From Mycoplasmataceae bacterium (lineage in GTDB: Bacteria > Bacillota_I > Bacilli_A > Mycoplasmatales > Mycoplasmoidaceae): a stretch of 38,457 bases of DNA. The position numbers were made by a program, and so were the translations under genes. The notes beneath the pieces were generated by a model. That model made no database searches, was not told where the DNA came from, and was given only the letters and a program-made list of their open reading frames with translations. The stretch spans positions 1 through 38,457 of the forward strand of contig JAISPD010000010.1 of assembly GCA_031275175.1 (NCBI GenBank), read 5' to 3'. This document shows positions 1 to 38,457 of the stretch, piece after piece; positions within the stretch are counted from its first letter, which is position 1; each line of letters starts with the position of its first letter.

Positions 1-2
1 CG

Positions 3-137
3 TGAGAAAAAGGTGGGGTAGAAAACTTTAATAGTTTAATTAGACGAAAGTTTCCAAAAGGAACAAACTTCGATGAAATTAATGATTGAGAAATTCAAGA
101 GGCTGTAGATTGAGTTAACTTCGGGCTCGGTGAATAG
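3..137 (+). pseudogene. IS30-family transposase, C-terminal fragment
   Basis: Read with TGA as Trp, frame 3 is open from the window edge to TAG at 135-137. The residues around GVENFNSLIRRKFPKGTNFD match the end of IS30-family transposases, where the Glu of 'EN.N.LIR..FPKGT' is the third acidic residue of the DDE catalytic triad. Only this tail is visible; the rest lies off the left edge. No right-end inverted repeat matching the left ends found elsewhere in the window is seen after the stop, so this copy has probably lost its right end. Confidence 0.75.
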
Positions 138-195
138 TTACAATTTTTCAGCACAATAATTATTAATTAGTTTATAATAACAAAGTTAAGAAAAA

Positions 196-226
196 ATGAA
201 AATAAAATGAAAATAAAATGAAAATT
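196..226 (+). repeat. 11-bp tandem repeat carrying three staggered ATGs
   Basis: The unit atgaaaataaa occurs twice in tandem (196-206, 207-217) followed by a partial third copy. Because 11 is not a multiple of 3, its ATGs at 196, 207 and 218 fall in three different frames. Only the one at 207 is in frame with the lipoprotein downstream. A change in copy number would alter the spacing between promoter or ribosome site and the usable start codon. Confidence 0.7.
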
Positions 227-1049
227 AATTGTTACTACGGTTGGCTTAGCTGCATTGGTGGGCACAGTTGCTACTTCAATTGCATCGTGTGGTAGCAATA
301 ATCCTATACCTACACCAACACCTACACCCCCCCCAAGTCCAACTGATTACATTGGTAAATGGGATGGATCTGATTGGAAGGGACACGAAAATTTACCAGG
401 GCATCTTGAATTAGGCATTAACGAAGATGGGACTACTGCTTGCATTGAAAGAGTTAACGGCGATGTAGAATTTGCTGCTTATAATTTTGTTATTCCTGAT
501 TCAGTTTATGGGGAAGATGGCACAACTGTTTACAAACTTACGAAAATTAATAATGATGCATTTTCCACTGCTGCGGACTACGCATGTTTATTTGGAACAC
601 TAACAATTGGTAATAACATAGAAGAAATTGGGGATAGTGCATTTTATCAATGCTATGCCTTAACTGGAGATTTAATTTTTCCTAATAGTGTCATCTCAAT
701 AGGGAATAGTGCATTTTATCAATGCTCCAATTTTTATGGAAGACTAAGATTTGGTGATCATGTTGAACACATTGGTTCTGAAGCCTTTGTAGATGATAAT
801 TTTACAGAAAATTTAATAATTAAGAATTCAGTAGAAAGCGTTGGTCAATATGCTTTTTTTCATACAAACAATTTCGCCAAATTAGTTTTTGAAGGTTGAA
901 ATCAGCAACCAAATTGGGATTCAGAAGCAACTGAAATATTTGGAGACTGGGATGATAGCGGAATAGTTTCTAGTACAGGTTCTTGGGGTTCATCTGATGC
1001 ACTATCATTTGCAATAAGTCATGGATTGCCATCCGGTTGGCATGTGTAA
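207..1049 (+). CDS. BspA-like leucine-rich repeat lipoprotein
   Basis: Predicted 280-residue surface lipoprotein. ATG 207 is chosen because it is the only in-frame Met before the signal peptide; it needs UGA-Trp at residue 5. A hydrophobic segment ends in lipobox SIASC near residue 26, then a Thr/Pro-rich linker. Residues about 120-230 hold LRR_5-type repeats (IGDSAFYQC, IGNSAFYQC, IGSEAFVDD, VGQYAFFHT), the BspA class of cell-surface repeats. A second UGA-Trp (897-899) leads into a Trp-rich tail ending at TAA 1047. TATAAT lies at 173-178. Adhesion or host interaction is likely by family but inferred. Flanked by IS30 debris on both sides. Confidence 0.85.
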
Positions 1050-1087
1050 ATTAATACTCACTTTTTAGGATACACTTCAGGATGAGG

Positions 1088-1243
1088 TTACCCATTAAAA
1101 AGACTTTTTAGCATCCTAGAGATAGTAGTTTTATTTCGGTTACGTTTTCTAGCTATTTGAAATATTGACAACCCATTATTAAAGTCATCAACGATTAAAA
1201 TTCTTTCATCGTGAGATATATGTTTATAATTTTTATTGTTCAT
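1088..1243 (-). pseudogene. IS30 transposase N-terminal remnant (51 aa)
   Basis: Minus-strand ORF beginning MNNKNYKHISHDER and containing GLSIFQIARKRNRNKTTISRML. This matches the N-terminal helix-turn-helix of IS30 transposases ('GLS...IA..L.R..STISREL'), which binds the terminal repeats. It stops at TAA (1088-1090) after 51 codons, without any DDE catalytic domain. It is contiguous with the left-end sequence at 1215-1340, so this is the left third of an IS30-type element. Confidence 0.75.
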
Positions 1244-1340
1244 AGGAACCTTTCATAATTGTTTTTATCAAACATAATTATATTTAAGGTCCTTAATGGA
1301 CTTTTTTATTTAGTATTGCACTTGCAATTGGAATTTATCC
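1215..1340 (-). mobile_element. IS30-type left end, relic copy A
   Basis: A block that recurs at 11520-11643 (same orientation) and 24570-24671 (opposite orientation). It holds the transposase start and 5' untranslated region, a GTCC/GGAC hairpin with a T run (about 1289-1306 on the plus strand), and the outer end TTGCAATTGGAATTTA near 1324-1337, presumably the terminal inverted repeat. On the plus strand the hairpin and T run could terminate transcription of the lipoprotein gene ending at 1049. No target duplication or right end is seen. Confidence 0.65.
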
Positions 1341-1385
1341 ATATTTTTTATAAGCAGTTTTTAATCATTTTGCCTATTAATTTAA

Positions 1386-1391
1386 TATAAT
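1386..1391 (+). promoter_or_regulatory. Promoter -10 for the yaaA-gyrB-gyrA run
   Basis: TATAAT lies 26 bases before ATG 1418. No convincing -35 hexamer is visible at 16-18 bases upstream. The remaining sequence between the IS30 end and this site shows nothing else recognisable. Confidence 0.5.
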
Positions 1392-1417
1392 TTTTTCATT
1401 AAACATGCGAGCGCTAA

Positions 1418-1642
1418 ATGATGACAACTCCTATTATTATTAACACTGATTTTATAACGCTTGGTTGTTTTTTAAAATACTCAAAAATCATAACTAACGG
1501 CGGGCAGGCAAAAACATTTTTATCCACAAATGAAGTTTTAATAAATGGGAAAATAGAAAACAGACGCGGGAAAAAAATGCGCAGCGGAGATCTGGTGATT
1601 GTTCAAAACAAACAGTACATCATTCAAGCCAAAGGATATTAA
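1418..1642 (+). CDS. yaaA: S4-domain RNA-binding protein, YaaA type
   Basis: A 74-residue protein with one S4-like RNA-binding fold: FITLGCFLKYSKIITNGGQAK followed by VLINGKIENRRGKKMRSGD, the usual 'G.A.....G.V.VNG....RR.kK...GD' pattern. In Bacillus the yaaA gene lies in the dnaA-dnaN-recF-gyrB-gyrA origin cluster, so its position four bases before gyrB fits a conserved neighbourhood. Two adjacent ATGs (1418, 1421) are possible starts. A role in ribosome assembly or RNA binding is inferred from the family. Confidence 0.85.
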   Translation: MMTTPIIINTDFITLGCFLKYSKIITNGGQAKTFLSTNEVLINGKIENRRGKKMRSGDLVIVQNKQYIIQAKGY

Positions 1643-1645
1643 TTT

Positions 1646-3616
1646 ATGGACAACAAAACAGTCAACAATACATATGATAAAATAAAAATTTTAAAAGGTT
1701 TAGAACCCGTACGTGTACGTCCTGGGATGTATATTGGTGACACCAACTCCAAAGGTTTGCACCACATGGTTTGAGAAATTGTGGATAACTCTATTGATGA
1801 AGCGATGGCGGGTTTTGCTACAAGAGTAATTGTCACTTTAACTTCTGAAGGTACAATCGTTGTGGATGATGACGGACGAGGCATTCCAGTAGAAATTCAA
1901 GATAATGGATTGTCTGGAGTGGAAACAGCCCTGTGTGAACTACACGCTGGTGGTAAATTTGATAATGAAACCTACAAGGTTTCTGGAGGTTTGCATGGTG
2001 TTGGAGCATCGGTTGTTAATGCCTTAAGTTTATGAATGAAAGTATGAGTTTGTCGCAACAACCAAATTTATTTTATTAAATTTGACAATAAAGATAAATA
2101 TCACGATCCAATAAATGGTCATGCTGTTGAACCTTTAAAAATTATTGGTCCGGTGACCGACAAAAGAACAGGTACCACAATTGAATTTTTACCAGACTTT
2201 ACAATTATGGAACGCTTTAATTTTGACCATTCTATTATTGCTAACCGTTTACAACAATTAGCCTATTTAAACAAGGGTGTTAAAATCGTTTTTAACGATC
2301 AAATGTTAAATACTAAAGATGAGTGAATGTATGAAGGTGGTTTAAAACAATATATTTTGGATTTAAACAAAGAAAAAGAAACCCTAACCCCCACCATTGT
2401 ATATGGCGAACAAGAAAAAGCGGTAAAAGCACCCGCTGAAGGTAAAGAGACTATTTACAACATTAAAGTAGAGGTTGCTTTTCAATACAACAAAACATAT
2501 GTGCCTTCCACCTATTCTTTTTGTAATAACATTAATACCACAGAAGGCGGAACACACGAGGAAGGTTTTAAATTAGCGATTACTAAAATTATTAACCGCT
2601 TCGCGATAGAGAAAAAATTTATAAAAGAAAGCGATGAAAAAATTACTAAAGATGATGTGCTGGAAGGTTTAACAGCAATCATTTCAATTAAGCACCCCAA
2701 TCCACAATACAAAGGTCAAACCAAAGGAGAATTAGGTAATTCTGAAGTAAGACCACTAGTTAATGAAATTACCTCCAATATTTTTGATAAGTTTATGTTG
2801 GAAAATCCTGACGAAGCCAACATCATTGTTAAAAAAGTATTACTTGCTCAAGAAGCGCGGCGTAAATCTCAAGAAGTAAGAGAAGCTACTCGCAGAAAAT
2901 CACCATTTGATTCTGGTTCTTTACCGGGTAAATTAACAGATTGTGAATTAAGAGATAATACCGTAACTGAGTTATACATTGTAGAAGGGGATTCAGCAGG
3001 TGGTTCAGCTAAACAAGGACGCGCACATGAATACCAAGCCATTCTGCCCCTTAAAGGGAAAATCCTTAATGTAGAAAAAGCAAAAACGAATAAAATTTTT
3101 GAAAATGATGAAATCATGTCGCTCATAACAGCTATTGGTGCGGGAGTGAATCCCGAATTTAGTCTGGGGAAGATTCGTTATGACAAAATTATCATCATGA
3201 CTGATGCTGATGTCGATGGTGCACACATTCGCATTTTGTTGTTAACTTTCTTTTTTAGGTATATGTTGCCACTAATTGAACAAGGACACATTTATGCTGC
3301 GCAACCACCTTTATATAAATTCATTAGTGGTAAAATTACTAAATATGCTTATAGCGATCAAGAACTAGAAGAATTAAAAAAACAATTAGGTAATAGTAAA
3401 TATACAATTCAACGATACAAAGGTTTAGGAGAGATGGATGCTCAACAATTGTGAGAAACCACAATGGATCCTACCAATCGTATTTTACATCGTGTATCTA
3501 TTGATGATGCAATTAAAGCAGATAAGACATTTTCATTCTTAATGGGAGATGATGTACAACCCCGTAAAGATTTCATTGCATTAAACGCTAAATATGTGAA
3601 GAATCTAGATATTTAG
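1646..3616 (+). CDS. gyrB: DNA gyrase subunit B
   Basis: ATPase and TOPRIM subunit of gyrase, 656 residues. Visible motifs: GHKL ATPase [10 protein letters not shown] (about 44-53), DDGRGIP (about 76), [15 protein letters not shown] (115-129); [19 protein letters not shown] (about 447) and [10 protein letters not shown] (about 520); C-terminal [21 protein letters not shown] (about 588-608). UGA encodes Trp at several sites, including the conserved Trp of QLWETTMDP, which demonstrates the genetic code. AAAGGA precedes ATG 1646. It runs into gyrA with a 14-base gap, so the subunits are probably co-transcribed. Confidence 0.97.
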
Positions 3617-3630
3617 TTTACAAGGAATTT

Positions 3631-6159
3631 ATGAGTGATAAAAATTTAACCGTTGAGGGAATTCGCGAAACATTAAAACAAACCAAACTTAATGATCGTG
3701 CGATTGTTAAAGAATTAGAAACTTCGTTTCTAGAATATGCAATGAGTGTCATCGTGGCACGAGCTTTGCCCGATGCACGTGATGGTTTTAAACCAGTGCA
3801 TCGCCGAGTTTTATATGCAGCATATGCTTTAGGCATGACAAGTGACAAACCTCACAAAAAGTCAGCTAGACTAGTGGGAGAAGTGATTGGTAAATATCAC
3901 CCTCACGGAGATACAGCGGCTTATGATACCATGGCACGTATGGCACAAGATTTTTCCATGCGTTACCCTCTCATAGATGGACATGGTAATTTTGGTTCAA
4001 TCGGCGGGGACAGCCCTGCAGCTATGCGTTATACAGAGGCAAGGTTATCTAAGTTAGCTGATACCATGATGACGGATATTGAAAAAAATACCGTTGACTT
4101 TGTAGATAATTATGATGGTAGTGAAAGAGAACCAAGTGTTTTACCGGCAGCGTTCCCCAACATGTTGGCCAATGGATCTAGTGGAATTGCGGTTGGTATG
4201 GCCACCAACATTCCTCCACACAATTTAACGGAATTAGCAGAAGCAATTAAATTAATTGCCCACAATCCTCAGTGCACCATTGGTGAGATTAAAATGGTTT
4301 TAAAAGGCCCAGATTTTCCTACTGGTGCTGAAATTATTGGTGGCAGCGGGATTGATGATTATTTTAATACCGGTAAAGGTTCGGTTACCTTAAGATCTAA
4401 ATATTCATACAAAATATTATCTAATGGTAAATCCTTAATTACAATTACTGAAATACCATACATGGTAACCACTGAAAATTTAGAAAATAAGATTACCGAA
4501 TTAGTTAATTCTGGAGCAATAGATGGGATTGCTAATTTGGGGGGTGGGCCAACACGTAACGGATTACGTTTCATTATTGAGACTAAAAAAGATGTCGTAC
4601 CAGAAGTGTTGATGAACCAACTATTTAAAGCTACACAATTACAAACAAACTTCAGCGTTAACATGTTAGCTTTAGTAGGTGGCGAACCTAAAATATTAAA
4701 CATTAAAGAGGCGTTACAAATTTACATTGATCATCAAGTGAATGTTTTGACTCGTCGTGTAAATTACGATCTTAAAAAAACCAAAGAACGCGAACACATA
4801 TTAGAAGGCTTACATATTTCGGTTAGTCATATTGATGAAGTAATCCAAACAATTCGCCGCTCTAAAAATAACGAAGAAACCATCCAAAATTTAATCAGTC
4901 AATTTAAACTAACCGAGATTCAAGCAAAAGCAGTTTCTGATATGCGTTTAGGTGCTTTAAATAATTTAGGGATACAAAAAATTGAAGATGAATTAGCTCA
5001 ATTGAAACAATTAATTATTGATTTAACTGCAATATTAAATAATTATGATCGTAAAATTGCTATCATTGAAGAAGAATTAAACAAATTAGTTAAACGTTTT
5101 GGCGATGACCGAAAAACCACTATTGACATTTCAGCAGTTGCTGATATAGATGATGAAGACTTAATTCCAGTTGAAGATGTCATTGTAACAATGTCTTCTC
5201 GTGGGTATTTAAAACGTTTGCCAATTGATACCTATCGTGTTCAAAAAAGGGGTGGTGTGGGTGTTATAGGTTTGCAAACACACGACGATGACGATGTGGA
5301 AAAAATTATTGCTACATCTACACACACCGATTTACTTTTCTTTACTGATGCTGGGAAAGTTTATCGTATGCGCGGGCATCAAGTGCCGCGGGGGAGTAGA
5401 CAAGCCAAAGGAATTCCTGCTATTAACATCATTAACATTGAAAAAGGTGAAAAAATATTGTCAATTCTGTCTGTAGACGACTATCAAAACGCTGCTTTAT
5501 TTTTTGCTACCTTAAAAGGTATTACTAAAAAAACCAATTTAGCAGAATTTGAAAGAATTAATCGTTCTGGGAAAATTGCCATCTCTTTAAAAGAGAGTGA
5601 TAAATTATTTAAAGTAATTAAAGTACGTGCCAGTCAAGAAATATACATTGGTGCTTCTAATGGGAATATGGTGCGTTTTAATGAAGATCAAGTACGTTCA
5701 ATGGGCAGAAATGCAGCCGGAGTTCACGGAATTAAATTAGATGCAAAAGATGTTGTGGTAGGATTATCTAATTCAGCCGACGGTAATTTAATTTTCTCAG
5801 TTGGAGCTAAGGGTATAGGTAAACTAACACCAGTAGAAGAATATCGTTTAACCAAACGGCATGCAAAAGGAGTACGTACATTAAAAGTAACCCCCAAAAC
5901 AGGTAAATTAATTTATGTAGGTGCTGTCAAGGGGGATGAAGATGCATTGATGATTACTTCTACAGGTAAAGTGATTCGTTTTTCTTTAACTACTTTAAGA
6001 CAAATTGGCAGAAGCACTTCAGGCGTTAAATTGATGAATGTGGAAGAAAATGAAAAAATTCAATCCATAACAATTTTTATCGCGGATAATAATATAGGTG
6101 ATATGTCTAACGCACCACTTGATGTTGATATGATTGATAACGAAGAACAACTAAAATAA
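3631..6159 (+). CDS. gyrA: DNA gyrase subunit A
   Basis: Breakage-reunion subunit, 842 residues. The quinolone-resistance region reads GKYHPHGDTAAYDT from residue 87, so Thr stands where E. coli has Ser83 while the Asp87 equivalent is kept. The catalytic Tyr is Y134 in AAMRYTEARL. QKRGGVG at 538-544 is a GyrA box, which marks a DNA-wrapping gyrase C-terminal domain rather than ParC. An acidic tail (DMSNAPLDVDMIDNEEQLK) ends the protein. The start follows AAGGAATT. No UGA codons occur in this frame. Confidence 0.97.
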   Translation: MSDKNLTVEGIRETLKQTKLNDRAIVKELETSFLEYAMSVIVARALPDARDGFKPVHRRVLYAAYALGMTSDKPHKKSARLVGEVIGKYHPHGDTAAYDTMARMAQDFSMRYPLIDGHGNFGSIGGDSPAAMRYTEARLSKLADTMMTDIEKNTVDFVDNYDGSEREPSVLPAAFPNMLANGSSGIAVGMATNIPPHNLTELAEAIKLIAHNPQCTIGEIKMVLKGPDFPTGAEIIGGSGIDDYFNTGKGSVTLRSKYSYKILSNGKSLITITEIPYMVTTENLENKITELVNSGAIDGIANLGGGPTRNGLRFIIETKKDVVPEVLMNQLFKATQLQTNFSVNMLALVGGEPKILNIKEALQIYIDHQVNVLTRRVNYDLKKTKEREHILEGLHISVSHIDEVIQTIRRSKNNEETIQNLISQFKLTEIQAKAVSDMRLGALNNLGIQKIEDELAQLKQLIIDLTAILNNYDRKIAIIEEELNKLVKRFGDDRKTTIDISAVADIDDEDLIPVEDVIVTMSSRGYLKRLPIDTYRVQKRGGVGVIGLQTHDDDDVEKIIATSTHTDLLFFTDAGKVYRMRGHQVPRGSRQAKGIPAINIINIEKGEKILSILSVDDYQNAALFFATLKGITKKTNLAEFERINRSGKIAISLKESDKLFKVIKVRASQEIYIGASNGNMVRFNEDQVRSMGRNAAGVHGIKLDAKDVVVGLSNSADGNLIFSVGAKGIGKLTPVEEYRLTKRHAKGVRTLKVTPKTGKLIYVGAVKGDEDALMITSTGKVIRFSLTTLRQIGRSTSGVKLMNVEENEKIQSITIFIADNNIGDMSNAPLDVDMIDNEEQLK

Positions 6160-6184
6160 TATAAAAACAAAGGGCAACAAAAAT

Positions 6185-7177
6185 ATGAAAAAATTAATTA
6201 ATAATGTAAATAACATAGTAGAAGAAATGGTAGAAGGCATCGTAGCTGCTGCTCCTAGTAAATTAGCAAAAGTAGCAAACTACAATGTTATTTATTCCAA
6301 AACTTTTAATAAAAAGAATGTAGCATTAATTTCGGGTGGAGGTAGTGGACATGAACCAGCCCACGCTGGTTATGTCGGCGATGGGATGTTAACAGCAGCG
6401 GTAGTGGGATCTATTTTTACTTCACCCACACCAGATATGGTGCAAACTGCAATCAATGCATGTGATTCTGAACAAGGAATTTTATTAATTATTAAGAATT
6501 ACACGGGAGATGTTATGAACTTTCAGATGGCTGCCGAAATGGCAAAATCTGAAAATAAGATTGTCGATTATGTTATTGTAGCTGATGATGTATCTTTAGT
6601 AGATAACAAAGCAGACACAGGAATGCGTGGTATTGCGGGTTGTGTTTTGGTACATAAAGTTGTAGGAGCAAAAGCTCAAACAGGAGCATCGTTAGAAGTG
6701 GTGAAAGCTCTTGCAGAAAAAGCCATTAAGAATGTGGGCACATACGGAGTGGGTTTAGATGCCTGTATTGTACCCGCTATTGGTCATAAAGGATTTACCT
6801 TAGCAGATAATGAAGTAGAAATGGGTCTAGGTATTCATGGAGAACCGGGTGTCAAACGCACGCAAATGCAACCTGTTGATACTTTTGTGATGGAAATGTT
6901 AGATGCGATTATTAAGCATTTAAACATTCAAAGCAATGATCGAGTAGCGGTTTTAGTAAACGGGCTAGGTGCTACTCCGTTAATGGAGTTATATATTGTT
7001 AATCGCAAGGTGCAAGAAATTCTTAAAAGTAAAAATATTAGTGTTGTGACAACCAATGTGGGGAACTACATGACGGCGATTGATATGCCGGGAATGTCAA
7101 TTTCATTGATGAAATTAGATGATGAACTTGTAGAATTAATAAAGGCGCCATCAGATACTTTGGCATTTAAAAGATAA
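6185..7177 (+). CDS. dhaK: Dihydroxyacetone kinase subunit DhaK
   Basis: Substrate-binding subunit of dihydroxyacetone kinase, 330 residues. GGGSGHEPAHAG includes H56, KNYTGDVMNF carries the conserved Asp, and GIHGEPG contains H218, the His that forms a hemiaminal with the ketone substrate in this family. DhaK normally needs DhaL for nucleotide binding and, in PTS systems, DhaM; neither is present here. The next genes encode LacA, LacB and an aldolase. It may pair with a DhaL elsewhere, or act on another short keto-sugar in this operon. Starts 25 bases after gyrA. Confidence 0.92.
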   Translation: MKKLINNVNNIVEEMVEGIVAAAPSKLAKVANYNVIYSKTFNKKNVALISGGGSGHEPAHAGYVGDGMLTAAVVGSIFTSPTPDMVQTAINACDSEQGILLIIKNYTGDVMNFQMAAEMAKSENKIVDYVIVADDVSLVDNKADTGMRGIAGCVLVHKVVGAKAQTGASLEVVKALAEKAIKNVGTYGVGLDACIVPAIGHKGFTLADNEVEMGLGIHGEPGVKRTQMQPVDTFVMEMLDAIIKHLNIQSNDRVAVLVNGLGATPLMELYIVNRKVQEILKSKNISVVTTNVGNYMTAIDMPGMSISLMKLDDELVELIKAPSDTLAFKR

Positions 7178-7186
7178 GGAGATTGA

Positions 7187-7618
7187 ATGACTATCGGATT
7201 AATATCAAGTGATAAATATAAGAATTATTTGAAAGAAATTCAAAAAAAAATTACTAATTTAAATCATAAGTGTTTTATTTTAAATGCTTCTAGCGACATG
7301 GTGGAGAATTGTGAGTTATTAGTAAGAAATATTCAAAAAGGCAAAGTAGAACGCGGGATTGCGATTGATGATTATGGGATTATGCCATTTATGTACATAG
7401 CAAAAACACCTAAGATTATCGTTGCACAAATTGCTGATGAACATTCAGCACACATGACGTGTGCACATAATAACGCTACCGTTTTATCATTTGGTGGTGA
7501 AATTTCTACATTGCACCAAATTCAAAATATGATTATGGCTTTTATTAATTCTAAGTATGAAGGCGGCAGACATAAGGTACGTATTGACATGTTAAATACA
7601 TTAACGGAGGGACAATAA
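7187..7618 (+). CDS. lacA: Galactose-6-phosphate isomerase subunit LacA
   Basis: A 143-residue RpiB/LacAB-fold protein. The block ADEHSAHMTCAHNNATVLSFGGEI and the C-terminal KYEGGRHKVRIDML match LacA closely. Like LacA, it lacks the RpiB/LacB active Cys motif and has DDYGIMPF instead. LacA and LacB form a hetero-oligomer that converts galactose-6-phosphate to tagatose-6-phosphate. SD-like AGGAGATTGATG precedes the start, and lacB follows after two bases. Assignment as LacA rather than generic RpiB rests on this C-terminal block and on the adjacent lacB. Confidence 0.85.
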   Translation: MTIGLISSDKYKNYLKEIQKKITNLNHKCFILNASSDMVENCELLVRNIQKGKVERGIAIDDYGIMPFMYIAKTPKIIVAQIADEHSAHMTCAHNNATVLSFGGEISTLHQIQNMIMAFINSKYEGGRHKVRIDMLNTLTEGQ

Positions 7619-7620
7619 AT

Positions 7621-8169
7621 ATGAAGATTGCGATCGGCTGTGATCATATCGTTATAAACGCTAAGAATAATTTAGTGAAGTATTTAACTAGTAAAGGACA
7701 CAAGGTGATCGATTGTGGCACTTATAGTGACGCACGCACGCACTATGATATTTATGGGTTTGAGGTGGCTAGACAGGTAGTCACTAAACAAGCAGAAATT
7801 GGTATTGTGATTTGTGGCACTGGGGTAGGTATTACTAATGCCGCACAAAAAACTAAAGGAACGAGAGTATGTTTAGTGCGTGACCCAGAAGTGGCACGTA
7901 AAGCACGTGAATTTTATAATTGCAACATAGTTGGTATGGGTGGTAATATAGTGGGAGAAGGTTTGATGCAAGCAATCGTAGATACGTTTATCACCACCAA
8001 ATATAAAGGTGGCAACAAAGTGATGATTAAGGCTGTGGATAATCGTTTATCAAAAACTAATTACAATATACATCAGTTTGATCAATTGATTGAAGACTGA
8101 GAGAGTGGAAATTATACAAATGGTGTTAAACAACCTAAAATTGTCTTACCCCATACTTGAAAAAAATAA
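7621..8169 (+). CDS. lacB: Galactose-6-phosphate isomerase subunit LacB
   Basis: A 182-residue partner of LacA. The N-terminus MKIAIGCDHIV and the block CGTYSDARTHYDIYG are typical of LacB, and CGTGVGI carries the catalytic-type Cys65. UGA-Trp codons at 8098 and 8158 extend it to TAA 8167-8169, three bases before the aldolase ATG, so translation is likely coupled. The C-terminal EDWESGNY matches the LacB tail. With LacA it would feed tagatose-6-phosphate to the kinase and aldolase encoded next. Confidence 0.88.
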
Positions 8170-8171
8170 AC

Positions 8172-9041
8172 ATGTCGTTAGTTAATATAAATCAAATACT
8201 TACGCAAGCATTAAAAAAACATTATGCTATTTTGCATGCCAATGTGATTAGTTATGATATGACTAAAGCTGTGATTCTTGCAGCTAATCAGGCTTGTGCT
8301 CCCATTATTGTGGCTGTTTCTGAAAAAGCATTACAAGGTTTTGCGGATCCAAAAGACTTTGTATTGTTAGTTAAAAATATATTAAACCATTACAAAATTA
8401 AAATACCAGTTGCGATTCATTTAGATCACGGATCATACAATGTTGTTTTGCAAGCTATTCAAAGCGGTTTTACTTCTGTAATGTATGACGGGAGCAAATT
8501 GGCGCTTCAAGAAAATTTAAAATGCACAAAAAAAATTGTGGCTTTAGCACATAAAAAAAACATTAGTGTAGAATGTGAAGTAGGCACGGTGCTTGGTAAA
8601 TTAGAAGATGTTAATATCCAGGGGCAATTAGCTACAGTAGAAGAATGCAAATTAATGGCTCAAACCGGGATTAACGCATTAGCCGCGGGTATTGGTAATT
8701 TACACGGTAAATATCCACCAAATTGAGAAGGTTTAAATTTTCAACGCTTGCAAGAAATTCATCAAGCATTACCAAATATGCCATTAGTGTTACATGGGGG
8801 CAGTGGGATCCCCCAAGATCAAATCAAAAAAGCTATTAAATTAGGTGTATGTAAGTTTAATGTTGGTACTGAATTAATGACTAGCTTCAGTGATGCATTA
8901 CAAAAATATTTTACTGGTGGGGGGTATAAACAAGCACACGGTTATGACCCTCGCAATTATTTACCGTTAGGTTATCAACAAATTCAAAACACTATTATTG
9001 AAAAAATAAAATTTTTAGGTTCTTATAATAAATATAAATAG
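8172..9041 (+). CDS. Class II aldolase, tagatose-bisphosphate (GatY/KbaY) type
   Basis: A 289-residue zinc aldolase that would cleave a ketose-1,6-bisphosphate to dihydroxyacetone phosphate and glyceraldehyde-3-phosphate. Zinc and catalytic residues are visible: H83-L-D85-H86, GNLH178GKY and LH208GGSG. The phosphate-binding strand reads KFNVGTEL (N230), closer to the 'NVATEL' of GatY/KbaY than the 'NIDTD' of fructose-bisphosphate aldolase; with LacAB this supports tagatose-1,6-bisphosphate as substrate. ATG 8172 is preferred to an upstream in-frame TTG because it follows the lacB stop directly. One UGA-Trp occurs in PPNWEG. Confidence 0.87.
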
Positions 9042-9066
9042 GAATAATCAAATTTAAGGGAACATT

Positions 9067-9945
9067 ATGAAAATATTAGCAATGGATATGGGTGGCACAT
9101 TTATTAAGTGAGCACTTTTTGATAAACGACGATATAAAATTTTAAAACAGGGCAGATATGCAACACACGCTCAGCATCATTCTGGGTTAGAAATTGTATG
9201 AAGCATGGCTAAATTTGCTCAAGAAATGAAAGTTAAATATAAGGATATTACTTGTGTGTGTTCTACAATGGTAGGTATCATTGACACAGACAAACATGTA
9301 GTCTTATCACCCAATCACACCCTTAAAGGTTATGAAGGAATGCACATTAAAACTGAATTCAATAAATATTGTAAATTACCCTTGTATATTATGAATGATG
9401 TGAAAGCTGCAGCACAAGGGGAGTTAAAATTTGGTAGCTTAAAACAAACACATAAAGTAAATGCAATAGTTATGGCAATTGGTACAGGTATTGCGGGTTG
9501 CCCAATCATTGATGGCAAAATTTATATGGGTGCTACTTATGCTTCTGGTGAATGCGGGCAAATGCTTATCAACAATCATTTTTATGAAATGCATTATGGT
9601 GTTCCAGCATTAATTGTGCGTTGTGAAAAAGTCTATGGGAAACAACTAACAGGAGAAGATTGTTTGGCCTTAGCTAAAACCAATGTAAACATTAAGCGAG
9701 AGGTGGACCGTTGACTAGATGGTATCATTAAAGGGATAATGAACTATGTATATCTTTTCAACCCCTCTTATGTAGTGCTTGGGGGAAAAATAACTGAAGA
9801 TAAAAATTTTGACGTACAGAATCTCAAACAAAAAATGATGAAATTGGCTCAAAAACCAGTATCGTCTTTTGAACACGTCAAAATTATCAAGGCAGGATTA
9901 GGCAATGATGCTGCTTTATATGGTGTAGCTAGCTTAGCTAAATAA
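9067..9945 (+). CDS. ROK-family sugar kinase
   Basis: A 292-residue kinase of the ROK (hexokinase/actin-fold) family. It has an N-terminal phosphate-1 loop MDMGGTFIKW, a catalytic-base segment NDVKAAAQGE (D111), and IGTGIAGCPIIDG followed by ASGECGQ. The zinc-binding CxCGxxGC motif typical of many ROK proteins is absent after ECGQM, and the protein is slightly short. In the LacAB/aldolase context it could supply the kinase step, which in the classical lac route is done by a PfkB-type LacC; this is inference. UGA-Trp occurs at three positions, and AGGGAA precedes the start. Confidence 0.85.
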
Positions 9946-10045
9946 TTTTTTATTACAGAGAATTTTAAAAAGTAAAATCTCATGGAGTGAAAATAAATTA
10001 AGTGGCAATAATTAGATTAAAATAAAAAAGCCCGTAAGGATGCCA

Positions 10046-10077
10046 ACGATATACCGATCGTCATGAAAAATTATAAT
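10046..10077 (+). promoter_or_regulatory. Promoter region with short inverted repeat
   Basis: TATAAT at 10072-10077 precedes the repeat-protein start at 10106 by 28 bases. ACGAT and ATCGT (10046-10061) form a five-base inverted repeat around ataccg just upstream, a possible operator. The rest of 9946-10105 holds a weak hairpin (GAG..ATTTTA / TAAAAT..CTC, 9958-9981) and nothing coding. Confidence 0.35.
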
Positions 10078-10105
10078 TGAACACTTGCTAAGAAAGAAAA
10101 TAAAT

Positions 10106-11437
10106 ATGAAAAACAAAAATTCTAATCAACAGCACTCAAAATGAAAACGAAATCATAGAAATAAAGTGATTTTTGGAATTTTATCATGTGGATTAATTAT
10201 GGTAGGAGCAGGTGCTGGAATTGGTATCGGTTATAGTATATGAAGTAAAAATAATACGCCACCAAACCCTACCCCCACTAAAGAATTTCAAATTACGGTC
10301 ATAAAAAATACTGCGAATGGTCTGCTCAAAGAAGCTGGTGACGAAATTATTTTACAGGCATTTCCGATCAATGGTTATGACATTAGCTGGGATGGTCTTA
10401 GTAAAATAGATGGGGTTAAATATGATACTAGTATCGCAACGTTATTATCTATTAAAGCCACAAAAAATTTAGATTACCATGAGGATTTACATATTACTGC
10501 TACTGATGGTATTAATGTTGCTTACCATGTTGTAGATATCTATGATCTTATAGAAAATCCCATACCTTTAACTTCTGAATACTTTGTTTTTGATACAACT
10601 GATAATACCAATGATACACTTATGGGATTTTCTGAACAAGTGAAACAAAACCCTAGTATTTTAAGTGCCTTTAATGTATTAGATTTTTCCAACCGGACAA
10701 ATATCAAATATGTTGGAGGCAGTTGTAAATTTAACCACCAAATTTTTAATGAATTTCAGGTTCAAAAAATTGATCTAAGTAATTTAATTTTTTTACCAAA
10801 TGCCAGTGGCCAATCAGCAAGTACATTGTTCTATGGTTGCAATTTTTCATCATGTATTCAATTAAATTTATTTGGCGTGGATTTTGCAACAATAGGTACA
10901 AACCGAACTGCCTATTATACTTTTTCATACGCCAACTTATCCGGATTAGCTCAATTAGATTTGTCGAACACGATGTTTGCAGCTAATAACATGACCTCAG
11001 GTGATGTTTACACTGCCTATTATACTTTTTCATACGCCAACTTATCTGGATTAGTTCAATTAGATTTGTCAAACACAGTATTTGCAGCTAATAACATGAC
11101 CTCGGGTGATGTTTACACTGCCTATTATACTTTTGATGCCACCAACTTATCTGGATTAGATGAATTAGATTTGTCAAATACAATATTTACAATTAGCGGG
11201 ATGACGACTTCAGAGTCGGTTTTCATTGCTCATTATACTTTTTATGCCATATCATTAAATGATTTATCAAAAATTTACTTACCAAACTACGATAGCTCAT
11301 TACCGATATGGTCTTCAACTTTCAATAATCATACTGTTGATAGTGCTTTCATAATATATGGATATGACTCTAGTTGACCAACGTGGTTTGATTCAAGTTG
11401 GTGAGCAGGAGCCACTTACCAAGACGTGACGCCATAA
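10106..11437 (+). CDS. Membrane-anchored tandem-repeat surface protein
   Basis: A 443-residue protein. The basic N-terminus (KWKRNHRNK) and hydrophobic stretch ILSCGLIMVGAGAGIGIGYSI look like a signal anchor, with no clear lipobox. A short Pro/Thr linker and a domain of about 130 residues follow. Residues about 268-380 contain 35-residue repeats with the core YYTFSYANLSGL.QLDLSNT, resembling leucine-rich-repeat units of mycoplasma surface proteins, though I cannot place them firmly. The C-terminus is Trp-rich. Five UGA-Trp codons are used. It is probably extracellular, in an adhesion or variation role (inferred). Confidence 0.75.
10907..11227 (+). repeat. 105-bp in-frame tandem repeats in a surface-protein gene
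   Basis: Two nearly identical 105-bp units begin at 10907 and 11012. A third, diverged unit starts at 11117 and a degenerate fourth follows near 11228. Each encodes TAYYTF..ANLSGL..LDLSNT.F.....MTSGDVY (35 aa). Units 1 and 2 differ at only a few bases, suggesting recent duplication or recombination. Confidence 0.9.
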
Positions 11438-11519
11438 ATTTTTATTTCATTAATTTTTAAACTAACTTAATTAATAAATTCCTGTGTTTGCTAAAAATTC
11501 TTAATCTTAATGTTCCGCT

Positions 11520-11643
11520 TTATATGTTTATAATTTTTGTTGTTCATAGGAACCATTCATAATTGTTTTTGTCAAAACATAATTACATTTAGGGCCCTTA
11601 TGGACTTTTTATTTAGTGCTGTTCTTGCAATTGGAATTTAGGA
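11520..11643 (-). mobile_element. IS30-type left end, relic copy B
   Basis: Shares the start region (atgaacaacaaaaattataaacat on the minus strand, ATG at 11547), the GTCC/GGAC-like hairpin with T run, and the outer end TTGCAATTGGAATTTAGGA with copies A and C. The transposase ORF stops after 18 codons. The rest of 11438-11690 holds nothing else I recognise. On the plus strand the hairpin and T run (about 11590-11612) may serve as terminator for the repeat-protein gene. Confidence 0.65.
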
Positions 11644-11690
11644 GCCTTACAATATGGAGTAAAAATAAATTAGGTTTTAAGGTCACAATT

Positions 11691-11724
11691 AAAAGAAAGA
11701 GAACCAACCTACAAGGTCAGTTCT
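11691..11724 (-). terminator. Terminator of the minus-strand coiled-coil gene
   Basis: On the minus strand AGAAC pairs with GTTCT, with a second GG/CC contact inside (11700-11724), followed by TCTTTCTTTT. It lies about 27 bases past the stop at 11751. Confidence 0.55.
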
Positions 11725-11750
11725 TTAAGCATTACCCCTTTAAAAGCGAG

Positions 11751-11984
11751 CTATTTTAGATTGTTTCTTTCAAGAATGTCAAAAATAATTTGATCATTCT
11801 TTTCAAGTTTATCTAAACGAGCATCAATGTTATCTAAGCGTTTACCTTGTTGAAGAATTGCTTCACCAAAAGGTTTAAACCACTCAGGAACCTTTGGTCC
11901 TCTTGTTGGCTGAATTTCAACAACAATCTCATCGCCAGCACGCTTTGGATCTTTATTGTATTTAGTAATTTTTACTTGCTTCAT
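11751..11984 (-). CDS. Small basic/coiled-coil protein, copy 1
   Basis: A 77-residue protein of unknown function. N-terminal KQVKITKYNKDPKRAGDEIVVEI aligns with the start of the protein at 22287-22592 (GD..V.V pattern). The C-terminal half is a heptad coiled coil, RLDNIDARLDKLEKNDQII, ending NNLK like its relatives. An ATG at 11990 is also in frame, but TATAAT (minus strand, 11993-11998) lies only two bases before it; the Met at 11984 fits both the promoter spacing for a leaderless mRNA and the alignment. It lies just after an ssb pseudogene. Confidence 0.7.
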   Translation of the reverse strand: MKQVKITKYNKDPKRAGDEIVVEIQPTRGPKVPEWFKPFGEAILQQGKRLDNIDARLDKLEKNDQIIFDILERNNLK

Positions 11985-12005
11985 GCTCATAAATTATACC
12001 CCACA

Positions 12006-12178
12006 CTAGAACACCCGCACTCTTTCTCCAATTAAGCGAAGCTTATTTTGAGCAGAATCCATACGCCCCTTAATACCGATATTTGACCATTATTCTTTTG
12101 CTTCATTTCTGTTGCAAATTTTTCAATATAGTATTTTGTATTACTTAGATGCAGTCTTTTACTAATCGATCAACCACC
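12006..12178 (-). pseudogene. ssb-like gene remnant with frameshift
   Basis: The minus-strand sequence EKFATEMK...NGQ, then SAQNKLRLIGERVRVF, nearly repeats the C-terminal half of the intact SSB-like protein at 22612-22881. A one-base deletion between the GQ and the KG segments breaks the frame (CAAATATCGG here, CAAATCATCGG there). The N-terminal half is unrecognisable except for a GGTG.TTGAT trace near the small gene upstream. Gene order matches the intact locus: ssb first, coiled-coil second. Confidence 0.75.
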
Positions 12179-12388
12179 TTATGATACTAATAAGTTATTC
12201 TCTTTCGCAAACTTTTGTAGCTTGTTCATGTTTGATTGTTTAATGCATGCATTTAGTGGAATGGTTAAATCTTTAATTGACTTGATAATATTAAGTTTTT
12301 TAAATTGTATTGGTGAAGATGGTTGTTTATTTATTACGATTTTTGATTTGTCGCCACGATTGTTTACAAATTTTATGTGTCTAGGCAT
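12179..12388 (-). CDS. Small basic protein of unknown function
   Basis: A 69-residue Lys/Asn-rich protein beginning MPRHIKFVNNRGDKSK and ending KFAKENNLLVS. I do not recognise a family. A strong SD (GGAGG, seven bases before ATG 12388) makes translation credible, and the SD sits inside a long hairpin (12395-12426). It heads a minus-strand cluster with an ssb pseudogene and a coiled-coil gene, so it may be plasmid- or ICE-derived. The N-terminal basic stretch could bind nucleic acid (inference). Confidence 0.55.
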   Translation of the reverse strand: MPRHIKFVNNRGDKSKIVINKQPSSPIQFKKLNIIKSIKDLTIPLNACIKQSNMNKLQKFAKENNLLVS

Positions 12389-12394
12389 AAACCC

Positions 12395-12426
12395 GCCTCC
12401 AAATGTGAATAATCACATTTGGGGGC
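12395..12426 (-). promoter_or_regulatory. Hairpin that sequesters a ribosome-binding site
   Basis: CCAAATGTGA and TCACATTTGG (12399-12408, 12413-12422) form a perfect 10-bp stem with a 4-base loop, extended by GCC/GGC across one mismatch. In the minus-strand mRNA the SD GGAGG (12396-12400) lies in the 3' arm. The same DNA palindrome could be a protein operator. Confidence 0.6.
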
Positions 12427-12473
12427 AGTTTAGATACTACATTTTTTTAACTTAGAAGATAAAAAACGTTTAA

Positions 12474-12514
12474 TATAATTGAACTTGAAAAATATTAGTC
12501 ATACTAGCTAATAT
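12474..12514 (+). promoter_or_regulatory. Promoter and inverted repeat before rubredoxin
   Basis: TATAAT at 12474-12479 is followed at about +7 by ATATTAG (12492-12498) and CTAATAT (12508-12514), a seven-base inverted repeat with a nine-base spacer. It could be a repressor site or a leader hairpin controlling the rubredoxin/flavodiiron genes. Confidence 0.45.
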
Positions 12515-12531
12515 ATTTTAAGGAGAATGAC

Positions 12532-12666
12532 ATGACCAAGTATAAATGTGTTTTATGTGGATATACATATGATGAAGAAAAAGAAAAACAAACATTTGAT
12601 AGTTTACCCGCCGATTGAATCTGTCCAATTTGTGGTGCAGACAAAAGTCAATTTAATAAAAGTTAA
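12532..12666 (+). CDS. Rubredoxin
   Basis: A 44-residue iron-only electron carrier. The two knuckles are CVLCGYTYD and CPICGADKSQF, and LPADWICP precedes the second with a UGA-encoded Trp. The segment between the knuckles is shorter than in standard 52-54 residue rubredoxins. AAGGAG lies seven bases before ATG. It is followed two bases later by a flavodiiron protein, its usual redox partner, so it probably passes electrons to that enzyme for oxygen (or NO) reduction. Confidence 0.92.
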
Positions 12667-12668
12667 AT

Positions 12669-13868
12669 ATGTTTCATATTACTAAAAACATCTATTCGGT
12701 AGGTGTTCTCAACCCCAACATGCGTATTTTTGATATCATCATGCGCACAGAATATGGGACTTCTTACAATTCATTTTTAGTTAAAGGTGACAAAATAGCA
12801 TTAATAGATGGATGTCATGAGCATTTTACAAATTTGTATTTGAAAAATATTGAAGAAGTGGTACCTTTAAATAAAATTGACTATTTAATTGTTAATCATT
12901 GTGAACCGGACCATACAGGTGCTTTGCAAATATTATTAACAAAAGCCCCCAATATACAAATTTATTGTTCGCCATCTAGTAGTATCTTTTTAAAAGAGAT
13001 TACAAAATTACCATTAAATATTCATATTGTAAGAGACGGTGATACATTATCTTTGGGGAATAAACAATTGCAATTTATTAATGCTCCCTTTCTGCATTGG
13101 CCAGATTCTATGTTCACATATGTAAAGGAAGATAAAGTGGTGTTCACCTGTGATTTTTTAGGTGCACACTATTGTGAGCCGTCAATGATGGATAATTCTA
13201 TTACATACTCTGATGCATACAAAATTGCGATGAAGTTTTATTATGATGTAATTTTTAGTCCTTTTAAAGAACATGTAAACAACGGTCTAGATAAATTGAG
13301 TAAACTTGACTGTCAATATATTTGCACAAGTCACGGACCCATATTAACACCAAACCATTTGTATAAATATGTATTTGATAAGTATCGTGAATGGAGCAAA
13401 CCTGCAGTAAAAAAAGTCACTATTCCCATTTTTTTTGCATCAGCTTATGGGTATACTAAAAAACTAGCTGAGATTATTCAAAAAGGTATTCAATCTGTTA
13501 ATTCTGAAATTGAAACTAATATTTATGATGTAAATAATTATGATGCTAGTCTATTGAATTCATTAATGAATTCAGCGACAGCTTTTTGTATTGGGAGCCC
13601 CACAATTAATAAAAATGCTGTACCGCCAATTACTCATTTACTCAATGATATTGATGCCATTAATACTCAAGGAAAATTAGTTTTGGTGTTTGGTTCTTAC
13701 GGATGAAGTGGAGAGGCACAAAATATTCTCACTAGCATGGTAACCCACCTAAGAATGACACCTTTTGAAAAAAATATTCATATTCGTTTTTTACCATCAA
13801 TCGAACAAATGGAAGAAACTCAAAAAATTGCTAAAGATTTTGCTTTAAAAGTGTTAAACTTTAAATAG
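12669..13868 (+). CDS. Flavodiiron protein (A-type flavoprotein, O2/NO reductase)
   Basis: A 399-residue cytoplasmic enzyme with an N-terminal metallo-beta-lactamase-like diiron domain and a C-terminal flavodoxin domain. All diiron ligands are visible: H77-C-E79-P-D81-H82, H143 (LHWPD), D162 (TCDFLG) and H222 (SHGPI). The flavodoxin part starts near residue 255 with [15 protein letters not shown] and continues to [13 protein letters not shown] and VFGSYGWSGEA, with UGA as Trp in the last. The family reduces O2 to water and/or NO to N2O. It follows rubredoxin directly and lies one base before ychF. Confidence 0.93.
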
Positions 13869-13869
13869 T

Positions 13870-14973
13870 ATGGGATTAACGGCTGGAATCGTTGGTTTAC
13901 CCAATGTGGGTAAATCAACATTATTTAACACAATTACTAATTCATCTGTTTTAGTAGCCAATTATCCATTTGCTACCATTGAACCCAATGTTGGAGTAGT
14001 TAAGGTACCAGATCAACGATTAAATGATTTAGCTGATTTAATTCACCCTGATAAAGCTACGCCCGCTATTTGTACTTTTGTTGATATTGCTGGTTTAGTA
14101 AAAGGTGCTAGTCAAGGTGAGGGACTAGGTAATAAATTTTTAGCTAGTATTCGTGAGGTGGATGCCATTTGTCATGTAGTGAGGTGTTTTGATAAAAAAG
14201 ATATTACTCATGTTTATGAAACAGTGGATCCCATTCGTGATGTAGAAACCATTAACTATGAGCTAATTTTTGCTGATTGAGAAACCATTGAAAAAAGATT
14301 TTCACGCATAGTAGCTAAAGCTAAAAGTGGCGATAAGCAAGCGGCTGTAGAAGAAAAAGTTTGTCGCCAAATTATGCAAGCATTAAAAAACAATCAATTT
14401 GCCAAAACGGTTACGATGAATCAAGAAGAAGTACAGATTGTTAAAAATTATCATTTATTAACAATGAAACCTATTTTGTATGTGGCGAACATAAATGAAG
14501 CAGATGTCAATAATATTAAACAAAATGCACATTATCAAAAATTAGCTAGTTTTGTTAATCAAAATGGACACGATCAAATAGTTGCCATTTCCGCTAACAT
14601 CGAATATGAAATTTCTAAATTATCAGATGCAGATAAACAGATGTTTATGCAAGATTTGGGGATTAATGAATCGGGTTTAGATAAATTAATTAAAACTACT
14701 TATAATTTACTTAATTTGCGAACATATTTCACTTTTGGTAAATCTGAAGTTAAAGCATGAACTTTTACTAACGGGATGACTGCACCACAATGTGCTGGCA
14801 TTATCCATAGTGATTTTGAGAAAGGATTTATTAAAGTAGAAGTGATTAAATGCTTGGATTTATTACATTTTAAAACAGAAAGTATCGCCAAGGAAAATGG
14901 TAAGTTGAGGATTGAGGGGAGAGAATATTTGGTGCAAGACGGTGATGTTTGTCATTTTCGCTTCAATGTATAG
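13870..14973 (+). CDS. ychF: Ribosome-binding ATPase YchF
   Basis: A 367-residue Obg-like P-loop protein. P-loop GLPNVGKST (8-16), switch region [12 protein letters not shown], and [20 protein letters not shown] are canonical. The NKxD GTP-specificity motif is replaced by NINE, as in YchF/OLA1, which prefer ATP. The C-terminal TGS-like domain carries conserved AWTF...[20 protein letters not shown]. It binds ribosomes and responds to stress in other bacteria. The start lies one base after the flavodiiron stop and shares its transcription unit. Confidence 0.95.
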
Positions 14974-14979
14974 GCAATT

Positions 14980-15417
14980 ATGAAAAGCACAGAGAATATA
15001 ACTATTGCTGAAATTCAACAAAAACTAGAAGTAATTGAGATCCAATTAAAATTACTATTTGAATCATATAAAAATTTTATTGGTCGTTATCTCACTTGAT
15101 GCGATGACGATCCGCAACACAAAGACAATGAAATTAAAAATAAATTACGTATCGAATTTCAAGACATTCTTCAATCAATGGATACATATTCAGTGGAAAT
15201 GGCTAAATATATCCGCAGTACAAATGTATTATTAAAAAAAGTCAAACAAACAAATTCAGTATCTTTAATGAGATCCGTTGAACGTAATTTATTGCAAATT
15301 GATGAAACCTTAATCCGTATCAATACATACATATTTTTAATAGATGAATCACGGTCTATTTTTATGAAAATTTTTGCCAACGTTAAAACAGATGCAAAAA
15401 AGCGAATTTTAAATTAG
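14980..15417 (+). CDS. Hypothetical helical protein
   Basis: A 145-residue protein, rich in Lys, Glu, Ile and Leu and predicted mostly alpha-helical with amphipathic stretches (TIAEIQQKLEVIEIQLKLL; SVERNLLQIDETLIRIN). One UGA-Trp (RYLTWCDDD). No signal peptide, membrane segment or known motif is seen. ATG 14980 follows the ychF stop by six bases and purA begins 23 bases downstream, so it belongs to this operon-like run. Function unknown. Confidence 0.75.
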
Positions 15418-15440
15418 TGCGGTAGTTCAAGGAACAGATA

Positions 15441-16718
15441 ATGAAAAATAAACAATGTATGTTAATTATTGGATCACAATATGGCGACGAGGGTAAAGGT
15501 AAATTTACTGACATCTTAGCGGATGAATATGATTACATTGTACGATTTCAGGGTGGCGATAATGCAGGTCATTCCATTGTTATTAATGGGACAAAATATA
15601 AATTACGTTTAATTCCGTCTGGTATTTTTAAAAAAAATAAAAAAGTAGTAATTGGTCATGGGGTGGTTGTCAACCCTAAAACATTAATTCATGAGATTGA
15701 ATATTTACAACAAAATGGGTATAGTGTGAAAAATTGTCTATTTGTATCCAATCGTGCACATATCATTTTGGATTATCATATTGCCACAGACAAATATTAT
15801 GAAGATTTAAAGGGTGATCAAAAAGTTGGTACAACTTTATGTGGTATTGGACCTTGCTATGCAGATAAGATTCAAAGAGTTGGGATACGTACCTCTGATT
15901 TACTAGACAAACAAGAATTACGTAACAAGATTACTTTAGCTTTACAAATTAAAAAAGACATACTAGCGCATATTGGGTTTAGTTTAAATGATGTCAAACG
16001 ACTAGTAGATGAGTATTATTTGTTAGGCCAAAAAATTAAACCATACATTAGTAATACGATAGATTTATTAAACGATGCCTACATTCGCAATAAAAAAATT
16101 TTATTTGAAGGTGCTCAAGGAACATTTTTAGATATTGATATGGGCACTTACCCTTATGTGACTTCTTCATCTGTAGTGGCTGGGGTATCTAGTGGTAGTG
16201 GGATTAGTATTACTAAAATTCAATCAGTTTTAAGTATAGTAAAAGCATATACATCAAGGGTGGGCGCGGGTCCATTTCCTGCGGAAATTTATGGTGATAC
16301 CGCACAATATGTGAGAGAACGTGGTAGCGAATATGGTACTGTGACTAAAAGACCACGACGGATTGGTTGATTGGATTTAGTTATGTTAAGGTATGCGATT
16401 AATATTGTTGGTGCAACTGAGATTGCACTTACATTATTAGATGTATTGAGTGGGTTAAAGAAAATTAAAGTTTGTGTGGCATATAAATATTTAGGTAAAG
16501 TTATCCACGAAATTTTACCAGATAACAAAGCATATGCCCAATGTAAACCAGTGTATCGAACATTTAAAGGCTGAAAAGAAGATATTAGTAAGGTTAAAAC
16601 ATTTGATAAGTTACCCAAGAACGCTCAAATTTATATTAATTATTTAACTGAAACACTAAACGTACCGATTACTTATATTTCTGTGGGCAACGACCGCATG
16701 TCAACAATTAGGAAATAA
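15441..16718 (+). CDS. purA: Adenylosuccinate synthetase
   Basis: A 425-residue enzyme joining IMP and aspartate with GTP to form adenylosuccinate, the first committed step to AMP. P-loop GSQYGDEGKGK (about 12-22) and GGDNAGHSI (about 38-46) are standard; GTTLCGIGPCYADK, EGAQGTFLDIDMGTYPYVTSS, RVGAGPFP and a GTVTKRPRRIGW block (UGA-Trp) follow. The C-terminal GNDRMSTI fits the guanine-binding end. No other purine genes are adjacent, consistent with purine salvage. Confidence 0.96.
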
Positions 16719-16722
16719 AGAT

Positions 16723-17334
16723 ATGTCCAAAACTAATGCTTTTACTACCCCCAAAGGATGAATTGAAGTTATTTGTGGTCCAATGTTTTCGGGGAAATCA
16801 GAAGAACTTTTACGACGACTAAATCGATTAAAATACGCAGATGTGGATTTTTTAATATTTAAACCAAAAACAGATACACGCAATAATAAAACAATTAAAT
16901 CTCGCGATGGAAGAGAAAAAAGCGCTATTACTTTAAAAACGTCAGGAGAAATAATTAAATATTTACATGTGCATAAATTTAATAACTCTTTAGTCATAGG
17001 TATTGATGAAGCACAATTTTTTGATAAGAAACTTGGGGCAATATGTGAACTATTAGCTAGTCAAGGGCACATTGTTTATGTTGCGGGCCTAGATTTAGAT
17101 TTTCGTGGTGAACCATTTGAATCAATGTTGTCAGTTTTAGCATATGCTGAAAAAATTACTAAGTTAACAGCCATATGTACAGAGTGCGGTGCACCAGCCA
17201 CACGCACACAAAGACTTATTAACGGAGAACCGGCCAGTTATTCTTCTTCACTCATTAATATTGGTGATACAGAAAAATATACAGCTCGTTGTCGCCATCA
17301 TCACTTCGTGAAAGACAAACCGCCAACAAAATAA
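16723..17334 (+). CDS. tdk: Thymidine kinase
   Basis: A 203-residue type II thymidine kinase for pyrimidine salvage. P-loop GPMFSGKSEELLRRLNR (about 19-35), DEAQFF, the lasso GLDLDFRGEPF, and zinc-site residues CTECGA with a later Cys (TARCRHHHF) are present. The N-terminal extension contains one UGA-Trp (PKGWIEV). It starts four bases after purA, so the pair forms a nucleotide-salvage unit. Confidence 0.94.
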
Positions 17335-17362
17335 GTTTTATTCCATATAATATTGTTAATTT

Positions 17363-19234
17363 ATGCTTCTCAAAACAATAAAAAGTTTTACATGCACTAT
17401 TTTTTCTATTGGTTTATCATTTGGTCTTGTTTCAACCTTAACATCTTGTAGTGTTATAGTACCAACATTTAATACTACTAATGTGGAACAAGATTGAGTA
17501 GCAGGACAAAGAGTAGATTTAACGGCTATTTGATCGGGTTATTATTTTGATGATATTCCGAATCCCAGTGAATACCATAATATTAAGATTCCTGAAGAAC
17601 ATAAAAATGATATTGAATTAGTTTCTAGCAATCTTTATAAAGATAATATCAACCATACTGAGTTTGCCAATGTAACATTCCGAATTCTTCAGCCACCTCC
17701 ACAACATGATGCCAAACCTTTTAATGTTGTTGTTACATGAACTATTAAACATACCAATTTTAAAAAAGATTCAATTTTAACAATTAGTCCACCCGATGAT
17801 AATGTTATTAAAATAAACCAAGATTTTTTGTATGTATCACAACCCGATACAGATTATGATTTAAATGAAAGTGAACTTAGTGCACTACCAGATAATTCCA
17901 TTCAATGTATTGATGGTGTGTACAACACAAATTACCCAGACTTTTTTAGAGATGAATTGAAATCACGTTCTGCCATTGAAACACACCTAGTGAATGATAT
18001 TTGTTGGTATCAATACTTGATGTGGAATGCGCTAAATTGTTTATACATCAACCCCTCTTTGCCTAATATATATGTCAATTTGAATAAATCATCATGGAAA
18101 TTCCACATAGATTTAGAATACAATTATGCTGAGCAAATTTTTACATATCTTAAAGTTCATTTAGAGGCAACAGCGACGATGCACATTTCTATTTTGCCGA
18201 CTACGACTGGTAAAATAGATTTGGATTATACTTGGGGTAACCCCGTCCAATCCGCAAGCGGCGAGTTAACTACTGGTCCCAAACTCTTGGGAGGTTACAC
18301 TGTAAGCAACGTAGCTGGGCGTGAACATTTTCCACAAGGATACAATGAAGATGGTACGAGTTCCTTTAATCCTTACACACAAAATTTTATTTCATTAGTT
18401 CCTTCAGAATTGGGTTCTTACCAAACTTTTAATTTGAACGTTAATTCTTCAATCATGAACATGACATCCCACCCTCGCTTATATTTCATGAGTCAACCGC
18501 GGTTTTTCGGATTAGAATATGCTACAGGTGAAGAACATTTAGGTTTCTCAACCAACGCTAGTTCATATGGTTATGATAGTTTTTCAAATTGACAATTTGC
18601 ACCACCTAGTTACACTTTATCAGGTATGAGTTTTAACTATACAACCAATCAATACATACATATACCTAACTATACGCCAAAACAAATTAAACAGTGTTAT
18701 GTAAACATTAACTGTAGCACAAAAAACCAACCCTTTTTTAACTATATAAGCCCAGGAGACAAGACAACATGAGCTAATAATTTTATACATCCAGCACTAG
18801 ATAAAGATATGGGAAGTAAACCAGACCCTGATTTTATCAAAAAAAGATATAACGAATATGAATTGAGTTATCAATCGTTAGGTACATATGAGAATGCCCA
18901 CTGAAAGAATCTGAAAGTAAAAGCCAAAAAAGAAGATACTAGTATCCTATTAGATGGTGTCAAATACTTTCAAATAATTCAGCAACAGTCTGGTAACGTT
19001 AATTATTCGGACCCGACCGGGGATAGAAAACCAGCAAATATTTTAGGTGGTACAAGTGATAATAAAAATCTGATTTCGGTAGTTAATGACAAATTTACTT
19101 TATTTTCTGCGGGATTAAATTATCTATTTTATACTGATAATATGTATTCCGATGAGCAAGCAGACAACGTTTTCTACTATACTCAAGACAGTTTAAATTG
19201 ATTGAATAATAATTTTCAGAATAACCCAACTTAA
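17363..19234 (+). CDS. Large lipoprotein of unknown function
   Basis: A 623-residue lipoprotein with a type II signal peptide: MLLKTIKSFTCTIFSIGLSF and lipobox STLTSC (Cys near residue 34). The mature part is rich in Asn, Tyr, Thr and Asp with no recognised domain; short, evenly spaced hydrophobic stretches suggest a beta-rich extracellular fold. Seven UGA-Trp codons are used. TATAAT at about 17346 lies 11 bases before ATG, so the leader is very short. An ABC exporter gene follows 21 bases downstream; whether they are linked functionally is unknown. Confidence 0.8.
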
Positions 19235-19255
19235 TTAGCGGTTCAAAGACAAGTT

Positions 19256-20038
19256 ATGAATAATCAAGATAATCAACTAATTCTCATTAATAAATATAAA
19301 TTCGCCTTGAATTTTAAAATCGTATTTATTTATTCTGTTAAGAAATTATTAAAGTCACCATTACCTTACATTGCAATGATAATTTCTATTTTTATTGATT
19401 TATTTATATATGTGTTTTTGCCATATGTGACAAAACTGGGGGATATAAGTCGTTATTATGCGAGCGAAGAGTGAGTTATATTAACAATGCAATCCACTTT
19501 TACTATTTTTGCGCTTATAGGGGCATTAATTGGAGAAATGAATGCCATACCTAATGAGAAGGTTTATTTTTTATCTAAATCTATTAAACGTCATGTTTTT
19601 TTATGGGCTAAATGTATTTCTAGTTTTATAGTAGCGATTATTGTATCGATACCCACTTTATTAATTTTGGTTGGGATTGTTCTTTTTGAATGATTCGGAC
19701 ACGGATTGAATATTTTCGATGTTAGTCGTGGCGAAAATCCATATGCAATTTTTGGAAGTTTTCTGATGATTTTACTTTTTGGTTCATTTATTTCAACCAT
19801 TTGACATTATCAAACTAGAGGGGGGATTTCCATCATTATTTGTTTTAGCTTAGTACTCATTTATGTCATTATATTTCCAATGCTAACCCAGTTATCTAAT
19901 CCTAGTTGAGCGGCGGATTTTACTGATTTTTTACGTTTCTTGTGGCTATTATTGCCATTACCGATTTATTTTTTGTTGTTGGTAAGCATTGGATTACCCG
20001 GCATTTTCATTTTTATGAAGAGTGAAGTGGAATCTTAG
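19256..20038 (+). CDS. ABC transporter permease
   Basis: A 260-residue integral membrane protein with about six hydrophobic segments (starting YIAMIISIFIDLFIYVFLPYV, FTIFALIGALIG, FIVAIIVSIPTLLILVGIVLF, AIFGSFLMILLFGSFIST, ISIIICFSLVLIYVIIF, LWLLLPLPIYFLLLVSIGL). It resembles ABC-2 type permeases only in general layout. The ATPase gene begins 18 bases later, indicating a two-gene exporter. UGA-Trp occurs at four positions. The substrate is unknown; drug, peptide or lipid export are all possible. Confidence 0.8.
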
Positions 20039-20056
20039 ATTTAAGAAATAATATTT

Positions 20057-20815
20057 ATGAATACAGTGAACCCAACAAAATCTAAATACGCACTAGAAGT
20101 GTTAAATTTAAATGCCTATGCTACGAATATTTTTGGTAAACCAAAAAATCGTCTACTTTATGATGTAACTTTTAAAGTTCCTAGGGGTAGTATTTGCACT
20201 TTCGTTGGTCATAACGGTGCTGGAAAAACTACCACCGTGAAATCTTGCCTAGGATTAAGGGTTATTGAATCGGGCAAAATTTTAATTAACGGAGTAGATG
20301 CTAAGAATGTCACTACTCGTCAAAAAGTTGGTTATATTCCAGAAAAAGGAAATATTGAAAATATTACTGCACGTAATTTTCTAAGAGAAATTGGTGCGTT
20401 TTATGGATTAAATGAACAACAAACCGATCAAAAGGTAATATCTTTTTTAAAATTTTTTCAATTACAGGAAAATCGTTTAGATATCAAAATGAATAAGTTA
20501 TCATCAGGACAAAATAAAATAATAACAATTATTCAAGCATTTTTAGGTGATCCATATTTGATTATTGCTGATGAACCCACTGATAATTTAGATCCAGAAA
20601 CTCGCGATATATTTTGAGATTTTGTACACAAATATCACACTGAGCATCCTTATGCTACTTTCTTTTTAATTACTCATAATTTAGATGAAGTCGAAAAATA
20701 TACAGATCATTTAATTTTTTTAGATCATGGGAAAATAAAAAAAATAATGGCTTATAAAAAAACCACAGGCTTGCGCGAACAATATCGTAAATTACGTAAA
20801 CAATGGAGTAGTTAA
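20057..20815 (+). CDS. ABC transporter ATP-binding protein
   Basis: A 252-residue ATPase. Walker A GHNGAGKTTT (about 52-61), Q-loop region YIPEKGNIEN (Gln replaced by Glu), signature LSSGQ (about 157-161), Walker B LIIADEPTDNLDPETRD and the switch His (FLITHNLDEVEKY) are visible. The signature is followed by NKIITIIQAFLGDP as in ABC-2 exporter ATPases. One UGA-Trp occurs. It works with the permease immediately upstream. Confidence 0.92.
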
Positions 20816-20816
20816 A

Positions 20817-21398
20817 ATGTCTATCCATTTAATTGTAGGATTAGGGAATTTCCTTGAACAATATTTAAATACCAAACATAATGTGGGTTTCATGGTAATT
20901 GATCGATTATGCAAAGCGTTATCCATAAATTTAAACAATGATAAATTTAACGGTAGATTTGTAAGAATTGCAGTTGATAATGAAGATTACATCATAGCCA
21001 AACCTTATACATATATGAATTTATCTGGAAATTTTGTACAAGCAATTGTGCATTTTTATAAGATTAATTTAGAACACATTTGAGTTATTGCAGATGACGC
21101 TGATAGTAATATTGGTACAATGCGAATTCGTACAAGCGGAGCATCTGGTGGTCAAAACGGATTAAAAGATATTATTCAAAAATTATCATCTGATAATTTT
21201 AATCGTATAAAAATTGGTATCGGGCGTCCCCACAATAAAAATAAGAATTTGGCTGACTATGTTTTGGAACCATTTGTTAATGAAGATAAACGGAAAATAG
21301 ATAAAGTCATTGATAAAGCTGTCGAAGTTTTAATTGATCTAATGAATGGGAAGTCTGTTACTGCATTAATGAATAATTACAATATAACAGTTAAATAA
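20817..21398 (+). CDS. pth: Peptidyl-tRNA hydrolase
   Basis: A 193-residue enzyme that cleaves peptidyl-tRNA released from stalled ribosomes. N10 (GLGN), H20 (TKHNVG), YMNLSG and DDADSNIG (D93-equivalent) are all present. Two departures from the family are visible: GLGNPG reads GLGNFL, and SGGHNGLK reads SGGQNGLK (His to Gln next to the conserved Asn). One UGA-Trp occurs. ATG 20817 overlaps nothing; the ABC ATPase stop ends at 20815. Confidence 0.92.
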
Positions 21399-21507
21399 TT
21401 TTCACTACATTTTTAATTAGAGGTAAATTTTTAGGAAGATTAACCTTTAAATTTTTTTTGCACTTCTAGAATATTCCTTGTGGTAATTCATCACGAAGGA
21501 GTAAAAT

Positions 21508-22014
21508 ATGAAATATTTCAAACAAATCAAATTAGCAAGTAGTTTACTATTGGGCGCGGCAATTGTAGCCATGCCTTTGGCAACTACTAGTTGCAACCAA
21601 GACTCATCTATAAAGGTACCCATTCATACATTTTTTGAAAATGATAGTGGGGCAACCTTTCATATCTCTGTGCATAATATGTTTGATGAACCCTTTCTTG
21701 CATTAGAGTCATTGCAAGGTGGTAAAGAAGAATGTGTAGAACAAATATTAAGTTTAATTCCTGGTGTTCTCTTTTTCCCTGATTTACAAAAATTTCATAA
21801 TGATCCACTTGCTATGTTAGAGACTAGCATGTGAGCCGAACCGCAAGATTATGATGTCAAAACCGATAAGATTGCTTATGTCAAATTTACCTTTGAAGAC
21901 TTATCTTCAAAGATCCCAGAGGAAAAGCGGGAATTAACCAAAATAGCTCACGATTTTTTTGCGAAATATGTAATTGATAATTCATTTTTTATGGTTAGTT
22001 GCGAGGTATCGTAA
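21508..22014 (+). CDS. Small lipoprotein
   Basis: A 168-residue lipoprotein. Signal peptide MKYFKQIKLASSLLLGAAIV ends in lipobox ATTSC (Cys29). The mature part has no recognised domain and is acidic, with one UGA-Trp. AAGGAG precedes ATG, and CCTT.GTGG / CACGAAGG form a weak stem over part of the SD (about 21474-21497). An open stretch in the same frame continues after the stop (see 22015-22228). Function unknown. Confidence 0.8.
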
Positions 22015-22228
22015 ATAAATAAGAAATCAATTATTGAAATAATTTTAAGAAGTCTACAGGCACTGGGTGACTATGCCAAACTATTTAGCAAAGTTAAAAT
22101 TTATGCCAATGAAAAAAATTCGGTTTATAAAAAAATGAATAAATTTATCAGAAAACGTCAAAGATAAGCCTGATGATTTAGAAATTTTAAAATTGTATGA
22201 ATCTTTGACAAAAGAAAAACTAAGATAG
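22015..22228 (+). pseudogene. Possible degraded small gene
   Basis: After the lipoprotein stop the same frame stays open to 22167, encoding KSIIEIILRSLQALGDYAKL and a Lys-rich continuation, but with no start codon. In another frame ATG 22073 opens 51 codons (one UGA-Trp) ending KDKPDDLEILKLYESLTKEKLR. The two reading frames together look like one small helical protein broken by a frameshift near 22140. Weak evidence; it may simply be noncoding. Confidence 0.3.
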
Positions 22229-22261
22229 GGATTTAAAATTAATTAAATATATCTTAGTTTT
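22216..22261. terminator. Bidirectional terminator between converging genes
   Basis: AAAACTAAGATA (22216-22227) and TATCTTAGTTTT (22250-22261) pair perfectly over 12 bases around a 22-base loop. A-rich and T-rich ends would serve transcripts from both sides, including the minus-strand coiled-coil gene ending at 22287. Confidence 0.7.
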
Positions 22262-22286
22262 AATCTGACTAGTTTTTGATTGTGGA

Positions 22287-22592
22287 TTATTTAAGATTAT
22301 TTCTGCCAAATACATCACGGACATATTGGTTGAATTCATCTTGCTTATCTAAACGAGCTTCAACGTTATCTAAACGAGCTTCAATCCTATCTAAACGTGA
22401 CACCACTGGTTTTAAACCTTCCTGAATGGCTCCGGCAAATCATGCTGGAGGTTTAGGAGGTAATATTACATCTGGACCAGGACCAATTGGTTTGTTACGT
22501 TTCTTAGTTTTTGTTTTAACATCAACAAGAACATTATCACCAACTTTAATTGGATTGTGATCTGCTTTAAGAATTTTAGTTTCTTTTTTCAT
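22287..22592 (-). CDS. Small basic/coiled-coil protein, copy 2
   Basis: A 101-residue protein. The basic N-terminus (KKETKILKADHNP...GDNVLVDVKTKTKKRNK) is followed by a Pro-rich hinge (PGPDVILPPKPPAW, UGA-Trp) and a coiled coil SRLDRIEARLDNVEARLDKQ ending RNNLK. It is homologous to the protein at 11751-11984 and similar to those at 24684 and 24927. ATG 22592 is chosen over an upstream one inside the ssb gene: TATAAT (22599-22604, minus) lies six bases before it, giving a leaderless mRNA. Function unknown; its repeated pairing with an SSB-like gene suggests a DNA-related or mobile-element role. Confidence 0.7.
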
Positions 22593-22611
22593 ATCTACAT
22601 TATACAGGTGT

Positions 22612-22881
22612 TTAGAATACTTGTACCCTTTCTCCAATTAAGCGAAGCTTATTTTGAGCAGAATTCATTCGCCCTTTAATGCCGATGATTTGACCACTGT
22701 TCATTGGTTTCATTTCTGTTGCAAATTTTTCACAGTTGATTAATACTGGCACAAGGTCGCATCAATCACCGTCTTGAGTGTTTGCTTCAGTCTTTTCAAC
22801 TTTGACATTGACAATAGCATTAGTTGATTTTTGTAATTTTGTTACTTCATCAACAATGCCAATAATAGCTACAAAATTCAT
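22612..22881 (-). CDS. ssb: SSB-like single-stranded DNA-binding protein
   Basis: An 89-residue OB-fold-type protein. The beginning MNFVAIIGIVDEVTKLQKS, then VNVKVEK, DWCDLVPVLINCEKFATEM (UGA-Trp) and GQIIGIKGRM...NKLRLIGERVQVF follow the SSB pattern of strand, variable loop, 'a..l......G..v.v.G.l' and final strand. It lacks the acidic C-terminal tail of bacterial SSB, so it is a short accessory version. AAGGAG lies about nine bases before ATG. It precedes the coiled-coil gene, as its pseudogene does at 12 kb. Mycoplasma integrative elements often carry SSB genes. Confidence 0.75.
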
Positions 22882-22887
22882 AACTAT

Positions 22888-22986
22888 TTATCTCCTTCCC
22901 AAGTTTTGAGCATAGTGGTTTTTTAAGAAAACACTATCGAGAATATAATCTCTAATGTATTTTTCCTTAATACCAGCTCAAGACAT
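22888..22986 (-). CDS. Possible 32-residue small protein upstream of ssb
   Basis: Minus-strand ORF beginning MSWAGIKEKYIRDY (UGA-Trp at residue 3) and ending NHYAQNLGRR, with its stop inside the SD of the ssb-like gene. The frame stays open further upstream without a Met, so it may be the tail of a broken gene. No SD precedes its ATG. The 22987-23069 remainder shows nothing. Confidence 0.3.
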
Positions 22987-23069
22987 GAAATTATTGAGAT
23001 CGATTAATGTTCATTTATTTTTATTATTTTATGAGTTATGTAGTAATTAATTAAAAATGAATGGACAAT

Positions 23070-23558
23070 CTACTTTGTTTTCGCAGTTGAATTTAATAAA
23101 ATTAGCAACTTATTTAATGCTTGATATGTAAAGTCTATTCGAATAGCATTACGTTCTTTTTCGGACGAACTTAATTTGTATGTATAAGCTTTGTCGATGA
23201 GAATGATTGTAACATAAGCCAAACCATAGGTCATATGTTCTGCATCATTGGACTCGGCATAGCCAGTGATGGATAAAGTAATGTCTGTTTTGAATTTTTT
23301 AAGAACTCCTTGGGCCATTTCCAACGAAACCGCTTGTGATACTGGGCCATATTTAGTGATAGTTTGCGCGTTAACTTTTGCAAGTTCTATTTTTGCTTGA
23401 TTACTGTAAGTAATTAGTCCTCCCAAATATACTCTAGAAACGCCAGAAATGTTTACTAAGTTTGAACCAATCATTCCACCAGTCACAGATTCACAGGTGG
23501 AAATAGTTAAATGTTTTTCCATTAAAAAACTAACGATATCATTGATGAATGTTTTCAT
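23070..23558 (-). CDS. CinA C-terminal domain protein (NMN amidohydrolase-like)
   Basis: A 162-residue protein matching the C-terminal domain of CinA/PncC, which hydrolyses nicotinamide mononucleotide. Visible blocks: STCESVTGGMIGSNLVNISG (the 'aES.TGG' motif), GGLITYSNQAKIELA, YGPVSQAVSLEMAQG and LSITGYAESN, where most members read TGIAGP. Full-length CinA's N-terminal domain is absent, as is common in small genomes. TATAAT (23573-23578, minus) precedes it. Enzyme activity is uncertain because the last motif is altered. Confidence 0.8.
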   Translation of the reverse strand: MKTFINDIVSFLMEKHLTISTCESVTGGMIGSNLVNISGVSRVYLGGLITYSNQAKIELAKVNAQTITKYGPVSQAVSLEMAQGVLKKFKTDITLSITGYAESNDAEHMTYGLAYVTIILIDKAYTYKLSSSEKERNAIRIDFTYQALNKLLILLNSTAKTK

Positions 23559-23628
23559 AAAGCATTGAAATTATTATATTTTTTTATCAAAGAAAATTTA
23601 TATAATCTTCGGAATAAGTGGTAAATAA

Positions 23629-24567
23629 ATGACAAAAATAATTAATAAGCACAATATTATTGGGCTGACAGATAGTAAACCAAGAAATATCGTAGCTCTA
23701 GTATTTAACATTGTAGCAATAGTTTTTTTCGGGATCGGCATCATTCTATTTTTTAGTTCATCAATTGTAAGGATAGCAAACATGGATCCCGATTCGCAAG
23801 TGCTTTCTTCATTTGGGTTTTCTACATCGTATGCAATCGCTGGCATAGTGTTTGTAACAATAGGTTATTCTTTATTTCAATGAGCTACATTTTTAAAAAC
23901 TTCTTATAAGTTAACCAATTCTCGCTCATTAACTTTAATTATTCTCAATAGTTCTTTTTTAATACTTGGTATTTCCGTTATGGCAGCCGCCTCTCCTAAT
24001 CCACGAGATGCTTATGACGGAACAGCTTGTTTTGTGGCGTCATTATTTGCGACTCTGTTTTTAGCAACTGCTTTTATTATTAATCTTGTTTTTAATCATA
24101 TTCATTATAAACAAAGTTTAACCTTGTCTATCTGATTAGTCATAATTTTGTTTTTAGGTTGAATAATTGCTGCAGTTTTGACTTGAAAAGAAGATGTTAA
24201 TTTAATAGCGAACAAATTTAGTTCAATATTTCAAATAGTGTCTCTCCTTGCATTTTGATTCTTAATTATTATTTTTTTAAAAAACAATATTTTAAATAAA
24301 TCTGTTAAAAGATATACTGGGTGTATAAGGGCTACTTTAGTTTTACTTTGAATTTATTTTGGTATATGTGTAATACATTCTCTTATTTTATTAATTTCTG
24401 CATTCGTTTCTAAAATTTCTTTTGATACTGTTTTTGATGTTGCGGGATTATGAGAAGGAATTGTTCTAACGGCTATGTTAATTGTTCTAACAATTGCTTT
24501 TTCAGCTAATCTTAGCTCAAGTAATAACAAACCTACTAATAAATCTGTTAGTCAAAAAACTAATTAA
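23629..24567 (+). CDS. Polytopic membrane protein of unknown function
   Basis: A 312-residue protein with about eight hydrophobic segments in four pairs (IVALVFNIVAIVFFGIGIIL, YAIAGIVFVTIGYSLF, LTLIILNSSFLILGISVM, CFVASLFATLFLATAFIINL, LSIWLVIILFLGWIIAAVL, IFQIVSLLAFWFLIIIF, ATLVLLWIYFGICVIHS, GIVLTAMLIVLTIAF). No transporter motif is recognised. TATAAT at 23601-23606 precedes it by 22 bases, divergent from the CinA promoter. It abuts an IS30 end relic three bases after its stop. Eight or more UGA-Trp codons. Confidence 0.7.
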
Positions 24568-24569
24568 TT

Positions 24570-24671
24570 TCCTAAATTCCAATTGCAAGTGCAACACTAA
24601 ATAAAAAAGTCCATAAGGACCTTAAAATACAATTATGAAAGGTTCCTATCAATAATAAAAATTATAAACAT
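24570..24671 (+). mobile_element. IS30-type left end, relic copy C
   Basis: Starts TCCTAAATTCCAATTGC (outer end), then the AAGTCC/GGACCTT hairpin and the transposase upstream region. Unlike copy A it lacks about 20 bases between the hairpin and AATTATGAAAGG, and the transposase ATG AAC has become ATC AAT. A TAA soon follows. Sequence beyond about 24672 belongs to a coiled-coil gene fragment, so the junction is a deletion fusion. Confidence 0.65.
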
Positions 24672-24683
24672 ATTTAAATCTAA

Positions 24684-24803
24684 ATTTGTATTGCTTTTGA
24701 TAAGATTGAAACAAGACTCGATAAAGTCGACATTCGACTTAACAATCTTGAATTAAGAGTTGGAAAACTCGAAGAGAGAGTTGTAATCCTCGAACAACGC
24801 TAA
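24684..24803 (+). pseudogene. Coiled-coil protein C-terminal remnant
   Basis: A 39-residue open stretch without a start codon reads AFDKIETRLDKVDIRLNNLE and continues LRVGKLEERVVILEQR before TAA. The heptads match the coiled-coil ends of the proteins at 11751-11984 and 22287-22592. TAA at 24681-24683 blocks the frame upstream, where IS30 end sequence begins, so this is the surviving tail of a gene cut by the element. Confidence 0.65.
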
Positions 24804-24903
24804 TTTCACTAAAAATCAAAAACTATTAATACAAGACAGGAAAATTAATTGATTTTAGTCCTTCCTGTCTTTTGCTTTTATATGGACTAAAATTAGTGAA
24901 ATT
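24802..24903. other. Three-stem nested pseudoknot region
   Basis: Three perfect complementary pairs overlap. The outer stem is AATTTCACTAA (24802-24812) with TTAGTGAAATT (24893-24903). Stem 1 is AAGACAGGAA (24833-24842) with TTCCTGTCTT (24862-24871). Stem 2 is TTTTAGTCC (24853-24861) with GGACTAAAA (24884-24892). The 5' arm of stem 2 lies in the loop of stem 1 and its 3' arm lies outside, which is an H-type pseudoknot enclosed by an outer stem. Stem 1 plus the T-rich tail may be a terminator of the former gene; the whole may be a structured RNA. A promoter for the next gene begins 11 bases later. Confidence 0.55.
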
Positions 24904-24913
24904 TGCAAGATGG

Positions 24914-24919
24914 TATAAT
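24914..24919 (+). promoter_or_regulatory. Extended -10 promoter, leaderless
   Basis: TGGTATAAT (TGnTATAAT, an extended -10) ends seven bases before ATG 24927, so transcription would start at or next to the start codon. No clear -35 is seen. Confidence 0.65.
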
Positions 24920-24926
24920 AATAAAA

Positions 24927-25205
24927 ATGGGAAAATACAAAGCCACAAACGCTAAAATTAACAAAAATCTCATCAACGATGAATTAGATTTAAAATCATT
25001 AAAAAAACGTAAACCGTCGACTGACGGACGTGGTGATGGCGGTAGTCAACCACCAAAACCTCCGCGTAAATCGTTAGAAGAGCGAGTAGCGAGCGTTATA
25101 AATAACACAGTTCCTAACATGATAGCTGAAGCAGTTACCAAGGCAATTAAACCATTAAGTGATAAACTTGACCGAGTAATACAATTAAATAATCTTAAAT
25201 CTTAA
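24927..25205 (+). CDS. Small basic/coiled-coil protein, copy 3
   Basis: A 92-residue protein beginning MGKYKATNAKINKNL. It has a Lys/Gly/Pro-rich middle (KKRKPSTDGRGDGGSQPPKPPRK) and an amphipathic helical end (SVINNTVPNMIAEAVTKAIKPLSDKLDRVI) finishing LNNLKS. The layout (basic N-terminus, Pro hinge, helix, NNLK end) matches copies 1 and 2, though the coil is shorter. ATG 24927 is preferred over an in-frame start at 24903 because it fits the leaderless promoter. Function unknown. Confidence 0.7.
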   Translation: MGKYKATNAKINKNLINDELDLKSLKKRKPSTDGRGDGGSQPPKPPRKSLEERVASVINNTVPNMIAEAVTKAIKPLSDKLDRVIQLNNLKS

Positions 25206-25276
25206 TGGGATAAAACAAAAAAGTAGTCTATCCTTAACCAAAAATGGCTACTTTTTCCCTTATGACTTTATCTCAT
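25205..25276 (+). terminator. Terminator with enclosing stem
   Basis: AAAAAGTAG (25218-25226) and CTACTTTTT (25248-25256) form a perfect stem ending in a T run. An outer pair ATGGGATAAA / TTTATCTCAT (25205-25214, 25267-25276, one G-U) encloses it. GGATA / TATCC (25208-25212, 25229-25233) would cross the inner stem, echoing the pseudoknot layout before this gene. Confidence 0.6.
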
Positions 25277-25291
25277 GTCATACATAAGCAA

Positions 25292-25315
25292 GCGAAGGAA
25301 TTTTAATTCGTTCGC
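25292..25315. promoter_or_regulatory. 24-bp imperfect palindrome upstream of RHH gene
   Basis: GCGAA-g-GAATT-tt-AATTC-g-TTCGC is symmetric except for one central-arm position. It lies 31 bases before the -35 of the ribbon-helix-helix gene. It could be an operator for that protein or a replication-type site; no T run follows, so a terminator is unlikely. Confidence 0.4.
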
Positions 25316-25345
25316 ATTAGTGGTATACACGATTTTTCATAAATG

Positions 25346-25374
25346 TTTACAAAATGTTTACAATTGTGTATAAT
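25346..25374 (+). promoter_or_regulatory. Strong consensus promoter, leaderless
   Basis: TTTACA (25346-25351), a 17-base spacer and TATAAT (25369-25374) form the best vegetative promoter in the window. Only six bases (ggtggt) separate the -10 from ATG 25381, so the transcript should be leaderless. TGTTTACAA occurs twice in the -35/spacer region, a possible repressor contact. Confidence 0.75.
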
Positions 25375-25380
25375 GGTGGT

Positions 25381-25587
25381 ATGAAAAAAAATACAACTAA
25401 TACCAAAGACATCTTAAAGATTATGAAAGCCGGTTTGCCAGCTAATAAAAGTGAAGTTATTGCTTTCCGTGTCACAAAAGCAACAGCCGACTGAATTTCT
25501 AAACACGCTAAAGAATTAGGTATCTCTAAATCTTTATTTGTTGAAAAATTCTTTTCAGCAATCGTTCTTAAAGAAAGGATGAAGTAA
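25381..25587 (+). CDS. Ribbon-helix-helix-like small protein
   Basis: A 68-residue protein. Residues 26-60, VIAFRVTKATADWISKHAKE and LGISKSLFVEKFF, fit the ribbon-helix-helix pattern: one beta strand, helix, Gly turn, helix beginning 'SKS.FVE'. This is seen in CopG/Arc-type repressors and antitoxins. One UGA-Trp. It is followed two bases later by a tiny cationic peptide gene, so it could be a copy-control repressor or an antitoxin. Binding its own promoter is plausible but unproven. Confidence 0.65.
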
Positions 25588-25589
25588 TT

Positions 25590-25727
25590 ATGGTAATGTT
25601 AACTAATTTATTTCTATGAGGTGTCAAGGCATACATTAAAGGTGTTTATAAAGTAACCAAGTTTGGTGTGAAAACTATTTATAAAGGTACTAAAAAGGGT
25701 ATTGAATTATTAAAAGATAAAAAGTAG
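25590..25727 (+). CDS. 45-residue cationic amphipathic peptide
   Basis: Starts MVMLTNLFLWGVKAYIKGVY (UGA-Trp) and continues with Lys and aromatic residues recurring every three to four positions, then KGIELLKDKK. No family is recognised. It is hydrophobic at the N-terminus and strongly basic throughout, as in small membrane-active toxins or holin-like peptides. It is co-transcribed with the RHH-like gene, whose stop lies two bases upstream; together they have the size and order of a toxin-antitoxin pair. Confidence 0.6.
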
Positions 25728-25743
25728 TCTATTTCTTAGAGTG

Positions 25744-25749
25744 TATAAT
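25744..25749 (+). promoter_or_regulatory. Promoter -10 before the restriction-modification leader
   Basis: TATAAT preceded by GTG, the same context as the promoter at 25369. No good -35 is seen; the expected place holds part of the aaaaagtagtctat sequence that also occurs at 25218. Confidence 0.5.
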
Positions 25750-25780
25750 TAAATACATACAAAATTAGAAAGAAATATAC

Positions 25781-25846
25781 ATGTCTGCACTTTCAAATAA
25801 GATAAATTACAAGCAATATATATATATATATGAACCAACAAGTTAA
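25781..25846 (+). CDS. Possible 21-codon leader peptide with (AT)8
   Basis: ATG preceded by AGAAAG opens MSALSNKINYKQYIYIYEPTS. The Tyr-Ile run is encoded by an (AT)8 tract at 25816-25831. It lies between the promoter and the restriction-modification gene. Gain or loss of AT units would shift its frame. Whether it is translated is unknown. Confidence 0.3.
   Translation: MSALSNKINYKQYIYIYEPTS
25816..25831. repeat. (AT)8 dinucleotide repeat
   Basis: Sixteen bases of perfect AT alternation, prone to slippage, located 67 bases downstream of TATAAT and 80 bases before the restriction-modification start codon. Confidence 0.9.
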
Positions 25847-25867
25847 ATAATCTTAATAAATTTTTAA

Positions 25868-25914
25868 TGGAGGAATCAACCTTGTCTCTTTAGACGGGTT
25901 GATTTTTATTAATG
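25868..25914 (+). promoter_or_regulatory. Hairpin between Shine-Dalgarno and start codon
   Basis: A strong SD (GGAGG, 25869-25873) is followed directly by AATCAACC (25874-25881), an inner GTCT/AGAC stem and GGTTGATT (25897-25904), then seven bases and ATG 25912. Linear SD-ATG spacing is about 38 bases, too long, but with the hairpin folded it is about eight. The hairpin plus the following TTTT could instead be an attenuator. Confidence 0.5.
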
Positions 25915-27951
25915 AAAAAAACATACATCTCTGAAATAGAGGGAATGGTTGATTTTTATACTGAATTAGGTTTAACTCCAAATTACGATCTTAATACTGA
26001 CGGTGTTATCAATGGAACTTTGATCGAATTTAAAAAAACGCCATCAGTTGATGGTGGAATAGCCCATCATAAAGAACAGATAAAACGATATTTAAAAGCA
26101 TACAACAGTGCCGCTTTAGATATTCCCGGTATTTCATATCTCATATATTTAAATACCGAAGATTACATAAAAATTGACAATTTAACCAGTAAAGAAATCC
26201 AACGTGGGAAATGACGAAACCCTATAGAATTTTCAAAAGACATTAAAGATAATCAAAAATTTATTGATGGTTATATTGATGAATATTCAATAGTTTCATA
26301 CAACAATCGATATTGTTTAACACACCGTAATGTAACAAAAGAACAAGTTAAACAAGAATTCATTGATCCCAAAAAGTTACCAATTAAGAAATTTGATTGA
26401 GATGCGCAAATTAAAAAGGAAGAAAAAGAAACCAAACAAATAGGTTGACTTCATTTTAGTATGAATTTACTTGGCGATAAACTGTTAAAAAAACAGTTGG
26501 GTGCTTTTTTTACTCCAGCTCATTATGTAAATGTTTCAACTAGATATATAAGAAATGCAATTAAAGAAATTGGCGATAAACCATACTTAATTATTGATAG
26601 ATGTGCAGGAACCGGGAATTTAGAAAAATTTTTAAGTGAAGAGGAATTGAAGCATTGCGTTCTAAATACGTTTGATTATACTGAATGGACTACCTTGAAA
26701 GGACTATATGACGGAAGAGTGATGCTTATCATTCCTCCAACTCACGAATATAGAGATCAACGAGGATTATTAAAAAACGGGGATGCACTATCACAAGAAT
26801 TTCATGAGTATTTATCTAATTTTATTCATGAATGAAAATTAAAAAATAAAGATGGTAAATTAATTTTTATTGAAAATCCTCCTTTTGCTGCCGATGCGGG
26901 CTTTTTACCAAATTCTGGATTGGTTAAAAAAGATGTTAAGTTGACTTATATACAAAGACTTATGAAAAATAAAAAAATTCCAAACAACGATTATTTACAA
27001 AATAGATTTATTTGAAGTGCTTTTGAATTGTATATGTCTCCTGGTGATCATTACATTTTATATAGCCCAATAAAATATTGAAAATTACACCATCTAGTTG
27101 ACAAGTTTTTTGTTGAAGGCTATTTAACAAATAAAGGCGATTACAATACGGGCGACGCTGGTTTGCCAATAATACATTGGCGAAATGAAAATTGTGATAA
27201 TAATGAATTAAAGATGGAAAACGAAAACTTTATTATTAAAAAAATTAATGCACCCATACAAAAACTTTATATTGACGATAAAAACGCCAAAGCTAAAGAC
27301 ATCATTGCTTGGCACAAATGTTCGTCAACCGACATTATGTATGGAAATATAAATACTCAATTAATAAATGATAAGAAATATGGCGGTATCAAAATAACTA
27401 GAAAAAATATTTTGAATACTTGTCCTCTATTTTGTGCAGGTAAATTTGATAGAGCACACACAATTGTGTGATATGAAGCAGATGTAGTAATGAAGAGTAG
27501 TGATGGTGGAAATAAATATTTATCAGATAAAGAATTTATTAAAAGATGTTTTATTTTTACATGTTTAAATATTCAAAATAGGTGTTATTCAGATAAGAAT
27601 CATAACAATCATTTTACTTTATACCAAAAGACACTATGTGATGGCATTTTGAAGAAGTTTAAATTAGATAAATTCGATAAAGATTTATTAAACAAATGGA
27701 ACGAAGTTTTAAAAGAAGCAAAAAGATGTAAAGAATTCAAAAATACATACAAATATGGATTGTGTCAAATTGTAAAAGAAATAGCAAGTTTAAAAGAATG
27801 AAAAGGCTCTGTAAATAAAAAGGGCGAGCACATTATGGAATATAAATATTTGGCGTTAGTAGATAAAATAAAATACCTCAAAAAATCTCTCAAAACATAT
27901 TATGTTTCACAAATACAACCAAAATTATTTAAATACGAGTTGCTTAAGTAA
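25912..27951 (+). CDS. Single-chain restriction-modification enzyme (type IIG-like)
   Basis: A 679-residue fusion. The N-terminus carries a PD-(D/E)xK nuclease pattern: D30, then GTLIEFKK (E39, K41), then a Gln in HHKEQIKRY. The methyltransferase follows: motif X GAFFTPAHYV (about 197-206), motif I IDRCAGTGNLEKFL (D229-G235) and motif IV NPPF (323-326), an N6-adenine type. The C-terminal about 250 residues would hold target recognition. Eight UGA-Trp codons join what appear as fragments; no frameshift remains. It probably both cuts and methylates DNA. It lies upstream of rpoD in an island of plasmid-like genes. Confidence 0.85.
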
Positions 27952-28020
27952 ATGGATTGAAAATTAATTAAGTGACAAAGTATCATTTTTAGCTATTTCA
28001 TACAAGTTATCTTAATTTCT

Positions 28021-28026
28021 TATAAT
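28021..28026 (+). promoter_or_regulatory. rpoD promoter -10
   Basis: TATAAT ends ten bases before ATG 28037, so the leader would be only about three or four bases long. TTCATA at about 27997 is a weak -35 candidate. No terminator for the restriction-modification gene is evident in between. Confidence 0.6.
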
Positions 28027-28036
28027 ATACCCCCAA

Positions 28037-29347
28037 ATGAAAAAGAAGAGTGTTACCAAAACTAAACAGAAGTTGAAAAAACGAGTTGTAAAGACTAAAA
28101 AAAACAAGCAAAAAAAAGCTTCAGTTAAATCCAAAGTTTCAACTAAATCTAAAGCCAATGAAATTTCTAATGAGTTAGTTGTTAAACGTGCCAAACATGA
28201 TCGTGTAAAAGCGTTAGAAGGTTCTGTAACTAAAGCAGAAGTTTCGCAATTTGTGCTTAATGAAATTATTGGTAAATTAGCTAGTGAAGTTAAAAAACGT
28301 GGTCGTAATAAAAATTTAATAAAATTTAAAAAAGTTCGTGCCGCGTTTGATAGTTTTAATTGAACAGAACAGCTATACGAAGATATTACTGATAAATTAT
28401 TGGAACGCGGGATAGAAATTACAGGTGAAGATGGTTATGATGAATCGTTAGAAGTCAACACCATCAAAAGTAAATTATCCACATCTGACAAGTTGACAGA
28501 CAATGTTAAAGCATTATTAGGTATACTGGGTGAATCCAAACTTTTATCTCATTCAGAAGAAATTGAATTAGCTAAATTATTAGTAGATCCAGATTTGGAA
28601 AACCGCCAATATGCTCGTGATAAATTAGTGATTGCTAACTTACGTCTAGTAGTCAAGAATGTTCGTATTTACTTAAATCGTGGACTAGATTTAGATGATT
28701 TATTTCAAGAAGGATGTATGGGTTTAATGAAGGCGATAGAAAAATTTGATTACAAACTAGGTAATAAATTTTCTACATATGCTACTTGGTGAATTAGACA
28801 AGCGATTACACGTTCAATTGCAGATCACAGTAAAACAATCCGTGTGCCAGTTCATATGAATGAATTAATTAATCAAGTAATTAAAAAACAAACAGATTTA
28901 AAAAATGAATTAGGACGTGAACCCACAATTGACGAATTGACTGAAGGTTTGGGAGGAACCGCTAAAGGATTTAGCCAAAGTAAAGTTTCTCAATTAAAAA
29001 AAATTGCAGTTAACCCAGCTTCCATTGATAAACCAGTAGGGGATGAAAAAGATAATAACTTTGCAGACTTTGCAGTTGACAATGTCAGCAAACGCCCCGA
29101 CCAACATTTAGATGAAGATTTATTAACGGAAAATTTTAATTCATTTTTAAAAAATAATCTTACTGATCGAGAACAAGATGTTATTCGTATGCGTTTTGGT
29201 ATCGCTCCTTATGTTCAAGAATACACACTTGATGAAATTGCACAAAAATATGGTAATACACGCGAACGTATTCGTCAAATAGAAGCAAAGGCTTTGCGTA
29301 AATTAAAACACCCTAGCAAAAGCAAAAAGTTTGAAAATTTTTTCTAA
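28037..29347 (+). CDS. rpoD: RNA polymerase sigma factor RpoD
   Basis: The primary sigma factor, 436 residues. The very Lys-rich N-terminus (about 1-45) is low complexity. Region 1.2/2 contains [37 protein letters not shown] and YATWWIRQAITR (UGA for the second Trp), which melts and reads the -10. Region 3 has [11 protein letters not shown] and region 4 ends [20 protein letters not shown], the -35-binding helix-turn-helix. In many Firmicutes and Mollicutes dnaG lies just upstream; here that place is taken by a restriction-modification island. Confidence 0.95.
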
Positions 29348-29354
29348 ATAAAAT

Positions 29355-29756
29355 TTAAACTCTATCTTTGAAAGTTTGTGATGCCACACTTTTGTTGCGT
29401 GTACCAGGTTTTGCACTAGATTGAAGATATGATATTTTGTTAGCAACTTTGTATGGACTAGCCATAGAAAGCATACAAAATATTGATATTAATCCACCTA
29501 TTATTGTAATGCTTACAATTACACAAGCACCAATACCGTAACTGGTTAATGATAATCCACCTTTTTCGTCCGATTTCACAAAATTTAGTTCTTCTAACTT
29601 AATGATTTGCAATTGACCTAAAATACCAAATAAAATATAAATAGCACAAATTATGCCGCAAACTAAAGTAGAGAAAATAATTCATTTACGGAAACCATAC
29701 CCTCGATATATTTTTTTTTGTAATTTGGTTCGCTGTTCTTCTGAAATAAATGCCAT
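29355..29756 (-). CDS. Small membrane protein of unknown function
   Basis: A 133-residue protein read from ATG 29756 (SD AGGAGA) through one UGA-Trp. Two membrane segments are visible: WIIFSTLVCGIICAIYILFGIL (about 25-46) and YGIGACVIVSITIIGGLISIFCML. The N-terminal EEQRTKLQKKIYRGYG is basic, and the tail is Ser/Lys-rich. No family recognised. It converges on rpoD with an eight-base gap; A/T-rich inverted repeats around 29328-29361 may terminate both. Confidence 0.7.
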
Positions 29757-29855
29757 ACAATCTCCTATTGATATATTACATTATTATAATTACAGAATAA
29801 ATAATTCATGTAATAAATATTAACAAAAATAAACGTTTAGAATTTTCATGTAATT

Positions 29856-29861
29856 TATAAT
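29856..29861 (+). promoter_or_regulatory. lepA promoter -10, leaderless
   Basis: TATAAT with seven bases (tgtaagg) before ATG 29869. The AAGG next to the ATG is too close to act as a normal SD, so initiation probably occurs on a leaderless mRNA. Confidence 0.6.
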
Positions 29862-29868
29862 TGTAAGG

Positions 29869-31665
29869 ATGAATAAGCAAAACATTCGCAACTTTAGCAT
29901 CATTGCTCACATAGATCATGGTAAATCTACTTTAAGTGATCGTATTATTGAAATGACTAATGCAGTAAGCAGACGCGAAATGCAAGATCAAATTTTAGAC
30001 AATATGGAATTAGAAAGGGAAAGGGGCATCACAATTAAGTTGAATGCTGTGGAATTATCATATAGTGCACCAGATAATCAAATATATACCTTTCATTTAA
30101 TTGACACACCAGGGCACATTGATTTTACTTATGAAGTTTCTAGAAGTTTAGCGGCATGCGAAGGAGCACTATTAGTTGTTGATGCAACTCAAGGAGTTGA
30201 AGCTCAAACATTATCCAATGTCTACTTGGCGATGGAAAATAATTTAGAAATTGTTCCCGTAATAAATAAAATTGATTTACCATCAGCAGATGTACAAAAA
30301 ACTAAAAAAGAAATTGAAGATTTAATTGGGTTGGATGCTAGCATTGCCCCAATGGTTTCTGCTAAAACAGGATTAAACATGCAATCTGTTATAGATGTAA
30401 TCATTAAATATATACCACCACCAGTTGGAGACGATAGTAAACCGTTAAAAGCTTTGATTTTTGATTCATATTATGATTCTTACAAAGGTGTTATTTGTTT
30501 AACGCGGATAAAAGACGGTATTTTAAAAGTGGGGCAACACATCAAAATGATGTCTACTAATAAAGATTTCATTGTAACAGAAGTGGGTATTCGGACACCC
30601 AAAATTATTAATAAAATGAGCATTAATAGTGGTGCTGTCGGTTGATTTGCTGCCGCTATTAAAACTGCGCAAGATATTAGTGTGGGTGATACAGTAACAG
30701 ATTTTGATCATCCTACTGATGAACCGCTACCGGGATATAAGAAAATTTTACCAATGGTTTATTGTGGTATTTATCCAATAGACAACGCACAATTTGATTT
30801 ATTAAAAGATGCAATGCAAAAAATTTCACTGAGTGATTCATCATTGACTTATGAATATGAAACATCACAAGCATTAGGTTATGGTATTCGTTGTGGGTTT
30901 TTAGGTCTATTACATATTGATGTCATTCGTGAACGAATTGCTCGTGAATACAAAATAGACTTGATAATGACTACACCTAGTGTGAAGTATAAAATCATGA
31001 AAACTGATGGTAACATGGAAACTATTGACAATCCATCAAAATTAACTGACCGTACTTATATTAAACAAATGGAAGAACCATTTGTTAAATTAATCATTAC
31101 GTCACCTGAAACATATATTGGTGATATTATGAATTTATGCTTAAATCATCGCGGTATTTATAAAAATTTAGAATATTTAAATAATGCGCGATATCGCATT
31201 ATTTATGAAATTCCTCTTGCAGAAATTATTTACAATTTTTTTGACAATTTAAAAACCATTACACGTGGTTATGCGACAATGGATTATGATATTTTAGATT
31301 ATCGACCACAGAATTTAATTAAGGTGGACATACTACTAAATGGGATGAAAGTAGATGCGTTATCTTTTATTAGTCATAAAGATTTCGCTTACACTAAAGC
31401 TAATAAGTTATGTACGCGTTTAAAGGAATTGATTCCACGTCAACAATTTGAAGTTCCTATTCAAGCAGCGATTGGTGGAAAAATTATTGCACGCGAAACT
31501 ATCAAAGCTATTTATAAAAATGTTTTGGCAAAATGTTATGGTGGTGACGTTTCACGAAAGAAAAAACTTTTGGAGCAACAAAAAGAAGGAAAGAAAAAAC
31601 TTAAGGCCATTGGTAATGTTTCTGTGCCTCAAGAAGTTTTTATTAAGTTATTAAGTGAAGATTAG
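29869..31665 (+). CDS. lepA: Elongation factor 4 (LepA)
   Basis: A 598-residue translational GTPase that back-translocates stalled ribosomes. G1 HIDHGKST (14-21), G2 [10 protein letters not shown]3 DTPGHIDF, G4 NKIDLP and G5 SAKTGLN are present. LepA-specific blocks include [20 protein letters not shown], and the C-terminus [22 protein letters not shown] is diagnostic. One UGA-Trp (AVGWFAAA). It ends two bases from the convergent rpsO gene. Confidence 0.96.
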
Positions 31666-31667
31666 TA

Positions 31668-31937
31668 TTACTTTCTAATCTCTAATTTTTTAACTAAAGC
31701 TCGATATTTTTCAATATCTTTTTTTTGTAAATAATCTAGAAAAGCACGTCTTTGAGATACTTTTTTAAATAAGCCACGTTTGCTAGAAAAATCTTTTTTA
31801 TTATTATTGGCATGAGCAGTAATTGCATTAATTTCAGCTGTTAAAATGGCGATTTGTACTTCTGTTGATCCTGTGTTTTTTTCTGAAGTACCAAATTCTT
31901 TAATTAATTGTTGTTTAAAAGCTTTACTAATTGACAT
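31668..31937 (-). CDS. rpsO: Ribosomal protein S15
   Basis: An 89-residue protein of the small-subunit platform. FGTSEKNTGSTEVQIAILTAEI and RGLFKKVSQRRAFLDYLQKKDIEKYRALVKKLEIRK match S15, which binds 16S rRNA helix 22. AAGGAAATATAC precedes ATG 31937. TATAAT on the minus strand (about 32000-32005) and a leader hairpin (31963-31990) lie upstream, so the mRNA has a long leader unlike its neighbours. Confidence 0.96.
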   Translation of the reverse strand: MSISKAFKQQLIKEFGTSEKNTGSTEVQIAILTAEINAITAHANNNKKDFSSKRGLFKKVSQRRAFLDYLQKKDIEKYRALVKKLEIRK

Positions 31938-31962
31938 GTATATTTCCTTAAAAATTCATTTT

Positions 31963-31990
31963 ACTTCTCGTTATTTGATAATCAAGAAGT
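31963..31990 (-). promoter_or_regulatory. Hairpin in the rpsO leader
   Basis: In the mRNA ACTTCTTG (31983-31990) pairs with CGAGAAGT (31963-31970), eight pairs including one U-G, closing a 12-base loop about 25 bases before the rpsO ATG. S15 autoregulates through leader structures in other bacteria; this one is a candidate site. Confidence 0.4.
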
Positions 31991-32067
31991 GGATGAATAT
32001 TATACAATTTGTGTGGTAATAATAGCGTAATATATTTTTCTACTACAAAGTCAAATGAATGTTGTCT

Positions 32068-32073
32068 TATAAT
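32068..32073 (+). promoter_or_regulatory. pta promoter -10, leaderless
   Basis: TATAAT, eight bases before ATG 32082. No SD is present, consistent with a leaderless or nearly leaderless transcript. Confidence 0.6.
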
Positions 32074-32081
32074 GTCTCATT

Positions 32082-33065
32082 ATGAGTGTGATTGAGATAT
32101 TAAAAAATAAATTACAAAATTCAACTTACAAACCTCGCATTGTCTTTGCTGAAGGTTGGAACCCCAATATTCAAAGTGCGGCTCTAGAAATCAAAAAAAA
32201 TAACACGATAGATCCTTATTTGATTTTTCGTACAAGGAAAGAAATACCCAATAATTTTACACTACGTCATATAGTAATTGATGAAGCTGATTTATCCAAG
32301 TATGTCAATATTTTGTTTGAATCACGTAAAGCCAAAGGCTTAACATTGGATGAGGCTAAAAAACTTATCACACAACCTAATTATCTAGCTACAGTTATTG
32401 TTAAGGCAAATGATGCTGATGGAGAAATCTGTGGCATTGATTACACAACAAAAGACACATTAAAACCAGCACTACAGATTATTAAAACTGCCCCCAATGC
32501 TTCATTAGTTACGAGCGCCTTTATTATGGAAAAAAATGAAGAGTTATATGTTTTTGGAGATTGTGCCATTAATGTTTATCCCAATGTACAAGAATTAGCG
32601 AGTATCGCAAAAATGATTGCTTTGTTTGCACATAATACTGTTGGTATTAAAGATGTACGTGTAGCATTATTAAGTTATTCAACTGTTGGAAGTGGTGCTG
32701 GCGAAGCTGTTGATAAAGTAAGAGCTGCATACGAAATTATTAAAAATGATCAAGACTTGCAATTAAAAGGCATTCAAGTTTTTGGCGAAATGCAATTTGA
32801 TGCAGCTTTTGTTCCATCAGTTATGCTTAAAAAAGCCAAAAACATTGCTTGAACTAAAGCTGCTAATACATTTATTTTTCCTAACATTGATGCTGGTAAT
32901 ATTGGATATAAAATTGCACAGCGTATGGGAAATTTCCATGCAATTGGTCCCACTTTAATTGGTTTAGCTTTACCAGTAAATGATTTAAGTCGCGGCGCAG
33001 ACAAAGATGATGTTATAGGTTTATCATACATCACCGGTAATCAAGTTTTAAGTTTAAAAAAATAA
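32082..33065 (+). CDS. pta: Phosphate acetyltransferase
   Basis: A 327-residue enzyme exchanging acetyl-CoA and acetyl phosphate; with acetate kinase it yields ATP in fermentation. Blocks RIVFAEGWNP at the N-terminus, KTAPNASLVTSAFIM, VALLSYSTVGSGAGEAVDKVRAA, GEMQFDAAFVPSV and AWTKAANTFIFPNIDAGNIGYKIAQRM (UGA-Trp) match Pta. ackA is not in the window. It converges on galU with a one-base gap. Confidence 0.95.
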
Positions 33066-33066
33066 T

Positions 33067-33969
33067 TTATTTTATTGTTTTAGTTAATTTAAAGATGTAT
33101 TCAGACACATCTTCTTTTAGATTAGGATCTTTTAGAGCAAAGTCAATGGTTGCTCTAACTAATCCTTTTTTAGAACCGATATCATAACGTACACCATCAT
33201 AATTTAAAGCATAAACTCTTTGATCAGCAAGTAATTCCATAATGGCGTCTGTTAATTGAATTTCATCACCCACACCAATTTTTTGTTTTTTCAAGTAATG
33301 AAAAATTTGTGGTGTAAGAATGTATCGACCTGTTATGGCTAAATCACTAGGTGCTTCTGTAATTTTAGGTTTTTCAATTACTGATTCAACTTCATATAAT
33401 TTATCTTTAATATTTGCAGTTGATTTTATCTTGATAATTCCATATTGATTAACATCTTTGTGCGGAACGTTTTTCACACCTAAAATTGACTGATGATATT
33501 TATTATAAGCGTCCATTAATTGTCCGATAACAGGAGTAGTTTGTTTATCATCATTTAAAGTAATATCATCACCTAGTAAAACTGCAAATGGTTCATTTTT
33601 AGTAAACGATTTAGCTAAATAAATGGCATGCCCCAAACCTTTTGGTGCAATTTGTAATTTAAAATGAATTTTTACTCCATGACCGATGTTTTCAATTTTT
33701 TTGCATAGACTTGTTTTATTTTTTTTAATTAAAAATTTTTCAAGTCGATGATTGCGTTTATAAAAATTACGGACAGCATATTTAGTCGAAGATACAATGA
33801 TTAAAATCTCCTTAATACCGCTTTGAATAGCTTCTTGCACTATCAAATCGATGGTTGGTGTATCTAAAATAGGGATCATTTCTTTAGGAATTGATTTAGT
33901 TACTGGTAAAAATCGAGATCCGAGACCAGCAGCAGGGATAACAGCTTTCGTTATTTTCGTGAATTGCAT
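33067..33969 (-). CDS. galU: UTP-glucose-1-phosphate uridylyltransferase
   Basis: A 300-residue nucleotidyltransferase making UDP-glucose. The nucleotide loop AVIPAAGLGSRFLPVTKSIPKEMIPILDTP (about 9-38), ALLGDDIT-type metal site (VLLGDDIT), VIEKP and GDEIQLTDAI are typical. UDP-glucose may feed glycolipid synthesis in the membrane, or UDP-galactose for surface glycans; no epimerase is seen here. It is transcribed away from the flippase-like gene beginning at 34030. Confidence 0.95.
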   Translation of the reverse strand: MQFTKITKAVIPAAGLGSRFLPVTKSIPKEMIPILDTPTIDLIVQEAIQSGIKEILIIVSSTKYAVRNFYKRNHRLEKFLIKKNKTSLCKKIENIGHGVKIHFKLQIAPKGLGHAIYLAKSFTKNEPFAVLLGDDITLNDDKQTTPVIGQLMDAYNKYHQSILGVKNVPHKDVNQYGIIKIKSTANIKDKLYEVESVIEKPKITEAPSDLAITGRYILTPQIFHYLKKQKIGVGDEIQLTDAIMELLADQRVYALNYDGVRYDIGSKKGLVRATIDFALKDPNLKEDVSEYIFKLTKTIK

Positions 33970-34016
33970 AAATACATTAACATTTTAAGTATATTAGTTC
34001 ATTTACCAAACTTTTA

Positions 34017-34022
34017 TATAAT
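34017..34022 (+). promoter_or_regulatory. Leaderless promoter -10
   Basis: TATAAT, then seven bases (ttctcaa), then ATG 34030. Same arrangement as lepA and the coiled-coil gene at 24927. Confidence 0.6.
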
Positions 34023-34029
34023 TTCTCAA

Positions 34030-35232
34030 ATGTCAAATGTAGTTTCGAATCGTTCAATTGATAATACTAGCAATAAGAATTTTTTTTCTAAACGAAACAC
34101 TCTGATCCTTATATTTACTTTTCTTTTATCAATTGCTTTGGTGTCGCTATCCATCATCTACGTTTTAAAAATTGATTGGGAAAATTTGTTTATACAAATT
34201 TATCATGGTTCTACTCAGACATGAGGGTGGGTTTGATTGCTGTTAATTACTTTATTTATTCCCTGAACTTTTTTTTGTCGTGCATTTACCATAACCATCA
34301 AAATTGAACAATTAGGATATAAAGTCAAATTTTGAGATAAGTTCATGTATGCTGTTACTATTTCCTTTTTAGCATTAGTGACTCCAGCTAATTTTGTAAC
34401 AGACCCTTATACTATTTTTTGATTAAAAACACACAAAATTAATACATCTAAAGCAGCGGCGCTAACTACTTGTAATGCCCTATTGTGAGAAATTGCTCAA
34501 TTAATAATTACTATGCCATCATTCATTTGAATGATTATGAATTGACAAAGCATTTTTGGCCAAGGTGCTATTGATCGTCAAAGCGGCTTAATTGTATTTA
34601 TTTTTATGATTATTGGTATGTTATTTAATTTTATTGGTTTAGCTTTCATGATAATTATTGGATTTAATAAAAAATTACATTACTTGGTATCACGTATTTT
34701 TAATTGAGTGAAAAAACTCTTGCACATGTCTTACCACGTTAAAACAGAAACCTATCAAACATATGTAGTAGAAGCAAAGATGCAACGTGAATTTTTAATA
34801 ATTTTTAAGATGTGAAAAAGCACCATATTTATTTTAACGATTGTCATCATCGATGAAATTTATTTATATTTTACTATTGTAATGTGCATTAAATTTCTAG
34901 CAGAAATTAATGGTGATTATTTTAAATTAAACATCTGAGAGATTTTTAATGTGGCTAACGTGACTACCACTGCTAATCGTTTTGTACCATTACCTGGCAA
35001 TGAATTTTCCATAGAATGAATTATGAAAGAATTTATGTGTACCAAAATTGGAGGTATACAACCATGACCCATCACATCTGACGATGATACGACTGTTTTA
35101 ATTAACAACTCCATTATGATATGAAGGACATGAACTAGTTATTTCCCCGCTATGATTGGTGCTTTTGGTTTTGGTTTTCTTACAATTAACCAAGTTAAAC
35201 AATATCGTAAAAAAACTTTAGTGCAGAATTAA
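34030..35232 (+). CDS. Membrane protein, LPG-synthase-TM/flippase-like (UPF0104) type
   Basis: A 400-residue protein with about seven to eight membrane segments and thirteen or so UGA-Trp codons. The central block FWDKFMYAVTISFLALVTPANFVTDPYTIFWLKTHKINTSKAAALTT resembles the 'G....s...P.g.Ge......L' region of lysylphosphatidylglycerol-synthase TM domains (AglD/YbhN), and VPLPGNEFSIEWIMKEF resembles their 'PTPGG.G..E' motif. The catalytic domain is absent, as in other mollicute members. ATG 34030 is chosen because of the promoter seven bases upstream; an in-frame ATG lies at 33964. Family assignment is moderate. Confidence 0.65.
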
Positions 35233-35251
35233 TATTTTTCACTAAAGTTTT
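35212..35251 (+). terminator. Terminator overlapping the stop codon
   Basis: AAAACTTTAGTG (35212-35223) and CACTAAAGTTTT (35240-35251) pair perfectly over 12 bases, followed by T. The stop codon TAA (35230-35232) is in the loop. It may also serve the converging glycyl-radical gene. Confidence 0.75.
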
Positions 35252-35271
35252 TAATGATATTAATTTAAAAA

Positions 35272-35457
35272 TTAATAATTATTCTGATGCTGATTATTGT
35301 GGTCTACTCTATTAGCTCGTTCTTCAATTTTTCCTAGACCAAATCTTTCATCTAGTGAAAGATAACCAGTTACTCTACTTATTGATTGAATATTGTGGGA
35401 CCCACACACTGGACAAACTTTATCTGATGGTCCTAAATATGTTACTTTACATGACAT
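35272..35457 (-). CDS. Detached glycyl-radical domain of anaerobic NrdD
   Basis: A 61-residue protein. CPVCGSHNI (C15, C18) and SRVTGYLS, with Gly31 in the glycyl-radical position, then RFGLGKIEERANRVDHN, match the extreme C-terminus of class III ribonucleotide reductase, normally part of NrdD. The large NrdD at 36108-38102 ends just before this domain, so the radical site is supplied in trans. SD AAGGAG lies seven bases before ATG 35457. It lies 134 bases after nrdG with a probable promoter (GATAAT near 35474-35479). An ordinary truncated NrdD copy is unlikely, since it has its own start and SD. Confidence 0.85.
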   Translation of the reverse strand: MSCKVTYLGPSDKVCPVCGSHNIQSISRVTGYLSLDERFGLGKIEERANRVDHNNQHQNNY

Positions 35458-35488
35458 GTTTTTTCTCCTTATGATTATCTTTACATAA

Positions 35489-35503
35489 TTGTGTATATCA
35501 CAA
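35489..35503. promoter_or_regulatory. 15-bp palindrome before the glycyl-radical gene
   Basis: TTGTG-TATAT-CACAA is symmetric and on the minus strand covers the likely -35 (TTGTGA) of the small gene. It shares ATATAC with repeats at the nrdD promoter, so one regulator could act at both. Confidence 0.4.
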
Positions 35504-35591
35504 AAAAGTAAATTTTTAATTTTTTTACCAACAAATTTCCCATAAATGGTGCTTGTGAGGGAAAAATTTCATAATAGGATATTTATCTTTT

Positions 35592-36101
35592 TTACATCTG
35601 TAAAATTTGGATTTTTTTGAGTTTAATTGATCTAGGCACATCAATAATTCGTTGGTTTTTTGAGCCGCGATATTTTAATTGAGCATCAGCTTGTCCTTCT
35701 ATATATTTGCCGTCAACTAAGACATCTATGTTCATCATTAGTTCATGTATTGATTGATTTTTTTTAGATAATTCTTGCAGTTCTTCATACGTATAACCTG
35801 TGTATGCTCATATATTGATGTGATGTTGTTTTAATTGTTTAGCTAACTTTGCGAATGCTTCAGCTTGTTGAAATGGATCACCACCTGAAAAAGTTACACC
35901 CGTTAAATATTGTTCCTTAACAACTTGCTTAACAAGTTCACGAATTTCAAATATTTTACCACCTGTGAACGGTCATGTTTCTGGATTAAAACAATTTAAA
36001 CAATGATGGCTACAACCTTGTGAAAAGAAAACTTTGCGCAACCCAACACCATTGACTGTGCTTTGTTGTGCTATGCCTGATAACCTAATTTCATTAATCA
36101 T
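35592..36101 (-). CDS. nrdG: Anaerobic RNR activating protein (radical SAM)
   Basis: A 169-residue radical-SAM activase that uses an iron-sulfur cluster and S-adenosylmethionine to make the glycyl radical on NrdD. The cluster motif is CSHHCLNC (CxxxCxxC) with FNPETW following (UGA-Trp), and GVTFSGGDPFQQ is the SAM-binding GGE-like region. VDGKYIEGQ and KYRGSKNQRIIDV complete the NrdG pattern. ATG 36101 lies six bases after the nrdD stop. Its radical acceptor appears to be the separate small protein downstream, not the C-terminus of NrdD. Confidence 0.94.
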
Positions 36102-36107
36102 TATTTT

Positions 36108-38102
36108 TTAATTATTTATTTGTTTAATAAATTCTTGTGATTTTTTGAGATTAGCTTGCTTGGCACAATCTCGACAGTAGCGAATATGAAAATTCATACC
36201 AATGTAGTTAATGTTAGTATTTTCATATGCTCAACGCACTACGCTTTCAATCATTTCACCATTTGGATATGAATCAAATTCCACATATGAAATATGGCCT
36301 CCATTGCATAGTTTATGATATGGAGCTTCTATTTCTAATTTCTCAGCAAAGGAAATTGGGAAATCAACAGGGACATGAAAACTATTGGTATAGAAACCCT
36401 TAGAAATAATCCAAGGAAGATCACCAAAACGGATTTTATCTTGTTTAGTAAATTTACCGGATAAACCTTCTGCGGGGGTTGCATAACAACTAAAATTCAT
36501 CTTATATTTTGTTTTATATGCGTCACATTTTTCACGGAGACGACCAATAATTTTTAAACCTAATTCTCTCGCTGCTAGTGATTCACCATGATGTTGACCA
36601 GTCAATGCTTTTAACGCTTCGGCTAAACCGATAAAACCGATACCCCAAGTACCATTCTTCATAATTGGTTCAATGGAATCTTCTAAAGTTAATTTTTCAG
36701 ATCCTTTCATCAAATGCTGTCCTGCTACAAATGGTAAATCTTTTACTTTTAATTTTTGTAACACGCTATGTCGATGCAAAAGTTGATCTTTAGCTAATTC
36801 AATTTTTTCATCAAATAATTCTCAAAACTTCTTTAAATCTTTATTGGCCATAATAGCAATTCTTGGTAAATTTATGGTTGCCGGTGCATTATTACCACGT
36901 CCCTCTACTCCCGGTTCGCCATTTATGTTACTCATGATGTATGTTCTACATCCCATGGTTGCGGGTAAAAAACCTTTATCATAATATTCTTTATTAAAAT
37001 CTGCATCTAAGTTCATAAAAGTAGGATTCATTCTTTGACTAGTTACATGACAAGCAATTTTAAATAAATAGTAGTATGGATCTTTAGGATCTCGGTTCAC
37101 GCCCTTCTTAATCCTAAAAATAATGTTAGGGAAAATTGGTTGTTCACCTTGTCCCATACCTTTTAAATATTGTTCTAAAAAAGATTGACAAATCATTGCT
37201 GCTTCAGGTGATTCGGGAATTCCTAAGTTAATAGAAGAAAACGGCACTTGACTACCGGCACGTGAATGCATAGTGTTAAGGTTGTAAACCACTGCTTGCA
37301 TGGCTTGATTAACTTTTTTAATCAGTTCATGCATTATTTTGCTTTCTAAGTCTTTCTTAGGTAAACCTAAATCTTTAAAGTTTTTCTCAATTTCTTTTTT
37401 AGATAATTTAACAAAATAAGCTAAATCATTGTCAAAATTTGGGTGAGATTGTCCGCCGAACATATCGTTTTGGGTAGCTTGCAAAATAATACATAGTAGT
37501 TCAGCGGCCACTTCAATATGTTTTGGTGGATTGATAGTACCATATCCAGTATTAAATCCTTCTGTTAACATTTTTTTAGTTGGAATGTGTAAACAATTAA
37601 GTGTTAAATTGTAACTGTCTAAATCATGGATATAAACATCTCCTAATTCGTGGGCTTTAGCCATATGCTCTGGTAGGACCGATAGTAATACGTGTCATTT
37701 ATTACTTTCGGATGCAATACGTAGTAATTTAGCTGAAAAATTGTTACCAACATTAGCATTGTCACGATCTGTTTCTATACCGATTTTGCTGATTACTTTC
37801 ATCAAATCAGTACGTTTTTCTCTTTGATGAGTGCGCTCAAGTCGATATAAATTGTAATTTTTAGCTAATTTATGATGACCTTTTTCATTAAGAGCTTGGA
37901 CAACAATATCTTGAATCTCTTCTACTTCAAATTCGTCCTTGTTTATTTTTTCTAATAGTTCGATTACATAATCTTTGACTTCTTTTATTTCGCTAGCTTT
38001 AATATCACTAGCTGTTCCTGAAGCTGCTTTATTTAAAGCGTCGCTTATTTTTGAGTCATGAAAACGAATTTTCCGTCCGTCTCGTTTAATAACAAATTTC
38101 AT
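36108..38102 (-). CDS. nrdD: Anaerobic ribonucleoside-triphosphate reductase, large chain lacking glycyl-radical domain
   Basis: A 664-residue class III reductase chain making dNTPs without oxygen. The ATP-cone (about 1-90, MKFVIKRDGRKIRFHDSKI) and catalytic barrel with NLTLNCLHIP and MGCRTYIMSN (thiyl Cys region) are intact, as are NNAPATINLPRIA and GGHISYVEF. It stops after YIGMNFHIRYC643RDC646 plus an unrelated Lys-rich tail. The second zinc CxxC and RVTGYL, normally the last about 45 residues, are on the protein at 35272-35457. UGA-Trp codons occur at 37692, 36822 and 36231. This allows growth in low oxygen, in line with the flavodiiron protein. Confidence 0.93.
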
Positions 38103-38136
38103 AATTGGAATTCCTTTCTGGCCAGATTATTTTATA

Positions 38137-38171
38137 GTATATACAAAAATGATAGATATACAAATTTTGTA
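38137..38171 (-). promoter_or_regulatory. nrdD promoter and operator-like repeats
   Basis: On the minus strand TTGTAT, a 16-base spacer and TATACT form a promoter about 40 bases before ATG 38102. ATATACAAA occurs twice on the plus strand (38139-38147, 38156-38164), 17 bp apart, over the -10 and -35. TACAAATTTTGTA (38159-38171) is palindromic. The arrangement suggests repressor binding; NrdR is a candidate but the boxes do not clearly match its consensus. Confidence 0.45.
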
Positions 38172-38213
38172 AATTGTAAACGAACGCAATATTGTCTTCA
38201 AACAAATGTGATA

Positions 38214-38235
38214 GCAAACAAAAGTGTTTGTTTGC
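38214..38235. terminator. Inverted repeat between nrdD and the next gene
   Basis: GCAAACAAA (38214-38222) and TTTGTTTGC (38227-38235) form a perfect nine-base stem with a four-base loop. On the minus strand it follows the gene ending at 38313. There is no long T run, so it may be a weak terminator or an operator. Confidence 0.4.
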
Positions 38236-38312
38236 ACTGTACAGCTTAAACGTAATGAAAGAAATGATTTATTCTTGGGCAAAGAATGTAAAAGATCAGC
38301 GACTTTGTCCCA

Positions 38313-38456
38313 CTAATTATAGCTGCCAGAAATTACAACTTTTTCATAAATTTCGTTCGGAGTAACACGATATTGCTTTTTAAATATTAAAAAGTCATTC
38401 AATTGATACCATGGATGTGAAGCTTTAGGTGGAAATGTGACATGTTTAGTTGATTT
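38313..38456 (-). CDS. Unrecognised protein, C-terminal 47 residues
   Basis: The minus strand is open from the window edge to TAG (38313-38315), reading KHVTFPPKASHPWYQLNDFL and then a segment ending EIYEKVVISGSYN. The codon pattern resembles neighbouring genes, but the protein is not recognised and the start lies off the window. It is probably not in an operon with nrdD, as an inverted repeat and a promoter intervene. Confidence 0.5.
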   Translation of the reverse strand, partial: KSTKHVTFPPKASHPWYQLNDFLIFKKQYRVTPNEIYEKVVISGSYN

Positions 38457-38457
38457 A

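What the first reader, a model, noticed from the sequence alone, without database searches (positions are those of the whole stretch)
35272..38102. Class III ribonucleotide reductase split into a catalytic chain and a separate glycyl-radical protein
NrdD stops right after the first CxxC (C643, C646) of the usual C-terminal zinc site and has a short unrelated tail. The second CxxC and the radical motif RVTGYLS are on a 61-residue protein with its own SD, placed after nrdG (order nrdD-nrdG-radical domain). Seen directly: both chains and the gene order. Known: in standard NrdD the four Cys and the radical Gly are on one chain; pyruvate formate-lyase has a trans radical subunit (GrcA/YfiD), and phage Aeh1 has a functionally split NrdA. 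Inferred: the zinc site forms across two chains and NrdG activates the small protein. Because nrdG lies between the parts, a frameshift cannot explain it.
Basis: partly seen in the sequence, partly recalled or inferred. Interest (0 to 1): 0.88.

Follow-up and report, generated by a model that had tools for sequence, protein, structure and literature searches.

The report
Ribonucleotide reductase with detached radical domain
In a group of uncultured gut mycoplasma relatives, the oxygen-sensitive enzyme that makes DNA building blocks is encoded as two separate proteins, a large catalytic chain and a tiny one that carries the essential radical glycine, a division apparently not described before and one these cells also apply to a second radical enzyme.

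Summary
Under code 4 (TGA=Trp) the window encodes nrdD (664 aa, ends after the first CxxC), nrdG (169 aa) and a 61-aa protein with the second CxxC and RVTGYL (Gly31 = P. copri NrdD Gly711). The genome has no other NrdD and no detected class I/II RNR.

It is not an artefact. All 38 genomes with a truncated NrdD, among 99 searched, also carry a stand-alone radical domain; 1 of the other 61 does. In 17 of the 38 the two genes are on different contigs. All three genes are under purifying selection. In the nearest single-chain relatives (Clostridium) 10 residues separate the CxxC pairs; the break lies in that loop, so the four-Cys zinc site must form across two chains. One sister lineage shows the split in place: nrdD stop, SD, ATG, radical domain, nrdG.

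Most of the genus, including this genome, also has a split PFL. Another family split NrdD independently, after the zinc site; other Bacilli and phage contigs carry NrdD-type "spare-part" domains.

Best reading: an obligate two-chain class III RNR activated in trans by NrdG, GrcA-like in logic. Complex, radical and zinc site are inferred, not measured. No description found in open papers.

The parts
36108..38102 (-). nrdD: class III RNR catalytic chain, 664 aa under code 4, ATP-cone (3-91) plus NRDD domain; keeps C170, MGCR finger loop C385 and the first zinc pair C643/C646; lacks second CxxC and radical Gly
   Evidence: PF13597 1-516/562, E 2.9e-174; PF03477; NF005497 941 bits vs cut-off 764
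35592..36101 (-). nrdG: activase, radical-SAM protein of 169 aa with C30xxxC34xxC37; 6 nt after nrdD
   Evidence: (TIGR02491 159 bits vs cut-off 126)
35272..35457 (-). stand-alone NrdD glycyl-radical domain, 61 aa; second zinc pair C15/C18 and RVTGYL with Gly31
   Evidence: PF13597 520-562, 34.3 bits vs cut-off 26.2; profile of the clade aligned to P. copri NrdD 8p23 695-740, so Gly31 = Gly711
35465..35470 (-). AAGGAG Shine-Dalgarno of the radical-domain gene
   Evidence: sequence
38112..38117 (-). AAAGGA Shine-Dalgarno-like site of nrdD
   Evidence: sequence
35458..35591 (-). 134-nt gap between nrdG and the radical-domain gene; promoter-like match 35503..35474 (TTGTGA-18-GATAAT), not above chance
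   Evidence: 14 promoter-like sites found, 17.8 expected
35211..35252 (-). 19-nt inverted repeat followed by a T run: likely terminator after the radical-domain gene

Best explanation
This is an obligate two-chain class III ribonucleotide reductase. NrdD supplies the barrel, the substrate and allosteric sites, the thiyl cysteine (C385) and the first half of the zinc ribbon. The 61-aa protein supplies the second half and the glycyl-radical loop. The two chains assemble, the four cysteines (two from each) bind one Zn, and the loop docks next to C385. NrdG with SAM puts the radical on Gly31 of the small protein. Gly31 then makes the C385 thiyl radical in trans, and formate made by PFL probably serves as reductant, as expected for the MGCR finger loop. 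Shown here: gene structure, conservation of all motifs, co-occurrence, selection, break point, absence of other detected RNRs, and a model in which a read-through version from a sister lineage has the P. copri NrdD fold including the radical domain. Inferred: physical complex, shared zinc, radical location, activation order and reductant. A likely benefit, still only a hypothesis, is that O2 cleavage at the glycine destroys a cheap 61-aa cartridge instead of the 664-aa enzyme, the GrcA/YfiD principle made obligatory. That the same genome also splits PFL points this way.
For: Only NRDD matches in the genome are these two pieces. 38 of 38 genomes with truncated NrdD carry the domain, 1 of 61 others does. 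Genes on different contigs in 17 of 38, so action is in trans. dN/dS: NrdD 0.04-0.13, NrdG 0.09-0.31, radical domain 0.07-0.17. No PF02867 protein in 36 genus genomes. Clostridium outgroup single-chain, with 10 residues between CxxC pairs in all 64 parsed of 65 sequences. In-place split in G051: stop, SD, ATG, radical domain, then nrdG. NrdD model matches P. copri NrdD 8p2s over 511 residues at 1.8 A, ending where its radical domain begins; the G051 read-through model matches over 591 residues at 1.8 A including that domain. PFL core 702 aa, PFL radical domain 79 aa and PflA in the same genome. Precedents: E. coli PFL(1-695)+YfiD complexes, once activated, are as active as wild type (PMC8683613); GrcA restores formate production to PflB-G734A in vivo (PMC12338860).
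Against: No biochemistry, proteomics or transcript data. tPFL+YfiD binds and activates poorly in vitro (PMC8683613), so trans assembly after loss of the strand is not automatically efficient. The complex could not be modelled as two chains; the chimera model rests on homology to fused enzymes. The genome is a draft (86% complete), so another RNR or a salvage route could be missed. The reason for the split is untested; eight relatives in the genus keep a one-frame PFL, so a split PFL is not required for life in that niche.
Confidence: 0.86

Rival explanations
1. The nrdD gene is decaying: the truncated chain is inactive and the small ORF is a relic.
For: Small, reduced genome in draft form; two genomes of the genus lack NrdD.
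Against: Strong purifying selection on all three genes; invariant catalytic and zinc residues; 38/38 co-occurrence although the genes are often unlinked; no other RNR in the genus.
Confidence: 0.03
2. The two pieces are rejoined after transcription or translation (trans-splicing, split intein, recoding) into a normal NrdD.
For: Split RNR genes in phages often involve introns or inteins (PMC3653736).
Against: Only 2-29 residues follow the first CxxC and roughly 10-25 precede the second, too short for an intein; the tails are dissimilar between clades; genes lie on different contigs in 17 of 38 genomes; the small ORF has its own SD and ATG.
Confidence: 0.04
3. The small protein is a spare part for another, single-chain NrdD, as GrcA is for PFL.
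For: Such proteins exist in related Bacilli: 16 of 386 genomes carry a ~94-aa NrdD-type radical domain, most of them beside an intact NrdD. Some relatives carry a second, divergent single-chain NrdD: G001, G029, G034, G042.
Against: This genome has no single-chain NrdD. The small protein has the Clostridium-like sequence that matches its own truncated NrdD, not the divergent type.
Confidence: 0.05
4. The enzyme is two-chain and works, but the split is a neutral fission fixed by drift in small populations, without benefit in oxygen tolerance (a rival for the reason, not for the fact).
For: The in-place split in G051 needed only a stop, an SD and an ATG. Mollicutes have reduced genomes and fast evolution (general knowledge).
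Against: PFL, the other glycyl radical enzyme, is split by the same logic in most of the genus, and NrdD was split independently in family f20, which suggests selection specific to radical domains.
Confidence: 0.4

Closest known systems
Single-chain class III RNR NrdD/NrdG (P. copri, T4, T. maritima; Clostridium relatives)
   Same: Barrel, ATP-cone, C170 and MGCR C385, CxxC pairs, RVTGYL radical loop and NrdG activase, all with strong sequence matches
   Different: Zinc pairs and radical glycine lie on two chains; in all Clostridium relatives examined they are on one
GrcA/YfiD autonomous glycyl radical cofactor of PFL
   Same: A small separate protein carries the radical loop and works in trans on a core enzyme (PMC8683613, PMC12338860)
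   Different: GrcA is PFL-type (PF01228) and rescues damaged full-length PFL; here the domain is NrdD-type with a zinc half-site and there is no full-length enzyme to rescue
Split class II RNR NrdJa+NrdJb (P. aeruginosa)
   Same: An RNR whose C-terminal zinc-finger domain became a separate gene (PMC5704485, PMC9669993)
   Different: That domain serves re-reduction, not radical storage, and the zinc sites are not considered homologous (PMC5704485)
Split nrdD and nrdA genes of phages (Aeh1 nrdA; phiAS4, phage 949 and c-st nrdD)
   Same: RNR genes in pieces, at least Aeh1 nrdA functional (PMC3653736)
   Different: Mostly tied to introns, inteins or homing endonucleases; not described as a detached radical domain
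NCBIfam GrcA3 (NF038360)
   Same: Nearest named family of the split-off PFL radical domain in this genome (138.6 bits, cut-off 158)
   Different: Concerns PFL and the score is below cut-off; among NCBIfam models the NrdD-type domain matched only full-length NrdD models

Membership tests
Class III ribonucleotide reductase (NrdD) | NRDD domain with RNR/GRE barrel | tested here: met
   PF13597 1-516, 581 bits; model matches 8p2s_A, Z 45.4, 1.8 A over 511 residues
Class III ribonucleotide reductase (NrdD) | Finger-loop thiyl Cys and second active-site Cys | tested here: met
   C385 in MGCR and C170, invariant in 30 aligned NrdDs
Class III ribonucleotide reductase (NrdD) | Radical glycine in the C-terminal domain of the same chain | tested here: not met
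   NrdD ends after the first CxxC; RVTGYL is on a 61-aa protein. The two chains together hold the complete set of parts, so it is filed as a split variant, not as an ordinary member
Class III ribonucleotide reductase (NrdD) | Four-Cys zinc site | tested here: inconclusive
   All four Cys present and invariant, two per chain; zinc binding not testable
Class III ribonucleotide reductase (NrdD) | Dedicated radical-SAM activase NrdG | tested here: met
   TIGR02491 159 bits, cut-off 126; C30xxxC34xxC37; directly after nrdD
Class III ribonucleotide reductase (NrdD) | Glycyl radical and NTP reduction | not testable with these tools
   Needs EPR and activity assay
GrcA/YfiD autonomous glycyl radical cofactor | PF01228-type radical domain (TIGR04365, GrcA2, GrcA3) | tested here: not met
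   The 61-aa protein matches only NRDD/NrdD models in Pfam and NCBIfam
GrcA/YfiD autonomous glycyl radical cofactor | Works beside a full-length enzyme | tested here: not met
   No full-length NrdD found in this genome
Split intein or intron-interrupted RNR gene | Intein or intron sequence at the break | tested here: not met
   Tails of 2-29 aa and no long extra sequence; genes separable

The most novel reading that the evidence does not exclude
These mollicutes have turned both of their glycyl radical enzymes, NrdD and PFL, into core enzymes with exchangeable radical cartridges. The NrdD version is held by a zinc site built across two chains. The same cartridge principle recurs independently for NrdD: an obligate split in another family of the class, spare parts in other Bacilli, and free NrdD-type cartridges on phage contigs that could reactivate or replace the radical domain of the host RNR. 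This would be a general way to live with oxygen-fragile DNA-precursor synthesis.
Probability: 0.45. Interest if true: 0.88.

Novelty: new variant of a known kind. Interest (0 to 1): 0.8.

Why it matters
In described class III RNRs the radical glycine is part of the catalytic chain. A natural two-chain form lets one swap, label, mutate or re-add the radical domain alone, which makes long-standing questions directly testable: how NrdG reaches the glycine, how the domain moves between activase and barrel, what the zinc site does, and whether O2-damaged NrdD can be repaired. It also suggests a repair principle, known so far for PFL only, for an enzyme of DNA synthesis, with possible use of such parts by phages.

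Tried and rejected
Frameshift or assembly error: rejected. Second NrdD or another RNR in this genome: none found. Split intein or intron: no room at the break. Operator or promoter in the nrdG-radical-domain gap: palindromes and a promoter-like site seen, none above chance. Several genus genomes with truncated NrdD seemed at first to lack the domain with the Pfam model; a profile from the clade found it in all, on other contigs. GenBank phages and plasmids near the window's protein: the annotated hits examined were single-chain NrdDs. Class-wide and phylum-wide scans found the zinc-ribbon type of stand-alone domain only in the window's family; one IMG/VR contig also has it (L209).

Full report
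Observation. On the minus strand, read with code 4, the window holds nrdD 38102..36108, nrdG 36101..35592 and a 61-codon gene 35457..35272. NrdD ends 18 residues after C643xxC646. The small protein has C15xxC18 and RVT-G31-YL. Pfam NRDD is divided between them at profile positions 516/520, and these are the only NRDD matches in the genome. The gap between nrdD and nrdG is 6 nt and between nrdG and the small gene 134 nt. The small gene has AAGGAG before its ATG and a 19-nt inverted repeat with a T run after its stop.

Organism. The closest named relatives are uncultured Mycoplasmataceae MAGs and rumen 'Ureaplasma' MAGs; some sample names suggest termite guts (inference). Next come Clostridium NrdDs at 60-66% identity. 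These are single-chain and carry the same radical loop.

Recurrence. Of 99 genomes searched (this one and relatives), 38 have a truncated NrdD: 33 in the genus, 3 in genus g4 and 2 in g8. All 38 have a stand-alone radical domain; of the other 61 only G001 has one, in an 84% complete assembly. The genes share a contig in 21 genomes and lie on different contigs in 17. Genomes without NrdD in the genus (G002, G026) lack the domain. No class I/II large subunit was found in the 36 genomes of the genus or in g4; g8 has one. dN/dS is 0.04-0.13 for NrdD, 0.09-0.31 for NrdG and 0.07-0.17 for the domain, with dS near saturation.

Break point. In 64 of 65 single-chain Clostridium-type sequences (one did not parse) exactly 10 residues separate the CxxC pairs. 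In the split lineage NrdD stops 2-29 residues after the first pair, and the small protein starts shortly before the second. In G051 the two frames are still adjacent and in phase: TTTTTAAAGGAGATTAATTATG, where the stop overlaps the SD; nrdG follows. In the genus the usual order is nrdD-nrdG-domain or unlinked. Tree of 69 NrdD cores: the main split clade (32 rows, SH-aLRT 90) is next to the Clostridium clade. The g8 pair and a divergent split group (G004, G015, G017) fall outside it; how many split events this means is open.

Structure. The window's NrdD model (pLDDT 85) matches P. copri NrdD 8p2s_A, Z 45.4, 1.8 A over 511 residues, to chain residue 675. The published radical domain of that enzyme is 676-739 with Gly711 (PMC11226230). 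The G051 frames read through the stop (pLDDT 86.8; radical part about 75-81, low at the join) match 8p2s_B to residue 735 at 1.8 A over 591 residues. This shows that the pieces fit one fold; it does not show assembly in trans.

The same cell splits PFL. Contig C19 has a 702-aa PFL core, a separate 79-aa domain with RISGYAV, and PflA. At least 20 of the 36 genus genomes show the PF01228 profile in two frames; eight have it in one frame, confirmed as a single chain of about 755 aa in G004 and G028. E. coli PFL cut at 695 with YfiD is fully active once activated, though it binds and activates poorly (PMC8683613).

Parallels. In family f20 of the same class NrdD keeps both CxxC pairs and ends after them; the radical loop is a 53-67-aa protein encoded between nrdD and nrdG. 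In the tree these form their own clade (95) beside a fused relative, so at least two independent splits occurred. Sixteen of 386 genomes of the class have a ~94-aa NrdD-type domain with an N-terminal extension, most with intact NrdD as well. More than 100 IMG/VR loci, some of them near-duplicates, hold short NrdD-type radical ORFs, almost all without nrdD beside them.

Literature. No paper found in the open library describes a detached NrdD radical domain. Subscription papers and preprints were not searchable, so the novelty claim is bounded by that.

Interpretation. The anatomy, co-occurrence, selection and lack of another detected RNR make a working two-chain enzyme by far the best reading. 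Complex formation, shared zinc, radical position and activation by NrdG are inferred from homology. The oxygen-cartridge idea is a hypothesis; a neutral split is the main rival for the reason, not for the fact. A flavodiiron-type protein in the window (12669..13868) fits cells that meet O2.

Noticed in passing
own genome G000:C19, locus L162 4411..4650, 4656..6764, 670..1413 (minus): Pyruvate formate-lyase is also split: 702-aa core, 79-aa radical domain (nearest GrcA3), plus PflA; the same split pattern occurs in most of the genus and, unlinked, in G043, G055 and some others.
   Followed up: partly
L193-L200 (family f20 genomes): Independent split of NrdD after the zinc site, with a 53-67-aa radical-loop protein encoded between nrdD and nrdG.
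   Followed up: partly
L201 3702..4004, L202 3725..4018, L203 2922..3293: NrdD-type radical domains with a conserved N-terminal extension in genomes that also hold intact NrdD genes: candidate GrcA-like spare part for NrdD.
   Followed up: partly
L211-L360 (IMG/VR contigs): Many phage contigs carry 45-110-aa ORFs with FERIRRITGYLVG.. but no nrdD beside them; possible phage-borne spare parts for the host RNR.
   Followed up: partly
L209 4986..5153: Stand-alone zinc-ribbon type radical domain, as in the window's family, on an IMG/VR contig; virus or misclassified bacterial DNA not settled.
   Followed up: no
L026, L035, L037 (G004, G015, G017): A second, divergent split NrdD with an insertion in the radical domain; in G004 the domain gene lies upstream of nrdD; in G017 the NrdD tail ends in an extra CxxC.
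   Followed up: partly
L063, L068 (G042, G051): Split NrdD with a short N-terminus, apparently lacking the ATP-cone; these two genomes also have a class I/II large subunit.
   Followed up: partly
window 12669..13868 (+): Flavodiiron-type protein (ODP beta-lactamase fold plus flavodoxin), a likely O2 or NO scavenger.
   Followed up: no
window 10040..11437, 17363..19234, 25912..27951 (+): Long ORFs under code 4 without any Pfam match.
   Followed up: no
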